Shown here: one piece after another, positions 1 through 37,911 of the stretch
How the letters are laid out: each line of letters begins with the position of its first letter
Position numbering within the stretch: position 1 is the first letter of the stretch
From: Acidobacteriota bacterium
GTDB lineage: Bacteria; Acidobacteriota; Thermoanaerobaculia; Gp7-AA8
NCBI GenBank assembly: GCA_021325515.1
Contig: JAJPHC010000056.1
Location: forward strand, 1 to 37,911
Direction: 5' to 3'
Length of the DNA stretch: 37,911 nt
Position numbers and translations under genes: made by a program
Notes under the pieces: generated by a model
Seen by the model: only the letters and a program-made list of their open reading frames with translations
What the model was told of the DNA's origin: nothing
Database searches by the model: none

Positions 1-73
1 ATCAACGAAGGCGCCGGAAGGGCGATGCGACAGGCCTAACTCCTGAAGAACGCTCCTGAAAAACGCGCAGCGC

Positions 74-116
74 GGCGCCTTGGTTGACGCTTCGCTTCGC
101 TCAGCGTAACCGCGCC
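74..116. terminator. Imperfect hairpin at the 3' end of the recombinase gene
   Basis: An outer GGCGC / GCGCC pair (74-78, 112-116) encloses an inner GGTTgACGCT / AGCGTAACC stem (82-91, 103-111), leaving a small loop of CGCTTCGCTC type. It starts at the recombinase stop codon (116-118). There is no T-tract, so it may be a transcript-end stabiliser or a repeat-family hairpin rather than a true intrinsic terminator. Confidence 0.4.
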
Positions 117-1096
117 TACACCTTCTTCTTGATTGCCAGGCGTGCCGCGGCGTCCGGGATCTCGGCGAACACCGGCAGGCCTTTGATGGCGGCGCTGCGG
201 CGCTTCTGGATCGGCAGTCTCGTGTACACCTGCGTCGACAGAATCGACGCGTGGCCGAGGATTTCCTGGACTTCGCGGATGTCGGTGCCGTTCGAGACGA
301 GCATCGCAGCCATCGTGTGGCGCAGCGCATGCGGCGTGATGTGGCGCTTGATCTCGGCCAGGCGCACGTGCTTCTTGAAGATGTTCTCGATCGAATAGAT
401 CGTGAGCCGCGTTCCGGAGCGGCCGACGAAGAGCGCCGGCGTATCGAGCGCGCGCTCGTTGCGGAGATCGAGGTAGTTCACGAGCGCGGCGCTGATCGGC
501 TCCGCCGTCAGCGTCACGAGACGGCCGCGCGTGGCGCGTCCGGTGATCTGAATCTGATGATGCTCGAGATCGACATCCTTCACATCGAGCGCGACGAGCT
601 CTCCGATGCGGATGCCCGTCGAGAAGAGCAACTCGAGGATCACGTTGTCGCGGACCGCGCAGAAATAGCGGTTGCGGCTTCCCGCCGACTGATCGCGGGA
701 GGACGACAGCTCGGCGATCTGCGATTTCGGCGCGGCGAGCAGCGAGCGGACTTCGCGCGGCGACAAGACGGTCGGGACCCGGCTCTCCACCGGACGCTTG
801 ATCTTCAGCTTGCGCGCCGGCGACTCGCCGACGATCCCCTGCTCCTCGAGAAATCGGAAGAACACCTTCAACGCCGCCACTTTGCGGCGAATCGACGTGT
901 CGCGGTACGGTTCCGTTCCCAGCTTGTCGAGATACGACTCGAGATGCTCAGGCGTGATGTCCCTCATCTTCGTGTCCGAGAGATGAATGTGGAACTGGCT
1001 GAGATCCGAGTTGTACGCCCGCAGCGTTCGATCAGACAGATTCCGGACCGTCTGACCGTGCTGTAGGAATTCAGCGATCGCCTGCTGCACGTCCAT
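116..1096 (-). CDS. Tyrosine recombinase/integrase, XerC/XerD-like, with substituted catalytic lysine
   Basis: 326 residues, slightly longer than typical XerC/D. The N-terminal SAM-like core-binding domain spans about residues 5-95 (SDRTLRAYNSDL, then VAALKVFFRFLEEQG). The catalytic domain spans about 108-300. Visible active-site residues are R163 (STGIRIGEL), H256 and R259 (HALRHTMA), H282 (LGHAS) and nucleophile Y291 (TQVYTRL). The beta-hairpin lysine that family members carry in a GKGNKER-like motif is Arg187 here (GRATRGRLV). Residues about 124-146 form an insertion. In the cell it would cut and rejoin DNA at specific sites, either chromosome dimer resolution or a mobile element. No phage or element genes adjoin it, and no att or dif site was recognised. 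The start was chosen because a good promoter lies just upstream. Confidence 0.9.
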   Translation of the reverse strand: MDVQQAIAEFLQHGQTVRNLSDRTLRAYNSDLSQFHIHLSDTKMRDITPEHLESYLDKLGTEPYRDTSIRRKVAALKVFFRFLEEQGIVGESPARKLKIKRPVESRVPTVLSPREVRSLLAAPKSQIAELSSSRDQSAGSRNRYFCAVRDNVILELLFSTGIRIGELVALDVKDVDLEHHQIQITGRATRGRLVTLTAEPISAALVNYLDLRNERALDTPALFVGRSGTRLTIYSIENIFKKHVRLAEIKRHITPHALRHTMAAMLVSNGTDIREVQEILGHASILSTQVYTRLPIQKRRSAAIKGLPVFAEIPDAAARLAIKKKV

Positions 1097-1144
1097 TGTG
1101 TTGAGTACTTTCCGAGCGGATTTCGTTGCTGGGGGACCGCTCGA

Positions 1145-1172
1145 AGTTTAGGCGCGTGTGAACTTTTGTCAA
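1145..1172 (-). promoter_or_regulatory. Sigma70-like promoter of the recombinase gene
   Basis: On the minus strand a perfect -35 TTGACA (complement of 1167-1172) is followed after 16 nt by TAAACT (complement of 1145-1150). The start codon lies about 50 nt downstream. The -35 is a consensus match; the -10 matches at 4 of 6 positions. Confidence 0.6.
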
Positions 1173-1225
1173 GAAATTATTTGAACGGCCCGTATGCTGC
1201 AAAGGCATGACAGAATTCAGATTAC

Positions 1226-1600
1226 GTGCGCGGGCAGAAACTTTTCGTTCGGCCGATCGAACAGGGCGACCGGGAATCGATCCGAGAGTTTCTTAAATCG
1301 AATGGTGGCCGCATTTACGACGTTTCGTGCGGCCTCGCCGGCAAACTCGTCGGAGACCTGGTCGCCGTCGTCGCGATGGAGATCGACGAGGGCGCAATCC
1401 GCCTCGAGGATGTCGTGGTCCTGACATCCCATCGCCACAAAAACATCGGACGCTACATGCTGGATGAAGTCGAGCGGATGGCATCGAAACTGGATCGCAC
1501 GCGGATTCTCGTTTCACGGGACGCAACGCCGCGTCCATTTTTTCAACGGACTGGATTCATCGAGGAGGAGGGACCGTGGCTGGTGAGGAGGGTGCGGTGA
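1226..1600 (+). CDS. Small GNAT-family N-acetyltransferase
   Basis: 124 residues starting at GTG 1226. It shows the compact GNAT core: strand 1 (KLFVRPIEQGD), an acyl-CoA-binding motif A (LTSHRHKNIGRYMLDEVE, residues about 67-84) and a C-terminal RPFFQRTGF signature typical of motif B. Family members transfer an acetyl group from acetyl-CoA to an amine; the substrate cannot be read from the sequence. An alternative ATG at 1207 is out of frame and stops after 29 codons. Its 3' end overlaps the start region of the following lytic transglycosylase, and a GGAGGAGGG stretch in its last codons could serve that gene as Shine-Dalgarno. Confidence 0.75.
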   Translation: MRGQKLFVRPIEQGDRESIREFLKSNGGRIYDVSCGLAGKLVGDLVAVVAMEIDEGAIRLEDVVVLTSHRHKNIGRYMLDEVERMASKLDRTRILVSRDATPRPFFQRTGFIEEEGPWLVRRVR

Positions 1601-3831
1601 TTTGTGTGGAACGTCAGAAGCGAAATGCAGAACCCGGAACGCAGAATGAAGAATTGAGAATTGGTTCGAGCGCCGGTTCATTCTTCATTCGGCGTTCTGC
1701 GTTCTGCGTTTTGCATTTCGCTTTTGCATGCCTCCTCCTCACGAGCTGCTCCCGCACCAACCCTGCTCCACCTCCACCACCGACGACGGCGCCGATCGTT
1801 GCCGAGCCGCCTCTTCCGGCGACGATCGAAGAGGCGCAGGCGCTGAAGACGGCCGATCCTGCGAAGTACGAGCGCGCGCTCGCCGCGATCGGGACACCGC
1901 GCGCGATCGCGATCCTCGGCCTCTACCAACTGGACGGAAAGCGATGGGACGATGCGATCGCGTCGCTCACACAAGCGGCCGATGCCTGGCCATCCGTTGC
2001 ACCCTATCTCCGGCTTCGGATCGCGCAGGCGGAGCAGCAGCGCGGCAACCTGCAGCATGCGATCGAGGTCACGCAGCAGATCATCGCGACTGCGTCCGGC
2101 ACTTCCGCGGCAGCGATCGCACAGATCCGTCTTCCCGGACTCTTCGCGCTTGCGGGGGATACGAATGCGGCGAACGCCGCGTACCAGACGATCGCATCGA
2201 CGCCGTTCGATGAGCTGAGCGAGAGCGAGTTCGCCGATCTCGTCTCCACGTTCGAGAAGGCGAATCGCATCGATCTCGCCACGGCGATCCGCATGCGGCT
2301 CATCACCGAATATCCGCAGGGCCGCTACACCGAGCGCGCCTTCGCGCGACTCCTCGCTATGCCCGACTCACCGCTGCTGGCGATGACGCTCGAGGAGACA
2401 TCCGCGCTCGCCGCTAGACTCGCGCAGTTCGATCATTACGATGAAGCGCTGCGTCTGCTCGAGCGCGCCTCGTCGCGCTTCCCCGAGGCGACGAAGAGCG
2501 CGATCTACCGCAACGTCCGGATCCGCGCGCTCTTCAACTCGCGGCACTACGCGGAGCTTCTCGCCGAGACCGCGAAGAATCATCTCGAGGCGCCGCAGTC
2601 CCTGCTGCGCGCCCGCGCCGCATGGCGCAGCGGCGACGCAGCGACCTTCCTCGCGACGCTCAGCAGCATCGAAGATCAGTTCCCGCAATCGAAGGAGGCG
2701 CTGGAAGCGAAGCTGCTCCGCGCAAAGTATTTCTCGACCGACGAGATCAAGTACGACGCAGCGATCGAGAACCTCAACGAGGCGATCCAGGCCGGAGCCC
2801 TCGGCAACGACGGCGAGAATCTCTGGACCCTTGGCTGGACGTACTACATCGCCGGCAACTTCGACGAAGCGCTCCGCGTCTTCGACCGCTATCTCCACGA
2901 CTACCCCGACGGCGACTACCGGACGAACTCACTCTTCTGGTCCGGCAGGATTCTCGCGAGCCGCGGTCTGATGAGCGAGCGCGATACGCGCTTCCGCGAG
3001 CTCGTCGCCGAGTATCCCTACAGCTATTACGCCTACCGCGCGAAGGAGATCGCCGGTGCAGGACTGGCCGCCTCGCCTGCCGTTCCTCATCCATTCCCCG
3101 ACATCGAGGCGCTCATCGCGCAGGCCGGCGAGCCGCGCGTGGCGATCGCCAGCGATCTCGCATCCATCGATCTCATGCGCGACGCGACGCGCGAGATGAA
3201 GCTCGCATCCTCCGCGCATCCCGACAACCTCGGCCTCTCCTTCCTGCTCGCCGATCTCTACCTCCGCGCCGGCGAGCCGTTCAAGGCTAACGGAGTGCTG
3301 CAGCGCCGCTTCCGCGACTTCGTCCGTCATGGCGGCGACAACATCCCGCACCGCTTCTGGGAGATCCTCTTCCCGCTCCATTACTGGGACACGCTGCAGA
3401 GAGAAGCGGCGAGGCAGAACGTCGACCCTTACACACTCGCGTCCATCATCCGGCAGGAGAGCGGATTCGAGCCCGCCACCGTTTCGAACGCCGGCGCCGT
3501 CGGCCTCATGCAGATCATGCCGGCCGAGGCGCAGCAGATCGCGCAGAGGGCGGGGATCGAGGGAGTGACGCGCGAAGCGCTGTTCGACCCGGAGGTGAAC
3601 ATCGCCGTCGGCGCAGCGGAGTACGCGCAGAAGCTCGCCGCGATGCAGAACCGCCCCGTGCTCGCGATCGCCGCCTACAACGCGGGAGAGACGGCGGTGA
3701 ACAACTGGCTCGCCACCACGCGCGCCGACGACATCGACTACTTCGTCGAGTCGATCCCCTACGCCGAGACCCGCCTCTACGTGAAGACCGTCACGCGCAA
3801 TCGGAACGAGTACCGCCGCGTCTACGAGTGA
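1576..3831 (+). CDS. Lytic murein transglycosylase lipoprotein (Slt-like, TPR plus SLT domain)
   Basis: 751 residues from GTG 1576, the start with the best Shine-Dalgarno (AGGAGG about 7 nt upstream). In-frame GTG 1606 or TTG 1654 would give a shorter, more normal leader. A hydrophobic segment ends in lipobox LTSC, predicting a lipoprotein anchored facing the periplasm. Residues about 90-580 are helical TPR-like repeats (EQQRGNLQHAIEVTQQII, FDEALRVFDRYLHDYP). The C-terminal SLT domain carries catalytic Glu628 in RQESGF, then GLMQIMP and AIAAYNAGE. It would cleave peptidoglycan to 1,6-anhydromuropeptides during wall turnover. Oddly, the leader is encoded by one arm of an inverted repeat (see 1619-1722). 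Confidence 0.92.
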   Translation: MAGEEGAVICVERQKRNAEPGTQNEELRIGSSAGSFFIRRSAFCVLHFAFACLLLTSCSRTNPAPPPPPTTAPIVAEPPLPATIEEAQALKTADPAKYERALAAIGTPRAIAILGLYQLDGKRWDDAIASLTQAADAWPSVAPYLRLRIAQAEQQRGNLQHAIEVTQQIIATASGTSAAAIAQIRLPGLFALAGDTNAANAAYQTIASTPFDELSESEFADLVSTFEKANRIDLATAIRMRLITEYPQGRYTERAFARLLAMPDSPLLAMTLEETSALAARLAQFDHYDEALRLLERASSRFPEATKSAIYRNVRIRALFNSRHYAELLAETAKNHLEAPQSLLRARAAWRSGDAATFLATLSSIEDQFPQSKEALEAKLLRAKYFSTDEIKYDAAIENLNEAIQAGALGNDGENLWTLGWTYYIAGNFDEALRVFDRYLHDYPDGDYRTNSLFWSGRILASRGLMSERDTRFRELVAEYPYSYYAYRAKEIAGAGLAASPAVPHPFPDIEALIAQAGEPRVAIASDLASIDLMRDATREMKLASSAHPDNLGLSFLLADLYLRAGEPFKANGVLQRRFRDFVRHGGDNIPHRFWEILFPLHYWDTLQREAARQNVDPYTLASIIRQESGFEPATVSNAGAVGLMQIMPAEAQQIAQRAGIEGVTREALFDPEVNIAVGAAEYAQKLAAMQNRPVLAIAAYNAGETAVNNWLATTRADDIDYFVESIPYAETRLYVKTVTRNRNEYRRVYE
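1619..1722. repeat. Long imperfect inverted repeat encoding the lipoprotein leader
   Basis: The left arm (1619-1654) and right arm (1680-1722) are complementary with about three mismatches, plus one extra 7-nt unit in the right arm. The right arm contains tandem heptamers GTTCTGC, GTTCTGC, GTTTTGC. The element could fold into a hairpin with a 25-nt loop. It lies inside the 5' coding region of the lytic transglycosylase, and its right arm encodes the hydrophobic residues RRSAFCVLHFAF of the signal peptide. Confidence 0.85.
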
Positions 3832-3950
3832 CAGGCATCCCCCTTGCTCTTACGCCCTAACGTGACACTGAATCTTGAATGAATCGATTCGGGAATCAGA
3901 CGAGCCTGCACGTTTCGATGTAACGCGAACCGATTGGAACCCGGGGACTT

Positions 3951-5354
3951 ATGAACACCGCATCACTCTCCCGCTCCTTGGTCGTGGTCCTTCTCGCCGC
4001 ACTTGCGACAACTCCCTGTCAAGCAAACACACAAGTCGTCTTGAGCCGTAATGCGGAGGTTTCCGCGGACGAGCTCAAAGGCGTGGTCGATCTGACGGTC
4101 GTCCCCGGGCTGGACGACGCGCGCGTCACTCTCACGCTCGACGGCCAGAAGATCGCCGATGGATTGCGCTCGCCGTGGAAAGTCTCTGTCGACTTCGGCC
4201 CGAACGTGATCGAACATCGCATCGCCGTCACCGCGAGTGCCAATGGGAAGCGAGTGCATTGGCGCGAGACCGTGAATCACGGCCATCAGCCCCTGACGAT
4301 CAAAGTCGTTCCCGTCGATATCGCGAACCGCATCTTCGAGGCTCAGGCGACGGCGCCTGCGGATGATCCGATCGTCTCCGTTGCACTGTGGGATTCCGGA
4401 AAGCAGATCGGCGAAGCGAAGGAAGAACCGTACCGCTTCACCGTGCCGCAGTCTTCGATCGAAGCCGGCTTCGTGCAGGTCACCGCGCGATCGAGATCGG
4501 GCGAAGAAGTGGCCGATTTCTGGTCGCCCGCCGGCGACGTGCATGCGGAATCGGTCGAAGTCCGCACAGTGCCGATCTTCGTCAGCGTGGTCGACGGAAA
4601 CGGTCAGACGCGCGATGACGTGAATCGCGATCTCTTCAGGATCAACGACGACGGCGCGGAAGGAAAGATCCTCGAATTCGGCAAAGCATTCGATCAGCCG
4701 ATCTCGATTGCGCTTCTCGTCGACTCCTCGGCGAGCATGACGTACGAGCTGCCGAACGTGGTGAAAGCAGCGGAGACATTCGTCGAGCGCACGCTGAAGC
4801 CCGGCGATCGCTGCGCGGTCTTCGCCGTGCGCGATGTGCCGCGGCGCGCGCAGGCGCTGACCGGCGAGCGCGCGGCGATTCAGAAAGCGCTGACCGGACT
4901 CGACGCCGGCGGCACGACCGCACTCTATGACTCGATCGAAGCGGCGATTCGCGAATTGAAGAACGAGAAGAACCGCCGCGCCATCGTGGTGTTGACCGAC
5001 GGCGGCGACACCTCTTCGATCGCTTCATTCTCCGAGCTCGATCGCGTGGCTACCGAGGCGGGAATCCCGATCTACTTCATCGCGTATGACACGGGGAATC
5101 CGACCGAGGTCAGCGAGCTCGATCGGCTGAACTATCTCGCCGGACAGACCGGCGGCTTCGTCGCAACTGCAACCGCGGAACAGCGCGACCTGCCGGCGAA
5201 GTACGCGGCGATCGAGCGCGACCTCCGCGCCCAGTTCGCGATCCTCTACCAGGTGAGCGACTTCAAGAAGCCGAATGCGTGGCGCAAAGTGCACGTGGTC
5301 CTGAACTCGCCGAAGCTGACCGCCAGAACGATCCGCGGCTATTTCGCGCCTTAG
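3951..5354 (+). CDS. Secreted VWA protein, VWFA-related Acidobacterial type
   Basis: 467 residues. The N-terminal Sec signal peptide (about 1-25) has a hydrophobic core LVVVLLAALA and a likely cut after CQA. Residues 30-210 look like beta-rich Ig-like modules. The VWA domain starts near 205 (VPIFVSVVDGNG) and has a full metal-binding MIDAS: D258-S260-S262 in DSSAS, T322/T323 in GGTTALYDS and D350 in LTDGGD. The layout matches TIGR03436, a family known mainly from Acidobacteria; its function is not established, and protein binding is inferred from the domain. The 119-nt upstream gap holds a 10-nt palindrome GAATCGATTC (3881-3890) but no convincing promoter. No neighbour shares its role. Confidence 0.9.
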   Translation: MNTASLSRSLVVVLLAALATTPCQANTQVVLSRNAEVSADELKGVVDLTVVPGLDDARVTLTLDGQKIADGLRSPWKVSVDFGPNVIEHRIAVTASANGKRVHWRETVNHGHQPLTIKVVPVDIANRIFEAQATAPADDPIVSVALWDSGKQIGEAKEEPYRFTVPQSSIEAGFVQVTARSRSGEEVADFWSPAGDVHAESVEVRTVPIFVSVVDGNGQTRDDVNRDLFRINDDGAEGKILEFGKAFDQPISIALLVDSSASMTYELPNVVKAAETFVERTLKPGDRCAVFAVRDVPRRAQALTGERAAIQKALTGLDAGGTTALYDSIEAAIRELKNEKNRRAIVVLTDGGDTSSIASFSELDRVATEAGIPIYFIAYDTGNPTEVSELDRLNYLAGQTGGFVATATAEQRDLPAKYAAIERDLRAQFAILYQVSDFKKPNAWRKVHVVLNSPKLTARTIRGYFAP

Positions 5355-5363
5355 GTGCAGTTC

Positions 5364-5473
5364 ATCCCGACCGAGCGAAGCGAGCGGAAGGATCAACCGC
5401 TCCACCGCGATTCATGAACCCAACTCGCGCGGCTGCTCCGTTGATCCCTCCACTCACTCCGCTCGGTCGGGAT
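5364..5473. repeat. 34-nt inverted repeat ahead of mfd
   Basis: The arms 5364-5397 and 5440-5473 are reverse complements at 30 of 34 positions. The core is GACCGAGCGAAGCGAGCGG. The element starts 9 nt after the VWA stop codon and ends at the -10-like TAAAAT in front of the mfd GTG. It may form the end of the VWA transcript. It also argues against an mfd start upstream at ATG 5414, which would put the right arm inside the coding region. Confidence 0.85.
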
Positions 5474-5488
5474 AAAATCGAAAACCCC

Positions 5489-8927
<3,439 letters not shown>

Positions 8928-8947
<20 letters not shown>

Positions 8948-8975
8948 CGGGGAGAGGGGCACGGGGTGAGGGGCC
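8928..8975. repeat. GC-rich hairpin repeat, family A copy 1
   Basis: The core CCCCGC...GCGGGGAGAGGGG is followed by CACGGGGTGAGGGGCC. The same element recurs at 10189-10235 (opposite orientation) and 24925-24973 (same orientation). The mfd stop codon sits inside this copy. It probably forms the 3' hairpin of the mfd transcript. Confidence 0.88.
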
Positions 8976-8983
8976 GCGCCGTA

Positions 8984-9012
8984 TTGACGCTCATGTGAAC
9001 GACCATTAGCAT
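8984..9012 (+). promoter_or_regulatory. vapBC promoter, probably leaderless
   Basis: TTGACG (8984-8989), a 17-nt spacer and TAGCAT (9007-9012). The antitoxin ATG begins 8 nt after the -10, so transcription would start at or next to the start codon, and no Shine-Dalgarno is present. A run of ATC repeats lies between the -10 and the ATG. Confidence 0.65.
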
Positions 9013-9019
9013 CATCATC

Positions 9020-9226
9020 ATGCCGACGCGCCGGATCACGGCCAACCTCCCCGATGACCTTCTCCAGTCTGCGCAGGAGATCACTGGGAAGGGGATCACA
9101 GAAACGATCATCGAAGGGTTGGAGCAGGTACAGAGACGCCGGTTCTACGAGCGTGCTCTTCGCATGAAAGGCAAGCTCCATCTCGACATCGACATCGAGG
9201 CCAGCCGTGGCAGGCGTCGTCGTTGA
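9020..9226 (+). CDS. vapB: Type II antitoxin, VapB family (ribbon-helix-helix)
   Basis: 68 residues. The N-terminus TRRITANLPDDLLQSAQEITG has the beta-strand then helix pattern of a ribbon-helix-helix DNA-binding domain. The basic C-terminal tail (KLHLDIDIEASRGRRRR) would wrap the toxin. It should neutralise the PIN toxin encoded next and repress their shared promoter. Its last 20 nt overlap the start of the toxin gene, a typical coupling. The pair sits between mfd and the two foldase genes, which are often close neighbours, so it may have been inserted there. Confidence 0.85.
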   Translation: MPTRRITANLPDDLLQSAQEITGKGITETIIEGLEQVQRRRFYERALRMKGKLHLDIDIEASRGRRRR

Positions 9227-9590
9227 TACTTCCGTATGGATCGATTTCTTCGCGGGTGAGCAGACTCCGGACCTGGAAGACTCGCTCGCTCAGGGTTTGG
9301 TCGTGATTCCTCCGCTCGTGGTGGCAGAGCTCGTGAGCGGTGCGTCCACCGCGAACCAACGGGCCGCGATCGGAGAACTCTTACAGGATGCCCCCATCCA
9401 CGACTCGAATCTGCAGCATTGGATCGCGGTGGGCGACCTACGGCGGAACCTGAAAAAAAAGGGCCTCACGGTGACAGTGCCCGATGCGCATGTTGCTCAA
9501 TGTGCGCTGGATCGCGATGCGCTGCTTCTCTCGCGGGACGAGATATTCGAGAAAATCGCGCGTCACACAAAGCTGCGCGTCCGGTGTTAG
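9207..9590 (+). CDS. vapC: PIN-domain ribonuclease toxin VapC
   Basis: 127 residues from GTG 9207, covering the whole PIN domain. The conserved acidic residues are D7 (VVVDTSVWIDFF), E41 (VVAELVSG), D93 (TVPDAHVAQCAL) and D111 (LSRDEIF), which bind Mg2+ or Mn2+ for RNA cleavage. Family members cut tRNA or rRNA and halt translation; the target here is unknown. The gene overlaps its antitoxin by 20 nt. All four acidic positions are intact, so the toxin looks active. Confidence 0.9.
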   Translation: MAGVVVDTSVWIDFFAGEQTPDLEDSLAQGLVVIPPLVVAELVSGASTANQRAAIGELLQDAPIHDSNLQHWIAVGDLRRNLKKKGLTVTVPDAHVAQCALDRDALLLSRDEIFEKIARHTKLRVRC

Positions 9591-9667
9591 ACTCCCTCCG
9601 ACTGCCTATGAAAGCGTAACGGTCCTCCTTCTCCCACCCGCCGCACATCACAAGGAGAAAAACCGAA

Positions 9668-10189
9668 ATGCAGTCCCCGTCTATCTACACGGCGCGGCTC
9701 GAGCTGCGCTGCGGCACACGCGAGATCTACAACCTTCCCTGGAACGACCGCGACGCACTGGCGCGCGTCATGCGCGTGAACATCCCCGGCAACTGGCCCG
9801 TCGAGAATTACGATCAGGATCCGCTCGACTTCTCGATCAAGGCGCTCGACGAGAATCCCGCGTCGGAGCCGTGGCTCCTTCGTTACTTCATCGAGCGCGA
9901 GACGAACACACTCATCGGCTTCGGCGGAGGCTGCGGCCTTCCTGTCGACGGTGCGTGGACGATCGGCTACTCGATTCTCGAACAGTACCGGCGGCGCGGA
10001 TATGCGTCCGAAGGGACGGCCGCGCTGATCGCCGAAGCATTCAGGCATCCGGAGGTCGTGAAGATCCTCGCGGAAACCTATCCGGAGCTCGTCGCTTCCA
10101 TCGGCGTCATGGAGAAGAATGGATTTCGATATACCGGTAACGGGAGTGGCGAGCGTGTGATCCGGTATGAGAAGTTGCGCGAGGTTTAG
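9668..10189 (+). CDS. GNAT acetyltransferase, RimJ/RimL-like
   Basis: 173 residues with an N-terminal TARLELR strand typical of RimJ/RimL-type GNATs, the acetyl-CoA-binding loop in EQYRRRGYASEGTAALI (residues about 109-125) and the C-terminal ASIGVMEKNGFRYTG. It probably acetylates an amino group on a protein N-terminus or small molecule; the substrate is not visible. AAGGAG lies 10 nt before the ATG, one of the clearer ribosome sites in the window. CTCCTT at 9625-9630 could pair with it. The stop codon runs directly into a hairpin repeat. Confidence 0.85.
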   Translation: MQSPSIYTARLELRCGTREIYNLPWNDRDALARVMRVNIPGNWPVENYDQDPLDFSIKALDENPASEPWLLRYFIERETNTLIGFGGGCGLPVDGAWTIGYSILEQYRRRGYASEGTAALIAEAFRHPEVVKILAETYPELVASIGVMEKNGFRYTGNGSGERVIRYEKLREV

Positions 10190-10235
10190 CCCCTCACCCC
10201 TGGCCCCTCTCCCCGCTTGCGGGGAGAGGGGAACG
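10189..10235. repeat. GC-rich hairpin repeat, family A copy 2
   Basis: The core CCCCTCTCCCCGC / GCGGGGAGAGGGG forms a perfect 13-nt stem with a TT loop. It is preceded by CCCCTCACCCCTGG, as in copy 3. Inverted relative to copies 1 and 3. It begins at the last base of the acetyltransferase stop codon, so it is probably a transcript-end hairpin. Confidence 0.9.
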
Positions 10236-10294
10236 AGATTGGAAGAGGGGAATGTGGGGCGAGCGATCTGCTACACTCCCGCCGCCTCGGTTCC

Positions 10295-11185
10295 ATGCGC
10301 CGGTTTCCTCTCTTCCTGCTGATTCTGTTGACGGTCGCGGCCTGCCATCGCAAGCCGTCGACTCCGCCTGACGTCGTCGCTCGCGTCGGCGAGCGGATGC
10401 TCACGCTCTCCGACTTCAAACGCTACGTCGAGCGGAACGCGGGTAGCGACCTCGCGCAACTCTCGCCGGAAGTCTCGAGCGCGCTGCTCGATCAGTACGT
10501 CGAGGAAGTCGTCCTTTCCGAGTACGCCGCCTCTCATGGAGTCGAGATCCCGGCGGAAAAAATCGCGACGGCCGTTCGCAATGACGCCGGCGCGACGGTC
10601 GTCGAAAAGCGCGACGAGATGCGCCGCCAGAAACTGATCAGCGACATCGCGACGGAAGTCGCGCAGCCGCCGGACGATCAGGTGAAGGCCTACTACGAGG
10701 CCCATCCCGGCGAGTTCAAGAGCGACGAGGAACTGCACGTGCGCCAGATCCTCGTCCACGATGAATCGCTCGCAAACGACATCGCCGCGAAGCTGAAGGC
10801 GGGCACTCCGTTCGAGGAGCTCTCGGCCGCACATTCGCTCGCACCCAATGCGAAGAAGGGCGGCGACATCGGATACGTCAGCCGCGGCGAGCTGCCGAAA
10901 CGCTTCGAGGACGAGATCTTTGCGCTGCAGCCCGGCCACGTTAGCAACGTGATCCAGACCGACAACTCGTTCCACATCTTCAAGGTGGACGACCGGCGTC
11001 CGGCCGGCACCATCGACCTGCAGACGGCGGCGCCCGTCATCCGCGAAAAGCTCCGCGAAGAGGCGGTGCGGGAGCGGATGGCTCAGCTCGTCGCGACGAG
11101 CCGCTCCGACTTGCAGATCGCGGTGCTGACCAAGCGTCTCCCGTTTCCCTACGCCGGCACCCTGCCGAAGTCCGACAACGAATAA
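10295..11185 (+). CDS. Parvulin-type peptidyl-prolyl isomerase lipoprotein
   Basis: 296 residues from ATG 10295. The leader MRRFPLFLLILLTVAAC has lipobox VAAC with Cys17 lipidated, so it should be membrane-anchored on the periplasmic side. A helical SurA/PrsA-type N-domain (about 26-130) precedes one parvulin rotamase domain (146-234; HVRQILVHDES, KKGGDIGYVSRGEL, FHIFKVDDRRP). It probably assists folding of exported proteins. The next gene, 54 nt downstream, encodes a second, soluble periplasmic foldase of similar layout, so the two may share work on envelope proteins. TACACT lies 17 nt before the ATG, and no Shine-Dalgarno is seen. Confidence 0.92.
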   Translation: MRRFPLFLLILLTVAACHRKPSTPPDVVARVGERMLTLSDFKRYVERNAGSDLAQLSPEVSSALLDQYVEEVVLSEYAASHGVEIPAEKIATAVRNDAGATVVEKRDEMRRQKLISDIATEVAQPPDDQVKAYYEAHPGEFKSDEELHVRQILVHDESLANDIAAKLKAGTPFEELSAAHSLAPNAKKGGDIGYVSRGELPKRFEDEIFALQPGHVSNVIQTDNSFHIFKVDDRRPAGTIDLQTAAPVIREKLREEAVRERMAQLVATSRSDLQIAVLTKRLPFPYAGTLPKSDNE

Positions 11186-11239
11186 ATCCGCCCCGAACTT
11201 GTTGTGCTCATGACCCGTCTCACACTCGGATTCAACACT

Positions 11240-12217
11240 ATGAAGAAACTTGCACTTGCCATCGCTTTCTCCGCCGCCGCGACCAGCCTCTCCGCGGCCC
11301 AGGTCGTCGAAGCCATCGTGCTTCGCGTCGGCGACCGCATCATCACCACGAGCCAGTACGCCAAGCGCGTTCACGACGGCTACTCGGAAATCGAGCAGAC
11401 CGTGCCGCTCGAGCAGCAGGCTGCGAGAAAAGCGGAGTTCAAGAAGAACTTCATGGACGATCTGATCAGCGAGCTGCTGATCAAGGATCGCGCGGACCGG
11501 ATCGGCGTCAACGTGACCGAGGCCGAGATGAAGGACGCCGTGATGCGGCTCAAAGAGCAGTACGGCATCACGACCGACCAGCAGTTCGAAGAGTCGCTGC
11601 AGAAGTCGGGACTCACGCGCGCCGACATGGAAGCGCGTCTCCGCGACACGCTGATCAGCAACAAGGTCTTCTCCCGCGAGCTTCGCAACCGCGAGGAGCT
11701 GACGGATCGCGAGCTCCGCGAGCGCTACGACCGCGAGAAGGAGCGCTACCGGCTTCCGGAGCGCGCACGCCTGCGCGAGATCGTCGTGCTGCGCCCCGAG
11801 GGCAATCCGGGCAACGCGCAGAAGGCCGAGCAGAAGGCGAATGACATCGCGACACAGGCCCGCAATGGCGCCGACTTCGCGAAACTCGCGCAGACCTTCT
11901 CCGAATCCGGCTCGAAGGACAAAGGCGGCGACCTCGGCGAAGTCGCACGCGGCGAGCTCCTCCCTGATCTCGACAAGGCCGTGTTCAACAACCCGGCCGG
12001 CACCGTGATCGGACCTCTCAACACGAAGTCCGGCTGGCACATCATCAAAGTCGAAACGCGTCTCCCGTCCGAAGTTCCCGCGTTCGAATCGCTCAAGGAC
12101 AAGATCCGCAAGGACGCCGGCGACGACGCCTTCCAGCGCGATTTCAAGGCGTATATCGAGCGCCTCCGCAAAGACGCCTACATCCAGATCAACGAGAAGA
12201 ACATCCCTTCGGTTTAA
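11240..12217 (+). CDS. SurA-like periplasmic peptidyl-prolyl isomerase
   Basis: 325 residues from ATG 11240 (an upstream in-frame ATG at 11210 is less likely). The Sec signal peptide MKKLALAIAFSAAATSLSA has a likely cut before AQVV. The SurA N-terminal helical domain spans about 21-165 (LRVGDRIITTSQY; DLISELLIKDRAD). One parvulin domain spans 175-274 (ARLREIVVLRP, KDKGGDLGEVARGEL, SGWHIIKVETR). E. coli SurA has two parvulin domains; this protein has one. The role is likely chaperoning of outer-membrane proteins, inferred from the family. It heads a unit with the small membrane gene 12 nt downstream. Confidence 0.9.
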   Translation: MKKLALAIAFSAAATSLSAAQVVEAIVLRVGDRIITTSQYAKRVHDGYSEIEQTVPLEQQAARKAEFKKNFMDDLISELLIKDRADRIGVNVTEAEMKDAVMRLKEQYGITTDQQFEESLQKSGLTRADMEARLRDTLISNKVFSRELRNREELTDRELRERYDREKERYRLPERARLREIVVLRPEGNPGNAQKAEQKANDIATQARNGADFAKLAQTFSESGSKDKGGDLGEVARGELLPDLDKAVFNNPAGTVIGPLNTKSGWHIIKVETRLPSEVPAFESLKDKIRKDAGDDAFQRDFKAYIERLRKDAYIQINEKNIPSV

Positions 12218-12229
12218 ACTGAAGGGACC

Positions 12230-12604
12230 ATGCTCCTCATCGCGGGGCTCGTCCTGATGCTTCTCGGCCTGATTTCGGGCGCGGGCATCGTCGCCTCGTC
12301 GATCGGAATGCTCAGCGTGACCCACGACCTCACGCTCTGGATCATGTTCCCGGCCGGCTCGTTTCTCGGCCTGATCCTCGCGGCGCTCGGCTCGCGCACG
12401 AGCGCGATTACGATGCTGATGCGTCTGAGCGGAGCGCTGATGCTCATCCTCGCACTCGGCTCGATCGCAGTCCTCGTCCTCGGCAGCATGGGGCTCCTGC
12501 CCGAGCCGCGCACGTTCGCGCCGCTCTGGTACGTCTTCGGCGTCGGTCTCTTCGCCGGCGCATCCGGCTTTCTCGCATCCGCGCGCCCCGGCCAGCCTGC
12601 ATAG
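12230..12604 (+). CDS. Small inner-membrane protein, four predicted helices, unknown function
   Basis: 124 residues, not recognised. Four hydrophobic segments are visible: about 3-27, 36-55, 62-87 and 98-117, joined by short loops. GAAGGGA sits 4 nt before the ATG, and the gene begins 12 nt after the surA-like stop, so it is probably co-transcribed with that gene. No catalytic or binding motif can be seen. The short C-terminus (SARPGQPA) is polar. Confidence 0.7.
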   Translation: MLLIAGLVLMLLGLISGAGIVASSIGMLSVTHDLTLWIMFPAGSFLGLILAALGSRTSAITMLMRLSGALMLILALGSIAVLVLGSMGLLPEPRTFAPLWYVFGVGLFAGASGFLASARPGQPA

Positions 12605-12649
12605 GCGCCATCCCCTCTACTCGCTGTAGACCGAGGTAAGCTCGCTCCC

Positions 12650-13291
12650 ATGCTGGAACGAGCGATCGATGCAGTCCGCCGCCTGCGGCCGAAGCGCGTC
12701 GTCTTCTTCACGGGGGCTGGTGTTTCGGCGGAGAGCGGAATACCGACCTTTCGCGGCGAGGGCGGCCTGTGGCGGAACTTTCGCGCGGAGGAGCTCGCGA
12801 CGCCGGAAGCGTTCGCGCGCGATCCGGAGCTCGTGCTCGAGTGGTACGGATGGCGCCGCGAGCTCATTCGCCAGGCCCAACCAAACGCTGCACACCTCGC
12901 GATCGCGCGTGTCGAGGATGGCATCGTCGTCACGCAGAATGTCGACGGCCTTCACACGCGCGCCGGCTCGCGCGACGTCATCGAATTGCACGGCAACATC
13001 TTTCGCGAGCGGCCGGCAGGCAATTACCTGCGGCCCGACGTCGTCTGGTTCGGCGAGATGCTTCCGCCCGCCGCCGTCGACCGCGCCGTGAGCGCGATCC
13101 AGGAGGCCGAGCTCCTCCTCGTCATCGGCACCTCCAGCGTCGTCTATCCGGCCGCAGGTCTCGTGACTCTGCATCGCGGCCTCTCGATCGAGATCAATCC
13201 CCAACCGGGCGCTGCATGCACGATCTCGCTGCCGATGACCGCCGTCGAGGCAACGCCGGCGATCGTCGATGCGATTCTGGAGTCGCGATGA
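12650..13291 (+). CDS. cobB: Sirtuin NAD-dependent protein deacylase lacking the zinc module
   Basis: 213 residues. NAD-binding GAGVSAESGIPTFRG (22-36), TQNVDGLH (95-102), catalytic His114 in ELHGN, DVVWFGE, GTSSVVYPA (160-168) and INP are all present. Tyr66 and Arg69 (WYGWRR) fit the Y-x-x-R pair that class III sirtuins use to bind succinyl or malonyl groups. Between HGN and RPDVVW there are only about 12 residues, where normal family members carry a zinc ribbon with four cysteines. The only cysteine is Cys190. The gene overlaps radC as ATGA. TAAGCT lies 7 nt before the ATG. Confidence 0.88.
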   Translation: MLERAIDAVRRLRPKRVVFFTGAGVSAESGIPTFRGEGGLWRNFRAEELATPEAFARDPELVLEWYGWRRELIRQAQPNAAHLAIARVEDGIVVTQNVDGLHTRAGSRDVIELHGNIFRERPAGNYLRPDVVWFGEMLPPAAVDRAVSAIQEAELLLVIGTSSVVYPAAGLVTLHRGLSIEINPQPGAACTISLPMTAVEATPAIVDAILESR

Positions 13292-13950
13292 CCGATCGGA
13301 TCGCCGACCTTCCCCGCGACGAACGCCCGCGCGAGCGGATGCAAAGGCACGGAGCCCAGGCGCTCTCCGATGCCGAGCTTCTCGCTCTGCTCCTCGGCTC
13401 CGGCACGCGCGGGCGCAGCGCCGTGCACGTTGCGCGCGACCTCCTGGCCGATGGACTCACACAACTCGGCCGCCGTGATTTCACCGAGCTCGCGCGCACA
13501 CACGGCGTCGGCGCGGCGAAAGCTTCCCGCATCGCCGCCGCGTTCGAGATCGCCCGCCGCATGCACATGCCCGAATCGCGCATCGCGTACGCAGCAGATA
13601 CATTCGGCGCATCGCTCATCCGCACGCATCAGTTCCACCAGGAGCACCTCGGCGCCGCGCTCCTCGATACGCACGACCGCCTTCTCAAGAATCAGACGAT
13701 CTTCGTCGGCACGATCAACAGCGCACTCGTCTCGACACGCGAGATCGTCCGTTACGCGGTGCTCAACAACGCAGCGGGGGTCGTGCTCTATCACAACCAT
13801 CCATCCGGCAACGCGACGCCGTCCGCGCACGATTCGCTCTTCACGAAGAAGATGCGCGAAGCCCTACAGCTCGTAGACATCGCGCTGGTCGATCACCTCG
13901 TGATCGGCGCGGACCGATATTCGTCGATGAAGGAGAAGGGGTGGATCTAG
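13288..13950 (+). CDS. radC: RadC family protein (JAMM/MPN domain)
   Basis: 220 residues from ATG 13288, overlapping the sirtuin stop codon as ATGA. A helix-hairpin-helix-like region (HGVGAAKASRIAAAFEIARR) precedes the RadC domain. The JAMM metal-binding motif is complete: HNHPSGNATPSAHD, preceded by TREIVRYAVL. RadC was named for DNA repair, but its molecular function is unsettled. JAMM folds are metallo-isopeptidases, so proteolysis or nuclease-like roles have been suggested. Coupling with a protein deacylase is unusual. Confidence 0.92.
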   Translation: MTDRIADLPRDERPRERMQRHGAQALSDAELLALLLGSGTRGRSAVHVARDLLADGLTQLGRRDFTELARTHGVGAAKASRIAAAFEIARRMHMPESRIAYAADTFGASLIRTHQFHQEHLGAALLDTHDRLLKNQTIFVGTINSALVSTREIVRYAVLNNAAGVVLYHNHPSGNATPSAHDSLFTKKMREALQLVDIALVDHLVIGADRYSSMKEKGWI

Positions 13951-13965
13951 TGCTCTGTCCTGACG

Positions 13966-14012
13966 GTCGCCGGGCGGGGCGCCCGGCGACTGCGGATGGG
14001 ACGTCCGCGCTC
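13966..14012. terminator. Hairpin pair between convergent radC and ilvE
   Basis: A perfect 11-bp stem with a GGG loop spans 13966-13990 (GTCGCCGGGCG / CGCCCGGCGAC). It is followed by GCGGATGGGACGTCCGCGCTCC, which resembles the GCGGACGaggCGTCCGCGCTCC element at 30397-30419. There is no T-tract on either side. The position between two converging genes suggests bidirectional termination. Confidence 0.55.
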
Positions 14013-14014
14013 CG

Positions 14015-14992
14015 TTACGCGCGGGACAAGCTCAACGCCGGCTTCGCCGTCTCCGCGTTCTTCGCGGCATACACCGGCGTGAACCAGTTGTAGCGGTCAG
14101 GGATCGCGCCGTTGATGTAGTCGAAGAATTCCTTCTGGATCCGTTCGGTCACCGGGCCGCGCTTGCCGCTGCCGACCTTGATGCGATCGATCGAACGGAT
14201 CGGCGTCACTTCCGCCGCGGTGCCTGTGAAGAACACTTCATCCGCGATGTACAGCGCCTCGCGCGGAATGAGCGTCTCGACGACTTCGAATCCGAGGTCG
14301 CGCGCGATGCGCATGATGCTGGAGCGCGTAATGCCGGCGAGCACCGACGCGCCGAGCGGCGGGGTGCCGATGCGTCCCTCGCGCACCACGAAGATGTTCT
14401 CGCCCGAGCCTTCGCTCACGTATCCGTTGACATCGAGCGCGATGCCTTCTGCGTATCCATCCGCCGCAGCTTCTTGGCGGATGAGAATCGAGTTCATGTA
14501 GTTGCCGGTGGCCTTGGCGAGAGCGGGGAACGTGTTCGGCGCCATGCGGTTCCACGATGAGACGCGCACGTCGACGCCCTGTTCGATCGCCTCCGGTCCG
14601 AGGTACTTGCCCCACTTCCACGCCGCGATCACGACATCGACCGGGCACGAGCCGGGGAACACGCCGAGGGAGTGATAGCCGCGATAAACGATGGGGCGGA
14701 GATAGCAATCCTGAAATTCGTTTGCCGCAACGGTATCGACGCAGGCCTGCTTGAACTCTTCGAAGGAGTAAGGCACGTCCATGCGATAGATCTTGCAGGA
14801 GTCGTAGAGGCGGCGCGCGTGCTCCTCGAGCCGGAAAATCGCCGGTCCCTGGTTCGCCGTGTTGTAGCAACGAATTCCTTCAAAGAGGCCCGAACCGTAG
14901 TGAACGGCGTGCGTGAGAACGTGGATCTTGGCGTCGGCAAAGTCGACAAGCCGTCCATTCATCCAGATTTTCTTGACTTCTTCGAACGGCAT
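14015..14992 (-). CDS. ilvE: Branched-chain-amino-acid aminotransferase
   Basis: 325 residues, class IV PLP aminotransferase fold. Lys160 (FPALAKATGNYMNS) is the expected PLP Schiff-base residue. LFEGIRCYNT, YLRPIVYRGY, SEGSGENIF and GTAAEVTPI are typical of the family. It catalyses the last transamination in Val, Leu and Ile synthesis and the first step in their breakdown. AGGAGG lies 4 nt before the ATG. A near-consensus promoter (15063-15092) leaves a leader of about 64 nt. No attenuator peptide or T-box was seen in that leader. Confidence 0.96.
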   Translation of the reverse strand: MPFEEVKKIWMNGRLVDFADAKIHVLTHAVHYGSGLFEGIRCYNTANQGPAIFRLEEHARRLYDSCKIYRMDVPYSFEEFKQACVDTVAANEFQDCYLRPIVYRGYHSLGVFPGSCPVDVVIAAWKWGKYLGPEAIEQGVDVRVSSWNRMAPNTFPALAKATGNYMNSILIRQEAAADGYAEGIALDVNGYVSEGSGENIFVVREGRIGTPPLGASVLAGITRSSIMRIARDLGFEVVETLIPREALYIADEVFFTGTAAEVTPIRSIDRIKVGSGKRGPVTERIQKEFFDYINGAIPDRYNWFTPVYAAKNAETAKPALSLSRA

Positions 14993-15062
14993 ACGGCCTC
15001 CTGCGCCAGTTGAGGGGTGGTTGATACAACACGACCGTGCTCGGGGGTCCGAGGTCGGGCCG

Positions 15063-15092
15063 AGTATAGGTGCCGCTGATTCGGCAAGTCAA
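15063..15092 (-). promoter_or_regulatory. Near-consensus sigma70 promoter of ilvE
   Basis: On the minus strand TTGACT (complement of 15087-15092), an 18-nt spacer, then TATACT (complement of 15063-15068). Both hexamers match at 5 of 6 positions. On the plus strand TATAAA (15096-15101) could serve the divergent dehydrogenase, but it lacks a clear -35. Confidence 0.75.
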
Positions 15093-15129
15093 TGCTATAA
15101 ACCTGCCACTGGTTACGGCTCGCAAACGT

Positions 15130-15912
15130 ATGAAGTGGAAAGAAAAAACGGTCGTCGTCACGGGTGCTTCGAGCGGGATCGGACGCGCCGTTGCCGTCGA
15201 GCTTGCGAAACGCGGCGCATCCGTCGTTCTGGCTGCGCGCCGTGCCGCGGAGCTCGACGCCGTGGATCAACTCTGCCGTGCCGCTGGAGGGGCAGCCACG
15301 ACCGTGGTCACCGATGTCCGTGATCCCGCCGCGTGCAAACGGCTCATCGAGTCGGCAGGAAGAGTCGACGTGCTGATCAACAACGCCGGCTTCGCGATCT
15401 TCGACGCGATCGAACAGGCACGCCCCGACGAGCTGGAGTCGATGATGCAGACGAACTACTTCGGCGCCGTCTGGTGTACGCAGGCGGTGCTGCCGCAGAT
15501 GCTCGCGCGGCGCGAAGGGACGATCGTCAACGTGGCCTCGATCGCCGGCATCATGGGCTACGCGCGGATGGGCGGCTACTGCGCGACGAAGTTCGCGATG
15601 ATCGGCTTCAGCGAAGCGCTGCGCAGCGAAGTCGCGGGACGCGGCGTGCGCGTGGCGATCGTCTGTCCGGGCACGACCGAGACCGAGTTTTTCGTGAAAG
15701 CCGAGCGCGGCAAGATGCCGGGCGCCTCGCGCCTCATTCTCGGCGTGAGCGCTGAGCGCGTCGCGCGCGTCGTCTGCAAGTCGGCCGAGGACGGGCGGTA
15801 CCGCCGCATCGTGCCCTGGCCGGCCGCGGCCTACATGCGGCTCAAGGAGATCTTCCCGCGCGTCGCGCACTTCTTCATGCGCCGGGTCTCCGGCCTGATG
15901 GAGAAGGAATGA
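15130..15912 (+). CDS. Short-chain dehydrogenase/reductase (classical SDR)
   Basis: 260 residues from ATG 15130. The Rossmann motif TGASSGIG (12-19), NNAG, catalytic Ser in NVASIAG and YCATK (Y-x-x-x-K) mark a classical SDR that uses NAD(P)H. The Arg residues after strand 2 (AARRAAELD) favour NADPH. The C-terminus beyond the core (AAYMRLKEIFPRVAHFFMRR) is basic and amphipathic and may touch the membrane. The substrate is not known. It overlaps the rhomboid gene as ATGA, so the two are made together. Confidence 0.92.
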   Translation: MKWKEKTVVVTGASSGIGRAVAVELAKRGASVVLAARRAAELDAVDQLCRAAGGAATTVVTDVRDPAACKRLIESAGRVDVLINNAGFAIFDAIEQARPDELESMMQTNYFGAVWCTQAVLPQMLARREGTIVNVASIAGIMGYARMGGYCATKFAMIGFSEALRSEVAGRGVRVAIVCPGTTETEFFVKAERGKMPGASRLILGVSAERVARVVCKSAEDGRYRRIVPWPAAAYMRLKEIFPRVAHFFMRRVSGLMEKE

Positions 15913-16574
15913 CGCGTCTCAAAGAGGCGCCGGCAACCGGCGCGGTGCTGCTCTTCATCGCCATCGTCTTCTTCTCCGAGTGCCTCCTCGGTCCGCCGAT
16001 CGGAGCTCACTGGTACGACATCCCGATTGCGCCCATCAACATGAGCAGCCTCGTGATGATCGGTTCGATCACCGGCGAGGTCCTCGCCGCTCATCAGTAC
16101 TGGCGGCTGCTGTCCGCGATGTTCCTGCACGGAAGTCTCGTGCACTGGTTTCTCAATTCGCTCGCGCTCTTTCAACTCGGATCGCTGTACGAATCGGAGT
16201 TCGGTTCGCGCCGCTTCGCGCTCGTCTATCTCCTCACCGGAATCTGCGCGTCGCTCACGAGCGCGATCCATTTGCCGGAGGACGGCGCGTCGGTCGGCGC
16301 GAGCGGCGCTGTGCTCGGCGTGCTCGGCGCACTGATCTTCGCGATCCGCCGCTCGCATCTGCACGAGCAGCGCTGGGCGCGGTTCGTCATGTATCAGTTG
16401 ATGTTCTGGGCCGCCGTCAACGTGACGCTGCCGCTGTTCATCCCGGCGATCGACGAGTGGGCCCACACCGCCGGCGTCATCTCCGGGCTCCTCCTCGGGC
16501 TCGTGCTGCCGCACGGACAGCGCCCGCCGCCGGCGAGAACACGAACGGTGGATGTGGTGCCCTTCGAAGGTTGA
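15909..16574 (+). CDS. Rhomboid family intramembrane serine protease
   Basis: 221 residues, about six transmembrane segments. YWRLLSAMFLHGS and HWFLNSLALFQLG carry the family H-x-x-x-N stretch. The catalytic dyad is Ser132 (GASGAVLG) with His186 (WAHTAGVISG). Rhomboids cut membrane proteins within the lipid bilayer. The substrate is unknown. It is translationally coupled to the upstream SDR. A long decamer repeat starts at its stop codon. Confidence 0.93.
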   Translation: MTRLKEAPATGAVLLFIAIVFFSECLLGPPIGAHWYDIPIAPINMSSLVMIGSITGEVLAAHQYWRLLSAMFLHGSLVHWFLNSLALFQLGSLYESEFGSRRFALVYLLTGICASLTSAIHLPEDGASVGASGAVLGVLGALIFAIRRSHLHEQRWARFVMYQLMFWAAVNVTLPLFIPAIDEWAHTAGVISGLLLGLVLPHGQRPPPARTRTVDVVPFEG

Positions 16575-16732
16575 TGGGAGGATGGGACGGATGGGAGGAT
16601 GGGACGGATAGGACGGATGGGACCGATAGGACCTATGGGACCTATGGGTAGAGCGCCAGGATAGTTGAAAGGAATTTCTCATCTTTTCCACCCATCGGTC
16701 CCATCCGTCCCATCCGTCCCATTCGTCCCATC
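16573..16732. repeat. Decamer tandem repeats forming a long inverted repeat
   Basis: Tandem units of TGGGACGGAT type run from 16573 to about 16649. The complementary ATCCGTCCCA units run from 16690 to 16732, with a 40-nt non-repetitive spacer. The element fills the space between the convergent rhomboid and radical SAM genes and begins inside the rhomboid stop codon. It could form a very stable hairpin and act as a bidirectional terminator. Confidence 0.9.
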
Positions 16733-16736
16733 ATCA

Positions 16737-18347
16737 TCAATACAAAAACTCGAGCTTCTCCGCCGACGCCACGCGTTCCGGCACGATCGACATCAGCATG
16801 TGCCAGTTGATCGTCTTCCGGTCGAACGCCGGCATCCGGAGGATGGACAGCAGTTCCTGATGCTCCGGATGCGACGGGGAAGCGACATCCGTCCGTGCGA
16901 ACGTCGCCTCGTCATACGCGCCGTAGTTCACGACGCGCTGAAACCAGATCGAATCCGCGGAGAGGGAATCGGCCAGGTCGATGAAGGCCGGAATCTCGCG
17001 GAAGTTCGCCTGCTGCACGACGAAGTTCATCTGCAGCGACGCGATGCGATTCGAGCGCCGCATGCCGGAGAGATACTCCAGATTCTTCATCAGCACCGCC
17101 CACTTCCCCGGCCGCCGCAACTGCTCGTACGTCTCCGCGCGCGCAGCATCCACGGAGACCGACAGCACGCCGATCATCTCCGGGAGGTTTGGAAACTCCT
17201 GCCATCGATGCGGTGTCATGAGCAATCCATTCGTGATCAGGTAGACGCGGAGCCCGGGATACTCGGCGCGGTTGAGCGTGCGGAGAATGGAACGGAAATG
17301 CTTGCTGGCAAACGCTTCGCCGCCGCCGGTGATGTACGTGTGCCCCTGCACTCGGCGCAGCATCGGGAGAATCACCTTCTTCGATGCGCCGTCGTAAAGA
17401 TCGATCTCATCCGCTTTTGCAGAGACGATCTCGCTCCGGCACGACGGGCAGGCAAGATTGCACGTCGGCTCATGATTGAGCTCGAACATGAGCGGTGCCT
17501 CGCCGAGCCGCGTCACACGCTCGTCGATGTACCTCCGCAGCGCAGGCGTCGTGACCTCTTCCTTCAACGGCAGCTTGCGCGCCGTGATCATCGAGCATTG
17601 CGTGCGGCTGCAGTACCTGTAGTCGCCATCGAGAATCGAGCGGCGAATCTCCTGCGCCGCCTCGGAGTTCCAGATCGCGTCCGGCGACTCCGCCTCGGTG
17701 ATGTTGCCGATGGAGTACGGGACCCAGGCCGGGCAGGCGCAGGCGAAAGTCTCGCCGCGAAACCCGGTGGACATGTGCGTGAACGGCATGTGGCAGAAGC
17801 GCCGCGAGAGGTCGTAGTCCTGCGGCTGCGCGCGCTCGAGCAGTTGCTGCGCCGTCTGGCAGACGGCCTGCACGCGCAGGGCACGGCGAATGTGCTCCAC
17901 CGCGCGCTCGCTCTCGCCGCGGTCGAGCAGCAGTTCGGCCATCACCAGCAGCCCGGTACGGGAATCGGGCTCGTGCTCGAGGATGAGCGAAGCGAGATGC
18001 AGCGGATCGTTAGACAGATACTCGATCATCGCGCGGACGATGCGCACCTGAACCGAGATATCGACATAGGAACGGAGCGGCTGCCCTGCCACGTGAATGC
18101 TTCCGTCGTCGATCTGCTGCGCGCCGTCGAGCAGCGCCCGCACGAGCGGCCGGCCCTCGAGCCTCATCGCATTTCGCGTATGCACGGCAATCGCCGCCAG
18201 CATCTCGGCACGGTTCTCGGCGACGAGATCGCCGAATGCCGAGCGCAGCCACTGTTGCGCCGGCCGCCGGGCGAACGTCACGCGGTCGAGAAAATTCGAA
18301 GCACGCAGACGCACGCGCTTCAGCTTCCTGAGATGGGCTCTCCGCAC
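16737..18347 (-). CDS. Radical SAM protein with N-terminal TPR-like and SPASM-like regions
   Basis: 536 residues from GTG. Residues 100-175 look like helical repeats (LLVMAELLLDRGESERAVEHI). A cysteine-rich module follows at 185-251 (C185, C203, C205, C246, C251, with SIGNI and IWNSEAAQEIRRSIL), resembling a SPASM auxiliary iron-sulphur domain. The radical SAM core comes after it: CNLACPSC (C296, C300, C303) and the SAM-binding TGGGE (340-344). SPASM domains normally follow the core, so this order is reversed. The reaction is unknown. It diverges from the glycosyltransferase/methyltransferase operon with 25 nt between start codons, suggesting it acts in the same pathway. Confidence 0.88.
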   Translation of the reverse strand: MRRAHLRKLKRVRLRASNFLDRVTFARRPAQQWLRSAFGDLVAENRAEMLAAIAVHTRNAMRLEGRPLVRALLDGAQQIDDGSIHVAGQPLRSYVDISVQVRIVRAMIEYLSNDPLHLASLILEHEPDSRTGLLVMAELLLDRGESERAVEHIRRALRVQAVCQTAQQLLERAQPQDYDLSRRFCHMPFTHMSTGFRGETFACACPAWVPYSIGNITEAESPDAIWNSEAAQEIRRSILDGDYRYCSRTQCSMITARKLPLKEEVTTPALRRYIDERVTRLGEAPLMFELNHEPTCNLACPSCRSEIVSAKADEIDLYDGASKKVILPMLRRVQGHTYITGGGEAFASKHFRSILRTLNRAEYPGLRVYLITNGLLMTPHRWQEFPNLPEMIGVLSVSVDAARAETYEQLRRPGKWAVLMKNLEYLSGMRRSNRIASLQMNFVVQQANFREIPAFIDLADSLSADSIWFQRVVNYGAYDEATFARTDVASPSHPEHQELLSILRMPAFDRKTINWHMLMSIVPERVASAEKLEFLY

Positions 18348-18356
18348 GAGCGGCCG

Positions 18357-18366
18357 ATGTTACAGT
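18357..18366. promoter_or_regulatory. Overlapping divergent -10-like elements
   Basis: On the plus strand TACAGT (18361-18366) lies 6 nt before the GTG of the methyltransferase-glycosyltransferase. On the minus strand TAACAT (complement of 18357-18362) lies 9 nt before the GTG of the radical SAM gene. Neither has a recognisable -35. The overlap would make the two promoters mutually exclusive or jointly controlled. Confidence 0.4.
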
Positions 18367-18372
18367 AATCCG

Positions 18373-21162
18373 GTGAGCGAGACCGCAACGGCCGAGGCCG
18401 CGATGAAGGCGGCAGGAGGCTGGGCGCCGCACGATTACACGCCCCCCGGTCTCGCCGTCGTCCGCCCCGACGCGTGCTTCCCTCACATGCAGCCGGGCGA
18501 TCCGCTTCGTCATCCCTGGAAGTATCTCCGCCGCGACGTGCCGCACATCTGGTACGCGGATCAGCGCTATCCGCTGATGGGATTCCTGAATCGCGATGAG
18601 GCGGCGCTGCTGCACAACCTCGCGCTGCAGTTCGCAGGAAAGCGCGCGCTGGAGATCGGCAGTTGGCTCGGCTGGTCGACCGCTCATCTCGCGCTCGCCG
18701 GCGTGACGCTCGACGTCATCGACCCGGCGCACGAAGATCCGGCGATCCACGCTTCGGTCGAAGACTCGCTCTCGCGCTGCGGCGTGCGCGAGCGCGTGCG
18801 GCTCCATCGCGGCCGCAGTCCCGAATCGATCGCGCAGCTCGGGCAGACGTGGAGCCTCTTCTTCATCGATGGCGATCACGAAGCACCTTCGCCGCTGCGC
18901 GATACGATCGCCGCACTCCCGCACGCGACTCACGATTGCGGCTTCGTCTTTCACGACCTCGCCGCTCCTGCCGTTGCCGATGCGCTGCGCTTCCTGCGCG
19001 GCAAGGGCTTTCACACGATCGTCTATCAGACGGCGCAGATCATGGGCTTCGCATGGCGCGGCAACGTCGTGCCCGTTCCGCACACGCCCGATCCGGAAGT
19101 CGCGTGGCAGATCCCCGAGCATCTCAGCGATCTGTGCGGAAGACCCGTCCGCACGGCGGCCTACAAAGAACTGAGACATCAGAACTACAGCGGTGAACCG
19201 TCGCGTCCCGCGGTGTGCATCGTCACGAGTGAGCTCATCGGCCCTTTCAAGAACGGCGGCGTCGGGACGGCGACCACAGGGCTCGCGGAATGCCTTGCGG
19301 CGGACGGGCTGCCGGTGACGGTGCTCTACACCGGCACGATCTGGCAGCCGCACATCGATCTCACTCCCTGGATCCGGCATTACGCAGCGCGCGGTATCGA
19401 GCTCGAGTCGCTGTCGCTCGACGACATGAAGCAGCTCTCGGGTCCGTTGCGCGAATGCGGCTTCGGCACACCGTGGCTCGTCTATCGCTGGCTCGCCGCG
19501 CGCCATTTCGACGTCATCCATTTCAACGATTGCTGCGGCGAAGGAAGCGCAGCCCTCGCCGCAAAACGAACAGGCCTCGCGTTCCGAGACTCGCTGCTCG
19601 TCGTCGGTCTTCACAGCCCGTCGCGCTGGGTCTTCGAGCTCAATCACACGCTGCCGTCGAGCACGACGGCGGCCGCGTTCGACTTCAGCGAGCGCGTGAG
19701 CACCGCGGCCGCGGATGTCCTCTGGAGTCCGAGCCGCTATCTGCTCGACTGGATCGCCGATCACGGCTTCGCGTTACCCGATCACACATTCGTGCAGCAG
19801 TATGTGATGCCCTCCGCACCACGGCCGGCCGCGCGCACGGGCAACGGCATCCGCGAGATCGTCTTCTTCGGCCGCCTCGAGGAGAGAAAGGGACTGCGCA
19901 CGTTCTGCAATGCCATCGACTCGTTGCAGGACGACCTCGCGCGCCACAACGTCACGATCACCTTCCTCGGCAAGCCGGAGACGTGCGCAGGAATGCCGAG
20001 CCTCGATTACATCGCGAAGCGTGCGAAGTCGTGGCGCGCTCCCCTCAAAACGCTCACCAGTCTCGGCCAGCCCGATGCACTCGCGTATCTTCGCGACGGC
20101 GGCCGGCTCGCCGTCATGCCCTCGCCCGCCGACAACTCGCCCTGCACGATCTACGAGGCGCTGGCGGAACAGGTGCCGTTCCTCGCCGCGCGCAGCGGCG
20201 GCATTCCCGAGCTGATCGCCGAAGGCGATCGCGATCACGTGCTGTTCGAGCCATCGCTTGAAGGACTCGCGAATGCGTTACAGCGTGCGATGGCGAGCGG
20301 AGTCCGCACCGCAAATCCCGCGGTGCCGAGGGATGTGAATCTCGAAAGCTGGCGCGCACTGCACGCACATTGGAAATCGTTTCTCCCGCCGCAGCAGCCG
20401 CGCTCCGCGTCGATGACGTTCGCCGCGATCATCGAGCACCGCGCCGGCGATCTGCTGGGGCGGACGCTCAACTCGCTCTGTGCACTGCCGAACTACTACC
20501 GAACCGTCGTTCTCAATCGAAGCGGAGAGGCGTTGCCCGACGATCCGATCGATCTCCAGCGCATGGATCACGACGCGATCCTCGCGCGCCTCATGGCGAT
20601 CACCGAAGACGCGATTCTCTTCATCCACTCCGGCGTGACCGTGGACTCCGAAGCTCTCGATGCGATGCTGCGCGGATTGCGGCAATCGGATCTCGACGGA
20701 CTCGTCCCCGCCGCCCGCAGCGGATCGCGCACCGTCCCTTCGCTCGGCGGCAGCGCACCGTTTTCACTGCAGGAAGGAGCGACGTTCACGGGCGCGATGC
20801 TGGTCCGTCGCGAGCTGCTGCTGCGCGCGATCGAAGGACGCGCGCTCCTGCTGGATGCACCATTCCTCGGCCTCACCGACTTTTGCGTCACGCGCAGCGA
20901 CACGATCTGGCCGTATCCGGAGCCTGTGCTGCGCAGGCAGCGGGCGCCGTTCGAGCTGCGCTGCGCGACTCCCGGGCGCATCGCCGTCTACGACGAGCGG
21001 TCGCGCGACGATCGCTTCTACATGCTCGCATCCGGTTTCCGTTCCGCCGGCGGCAATCGCCCCTCGACTCTTCGCCGCGCCGCGCTCATGGCCACCGATT
21101 TTGGTCTCGTACAATTCGTTCGCGCAGCATCGTGGTTTCGCCGCCGATTCCTGATGCGATAA
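18373..21162 (+). CDS. Three-domain fusion: methyltransferase, GT4 and GT2-like glycosyltransferase
   Basis: 929 residues from GTG 18373. (1) About 60-270: class I SAM methyltransferase of the Methyltransf_24 type, with EIGSWLGWST (from 94) and FFIDGDH (163-169). (2) About 278-670: GT4 glycosyltransferase in GT-B fold, with acceptor-side NGGVGTATTG, FGRLEERKG and the donor-binding stretch SPADNSPCTIYEALAEQ (from 584). (3) About 681-929: a GT2-like segment (LGRTLNSLCALPNYYRTVV; ILFIHSGVTVDSEAL) in which a clear DxD motif is not seen, so it may be degenerate. It probably adds and methylates sugars on a surface glycan or secreted glycoside. First gene of a five-gene operon. Confidence 0.88.
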   Translation: MSETATAEAAMKAAGGWAPHDYTPPGLAVVRPDACFPHMQPGDPLRHPWKYLRRDVPHIWYADQRYPLMGFLNRDEAALLHNLALQFAGKRALEIGSWLGWSTAHLALAGVTLDVIDPAHEDPAIHASVEDSLSRCGVRERVRLHRGRSPESIAQLGQTWSLFFIDGDHEAPSPLRDTIAALPHATHDCGFVFHDLAAPAVADALRFLRGKGFHTIVYQTAQIMGFAWRGNVVPVPHTPDPEVAWQIPEHLSDLCGRPVRTAAYKELRHQNYSGEPSRPAVCIVTSELIGPFKNGGVGTATTGLAECLAADGLPVTVLYTGTIWQPHIDLTPWIRHYAARGIELESLSLDDMKQLSGPLRECGFGTPWLVYRWLAARHFDVIHFNDCCGEGSAALAAKRTGLAFRDSLLVVGLHSPSRWVFELNHTLPSSTTAAAFDFSERVSTAAADVLWSPSRYLLDWIADHGFALPDHTFVQQYVMPSAPRPAARTGNGIREIVFFGRLEERKGLRTFCNAIDSLQDDLARHNVTITFLGKPETCAGMPSLDYIAKRAKSWRAPLKTLTSLGQPDALAYLRDGGRLAVMPSPADNSPCTIYEALAEQVPFLAARSGGIPELIAEGDRDHVLFEPSLEGLANALQRAMASGVRTANPAVPRDVNLESWRALHAHWKSFLPPQQPRSASMTFAAIIEHRAGDLLGRTLNSLCALPNYYRTVVLNRSGEALPDDPIDLQRMDHDAILARLMAITEDAILFIHSGVTVDSEALDAMLRGLRQSDLDGLVPAARSGSRTVPSLGGSAPFSLQEGATFTGAMLVRRELLLRAIEGRALLLDAPFLGLTDFCVTRSDTIWPYPEPVLRRQRAPFELRCATPGRIAVYDERSRDDRFYMLASGFRSAGGNRPSTLRRAALMATDFGLVQFVRAASWFRRRFLMR

Positions 21163-21185
21163 TTCCGCGCGTTCCATTGCCCGCC

Positions 21186-22268
21186 ATGACTCCACCGACC
21201 ATGTATGTGACGTTCTCCCTTCACGGCGGAGGTGCGGAACGCCTCCTCACTAACATCACGCTGCAGCAGCGGCACAGCAGAGAGATCACGGTCGTCGTGC
21301 TGCGGCCGGATGGAGTATTCCGGCCGGCGCTCGAAGAGGCGGGCATCCGCGTGGTCGATCTCGGGATGCACGGCTATCACGACGTGTTCTCCGGAATCGT
21401 GCGGCTCGCGCGATGGATCCGCCGCATCCGGCCCGGCGTCGTCCACGCGTGGGATTACTTCGCGAACATCCTCGCCTTCTTCGCCTGCAAGCTCACGCGC
21501 TCGGAGGCAAGACTCTTCTGGGGACTGTACGGCACTGGCTTCGGCCCGCAGAAGACCAGGCTCCCCTTTAGCGCGACCGTGCTGCTGAACATTCTTCTGT
21601 CGCGCCACGTCGACGGTGTGAGCTACAACGCGGTCGAGGCACGCGACTACCACCACGCCCTCGGATTTCGGGAGCGGCGTTCGATCATCATCTCGAACTC
21701 GATCGACGCGGAGGCATTCCGTCACGACGTCCGGCATCGCGAGCGCATCCGCCGCGACCTCGGAATCGGATCGGAGGAAATCGTGGTGGCGATCGTGGCG
21801 CGAGTCGATCCGATGAAAGACTGGCCGTCGATGCTCGCGGCCGTTCGCGGACTGCCCGTCATCACGCTTGCGATCGGACAGGGCACCGAGACCTTGCCGC
21901 AGCAGGACGGACTCCACACCCTCGGATGGCACGACGACGTGGCGAGTGTGCTCAGCGCCGCGGATATTTTTCTTCTCGGCTCCGCGTACGGTGAAGGGAC
22001 ATCGCTCGCGCTCGGTGAAGCGATGCTGTGCGGAGTTGCCTGCGTGGTCACCGGCGTCGGGGACAACGGGACGCTCGTCGGAGACTGCGGCATCGTCGTA
22101 CCGCCGCGCGACGTCAGTGCGATGCGCGAAGCGATCGCCGAGCTCGCGGGCGACGCGCAGCGGCGCGAGTCGCTGAGCCGCTGCGCGCGGGCGCGAGCGG
22201 CGCTGATCACCCTTTACGACGAGCGCATGCACCGGCTTCACGATCTCAGCCTCGCAGAGGCATCATGA
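21186..22268 (+). CDS. GT4-family glycosyltransferase
   Basis: 360 residues from ATG 21186 (ATG 21201 also possible). The GT-B fold is shown by LHGGGAERLL near the N-terminus, ISNSIDAEAF, VARVDPMKDW and a donor-binding stretch GEGTSLALGEAMLCG (269-283) with E270 and E278 as the E-x7-E pair. It transfers a sugar from a nucleotide donor, probably on the cytoplasmic face of the membrane. It starts 23 nt after the preceding gene and overlaps the next one as ATGA. Confidence 0.92.
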   Translation: MTPPTMYVTFSLHGGGAERLLTNITLQQRHSREITVVVLRPDGVFRPALEEAGIRVVDLGMHGYHDVFSGIVRLARWIRRIRPGVVHAWDYFANILAFFACKLTRSEARLFWGLYGTGFGPQKTRLPFSATVLLNILLSRHVDGVSYNAVEARDYHHALGFRERRSIIISNSIDAEAFRHDVRHRERIRRDLGIGSEEIVVAIVARVDPMKDWPSMLAAVRGLPVITLAIGQGTETLPQQDGLHTLGWHDDVASVLSAADIFLLGSAYGEGTSLALGEAMLCGVACVVTGVGDNGTLVGDCGIVVPPRDVSAMREAIAELAGDAQRRESLSRCARARAALITLYDERMHRLHDLSLAEAS

Positions 22269-23665
22269 GATCTCCCGTCCACTTTCAGTCGCTCGAGCAG
22301 GAGCTCGAACCGGTTGCGAAATATCTGACCGGCCACCTGCTGAATGCCGGCTGCGGCACGCGCGACATCGAAGAATTTCTGCGCAGCCACGGAACGAAGG
22401 AGATCACGCGCTTCGACATCGCATCGGCCGATCCGCGCGTCATCACCGGCGAGATCGAGTCGATGCCGTTCGGCGATGCCAGCTTCGATTCGGTGCTCTG
22501 CAATGCGGTGCTCGAGCATGTCGTCGACGCCGAGCGCGGAATCCGCGAGCTCGCGCGTGTCGTGCGCAAAGGCGGCTATCTCGTCGTCACCGTTCCCTTC
22601 CTGCAGCCGTACCATCCGTCGCCCGGCGACTTCCGCCGCTACACGGCGGACGGGCTCGCGCAGCTCGGGCGCAACGCCGGGCTCGAGCTCATCGAGATGT
22701 TGCCGGTGCACACGCTCGCCCAGACCATCGGCTGGATCACGTGGGAGCATGGGAAGGAAGCGTGGGGCCGCATCCGGAGAGCGGCCGCGTGGATCCTGAT
22801 CGCGATCGCGACACGCCTCTTCAGCCGCACCGATCGTCGCGTCGTGCACAACGCGAACACGTATCAGGCCGTCTTCCGCCGGCCGTCCTCGAGCGAGGCG
22901 GACATCATCGGAACATCGTGGCGGCATCAGGCCGTACCGGCCGCATGCGCGAACGTGCCAACGATGCTCGTGCCTGACGAGCTGCGGCTGCTGCATCACC
23001 TGACGGCGAACGTCTATCGCGGCGAAGGCGCCATCATCGACGCCGGCTGCTTCCTCGGCGGCTCGACGATCGCGCTCGCGGACGGCCTGCGGCGCAACCC
23101 GCGCGGGCTGAGGGGCCCCATCCACTCCTACGACCGCTTCGAAGTCGAGGAGTACATGCGCGGCACCTTCTTTCCCGCCGGAACGGAAACCGGCGCGAGC
23201 TTCCGCGCACAGTACGAGAACAACATCGCACCCTGGGCCAGCCTCGTCGAAGTCCACGCCGGCGACATCACGCAGCAACCGTGGAACGGCGGCCCGATCG
23301 AGATCCTCTTCATCGATCTCGCGAAGCACTGGCGCGTCTGCGACTGGATCACCTGGCAGTTCTTCCCGCATCTCATTCCAGGGCGCTCGCTCGTGGTGCA
23401 ACAGGATTACCTCTATCACCACTGGGTCGGCTGGCTGCACGTGACGATGGAGCTCTACGCCGACTGCTTCGAGTACGTCTGCGATACGGAAGTGAACTCC
23501 GTCGTGTTCCTCAACACGAAGAAGGTGCCGGTGCGCGAGCGCAGCGTCGACAGCCTCTCGCGCGAGGAGCGCGCGTCGCTCGCCGACCGCGCCGCCGCCC
23601 GTTTCGAAGGTGCGAAGCGCGAGCTGATCCTCGCCGCTAAGGCGCACTTCCTGGAGATGGCATGA
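22265..23665 (+). CDS. Double class I SAM methyltransferase
   Basis: 466 residues with two Rossmann methyltransferase domains. The N-terminal one (about 20-205) is Methyltransf_11-like: LLNAGCGTRDIEEF, MPFGDASFDSVLCNAVLEHV, RVVRKGGYLVV. The C-terminal one (about 236-420) starts with IIDAGCFLGGST (257-268), carries LFIDLAKHW in place of the common FIDGDH, and ends in VVFLNTKKVP. Both SAM-binding glycine loops look intact. It overlaps its neighbours as ATGA on both sides. The likely role is methylation at two positions of the glycan made by this operon. Confidence 0.85.
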   Translation: MRSPVHFQSLEQELEPVAKYLTGHLLNAGCGTRDIEEFLRSHGTKEITRFDIASADPRVITGEIESMPFGDASFDSVLCNAVLEHVVDAERGIRELARVVRKGGYLVVTVPFLQPYHPSPGDFRRYTADGLAQLGRNAGLELIEMLPVHTLAQTIGWITWEHGKEAWGRIRRAAAWILIAIATRLFSRTDRRVVHNANTYQAVFRRPSSSEADIIGTSWRHQAVPAACANVPTMLVPDELRLLHHLTANVYRGEGAIIDAGCFLGGSTIALADGLRRNPRGLRGPIHSYDRFEVEEYMRGTFFPAGTETGASFRAQYENNIAPWASLVEVHAGDITQQPWNGGPIEILFIDLAKHWRVCDWITWQFFPHLIPGRSLVVQQDYLYHHWVGWLHVTMELYADCFEYVCDTEVNSVVFLNTKKVPVRERSVDSLSREERASLADRAAARFEGAKRELILAAKAHFLEMA

Positions 23666-24258
23666 CCGCGATTCCGTATGACCTGCTGATGAAGATTCAG
23701 CAGGGGACGATGGCCAACGAATACCGCGGCGTGCCGATGCTGAAGAATCCCTTCGACATGGCGCTCTACTCCCTCCTGCTCGACCGCGTGAAGCCGCGCA
23801 CGCTCATCGAAATCGGTTCGCATCGCGGCGGAAGCGCGATGTGGTTCGCCGATCAGCAGCCGGCGATGCAGGTGCTGTCGATCGACCTCCAGCCTCCGGA
23901 CCTGGTGCATCGAAACGTTAGATTCATCAAGGGCGATGCCCGCCGTCTCGCGCTGGAGACGGAATCGATCGCGCGGCCGCTGCTTGTCGTCGAAGACTCG
24001 GATCATCAGGCCGCCACGACCGCGGCCGTCCTCGACTTCTTCGACCCGTGCCTGAGGCCGGGAGAGTACATCGTGATCGAGGACGGAATCCTCACCGCGA
24101 TGCGCGTCGCCGATTCGTATGGCGGCGGACCGCTGCGTGCGATCCACGAGTTCCTCGAGCGCAGCGGCGGACGCTATGAGATCGACCGTTCCCTCTGCGA
24201 CTATTTCGGGCCGAACGTGACATGGAACGTCGACGGCTATCTGCGACGGACCGCATGA
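23662..24258 (+). CDS. CmcI-family (cephalosporin hydroxylase-like) methyltransferase
   Basis: 198 residues, matching the short CmcI family. It shows LKNPFDMALYSLLL, the SAM loop IEIGSHRGGSAMWFAD (49-64), SIDLQPP, VVEDSDH (109-115) and YIVIEDG (136-142). CmcI was named for cephamycin biosynthesis, but many members are sugar O-methyltransferases in glycolipid or polysaccharide loci. The neighbours favour a sugar substrate. ATGA overlaps join it to both neighbouring genes. Confidence 0.88.
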   Translation: MTAIPYDLLMKIQQGTMANEYRGVPMLKNPFDMALYSLLLDRVKPRTLIEIGSHRGGSAMWFADQQPAMQVLSIDLQPPDLVHRNVRFIKGDARRLALETESIARPLLVVEDSDHQAATTAAVLDFFDPCLRPGEYIVIEDGILTAMRVADSYGGGPLRAIHEFLERSGGRYEIDRSLCDYFGPNVTWNVDGYLRRTA

Positions 24259-24920
24259 GCCACATCTTCGACCTCGAACCGGAATTCCTCGAGCTCTACG
24301 AGAAGTGCCGCACGGAGACGATGACGTCGCTGGAGCGGATGTATGCGCTCTACAACGCGACGCGCTACATCGTCGCGAACGGAATCGCCGGCGACTTCGT
24401 CGAATGCGGCGTCTGGCGCGGCGGTTCCGTCATGCTCATCGCGCTTACGCTCGCGCGCCTCGGCGACACCGGCAGGACCCTCTGGCTCTACGACACCTTC
24501 GCCGGGATGACGCCGCCGCAGGAGATCGACGTGCAGACGATGAGCGGGCGGCCGGCGCGCGCGGTTCTCGATGAGGATGCGGCGAATGGCCCGTTTCGAG
24601 GCATCGCGGCGCGCGAGATCGCCGAGAAGAATCTGCGCGGTTATCCAAACGTGCGTTTCATCGAAGGCGATGTGCTGTCCACGATTCCGTCGTTCGCACC
24701 GCCGGCAATCGCGCTGCTGCGCCTCGACACCGACTGGTACGCATCCACACGCCACGAGCTCGAACATCTCTACCCGCGCGTCACCGCCGGCGGCGTGCTG
24801 ATCATCGACGACTACGGCTACTGGAGCGGTGCGCGCAAGGCGACCGACGAGTACTTCGGCGGGAACGGCCCGCTGCTCCACCGCATCGATTACACAGGGC
24901 GTATCTGCGTAAAGCAATGA
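24255..24920 (+). CDS. TylF/MycF-family O-methyltransferase
   Basis: 221 residues from ATG 24255. The family hallmark is clear: IVANGIAGDFVECGVWRGGS (39-58), FIEGDVLSTIP, LLRLDTDWYAST (154-165) and LIIDDYGYWSG. Asp158, Asp160, Asp185 and Asp186 are candidates for the Mg2+ site that activates a sugar hydroxyl. In macrolide pathways this family methylates deoxysugars; similar enzymes decorate surface polysaccharides. Last gene of the operon, followed directly by a hairpin repeat. Confidence 0.93.
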   Translation: MSHIFDLEPEFLELYEKCRTETMTSLERMYALYNATRYIVANGIAGDFVECGVWRGGSVMLIALTLARLGDTGRTLWLYDTFAGMTPPQEIDVQTMSGRPARAVLDEDAANGPFRGIAAREIAEKNLRGYPNVRFIEGDVLSTIPSFAPPAIALLRLDTDWYASTRHELEHLYPRVTAGGVLIIDDYGYWSGARKATDEYFGGNGPLLHRIDYTGRICVKQ

Positions 24921-24924
24921 GCCC

Positions 24925-24973
24925 CGTCCCCCTCGCCCCGCGCAGCGGGGAGAGGGGCCAGGGGTGAGGGGCC
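24925..24973. repeat. GC-rich hairpin repeat, family A copy 3
   Basis: Nearly identical to the copy at 8928-8975: CCCCGCGCAGCGGGGAGAGGGG followed by CCAGGGGTGAGGGGCC. It starts 5 nt after the tylF-like stop and ends 6 nt before the stop of the convergent methyltransferase gene, a position suited to bidirectional termination. Confidence 0.9.
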
Positions 24974-24979
24974 GAAGAT

Positions 24980-26080
24980 TCAGCGCACTCTGCGCGCAAT
25001 CAACCGCAAATCCTGAGGGGCGAACAGCCGGTCATTGACCGCATGCACCACGCGCTGCACCTCGGGCGGATCGCTCTCCAGAATCGGGATCCTCGTCCCT
25101 TCCGGAAACGCGTGGACCGCACGCACCTCATCGATGGCGAAGCCATGCTCGCGCGCGAGCAGCACGAGCGCGGCCGGATGGCGCGGCGCGAGATGCGTCG
25201 GATCGCGCCAGAACTCGGAGGCGGAGACGAGAAGCGATTCGGCGTTGGGCGTCTCGAGGATGAGCAGGCCGCCATCGCGCAGCACGCGCGCCGACTCGCG
25301 GAAGAACGCGAAGAGGATGTCGACGGGAAGGTGCTCGACGACGTGCAGCGCGGCGACGGAGCCGATCGACGCGTCAGCGAGCGAAGCAAAACACTCCGGA
25401 ATCGCCGCGACGGTGGCCGCGAGTCCGCGCGCGGCGAGATCCGCAACCGAGCGCTCGTTGGTGTCGAAGCCGCGCGCGCCGGGAACGAGCGAGAGCAACT
25501 CCCCGCGCCCGCAACCGACATCGACCAGCGGCGAATGCTCGCGGGCCAGCGCCGCGTAATGCGCGACGGAATCCCGAACCTCGGCTTCCGATCCGCGCAG
25601 GGAATCCTCGAGCCGCCGATAGACAAAATCCGAAGACGATCCTGCTGCCTGCAGACTGCTGCCCGCTGGCTGGTTCAGGAGATCGCGGATCCGCACCGAC
25701 AGCGTCTCGATCTTCTGATCCAGCGCAGCGATGAGGGCGTCGTTGCGCATCGCCGCGACGGGAATCAGCGCGCGCGTCCGGCCGAGATCGCCGGCCAGCG
25801 CCTCATCTCCTTGTCTAACGTCGCGCTGCAGCGTCTCGACATCGGTGCGCGCATCGCGACGTGCGGCCTCGATCTCGCGCCGGAAGTCGTCGATCAGATC
25901 GAGCACGGCGAGATTGAAATCCCGCTGGCGATCGGCGTCCGGCTGCGTGACGCGGCGGACGAGGCGGAGCAGCCAGGACTTCCAGCTCCGCGAAGAGCGG
26001 TAGCGGCGGTCGTTGCGCCAGATGTCGCGCCACGCCGCCGCTCCCGCTGGAGGGGAATCGACGAATTGCTCGTCGCTCAT
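24980..26080 (-). CDS. Class I SAM methyltransferase with N-terminal coiled coil
   Basis: 366 residues. Residues about 50-135 are charged and helical (coiled-coil-like; DLIDDFRREIEAARRD). The C-terminal domain has FVYRRLEDSLRGS, the SAM loop VDVGCGRGELL (186-196), ALHVVEHL and GGLLILETPN. This layout recalls methyltransferases linked to O-antigen chain length control, where a coiled coil measures or anchors the chain; here that is inference from layout and neighbours. The stretch QPAGSSLQAAGSSS (137-150) is a low-complexity linker. TACACT lies 7 nt before the ATG, inside the end of rplI, so the gene can have its own start of transcription. Confidence 0.85.
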   Translation of the reverse strand: MSDEQFVDSPPAGAAAWRDIWRNDRRYRSSRSWKSWLLRLVRRVTQPDADRQRDFNLAVLDLIDDFRREIEAARRDARTDVETLQRDVRQGDEALAGDLGRTRALIPVAAMRNDALIAALDQKIETLSVRIRDLLNQPAGSSLQAAGSSSDFVYRRLEDSLRGSEAEVRDSVAHYAALAREHSPLVDVGCGRGELLSLVPGARGFDTNERSVADLAARGLAATVAAIPECFASLADASIGSVAALHVVEHLPVDILFAFFRESARVLRDGGLLILETPNAESLLVSASEFWRDPTHLAPRHPAALVLLAREHGFAIDEVRAVHAFPEGTRIPILESDPPEVQRVVHAVNDRLFAPQDLRLIARRVR

Positions 26081-26095
26081 CGAGTGGAGTGTAGC

Positions 26096-26599
26096 TTAGG
26101 CCTGCTGCGCATTCTCGGCGGCAGCCGGAGCAGCGGGCTCCTCGATCGACTCATGGCCGATGGGAACGACCTCCACCTGGATGTGCGCCGAGACTTCGCG
26201 ATGCAGGCGGACATCGACATCGTGCACGCCGGCCGTCTTGATCGGATGGCCGAGCTCGATGCGGCGCTTGTCGACCGCGATGCCGCGGGCCACGAGCGCG
26301 TCCGCGATGTCATTCGCGGTGACCGAGCCGAACAGATTGCCGTGATCCCCGACCCGTTTCTGGATCGTGACCTTTACGCCCTGCACGCTGGCGGCAGCTT
26401 TCTGTGCAGCGTCTTTTTCCTGCGATGCGAGCAGCGCCCACTTCTTGCGCTCCTGCTCGATCGACTTCAGGTTGCCGGGGGTCGCTTCGCGCGCCAGATT
26501 CTTCGGAATCAGGAAATTACGCGCGTAGCCGTCCTTGACCGTGACGATGTCACCGCGGGTTCCGAGTCCGCGGATCTCGTCAGTCAGTATGACTTTCAT
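26096..26599 (-). CDS. rplI: Ribosomal protein bL9
   Basis: 167 residues from ATG at 26599 (AAAGGA 8 nt upstream). MKVILTDEIRGLGTRGDIVTVKDGYARNFLIPK is the family N-terminus that binds 23S rRNA. A long connecting helix (KSIEQERKKWALLASQEKDAAQ) leads to the C-terminal domain (IQKRVGDHGNLFGSV). The last 15 residues are an Ala/Glu-rich tail beyond the usual end. It is the last gene of rpsF-rpsR-DUF2232-rplI and overlaps the DUF2232 gene by 20 nt. Confidence 0.97.
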   Translation of the reverse strand: MKVILTDEIRGLGTRGDIVTVKDGYARNFLIPKNLAREATPGNLKSIEQERKKWALLASQEKDAAQKAAASVQGVKVTIQKRVGDHGNLFGSVTANDIADALVARGIAVDKRRIELGHPIKTAGVHDVDVRLHREVSAHIQVEVVPIGHESIEEPAAPAAAENAQQA

Positions 26600-27602
26600 G
26601 GGAGTCATCCTTTCGTCTGAACTTTCTGAAATCAAAGAATGGATCGAACAATCCGGCGATCGTCAGCATGAACAGCGTCATCGGCATCAGCAGCAACATG
26701 AGGATCAACGCGAACACGTTTCCCAATGGAGTGACGCCGATGGCCACCAGAATCGCGCGAACGATTGCAGCGCCCTGCAGAAAAAAGAGGAAGAGCGTTG
26801 CCGCCAGAATGTTCGCCGCAATCGTCTGCGCCAGGCCCGAGAGGAACGGAGTGAGTCCGCCGATGACGAACGCCACGGGAAGCCACTCGGGCAGCGAGAG
26901 ATTGCGGAAGAAATAAGCGCTGTTCGACGGCGACACCACACGGGTCCGGATGAATTCGAACCATGCGCGGATGCGGCCGAACAGAAGAGTGCTGAGCACC
27001 AGCGAGAGGATCACGACGATCAGCAGCATCGCCGGAACGATCCGGAGATCCCACGCCGCGGCCTGCCGCAGTTGCGTCATCGCTCCGAAGGGAAGCGGCT
27101 GCTTCTGATACTCAGCGAGCATTTGCTCGGAGACATGCTGGAACTGCTGCAGCATCGCGCCATACGGCGAAACGGCGCCGAGCGCACGCGCGCCGTATTC
27201 GGCAATCGCGAGGCCGGCGGCGGAGACGCCGAGGCCGCCGGTGACGATGGAACCGAACGAACCGTTCCTCTCCACGAGCGGCAGCGTGATCAATGCCGGC
27301 AGACCGATGCCGAGAACCACCGACGCGAGAAGTGCGATCTCGAGATTGAGGTCCTTCGGGGCGGTCGTGACATTCACCATGCCCGCCGCGAGTGCAGCAG
27401 CGAGGATGAAGGTGAGCCATGCCGCGATGCGTCCGTTGCGGACGCCGCAGAAGAAGACGGCGACCGGCAACAGAAGAATGAGCGGCGTGCAGCACATGAC
27501 CGCGATGAGCAGCGCGTAGCCGAGCACACTCCGGACGATCCGGCCAAAGGGCCGGCCCGGAATGGCAACAGGCGCGTCATGCATCAGTTCGGTCATATCC
27601 AT
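26580..27602 (-). CDS. DUF2232 (YybS-like) multi-pass membrane protein
   Basis: 340 residues from ATG at 27602 (ATG at 27596 is also possible). Eight or so hydrophobic segments are visible, including YALLIAVMCCTPLILLLPVA, WLTFILAAALAAG, LRIVPAMLLIVVILSLVL and the paired C-terminal helices. The position between rpsR and rplI is the conserved place of yybS in many bacteria. The molecular function is unknown. It overlaps rplI by 20 nt. A 9-bp hairpin lies 3 nt before the start codon. Confidence 0.85.
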   Translation of the reverse strand: MDMTELMHDAPVAIPGRPFGRIVRSVLGYALLIAVMCCTPLILLLPVAVFFCGVRNGRIAAWLTFILAAALAAGMVNVTTAPKDLNLEIALLASVVLGIGLPALITLPLVERNGSFGSIVTGGLGVSAAGLAIAEYGARALGAVSPYGAMLQQFQHVSEQMLAEYQKQPLPFGAMTQLRQAAAWDLRIVPAMLLIVVILSLVLSTLLFGRIRAWFEFIRTRVVSPSNSAYFFRNLSLPEWLPVAFVIGGLTPFLSGLAQTIAANILAATLFLFFLQGAAIVRAILVAIGVTPLGNVFALILMLLLMPMTLFMLTIAGLFDPFFDFRKFRRKDDSHESHTD

Positions 27603-27605
27603 GTA

Positions 27606-27626
27606 GGACAGGCGCCTCGCCTGTCC
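27606..27626 (-). promoter_or_regulatory. Hairpin at the translation start of the DUF2232 gene
   Basis: A perfect 9-bp stem with a 3-nt loop (GGACAGGCG / CGCCTGTCC) fills the 34-nt gap between rpsR and the next start codon, ending 3 nt before the ATG on the minus strand. It could cover the ribosome site and lower expression of the membrane protein relative to the ribosomal genes, or it may be a mobile hairpin repeat. Confidence 0.5.
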
Positions 27627-27636
27627 GGGGAAGTCG

Positions 27637-27948
27637 TTAATCCGTCGCGAACGGCAGCAGCGCCGCAATCCGCGCGCGCTTGATGGCGTTCTGCAGCTTG
27701 CGCTGATGCAGCGCGCAGGTTCCCGAGATGCGGCGCGGAAGAATCTTGCCGCGCTCCGGGATGAACTGCTGGAGCATCTTCACGTCCTTGTAGTCGATGT
27801 ACTCGAGCTTCTCGACGCAGAACTTGCAGACGCGCTTGCGGCGGTAGAAGAACTTCTTCTTTCCGCCGGGACCGCCGCCCGGGCCGCCTTGCGGGCGATC
27901 GCCGCCACGGCCTTCGGGACGCTTGGAACCACCAGTCATTGTGGCCAT
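27637..27948 (-). CDS. rpsR: Ribosomal protein bS18
   Basis: 103 residues. The core [26 protein letters not shown] ... [27 protein letters not shown] is bS18. CKFC plus C-x-x-H give the zinc-binding (C+) type. The N-terminus has an extra Gly/Pro/Lys-rich segment of about 30 residues ([14 protein letters not shown]). AAGGAG lies 8 nt before the ATG. It partners with bS6 on 16S rRNA. Confidence 0.97.
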
Positions 27949-27963
27949 CGTTGACTCTCTCCT

Positions 27964-28383
27964 TTACGCCTGCGCGTCTTCGCTGCCGGCCGGCATCACC
28001 TCTTCAGCGGGGACCGCGGGCGGATAGGCCTGCGGCGCTGCGGGGCGGACGCGCTCCTTCTTGGGATTCTTCTTGGCGAGCTTGTCGGCGCGCTTGATGT
28101 CTTCATCCACGCGCACGATCATGTGACGAAGAACGCGATCCGAGTTCTTCATGCGGCGGTCGAGCTCGGAGAGGCCACCCGTCGTCTCGTAGACGAGCAG
28201 GTGATAGATGCCTTCGTTCGACTTGTTGATGGGATAGGCGAGCCGCCGGCGGCCCCACGCTTCTTCGTTCTTGAGCGTGGCACCCAGCGACTCCGCGACG
28301 CGCTTGAACTCTGTGGTCAGCGTCGTCGCCTCTTCCTCCGGTACTTGCGGAGAAAGAATAAACAGGACTTCGTAAGTCCTCAT
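27964..28383 (-). CDS. rpsF: Ribosomal protein bS6
   Basis: 139 residues. MRTYEVLFILSPQV, AWGRRRLAYPINKSNEGIYHLL and SDRVLRHMIVRVDED are the bS6 core. A Lys then Pro/Ala-rich tail of about 40 residues extends the C-terminus. AAGGAGG is 5 nt before the ATG. First gene of the ribosomal operon, downstream of a promoter at 28481-28509 and a candidate S6:S18 binding hairpin. Confidence 0.97.
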   Translation of the reverse strand: MRTYEVLFILSPQVPEEEATTLTTEFKRVAESLGATLKNEEAWGRRRLAYPINKSNEGIYHLLVYETTGGLSELDRRMKNSDRVLRHMIVRVDEDIKRADKLAKKNPKKERVRPAAPQAYPPAVPAEEVMPAGSEDAQA

Positions 28384-28405
28384 GATTCCTCCTTCTGGCC
28401 TAGCG

Positions 28406-28428
28406 GGACCCCGCGTCTGCGGTGGTCC
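28406..28428 (-). promoter_or_regulatory. Candidate S6:S18 autoregulatory RNA hairpin
   Basis: On the minus strand GGACC / GGTCC close a stem that holds ACCG on the 5' side and GCGG opposite, with a CAGAC apical region. It lies 22 nt upstream of the rpsF start. The S6:S18 complex is known to bind a leader hairpin that displays a CCG trinucleotide and mimics its rRNA site. The CCG here is in the right place, though an alternative fold pairs it in a continuous stem. Confidence 0.5.
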
Positions 28429-28480
28429 AAGGAAGCTGGCAGATTGTCAAAAGATACGGCCGGTAAAAGCCGGGCCGGTG

Positions 28481-28509
28481 ATTGTACGGGGAATGGTCCG
28501 GAAGGCCAA
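28481..28509 (-). promoter_or_regulatory. Promoter of the rpsF operon
   Basis: On the minus strand TTGGCC (complement of 28504-28509), a 17-nt spacer, TACAAT (complement of 28481-28486). This would give a 5' leader of about 90 nt that contains the S6:S18-like hairpin. Confidence 0.55.
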
Positions 28510-28624
28510 ATTATTTCCAGCGCACCGGGCTTGCCTACGTAATCCAAAGTCGAAGTCTGCCCGCACGAGTTGTTGAATCGCACTTCGTCAAAGGTCTTCT
28601 CAGAGCTTTTGCCCACGACAACGG

Positions 28625-29062
28625 TCAGAGTCCGAGGATCTTGAGAAGCTTCGCCGTCGGATAGACCTCGAGCGGTACCTCCTTGAAATCGTTGTCGTTT
28701 GACCAGATCGGCACATGCAGTTTCAGAGCGAGCGCGGCGAGCGCAACGTCATCGGCATCACGATGCGCGAGATAGCGGCGTGCTTTCTTGATGTGCGAGA
28801 TGTAATCGCTCTCGATATAGCGTACGAGCGGCAACATCCCGAGCGCGCCGTACATCGTGTCGAGATCGAGCTTGTAGCGCTCGGCAAACTCCGGCATGTA
28901 CTCCTCGACCTCGGCGATGGAGACTTCGGTCGTCACAATGATCAGATGCGGCGCATGTTCGAACACGCGCCGGGCCGCGCGACCGGCCACCGCCGAGAGC
29001 AACACGTTGCTATCGGCGGCGACGCTTCTTAAAGGCAGCGAAGTCACGCTCGATCTCCTCAT
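28625..29062 (-). CDS. PIN-domain protein, putative toxin ribonuclease
   Basis: 145 residues (GTG at 29047 would give 140). Acidic PIN residues are D17 (AADSNVLLSAV), E51 (SIAEVEEY), D104/D105 (RDADDVALAALA) and D123/D125 (SNDNDF). The pattern fits the PIN toxin superfamily. It overlaps the upstream Phd-type antitoxin gene by 38-53 nt, the common arrangement of such pairs. Its substrate is unknown. Confidence 0.85.
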   Translation of the reverse strand: MRRSSVTSLPLRSVAADSNVLLSAVAGRAARRVFEHAPHLIIVTTEVSIAEVEEYMPEFAERYKLDLDTMYGALGMLPLVRYIESDYISHIKKARRYLAHRDADDVALAALALKLHVPIWSNDNDFKEVPLEVYPTAKLLKILGL

Positions 29063-29273
29063 CGGTCACTCCGCGCGCATCGAGCTGCTTGCCGATCTGC
29101 TTTGTGAGATCGAGGAAGATCTTGCGACGGATCTCCACGGGGATCTTTTTCGGATCGTGCAAAGGATAGAGAACGGCGGCCTGTTTCCCATGACGCGTTA
29201 CGAGTACCGGCTCATCGCCTTCGAGCAGCTCGGCCATCCGGCTGCGGAAGTCACGAATTGATGTTGTTTTCAT
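29010..29273 (-). CDS. Phd/YefM-type antitoxin
   Basis: 87 residues from ATG at 29273. MKTTSIRDFRSRMAELLEGDEPVLVTRHGKQAAVLYP is the Phd/YefM fold: a DNA-binding dimer domain followed by a strand of 'hydrophobic-x-hydrophobic-Pro' type. The charged C-terminus (EIERDFAAFKKRRRR) would bind the PIN partner. It probably also represses its own promoter; a 12-nt palindrome lies 42 nt upstream. Confidence 0.85.
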   Translation of the reverse strand: MKTTSIRDFRSRMAELLEGDEPVLVTRHGKQAAVLYPLHDPKKIPVEIRRKIFLDLTKQIGKQLDARGVTDEEIERDFAAFKKRRRR

Positions 29274-29314
29274 TGGATGGGCCTCGAATGACCGCAGTAT
29301 CGCATGTTCAACAA

Positions 29315-29326
29315 TTGTGTACACAA
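29315..29326. promoter_or_regulatory. Perfect palindrome in the divergent region, candidate antitoxin operator
   Basis: TTGTGTACACAA is a perfect 12-nt palindrome between the antitoxin gene (minus) and the esterase gene (plus). On the minus strand GATACT (complement of 29296-29301) could be a -10, which puts the palindrome over the -35 position, as expected for a repressor site. Confidence 0.45.
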
Positions 29327-29421
29327 CTTTCATGCCCACCTCTGACGAGTGCGGCCGTCGCGGGACAAAGAACAGTGCCATGTCGTATCAGGTTAGACAC
29401 GGGACTTGCTACGATCGAATC

Positions 29422-30546
29422 ATGCGCAGACTCGCAGTCCTGATATCGATCATCGCCCTGGCGCCGGTCGCCCTCGCCAACGAGACCATTCATGTAAAGG
29501 TTCAGGGACGCGAGCGGAGATGCCTGCTCCACGTGCCGGTCGCGCGCGGGCCGATGCCGCTCGTGCTGATGTTCCACGGCGGCGGCGAAACCCCGGAGAA
29601 CACGGCACGGATCAGCGGCTTCAATGCGGTTGCGAATCGCGAGCATTTCATCGTCGCGTATCCCGAGGGAATCGAGCGGAGCTGGAACGACGGCCGCGGC
29701 ACGACGGGAGCGGCAAAGGATGGCGTCGACGATGTCGCGTTCGTTCGCGCACTCATCACAGAAATCCGTCGCACGCACAACATCGACGGCCGCCGCATCT
29801 ACGCGACCGGCGTCTCCAACGGCGGCATCTTCACCAACCGCCTCGGCTGCGAGATGTCGGACACGTTCGCCGCCATCGGCCCGGTGATCGGCAGCATCGC
29901 CAGCGGCGAGGCGCCGCGCTGCCATCCATCCGATTCGCTCGCGGTGATCGGCATGCAGGGCGAAGCCGACCCTTTCATTCCATTCGAAGGCGGCGAAGCG
30001 GGAGGCTCCAGACACATCGGCGCCGGCGGCAGAGTGGAGAGCGCGAGAGCGACACAACGATTGTGGGCGTCGCTCAACGGCTGTGCAGTGCAGCCGCGAG
30101 TGGAGCAGCTCCCGGTCGCGAACAACGATGGCACGTCCGTGACGAGAAAAACCTACGGCGGCTGCCGCGCAGGCACAGAGGTCGTCTGGTACGAGATCGC
30201 CGGCGGAGGCCACCGCTGGCCCGGCCATCCCCTGCGGCTCGAGCGCACCGTCACAAAGATGCTCGGCGCGGCGTCGATGAATATCGACGCGACGGAGACG
30301 ATCTGGGCCTTTTTCAAAGCACACGCAAAGAGGGGTGCGGACGTCTCGTCCGCAAATCTCATCAACAGCGCACCGCTGCCTCGACGGCAGCGGCTCGCGG
30401 ACGAGGCGTCCGCGCTCCACTCTACCCTGCCGTCATCTTCGTCCACGCAAACACATCCAGCGGCATCGCGCGCTCGAGCTTCCAGACGATCGCCATCGGC
30501 CGGTCGCCGCCGTGCTCCACATAGTTCGCCGAACCCAGGAATGTAA
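29422..30546 (+). CDS. Secreted LpqC-like esterase / PHB depolymerase family protein
   Basis: 374 residues from ATG 29422. The signal peptide MRRLAVLISIIALAPVALA is followed by an alpha/beta-hydrolase fold: oxyanion FHGGG (51-55), nucleophile Ser132 in GVSNGG, acid Asp183 (EADPFIPF) and His264 (GGGHRWPG). Relatives hydrolyse polyesters or feruloyl/acetyl esters outside the cell; the exact substrate is unknown. The fold ends near residue 304 (WAFFKAHAKR). The last 70 residues (Arg/Ser/Pro-rich) are encoded by hairpin repeats and by the opposite strand of the helicase gene. TACGAT lies 6 nt before the ATG. Confidence 0.88.
   Translation: MRRLAVLISIIALAPVALANETIHVKVQGRERRCLLHVPVARGPMPLVLMFHGGGETPENTARISGFNAVANREHFIVAYPEGIERSWNDGRGTTGAAKDGVDDVAFVRALITEIRRTHNIDGRRIYATGVSNGGIFTNRLGCEMSDTFAAIGPVIGSIASGEAPRCHPSDSLAVIGMQGEADPFIPFEGGEAGGSRHIGAGGRVESARATQRLWASLNGCAVQPRVEQLPVANNDGTSVTRKTYGGCRAGTEVVWYEIAGGGHRWPGHPLRLERTVTKMLGAASMNIDATETIWAFFKAHAKRGADVSSANLINSAPLPRRQRLADEASALHSTLPSSSSTQTHPAASRARASRRSPSAGRRRAPHSSPNPGM
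30337..30413. repeat. Nested hairpin repeats at the esterase 3' end
   Basis: GCGGACGtctCGTCCGC (30337-30353) and GCGGACGaggCGTCCGC (30397-30413) are each hairpins and are also reverse complements of one another with one mismatch. Between them CCGCTGCC / GGCAGCGG (30373-30393) forms an 8-bp stem. A related element is at 13993-14012. The set lies just before the stop codon of the convergent helicase gene. Confidence 0.85.
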
Positions 30547-33502
30547 ACGGCAGTGTGTGCGCACCTTCCTTGTTGCGCGGCCGCACGAACAGCATCACCT
30601 TCGAGCCTCGCTCCACATGATGGATGTAGCGCTGTCCCGTTGGACTCGCCGCGCGGATCTGCGACTGCGACTCCCAATGAAAGACATCCGGCGCGATCGC
30701 GTAGTCGCGATATCGCGTCGAGGGGGAGTAGTACTTCTCGCTCTTGTCGATCGTGACGAAGAAGTAGTCGGTGCGCGTCGGCTCATGCCAGAGCGGCCCC
30801 TCGCGATGCGCGAACGGTGCCGCGAGCGACGCACGCCCGATCGCGGCCAGCACTTCGTCGCGCGTGTAGCGCGCGTGCAGCGACAGCGGGATCTCCCCGC
30901 CGAGCGGAAACGTTCGATGCGACGCGCGATCCTCGAGCACAACGAGCAGCTCGCGCAACTCGTCGCGAAACGCCGCCGCATTCCAGATCCTGCGCATCGC
31001 GCGATCGAAATCGTTCTCGCGCTCCGACCATACGATCATCAGAAATCCTTCGAGCAACCGCCGCTCCCCCTCGGGCAACTCCTCAGCCCGCGGCGGCGCG
31101 TCCGATGCGAGCACGCGCCTCAGCGCCGCGAAGCGCATCGCGTCGTCGATGTGCAACAGCCGCGGCAGCGCATTCAGCAGCACGCCCTCATCACCGGCCG
31201 CCTTCTCCTCGGCGATTCGCAACTCGGCAAATCCCGCATCGCGCCGCAGCCGCGTCCACGACCATCCTCTGGTGCGATACAGATCCTCCGGCTCGATCAT
31301 CGCGTCGTGCAGGAAGCGCGCGAGCGTCGTCTCGCGCGGCATGCCGCGCAGCTCCGAGACGAGCGCCGAGAAGCGGCTGGAGCCGATCGACTGCCGCAGA
31401 TTCTCGAGCACGATGCGGCTCGACTCGCGATCGAGCTGCATCGCGCAGCCGGCCGGCAGGTAGGGGAATCCCTGCTCGATCTGCCTCTCGATATCGCGCC
31501 GCGTCGCGCCAGTGATCGCCCGATAGCGAAGATCGAAGCGGAAGTTGCGATGCGCGTTGCCGATGAAATCGAGCACCGTGAGGCACTCCTTTCCACGCGC
31601 GCGCCGCAGGCCGCGGCCGAGCTGCTGCAGAAAGACGAGGGCGCTTTCGGTCGGGCGCAGGAACATCACGGTATCCACCTCAGGCACATCGACGCCTTCG
31701 TTGAAGATGTCGACGGCGAACAGGCAGCGGAGCTCCCCGCTCTTCAGTTTCGCCAGCGCGTCGTCGCGCTCTGCGCTGTCGCTGATGCCCAGGATGGCGG
31801 CAGAACGAATGCCGGCACGCGTGAAGCGATCGGCCATGAAACGCGCATGTTCGATCCCGGCACAAAAGCCGAGCGCCCGCATCGAATGAACATCACTAAC
31901 TTTTCGCTGCAACTGCCCGTGGATCTGCGCGACCCGCGCGTCGTTCGCGGTGTAGACGTTCTCCAGCTCGCGCTCGTCGTAGCGGCCCCGGCGCCAGGCC
32001 ACCCGCGAGAGATCGACATTGTCATGAATCCCGAAGTAGTGGAAGGGCGTCAGCAGTCCGCGATCGAGCGCTTCCCACAGTCGCAGTTCGACGGCGATGC
32101 GCCCTCCGAACCAGTCGACGATCGGCTCACCGTCGGTTCGCTCCGGCGTCGCGGTGAGGCCGAGGAGAACCCTGGGCTGGACGTGAGAGAGGAGCCGCTG
32201 ATACGTCGGCGCTGCGGCGTGATGGAACTCGTCGACGATCACGACATCGAAATGCTCCGGCGGCACACGATCGAGCACATCTGCGCGAAGCGACTGGACA
32301 GAGGCGAAGACGTGGCGCCAGCGGTCCGGGCGCTCGCCGTCGGCATAGAGCTCACCAAACGATGCATCGCGAAGGACGGCGCGGAACACATTGCGCGACT
32401 GCTGAAGGATTTCGCGGCGATGCGCGACGAAGAGCAACGAGAGTGGACGCTCTTCAGCGAGGCGGCGATAGTCGAGCGCGGCGACGACGGTCTTGCCCGT
32501 GCCGGTCGCGGCGACGACGAGGTTCCGCCAGCGATTGTGCGTGTAGCGTTCGACTTCGAGTTGATCGAGCATCGCCTGCTGGTAAGGGCGCGGCTCGACC
32601 TCGAGTCCGGTGAAGGTGAGGGCCGGCGTCGCGCTGTCGTTCGCGCGGCGCACGGCGTCGTCGAACCGGTCGGCGTCTCGCGCGGGATCGAACGGCTCGT
32701 AGTCGGGATCGGCCCAGTACGTGTCGAAGGTCGCGACGAACTTCTCGACGATCGCAGGTGCATCGACTTGTGAGAGGCGAACGTTCCATTCGACCCCGTC
32801 GCGCATGGCCGAGGTAGAGAGGTTGGAGGAGCCGATGAAGATCGTGGAGAAGCCGCTCGCGCGGTGCATGAGCCACGCCTTCGCGTGGAGGCGCGTCGTG
32901 TCCGTCTGATACGACACGCGCACGTCAGCGCCGAGTTGGTGCAGCGCCTCGAGAGCGCGCCGCTCGGTCGAGCCGGTGTAGGTGGTGGTGATGACGCGAA
33001 GGCGTCCGCCGCGTTCGACGAACGCGCGCAGTTGTGGCTCGACGAGACGGATGCCGCTCCAGCGGATGAAGGCGACGATGAGGTCGATGCGGTCCGCCGA
33101 TTCGATTTCCTTTTGCAGAACGGCGCCCACGCGCGGTTCGCCGCGCGCGTTGACGAGCAGATCGCTCTGGCTCAGCGGAATGTCGGGCGATGGCGGACGA
33201 AGATCGCGAAGCGGATGGAAGGGATAGATCGCTGCGAGCCGGCGCGGGGGATCGTCGAGCGCATCATCGGGAGCGAGCGCGCCGATCAGTTCATTGCAGA
33301 TGGCGGCCTGCCTCTGCGGCCGCTCCGCTTCGGGAACATCGTGCAGGATCCCGCGCACCACGCGCGCGAGATGCCGGGCGAGAAGGAGATGCGAATCGGC
33401 CGCTTCGAGCGGCTCGACCGCGGCGCGGCGATCATCGCCGAGACGCGCGAGCTCGCGCGAGATCTCGCGCGTGATGAGCAGATCGTAAAGGCCGTCCTTC
33501 AT
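30422..33502 (-). CDS. PLD nuclease - SF2 helicase - DUF3427 protein
   Basis: 1026 residues. About 110-265: phospholipase-D-like domain with H206 and K208 (LHAKAW) and GSSNLSTSAM; one HxK motif is seen, so a dimer may be needed for a full site. About 300-660: superfamily 2 helicase with GTGKT (334-338), DEFHH (424-428), LTATPERTD and QLGRGLRRARGK. About 690-1026: DUF3427 region, ending in a beta-rich segment (QRYIHHVERGSKVMLFVRP). The family is widespread and patchy and lies near restriction or defence genes in many genomes; a defence role here is inference. It faces the esterase gene and overlaps it by 125 nt. Confidence 0.9.
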   Translation of the reverse strand: MKDGLYDLLITREISRELARLGDDRRAAVEPLEAADSHLLLARHLARVVRGILHDVPEAERPQRQAAICNELIGALAPDDALDDPPRRLAAIYPFHPLRDLRPPSPDIPLSQSDLLVNARGEPRVGAVLQKEIESADRIDLIVAFIRWSGIRLVEPQLRAFVERGGRLRVITTTYTGSTERRALEALHQLGADVRVSYQTDTTRLHAKAWLMHRASGFSTIFIGSSNLSTSAMRDGVEWNVRLSQVDAPAIVEKFVATFDTYWADPDYEPFDPARDADRFDDAVRRANDSATPALTFTGLEVEPRPYQQAMLDQLEVERYTHNRWRNLVVAATGTGKTVVAALDYRRLAEERPLSLLFVAHRREILQQSRNVFRAVLRDASFGELYADGERPDRWRHVFASVQSLRADVLDRVPPEHFDVVIVDEFHHAAAPTYQRLLSHVQPRVLLGLTATPERTDGEPIVDWFGGRIAVELRLWEALDRGLLTPFHYFGIHDNVDLSRVAWRRGRYDERELENVYTANDARVAQIHGQLQRKVSDVHSMRALGFCAGIEHARFMADRFTRAGIRSAAILGISDSAERDDALAKLKSGELRCLFAVDIFNEGVDVPEVDTVMFLRPTESALVFLQQLGRGLRRARGKECLTVLDFIGNAHRNFRFDLRYRAITGATRRDIERQIEQGFPYLPAGCAMQLDRESSRIVLENLRQSIGSSRFSALVSELRGMPRETTLARFLHDAMIEPEDLYRTRGWSWTRLRRDAGFAELRIAEEKAAGDEGVLLNALPRLLHIDDAMRFAALRRVLASDAPPRAEELPEGERRLLEGFLMIVWSERENDFDRAMRRIWNAAAFRDELRELLVVLEDRASHRTFPLGGEIPLSLHARYTRDEVLAAIGRASLAAPFAHREGPLWHEPTRTDYFFVTIDKSEKYYSPSTRYRDYAIAPDVFHWESQSQIRAASPTGQRYIHHVERGSKVMLFVRPRNKEGAHTLPFTFLGSANYVEHGGDRPMAIVWKLERAMPLDVFAWTKMTAG

Positions 33503-33681
33503 GCGGCGTCACCAGGATAACTTGATGGAAGGCCGGCGTCGCGCCGCTTCTTCTTCCGGTCGAGAATGAAGGCGAAGGCGGTTACGTCTCGCCAGCTCAA
33601 CGTCGTTCTTCACCCGAGCAGAGGATCCGTCTCTCGGTGGCCGGGACTACGTTACGCTCGATGCTCGTTCTCGCTCTCAAG

Positions 33682-33906
33682 ATGAGCAGAACAATTCAGG
33701 CTGAATACATCGCAAGCGAGTGCATCCTCAAGCTCGAAAAACCGCTCCCTGGAATTGAAGACCATACCAGGCTCGAGGTCGAGATCCGTGTTGTGGTCCC
33801 GACGCAGACCGGGCAGCCATGGATGAAGCTCGAGGGTTCGCTCAGCAAGGAGGAAGGAGAGGCTCTCGCTCGTGCCGTTCACGACGCATTTGGAAGAGAT
33901 CTCTAA
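33682..33906 (+). CDS. DUF104-like antitoxin, orphan
   Basis: 74 residues from ATG 33682 (ATG 33661, 7 nt after TACGTT, gives 81). SRTIQAEYIASECILKLEKPLPGIEDHTRLEVEIRV has the beta-strand plus 'L-K-P-L' pattern of the small antitoxins classed as DUF104. The C-terminus (SLSKEEGEALARAVHDAFG) is helical. Family members usually precede a PIN toxin gene, but none follows here, so it may be an orphan left by deletion. Confidence 0.55.
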   Translation: MSRTIQAEYIASECILKLEKPLPGIEDHTRLEVEIRVVVPTQTGQPWMKLEGSLSKEEGEALARAVHDAFGRDL

Positions 33907-33918
33907 CCAGCTTGGCAA

Positions 33919-34170
33919 CTAACGCGGCCGGCTTCGACTCATCCTCGCCGAACACGCATCGCAACCACACCGCAGCCCCGGAATATGGCTCGCTCCCCAT
34001 TTCCTGCCGCACACCTTGCAACAGACTCCGCCGTTCTGATTGATTTCGAGGTCAGTCAATTCCCAGCCGAGTGCCTGCCCGGTCTTCTCGGCACAGTCCA
34101 GGCAGTGGATCTCATCTTCTTCACGAAACCCAGACTCAGACGGATCGATGGTCCACCACGGATAATCCAT
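33919..34170 (-). CDS. Small cysteine-rich zinc-ribbon-like protein
   Basis: 83 residues. CLDC, CCKVC and CGCDAC give three cysteine pairs suited to bind one or two zinc ions. GAGG lies 5 nt before the ATG. The function is unknown. It begins 6 nt downstream of another short reading frame with a CxxC pair (34177-34356), and the two look like an operon beside a transposase gene. Confidence 0.5.
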   Translation of the reverse strand: MDYPWWTIDPSESGFREEDEIHCLDCAEKTGQALGWELTDLEINQNGGVCCKVCGRKWGASHIPGLRCGCDACSARMSRSRPR

Positions 34171-34176
34171 TCAACC

Positions 34177-34356
34177 TCACTCGGCTCGATCGACAAGCGC
34201 GACCGCACCTTCCGGCAGATCGAAAAGACGAAAGCACGCGCGGCATTCGATTCGAAGATCGCCGCCGCTCTCGTCGTCGACGCCGAGGATACCTCGGAGG
34301 CGCTTCGATGAAGGTTTCGAAACGCGGACAGAGGAATAGGAAGGCCAGATCTCCAC
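34177..34356 (-). CDS. Short hypothetical protein with one CxxC pair
   Basis: 59 residues from GTG at 34356. The C-terminal half (GDLRIECRACFRLFDLPEG) reads like real protein, with one CRAC knuckle. The frame is open for only 11 further codons upstream and has no ATG. It ends 6 nt before the next small cysteine-rich gene on the same strand. It may be complete or the 3' remnant of a longer gene. Confidence 0.35.
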   Translation of the reverse strand: MEIWPSYSSVRVSKPSSKRLRGILGVDDESGGDLRIECRACFRLFDLPEGAVALVDRAE

Positions 34357-34486
34357 TTGCGGTTCGTCCTGCGCAAATCCCTTAGGAAGAGGCCTTCACA
34401 CTTGCACGAATCAACATCGGTCACCCCCGCGGCCATCGACCCGCGCGCGCTATCGGCATTGGCCAGGAGCCGAAACTTCTCGCACC

Positions 34487-35698
34487 ATGCGCTGCGCCTT
34501 CTGCTGCGCACGAAGGAGATGCTCCAACTCGGCCATGCGCTGCTTCTGGGCCAATGGCGTGACTCGCCGGATCGTGCAGTCCGCGATTTCGCCTGCCATT
34601 GTGCCGTCGAGGTGCGATGAACTGCGCGAAATCTCTGATCTCACACGGTCGCGTTTTCTCCGCATCCGTGCCTCGCACCGTCCCCACTACACGCCCGAAG
34701 AGCGGTTCAGAATCGTCGTCTTCATACGGACGTACGGTTACTCTCTCGGAGACGCAGCTTCGCTTTTCCTCGTCGATCCCAACACGATCAGCCGCTGGAT
34801 GGCCGAAGCCACCCGCGATCCCGACGCGAATACGGTCGGCTCGTTGCTGAAGGCTACCCCACCCGTTCGCACGAAGTCCGACGTCACACGTGAGCTCGTT
34901 GCTCTGCTCGATCGAATGAAAGTTGGGGGCAGTCGCAGGATCGCGCAAATGCTTGTCCGCGCAGGTACCCAGATCAGCCACGAAGCGGTGCGGCGTCTGC
35001 GGAGGAAGCGATCCCCTCTTCCGGCCAACCCTACTGACCAAGCTGACAAGCGGACCGAGAGAAAGCCGTTGTGTGCGCGGGAGTCCAATCACGTCTGGAT
35101 GACAGACATCACCACGATCCCGAGTTACCTGCGGCTCTGGTATTTCAAACTCGTCGTGATCCTCGATGTCTATTCACGCTTCCCGCTCGCCTATCGCGTC
35201 TTCAGCAAAGAACCGACGAGCAGTGAGATCGCCGAACTGGTCGATGAGGCCGCGGCGCAGCACGGAAAGCCGAAGCATTTCGTCACGGATCGAGGGTCGC
35301 AATTCACGGCCGAAGAGTTCACCGGAAAACTCGCAGCCATGGGAGTCGCGCAGCGCTTTGGGGCAGTGGGGCGGACATGGTCCATTGCGATCATCGAACG
35401 TTTCTGGCGGACCATGAAAGAAATGCTCGACGTCAAGTTCTGGCCGCCCTTATCGAGAGGGCATCTCGAAGAACAGGTAGGTCTGGGTCTTTTCTACTAC
35501 GCGACGCTACGACCGCATCAGGGCCTCGGCGGCGCGACACCAGCCGAGATCTACTTCGGCGTCAGCGACCCGAACACGCCGCTACAAACACGCGAATCGT
35601 CAGCGCATGGTCCGCCCGACGATGATCCGCTATGGCGAATTGCATATGTCGCCAACGACCATCGCTTCCCATTCCTGACCGCCAAACTCGCCGCCTGA
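34487..35698 (+). CDS. DDE-type transposase / integrase-core protein
   Basis: 403 residues at most; GTG 34574 or 34601 would be more likely starts (365 residues from 34601), because the first 40 residues are Cys/Arg-rich and atypical. A helix-turn-helix (YTPEERFRIVVFIRTYGYSL; NTISRWMAEA) precedes the rve core. The catalytic triad is D207 (WMTDITTIP), D268 (VTDRGSQF) and E304 (IIERFWRTMKE), with the classic 35-residue D-to-E spacing. It would cut and join DNA ends of its element. No terminal inverted repeats or target duplication could be found on either side, so element borders are unknown. Confidence 0.85.
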   Translation: MRCAFCCARRRCSNSAMRCFWANGVTRRIVQSAISPAIVPSRCDELREISDLTRSRFLRIRASHRPHYTPEERFRIVVFIRTYGYSLGDAASLFLVDPNTISRWMAEATRDPDANTVGSLLKATPPVRTKSDVTRELVALLDRMKVGGSRRIAQMLVRAGTQISHEAVRRLRRKRSPLPANPTDQADKRTERKPLCARESNHVWMTDITTIPSYLRLWYFKLVVILDVYSRFPLAYRVFSKEPTSSEIAELVDEAAAQHGKPKHFVTDRGSQFTAEEFTGKLAAMGVAQRFGAVGRTWSIAIIERFWRTMKEMLDVKFWPPLSRGHLEEQVGLGLFYYATLRPHQGLGGATPAEIYFGVSDPNTPLQTRESSAHGPPDDDPLWRIAYVANDHRFPFLTAKLAA

Positions 35699-36145
35699 TC
35701 ATTCGGCGATCGAAGACGACGTTAAGTCGCGGACCGCACGCGAGTCGCTGGAGGTGTACCCAGACAGTTCCCTGCTGGCCCTCTCTTAGAGTGAACTCTC
35801 TCACTCGATCACTCGACCAACACTAAACCGCAGCAAAGACTCGCCAGAATCCGTGAGTTCTGACTACCCGCAACTCCCAAGTTGGCACTACATCATCTGC
35901 TGACGTTGTCTCTAAAACTCTTTCCGCGTGGTGAAGCCGATGAATGGTTGCTCGTTTCAACAAGACGGCTCATTCAGAAAACTCGACGTGTTCGAATGAT
36001 ACCGAAGCGCGGATCATCGAACGCCAGGGCTTTCTGAGCCGTCGACTCGATCGTCACGATCAGGCTTCAACGGCGCTTCAGCAATAACTGAGCAGATGCT
36101 CACGAAGCTTCAAATCAGACGACTGTTCCTGCTTCGGCTTCCGCC
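35699..36145. other. 447-nt stretch without an intact gene
   Basis: Visibly less GC-rich than the rest of the window. No intact gene is seen. On the minus strand 35974-36063 reads as a protein-like fragment (STAQKALAFDDPRFGII, ending in a stop) with a stop codon shortly upstream, and just before it another frame reads SSDLKLREHLLSYC. They may be remains of a gene that followed the toxin-immunity pair. A small GAGTGA / TCACTC inverted repeat lies near 35790-35810. Confidence 0.3.
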
Positions 36146-36868
36146 TCAAAAGCATAGCCTCCACCACTCTTGCTCAGGCACATCCAACAACATGCCGTCG
36201 CGCTGGGCCAACAAGACGATCAACTGACCCGGCAAGTACGCCAAGCGATCCTCTGAATACTTGAAATCACCACGTTTCACTTCGTTAGCAACCATTTCCG
36301 TAAGAGCGCCGAACGAACTCTCGAGCGCGCTCTTGTCCTTGTTCATCGCTGCTGTCGCTATCTCAATCCATAGTGCAAACTGCCTTAATGCGCCGTCATC
36401 AGCGATCTGTTTCACGTCCTTCACTACTACAGAGTCTCGGCACATCCACCCAAGGATCGCCCGTGACCCCGTATTTACGATGTCCTCTCGCCGATTTCCG
36501 CCCGATACCCTTAATGCGTTGACCGCTGCGGCTTCCGTGGCAGCCCAAGAACCAGCAACAGCGCCCGCGGCCATAACCTGTACATCGTGATAGCCAAGAT
36601 ACAATCGATCGCTTCCAGCGAATCGCTCCCCCGCAATGCTCACAGCGCGTACAAAAGCTTCCCGCGCCTTAGACGCTTGCTCGAGAACGCATTGATTGAT
36701 CCCGAGTACAACCAAAGTTTGTGCAAGCTCGTACTGCAACTTCTGAACTTCCGCCCGCTTCCACGGCCATCGCTGAGCACTGCTCAGCCTCTTCTCATAG
36801 TCGCGCACCGACTGCGACAACATTTCGACATGTGCACGCGTCTTTTCTTGGCCTAACGAAGCAGCCAT
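36146..36868 (-). CDS. Putative immunity protein for the Rhs toxin
   Basis: 240 residues, not firmly recognised. It is mostly helical (YEKRLSSAQRWPWKRAEVQKL; LAQTLVVLGINQCVLEQASKA) with Trp residues and a C-terminus DRLAYLPGQLIVLLAQRDGM that recalls large helical immunity proteins such as Imm49; that resemblance is only suggestive. No signal peptide is seen, so it is probably cytoplasmic, where a nuclease toxin would act. Its start overlaps the Rhs gene by 16 nt, the usual layout for a toxin and its cognate immunity gene. Confidence 0.6.
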   Translation of the reverse strand: MAASLGQEKTRAHVEMLSQSVRDYEKRLSSAQRWPWKRAEVQKLQYELAQTLVVLGINQCVLEQASKAREAFVRAVSIAGERFAGSDRLYLGYHDVQVMAAGAVAGSWAATEAAAVNALRVSGGNRREDIVNTGSRAILGWMCRDSVVVKDVKQIADDGALRQFALWIEIATAAMNKDKSALESSFGALTEMVANEVKRGDFKYSEDRLAYLPGQLIVLLAQRDGMLLDVPEQEWWRLCF

Positions 36869-37911
36869 GTCGTAACTTCCTCAAGTATCGTTCGACCAGC
36901 TGTTGCAGGATCACTGATTAGCTTCGAAAGCTTCACCGATCCCTTCACCCTATCGTAGGTGGCTTTATAAGACTCGAGCTTCCCTGCTCGCCTCACTTGT
37001 TCATATTTCTGTGCTGCCGTGATGGTCGCCTGATTTGATACCTGAGGATTCGCAGCTCTTGCCAACCGCGTTCGGTTAAATTCCTCAGAACCCTGCTGTA
37101 TCCCAAGGCGATCAGTGCGCAAATTAGGTCGATTTACGCTTTTCACCTCAACGGATGCAGTTCTATCCGCCGAAATCACATTCTTCCGCTCGAACACCTT
37201 ATCTACGCCCTGATTGCCGTTGCCATTACCTGCGTTCCCCCGAATCTTCACGTCCTCTCCAACTTCCCACCCGCGGCGAACCATCGCGCGTTCGGTCAGC
37301 AACTCCCCTGTCTCTTCCGCGGTGCGCGCGACTTTCAGATCGGCTGATATTCTTGCGAGCGTCTTCACCTGACGGACTGTCTGTGCTGTTTTATAAACAG
37401 TCGCAACGGTACCGACTGCGGTAAGAATGGTTTCGCCTGCATCGCCCGCGCCCGCCGACAGAATCATCCCGGTCGCGTATCCGTCGCGAAACCCACCTTG
37501 TTCCATGTACGTTTCGCCTGTCTTTGTACCGATATCGAAAACGGAGCTAAACCCAGAACCGATGTCTGACAGCGTGTTTCCGGCGGCATCGACAATGACG
37601 GAATCGCTGCTGGAATAGTAGGTCTTAGCGGCTGCAGCCTGGCGCTGAAACCACCGATGGACGGCTGCGGGGTCGTATTCACCTGTCGGATCGCGCCCAT
37701 TGACAGGATCACCGCCGGCAAACGCATAAAGATTCGCGCTATCGACATACCCAAGAGGGTCGGGACTAGGGAAGGTCCCCGTCTCCGGTGAGTACCAGCG
37801 ATTGCGGACGTAATCATGGCCCCACCGCGTTTTCGGCCTTAAATCGCTGAGCTGATTGACGATGGCCCGATTGAGCGACTCGCGAAGCCCAGACGCGAGT
37901 TTTTCACTAAC
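36853..37911 (-). CDS. Rhs/YD-repeat protein, C-terminal part with PD-(D/E)xK-like nuclease tip
   Basis: A 352-residue fragment open to the window edge, so the start is outside. The end of the Rhs core is visible: RWYSPETGTFPSPDPLGYVD, NLYAFAGGDPVNGRDPTG. After it comes a variable tip. In the tip, GNQGVDKVFERKN and VEVKSVNRP supply Asp (codon near 37201) and Glu-x-Lys (Glu 37147-37149, Lys 37141-37143), followed by QQGSEEFNRTRL. This is the pattern of a restriction-endonuclease fold. Such proteins deliver the tip into rival cells as a DNase or RNase, often through type VI secretion; no secretion genes are in the window. Confidence 0.85.
   Translation of the reverse strand, partial: VSEKLASGLRESLNRAIVNQLSDLRPKTRWGHDYVRNRWYSPETGTFPSPDPLGYVDSANLYAFAGGDPVNGRDPTGEYDPAAVHRWFQRQAAAAKTYYSSSDSVIVDAAGNTLSDIGSGFSSVFDIGTKTGETYMEQGGFRDGYATGMILSAGAGDAGETILTAVGTVATVYKTAQTVRQVKTLARISADLKVARTAEETGELLTERAMVRRGWEVGEDVKIRGNAGNGNGNQGVDKVFERKNVISADRTASVEVKSVNRPNLRTDRLGIQQGSEEFNRTRLARAANPQVSNQATITAAQKYEQVRRAGKLESYKATYDRVKGSVKLSKLISDPATAGRTILEEVTTWLLR

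Follow-up and report, generated by a model that had tools for sequence, protein, structure and literature searches.

An apparently mobile radical SAM, glycosyltransferase and methyltransferase module related to ABC-type glycan assembly loci in an Acidobacteriota bacterium

What could a radical SAM (rSAM) protein encoded next to glycosyltransferases (GTs) and a group of methyltransferases (MTases) be making, and which of these genes belong together? The locus lies in the window, the whole stretch of DNA analysed here, which is an entire contig of 37,911 bp (G000:C21). A preliminary description had counted one rSAM protein, three GT folds and six MTase folds, and this inventory was borne out by Pfam, one of the GTs being recognised from a structural model. 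The features are as follows, with "relatives" denoting the four other genomes that carry a like cassette.

16573–16732, no strand: two inverted 9-bp repeat arrays, at the left edge of the inserted segment
16737–18347, minus strand: radical SAM protein (Pfam; orthologue in four of four relatives)
18373–21162, plus strand: MTase-GT4-GT-A fusion (Pfam; alignment of five orthologues; fold of the C-terminal domain)
21186–22268, plus strand: GT4-family glycosyltransferase, GT4b (Pfam; orthologues adjoin Wzt in three relatives)
22265–23665, plus strand: tandem (double) methyltransferase (Pfam, Methyltransf_11 and Methyltransf_24-like)
23662–24258, plus strand: CmcI/rhamnosyl O-methyltransferase-like MTase (PF04989, RMNT_CmcI)
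24255–24920, plus strand: TylF/MycF/NovP-type sugar O-methyltransferase (PF05711; PDB alignment)
24980–26080, minus strand: coiled-coil MTase (Methyltransf_23), outside the module, at the right boundary of the insertion

The rSAM gene is divergent from a block of five genes, with which the coiled-coil MTase gene converges. The ATGA overlaps reported earlier were confirmed at junctions 22265, 23662 and 24255, which join the GT4b gene and the three genes after it. All six module frames are intact, with ambiguous starts for the rSAM gene (GTG at 18347, 18314 or 18281) and the fusion gene (GTG at 18373 or ATG at 18403).

The limits of the module were derived from the rplI-flanking loci of 12 same-family genomes, compared with the window genes. 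The order BCAT, SDR, rhomboid, coiled-coil MTase, rplI and a DUF2232-type gene is widely shared, the names coming partly from reading the sequences. The coiled-coil MTase stands beside rplI in all 12 loci, with 57–64% identity, although the copy in L062 is partial and inverted. The preliminary description had included this protein in the set; as a core gene and fixed neighbour of rplI, it was rejected as part of the module. Locus L062, in which this gene lies close to the end of a contig and is inverted relative to rplI, was excluded from the gap count. In the 11 same-family loci showing both the rhomboid and the coiled-coil MTase gene, the module is absent between them, and the gap measures 7–731 bp in ten loci and 4,448 bp in G011. 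The short gaps in relatives, together with the G011 insert, delimit the module to 16737–24920, at a site that has received at least one other insert. The frames in the G011 gap (L063:9400-13800, about 4.4 kb) read like sulfate-assimilation genes. This gap is a possible insertion hotspot.

On the best reading, the module is an accessory, horizontally mobile segment of 8.2 kb. A compositionally foreign segment was ruled out, since the GC3 of the module (0.80–0.86) matches that of its flanks. No integrase was recognised among the seven window proteins scanned for families, no tRNA was present in the window, and no exact direct repeat of at least 10 bp was shared by the two flanks examined. Comparison with PHROGs returned nothing useful.

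The left edge of the module is marked by a 9-bp unit, GGATGGGAC, forming arrays at 16573–16641 and 16691–16732 in opposite orientations, where the rhomboid and rSAM genes converge. A 17-mer of this repeat occurs at 259 sites genome-wide (at most one mismatch) against none for the reversed control, is absent as an exact match from the 12 same-family loci searched, and the repeat forms inverted pairs at several places in the genome. It is a genome-wide dispersed repeat, perhaps special to this lineage. Similar intergenic repeats with a 14-bp unit (GGGGAGAGGGGC...) lie at 8948–8974 and at 24947–24973, the latter in the gap that separates the TylF-type gene from the convergent coiled-coil MTase gene.

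The distribution of the module was examined at three scales. Long relatives of the rSAM protein were found only in G017 among 60 related genomes. In a sample of 396 genomes of the phylum, which is prone to miss rare cassettes, the full-strength rSAM, the MTase-GT4 fusion and the double MTase occurred only in the window, with two weaker matches, two GT4-only matches and five partial matches elsewhere, respectively. A pattern scan of an 84,980-species genome collection with two short peptide patterns revealed, among the best 80 of 88 loci, the cassette in at least four other genomes: L069, a metagenome-assembled genome (MAG) labelled Betaproteobacteria; L070, a gp4 Acidobacteria MAG; L071, which corresponds to contig G017:C86 of an acidobacterial MAG; and L072, an Acidobacteriota MAG. 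Because the scan relied on two patterns and on the best 80 of 88 loci, the resulting five cassette genomes are a lower bound. The record itself assigns L069 to Betaproteobacteria, a label that may reflect mis-binning, since rplI was not found in this MAG.

The rSAM, the MTase-GT4-GT-A fusion and the double MTase are each encoded in four of the four relatives, GT4b, Wzm with Wzt, and a second rSAM (rSAM2) each in three, the CmcI-type MTase in two and the TylF-type MTase in one. With the window included, the counts over five genomes are five for rSAM1, the fusion and the double MTase, four for GT4b, three for Wzm/Wzt, rSAM2 and the CmcI-type MTase, and two for the TylF-type MTase, for which the L069 sequence is only 33% identical. 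Gene orientation varies among the five genomes while content is constant. A single open frame of 1,511 residues encodes both the fusion and the double MTase in L069. The ends of the G017 contigs C122, C86 and C183 overlap by at least 141 bp and the contigs, once joined, give the order rSAM1-rSAM2-Wzm-fusion-Wzt-GT4-double MTase; a frame after this cassette reads ketosynthase-like from its first residues. The earlier proposal that these genes form a set is supported, since the orthologues were clustered in all four other genomes with the rSAM clade and were not singly scattered.

Compared with L070 and G017, the window copy is missing Wzm, Wzt and rSAM2, as would be expected of a decayed remnant left inactive by their loss. 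The six intact frames, codon-position GC like that of the flanks, retained SAM-binding and Fe-S motifs and preserved ATGA coupling make this explanation very improbable.

The exporter genes of the relatives are the main clue to function. Wzt_C (PF14524) was detected in the cassette Wzt of G017 (61.1 bits), L070 and L072; no Wzt was present in the L069 cassette, and the window contig gave no Wzt_C match. The preliminary description had recognised no characterised pathway in this gene set. The idea of a set unlike anything known is not supported, as three of four relatives place the genes with Wzm/Wzt, that is, with ABC-transporter-dependent polysaccharide export. In the genome of the window, three PF14524 matches lie on other contigs, two of them over the cut-off. 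By tblastn, these Wzt proteins share 32–42% identity with the cassette Wzt, against 55–75% among cassettes. This excludes close orthology, but they could act in trans.

We consider it fairly probable that the module builds and O-methylates a glycan destined for ABC-type export, with the copy in the window lacking an exporter of its own. On the inner side of the membrane, the two GT4 enzymes, of which one is fused to an MTase and to a GT-A domain that is degenerate, would lengthen or cap a lipid-linked glycan. Its sugars would receive O-methyl groups from the Methyltransf_24, Methyltransf_11 plus Methyltransf_24, CmcI-type and TylF-type enzymes, and the rSAM enzyme would oxidise, epimerise or deoxygenate a sugar by radical chemistry. 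The mature chain would then leave through Wzm/Wzt, encoded in the cassette in three relatives and presumably supplied here from elsewhere in the genome. A methylated glycan is thus the product suggested by the enzyme families. The earlier idea of a module modifying or assembling a glycan is retained in this form, without the coiled-coil MTase and without the status of an orphan set. Several points count against this explanation: the module contains no identified sugar-nucleotide gene, Wzt_C is missing from the window and from the L069 cassette, the Wzt proteins encoded elsewhere in the genome are distant from those of the cassettes, no terminator with a coiled-coil ruler was found in the cassette, more distant rSAM homologues do not generally lie in glycan loci, and the TylF and CmcI families have substrates other than glycans as well.

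Wzm/Wzt exporters also serve other glycans, and no cassette gene specifies the final acceptor. A protein-glycosylation or S-layer glycan system, in which the glycan goes to protein rather than to the lipid A core, would fit both points, but a non-systematic inspection of the cassettes revealed neither an oligosaccharyltransferase nor a protein acceptor, and we regard this destination as unlikely.

The predicted GT activities rest on two GT4 domains over the Pfam cut-off and one GT-A fold. The fusion protein comprises a Methyltransf_24 domain (residues 93–195), a GT4 domain (residues ~295–642) and a GT-A-like domain (residues 680–929). The C-terminal 250 residues have no Pfam match and were modelled as a GT-A fold with a mean pLDDT of only 61.9 (residues 1–100 being better); this low-confidence model gave Foldseek matches to E 2.2e-6 and VIA Z scores of at most 14.1 (168–189 residues, rmsd 3.1–4.3). 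The DxD metal motif is typical, though not universal, in GT2/GT-A enzymes. It is absent from this domain, where H-S/A-G is found in five of five orthologues at the position inferred from the model. This domain may be a binding module and not a transferase. In G114 (L164:7935-11282), a frame of about 1,116 residues whose N-terminus reads sulfotransferase-like contains a relative (about 43%) of the GT4 domain.

In the rSAM protein, the Radical_SAM domain (PF04055, residues 291–429) follows a SPASM-type domain (PF13186, residues 185–251), both over the cut-off. The alignment behind the structural model and the tree comprised 50 sequences, namely the eight rSAMs of the cassettes plus a hand-picked 42 of the 76 distant homologues. 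Seven cysteines are invariant in these homologues, namely the auxiliary Cys185, Cys203, Cys246 and Cys251 and the core Cys296, Cys300 and Cys303; Cys205 is nearly invariant. The core motif C296-x3-C300-x2-C303 is the canonical CxxxCxxC which, with the auxiliary cysteines, places the protein in the radical SAM superfamily with SPASM/twitch. Its best NCBIfam match, NF033640 (N_Twi_rSAM), has a likewise N-terminal Fe-S region ahead of the rSAM core, but the score of 87.2 bits lies below the cut-off of 170 and the window protein carries an extra N-terminal part, helical and TPR-like in the AlphaFold model (pLDDT 92.3, pTM 0.88). The closest folds were DesII (Z 16.6, 235 residues, 3.5 Å), viperin and NifB (about 15.6) and BlsE (14.8). 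These near-tied generic matches, alike for many rSAM families, do not fix the chemistry of the enzyme. The top PDB sequence matches of its profile include BtrN and cytosylglucuronate decarboxylase.

In the 50-sequence tree, the five cassette rSAM1 sequences form a clade of their own (100/99) holding only cassette genomes, sister (93/82) to the clade of the three rSAM2 sequences (100/100). Between L069 and L070, the rSAMs are 85–87% identical against 61–69% for the fusion and MTase proteins, which suggests, if the L069 bin is right, that the rSAM pair moved alone between distant hosts and ended in a like cassette.

The wider family was surveyed through the 76 distant rSAM loci among the best 80 of 88 pattern matches; L098 and L147, with no called frame at the match, were dropped, leaving 74 frames. 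Among the matches listed, five of the 74 frames carry carbohydrate-type fusions, with a sulfotransferase in three and a GT and a hexapeptide transferase in one each (for example L076, L080 and L116). Neighbouring genes were sampled among the same matches, 140 of 249 near and 140 of 331 far. GT2 genes were rare (four of the 140 near genes sampled), indicating no general glycan association, and further rSAM genes amounted to 10 of 140 near against 2 of 140 far genes. Glycan links among the matches listed are limited to these five fusions and to the single loci L110 and L116. Locus L110 encodes Wzm-like and Wzt-like frames (from sequence reading and tblastn), a sulfotransferase-rSAM fusion and a CmcI-type MTase. 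The fusions to carbohydrate-type domains and the L110 context make sugar tailoring the most economical role, and the rSAM protein, judged from such sequence comparisons, is likely a sugar-tailoring radical enzyme. Locus L116 (6362–13183), from a Rhodospirillales MAG, has a frame of 2,274 residues with GT2, GT4, SPASM-region, B12-binding and radical SAM domains, adjoining Wzt-like and Wzm-like genes.

A motif-I-like SAM-binding stretch was found in all six MTase domains, the coiled-coil one counted. The double MTase, whose orthologues in the four relatives are 64–68% identical, combines a Methyltransf_11 domain over the Pfam cut-off with a Methyltransf_24 domain under it. On a Nostoc plasmid, a relative of its C-terminal domain lies inside a GT protein neighbouring an ABC permease, an ATPase and a sulfotransferase. 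The CmcI-like MTase matched PF04989 (80.8 bits), with CmcI as its nearest solved structure, and scored 66 bits against the rhamnosyl O-methyltransferase equivalog NF045824, below the threshold of 400. The TylF-type MTase belongs to PF05711 (137.8 bits against a gathering cut-off of 23); its LRLD...IIDDY Asp motifs, which we take to be the metal site, align to 4cdz and, like the family, are shared with the sugar O-methyltransferases MycF, NovP and TylF.

The nearest solved relatives of the last two module genes include CmcI, NovP and MycF, and antibiotics and macrolides are also among the substrates of the TylF and CmcI families. Together with the rSAM matches to BtrN and cytosylglucuronate decarboxylase in PDB sequence and to DesII, viperin and BlsE in fold, these similarities would suit a small-molecule pathway in which the GTs glycosylate an aglycone made elsewhere, tailored by the TylF/CmcI-type and rSAM enzymes. 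We hold such a pathway to be improbable, given that Wzm/Wzt lie inside the cassette in three of four relatives, that the cassette genes scanned showed no PKS/NRPS core, the ketosynthase-like frame after the G017 cassette notwithstanding, and that sulfotransferase and GT fusions occur among rSAM relatives.

Among described systems, the ABC-dependent O-polysaccharide loci of E. coli O9a (WbdD) and Klebsiella O3/O7, as described in PMC3482155 and PMC11231755, share a Wzm/Wzt exporter with a C-terminal carbohydrate-binding-type domain (present in three cassette relatives), multi-domain GT and MTase proteins, and methyl decoration. In such systems, the carbohydrate-binding module of Wzt recognises a terminal modification, which is methyl in some cases (PMC11231755; WbdD, PMC3482155). 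Unlike these loci, the window copy lacks an exporter, the cassette showed no recognisable coiled-coil terminator, ruler or kinase (read without a coiled-coil predictor), the MTases are of TylF, CmcI and Methyltransf_24 type, and rSAM paralogues are added. A Brachyspira plasmid block (PMC4267127) places a predicted rSAM beside a GT and rhamnose-type epimerases, but its abstract mentions neither MTases nor an exporter. In a search that covered subscription journals thinly, we found no radical enzyme characterised as modifying a bacterial polysaccharide while it is being built, and no paper on this gene combination.

The set is a real and conserved cassette, and apparently a mobile and undescribed variant of the ABC-type glycan assembly locus. 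Paralogous rSAM pairs occur in three of the cassettes. More tentatively, the TPR/twitch-rSAM proteins might be a new polysaccharide-tailoring class working within membrane GT/sulfotransferase/MTase complexes and marking the chain for export through the carbohydrate-binding domain of Wzt, with the window module moving without its exporter. The conserved cassette predicts which genes belong together, and its combination of rSAM paralogues, MTase-GT fusions and Wzm/Wzt offers a concrete, clonable system for radical polysaccharide chemistry.

Follow-up and report, generated by a model that had tools for sequence, protein, structure and literature searches.

Two overlapping minus-strand genes at the end of the analysed window (37,911 bp, the whole of contig C21 of genome G000) probably constitute an orphan Rhs tip–immunity cassette rather than the 3′ end of a complete effector gene, the tip being most likely a PD-(D/E)xK nuclease. 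The first is a 352-residue open frame (36853–37911) comprising a pre-core piece, an Rhs core segment, a linker and a toxin tip; the contig stops inside this frame, so the 5′ side of the gene has been lost to the assembly. The second (36146–36868) encodes a predicted cognate immunity protein of 240 residues. Spare toxin–antidote pairs like this, which bacteria can recombine onto a large Rhs protein to switch the weapon used against rivals, have been described before, and the find leaves the understanding of the Rhs system unchanged; the two protein sequences themselves match no known family. The cassette is one more example of reserve weapons stored until they are loaded onto an Rhs carrier, here in a lineage whose carriers are very large, and its toxin and immunity protein, both lacking recognised relatives, offer themselves as test subjects.

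The Rhs part of the first frame is short. NCBIfam TIGR03696 (Rhs-associated core) matches frame residues 31–77 at model positions 29–75 (E = 6.6e-13), and the core terminates at GGDPVNGRDPTG, a DPxG-type end, at the tip junction where a sequence-only reading of this DNA had placed it. Profile and segment searches delimit a conserved 42-residue core segment (RNRWYSPETGTF...GGDPVNGRDPTG; 37681–37806, minus strand), a joining segment common to carriers and cassettes. The 275 residues that follow divide into a linker and pre-toxin region from the core to the predicted nuclease domain (37348–37680, no family match) and the predicted PD-(D/E)xK-like toxin domain (36856–37347), assigned by motif comparison (PMC3482391) and a weak model; searches of Pfam, NCBIfam, PHROGs, PADLOC and PDB sequences returned nothing significant for them. 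On the other side of the segment, the visible 105 bp (37807–37911), where the contig ends, contain no in-frame ATG, GTG, TTG or CTG. The first in-frame ATG lies at 37506, within the tip, and a start there would omit the core.

These 105 bp also contain no in-frame stop, and a frame still open where the contig breaks off, 105 bp ahead of the core, could instead close a full-length Rhs effector gene that lost its 5′ part at the contig end, in which case the pair would be an active main rhs/rhsI unit. Such carriers do exist in this genome: its assembly holds four Rhs cores (window, C22, C13 and C4), and the core on C22 sits at the very end of that contig, as a matching segment within an open carrier frame that is 5,431 aa or more in length. 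We nevertheless consider a complete effector here improbable. The window matches C22 from position 37812, 6 nt ahead of RNRWY, up to the end of C22 with 84% identity over 107 bp, and no homology was found upstream of 37812; at 84% identity these are two different copies and not one broken gene. In three carriers, on C22, on C44 of genome G013 (5,878 aa) and in genome G018 (4,171 aa), the residues preceding the segment are alike (LPFTDLATSLIYA, LPFAEPATRLIYA and HPWQEPLTELNYL, respectively), with a P[FW]xxxxTxLxYxR motif ahead of RNRWY or RARWY. The window has LRPKTRWGHDYV in this place, unrelated to all three and lacking the motif, and carrier homology within its pre-core 105 bp is limited to the last 6 nt. 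The motif is likewise absent from cassettes of the relatives G013 and G004, whose pre-segment residues read GHPV, CHRL, GHLV, GHPL and CHLI. The other two cores of the assembly, on C13 and C4, belong to separate loci, each with its own tip. The description of this gene as an Rhs effector in the sequence-only reading is therefore probably wrong, since its features fit an orphan cassette.

The giant Rhs-type carrier (L032 1692–17984, equivalent to C22:39691–55983) runs with its frame into the contig end, and its N-terminal part contains repeated stretches that look Ig-like by eye. Contigs C22 and C21 both end in or near the core segment in a compatible sense, which makes it plausible that they adjoin in the genome. 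Two further Rhs proteins of the same genome (L030 2–3679 and L031 5371–9000) end in tips that look, on visual inspection, like a metallopeptidase (HELVH) and a JAB-like domain (HTHP).

Searching 297 genomes of the phylum for the 42-residue segment located it in eight of them, one being the own genome, and revealed equivalent cassettes in relatives. Contig C61 of G013, from the same family, carries five of them in two groups (L054 5173–8780 and L055 7127–9611), whose cores are identical at 85–95 of 99 nt, whose tips are mutually unrelated and most of which are followed by a small gene. In four of the five, an in-frame stop lies 30–57 nt upstream of the segment with no start codon between, making the whole core–tip reading untranslatable as it stands. 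Pfam recognises toxins in two of the G013 tips (Ntox50, 85 bits; Tox-URI2, 22.5 bits against a cut-off of 20), and in G004 an AHH nuclease tip (34 bits) is followed directly by Imm11 (27.7 bits, cut-off 22.1). The contig bearing this AHH/Imm11 cassette (L057 6744–8277, C5 of G004) ends shortly upstream of the core, as does the window. Cassettes that share the core segment and differ in their tips support the module exchange that had been proposed from composition, and the toxin and immunity roles assigned at the same time are borne out by relatives in which such cassettes end in recognised toxins, one with a recognised immunity protein behind it. Because these equivalent cassettes carry recognised toxins and Imm11, the corresponding roles of the window tip as toxin and of its partner as immunity protein, assigned by cassette position, are well supported.

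The partner gene (minus strand) occupies the position of Imm11 behind the AHH tip of L057. It overlaps the tip frame by 16 nt (36853–36868), as had been noted, and a Shine–Dalgarno-like GAGGAAG (36876–36882, minus strand) stands 7 nt ahead of its ATG, within the end of the tip frame. The protein is predicted to be all alpha-helical, at low confidence and from a single-sequence model. It fits no family, in keeping with the earlier impression: neither Pfam nor NCBIfam gives a match up to E 10, Imm49 and Imm-PA2201 included. Its listed matches in the fold search were all generic helical repeats, TPR-like or designed, that fall within the tool's named background; PA2201 (2FEF) is absent among the matches listed, which excludes nothing. 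An all-helical partner is compatible with Imm49 or PA2201, with no evidence of membership of either.

Turning to the tip, its candidate catalytic residues (numbered in the 352-residue frame) are E203 and E207 in GELLTE (codons at 37291–37305), D237 in GVD (37201–37203), E255-V-K257 (37141–37149) and QQ272–273 (37093–37098), all on the minus strand; the D...E-x-K...QQ spacing described before is thus present. Zhang et al. (2012, PMC3482391) list the motifs of comparable toxins as E, D, ExK and Q for Tox-REase-1, the same with an additional Y for Tox-REase-6, and GxxxE, IxD, ExK and Q for Tox-REase-7. The tip resembles all three in showing E, D, ExK and Q in this order after an Rhs core. Unlike them, it matches no Pfam, NCBIfam or PHROGs profile significantly, and the comparison is one of motif order. 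A loose pattern of this order and spacing recurs in 116 of 20,000 shuffles of the tip (~0.6%) and in 1 of 414 examined ORF segments, namely the tip itself, figures that are no more than indicative since the pattern was written after the tip had been seen. The single-sequence model of the tip is too poor to assign a fold (pLDDT 52, pTM 0.25); it places the D at a strand start, the ExK in the next strand and the QQ ahead of a helix, the placement expected of a PD-(D/E)xK core. Motif pattern and model together make a PD-(D/E)xK nuclease a reasonably likely identity for the tip.

Profile searches of the tip against Tox-REase families, a check proposed with the nuclease assignment, gave no match at E values up to 10 in Pfam, NCBIfam or PHROGs, and the tip is therefore not filed under any listed Tox-REase family. 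A match to a non-nuclease fold, named beforehand as a result that would speak against the assignment, did not occur; the fold search has no meaningful match at all, its best hit reaching Z 3.3 over 42 residues of the tip's C-terminal part. Of the nuclease claim, then, the motif order stands, and confirmation by a profile, sequence or fold search did not follow. With no family, sequence or fold match to anchor the tip, and with a spacing pattern composed after the sequence was seen, the gene might be an orphan cassette whose tip has some other toxin fold and shows E, D, ExK and Q by chance. We regard this as the less likely case, though one to be taken seriously: the residue order agrees with that of Tox-REase-1, -6 and -7 (PMC3482391), and the weak model sets D and ExK in successive strands and Q before a helix, like a PD-(D/E)xK core. 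The partner bears on the same comparison. Tox-REase-1 is accompanied by Imm-PA2201 and Imm49, which are all-alpha, and Tox-REase-6 by Imm49 (PMC3482391); as in these, a predicted all-alpha immunity partner lies directly behind an E/D/ExK/Q toxin. In contrast to Imm49 and Imm-PA2201, the window partner has no Pfam match even at E 10, and its fold matches are to generic helical repeats.

For neither protein did searches of 19 genomes from the order, 149 from the class and 396 from the phylum bring up a credible relative. Searches by tblastn, run to E 10 on plasmids and to E 1 on phages, yielded nothing, nor did pattern scans of viral and genome contig collections, which detect close relatives only. 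The other result named beforehand as speaking against the assignment, homologues of the partner away from Rhs tips of this type, did not turn up either, the partner having no homologue in these collections. Pfam hits to Ail_Lom, MCM_lid and Tape_meas_lam_C (E 0.03–0.7) are far below cut-off and were rejected. Weak genome matches to the tip or partner (L004–L008 and L070, E 4.6e-4 to 0.01) are attributed to chance: only one of them is free of stops, and those inspected closely fall within unrelated genes or on the strand opposite to them, such as SMC-like, TonB-receptor-like and TolC-like frames.

The cassette is less GC-rich than its surroundings, as observed at the outset, with 53.1% GC in the tip, 54.5% in the partner and 57.6% in the core piece versus 63.3% in the full window; GC at third codon positions is 0.53–0.59 at the cassette and 0.81 in the adjacent helicase gene. 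An insertion-sequence transposase with an rve integrase core (34487–35698, plus strand) adjoins it. The lower GC, the neighbouring transposase and the lack of found relatives would also suit a degraded remnant that no longer serves a purpose, its tip and gene displaced and left beside an insertion sequence. This is very unlikely, as both reading frames run uninterrupted for 352 and 240 codons, the overlap and ribosome-binding site are preserved and the proposed catalytic residues are all present. We saw no clear terminal inverted repeats at the transposase, no second copy in the genome of the intergenic region (35699–36145) and, in a limited scan, no promoter-like sites on either strand of 35600–37911. 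The helicase (30422–33502, minus strand) has PLD-like, ResIII and DUF3427 domains and is a possible defence gene.

Returning to the orphan cassette as the preferred reading, we propose the following use. Of the Rhs core, the first gene would retain no more than the final ~42 residues, followed by the toxin tip, and its apparent lack of a start codon suggests that the tip is normally not translated. The second gene, having its own ribosome-binding site, could be expressed independently as an immunity protein. Through homologous recombination between the conserved core segment and the similar segment of the carrier, the tip and immunity gene would be loaded onto the carrier, which would then deliver the tip into neighbouring cells. 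The predicted tip nuclease may be blocked through direct binding by the helical partner. The cassette may be the end unit of an array situated downstream of the giant Rhs carrier gene, within a gap of the assembly.

The silent tip, the expressed immunity gene and the loading by recombination have counterparts in published systems. Arrays of orphan cdiA-CT/cdiI and rhs-CT/rhsI modules were described by Poole et al. (2011, PMC3150448); their tips lack initiation signals, and expression was shown for an orphan immunity gene. Koskiniemi et al. (2014, PMC3967940) present evidence from Salmonella for the recombination of an orphan rhs tip onto the main rhs gene through 522 bp at 95% identity. Like these orphan modules, the window pair has a detached tip, a short joining segment and, in the 105 bp that can be read, no start signal, its immunity gene has a start of its own, an insertion-sequence element lies nearby and, as in the arrays, several units share one contig in the relative G013. 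The core shared with C22 is much shorter and less identical than that of Salmonella, so loading from the window copy may be rare. In contrast to the descriptions drawn on from PMC3150448 and PMC3967940, the carrier here exceeds 5,400 aa and has an RNRWY...DPxG joining segment.

A more far-reaching interpretation holds that the pair represents two unlisted families, a PD-(D/E)xK toxin and a helical immunity protein, within a multi-cassette exchange system for giant carriers whose units are maybe moved by site-specific and not solely by homologous recombination; we give it little credence. What might point to site-specific movement is found in G013, where several of the C61 cassettes have in common the non-coding sequence CGGCCGGTCACC just ahead of the core segment, and where two tyrosine-recombinase-like frames (L054 9564–11545, identified by eye) adjoin one cassette group. 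Cassettes may also be more numerous than the assemblies display. In G039 and G023, from a distant family, several short contigs (L061–L066) start a few hundred bases before the core and enter different tips, a pattern suggesting that these assemblies break at repeated cores and that further cassettes stay hidden as a result.
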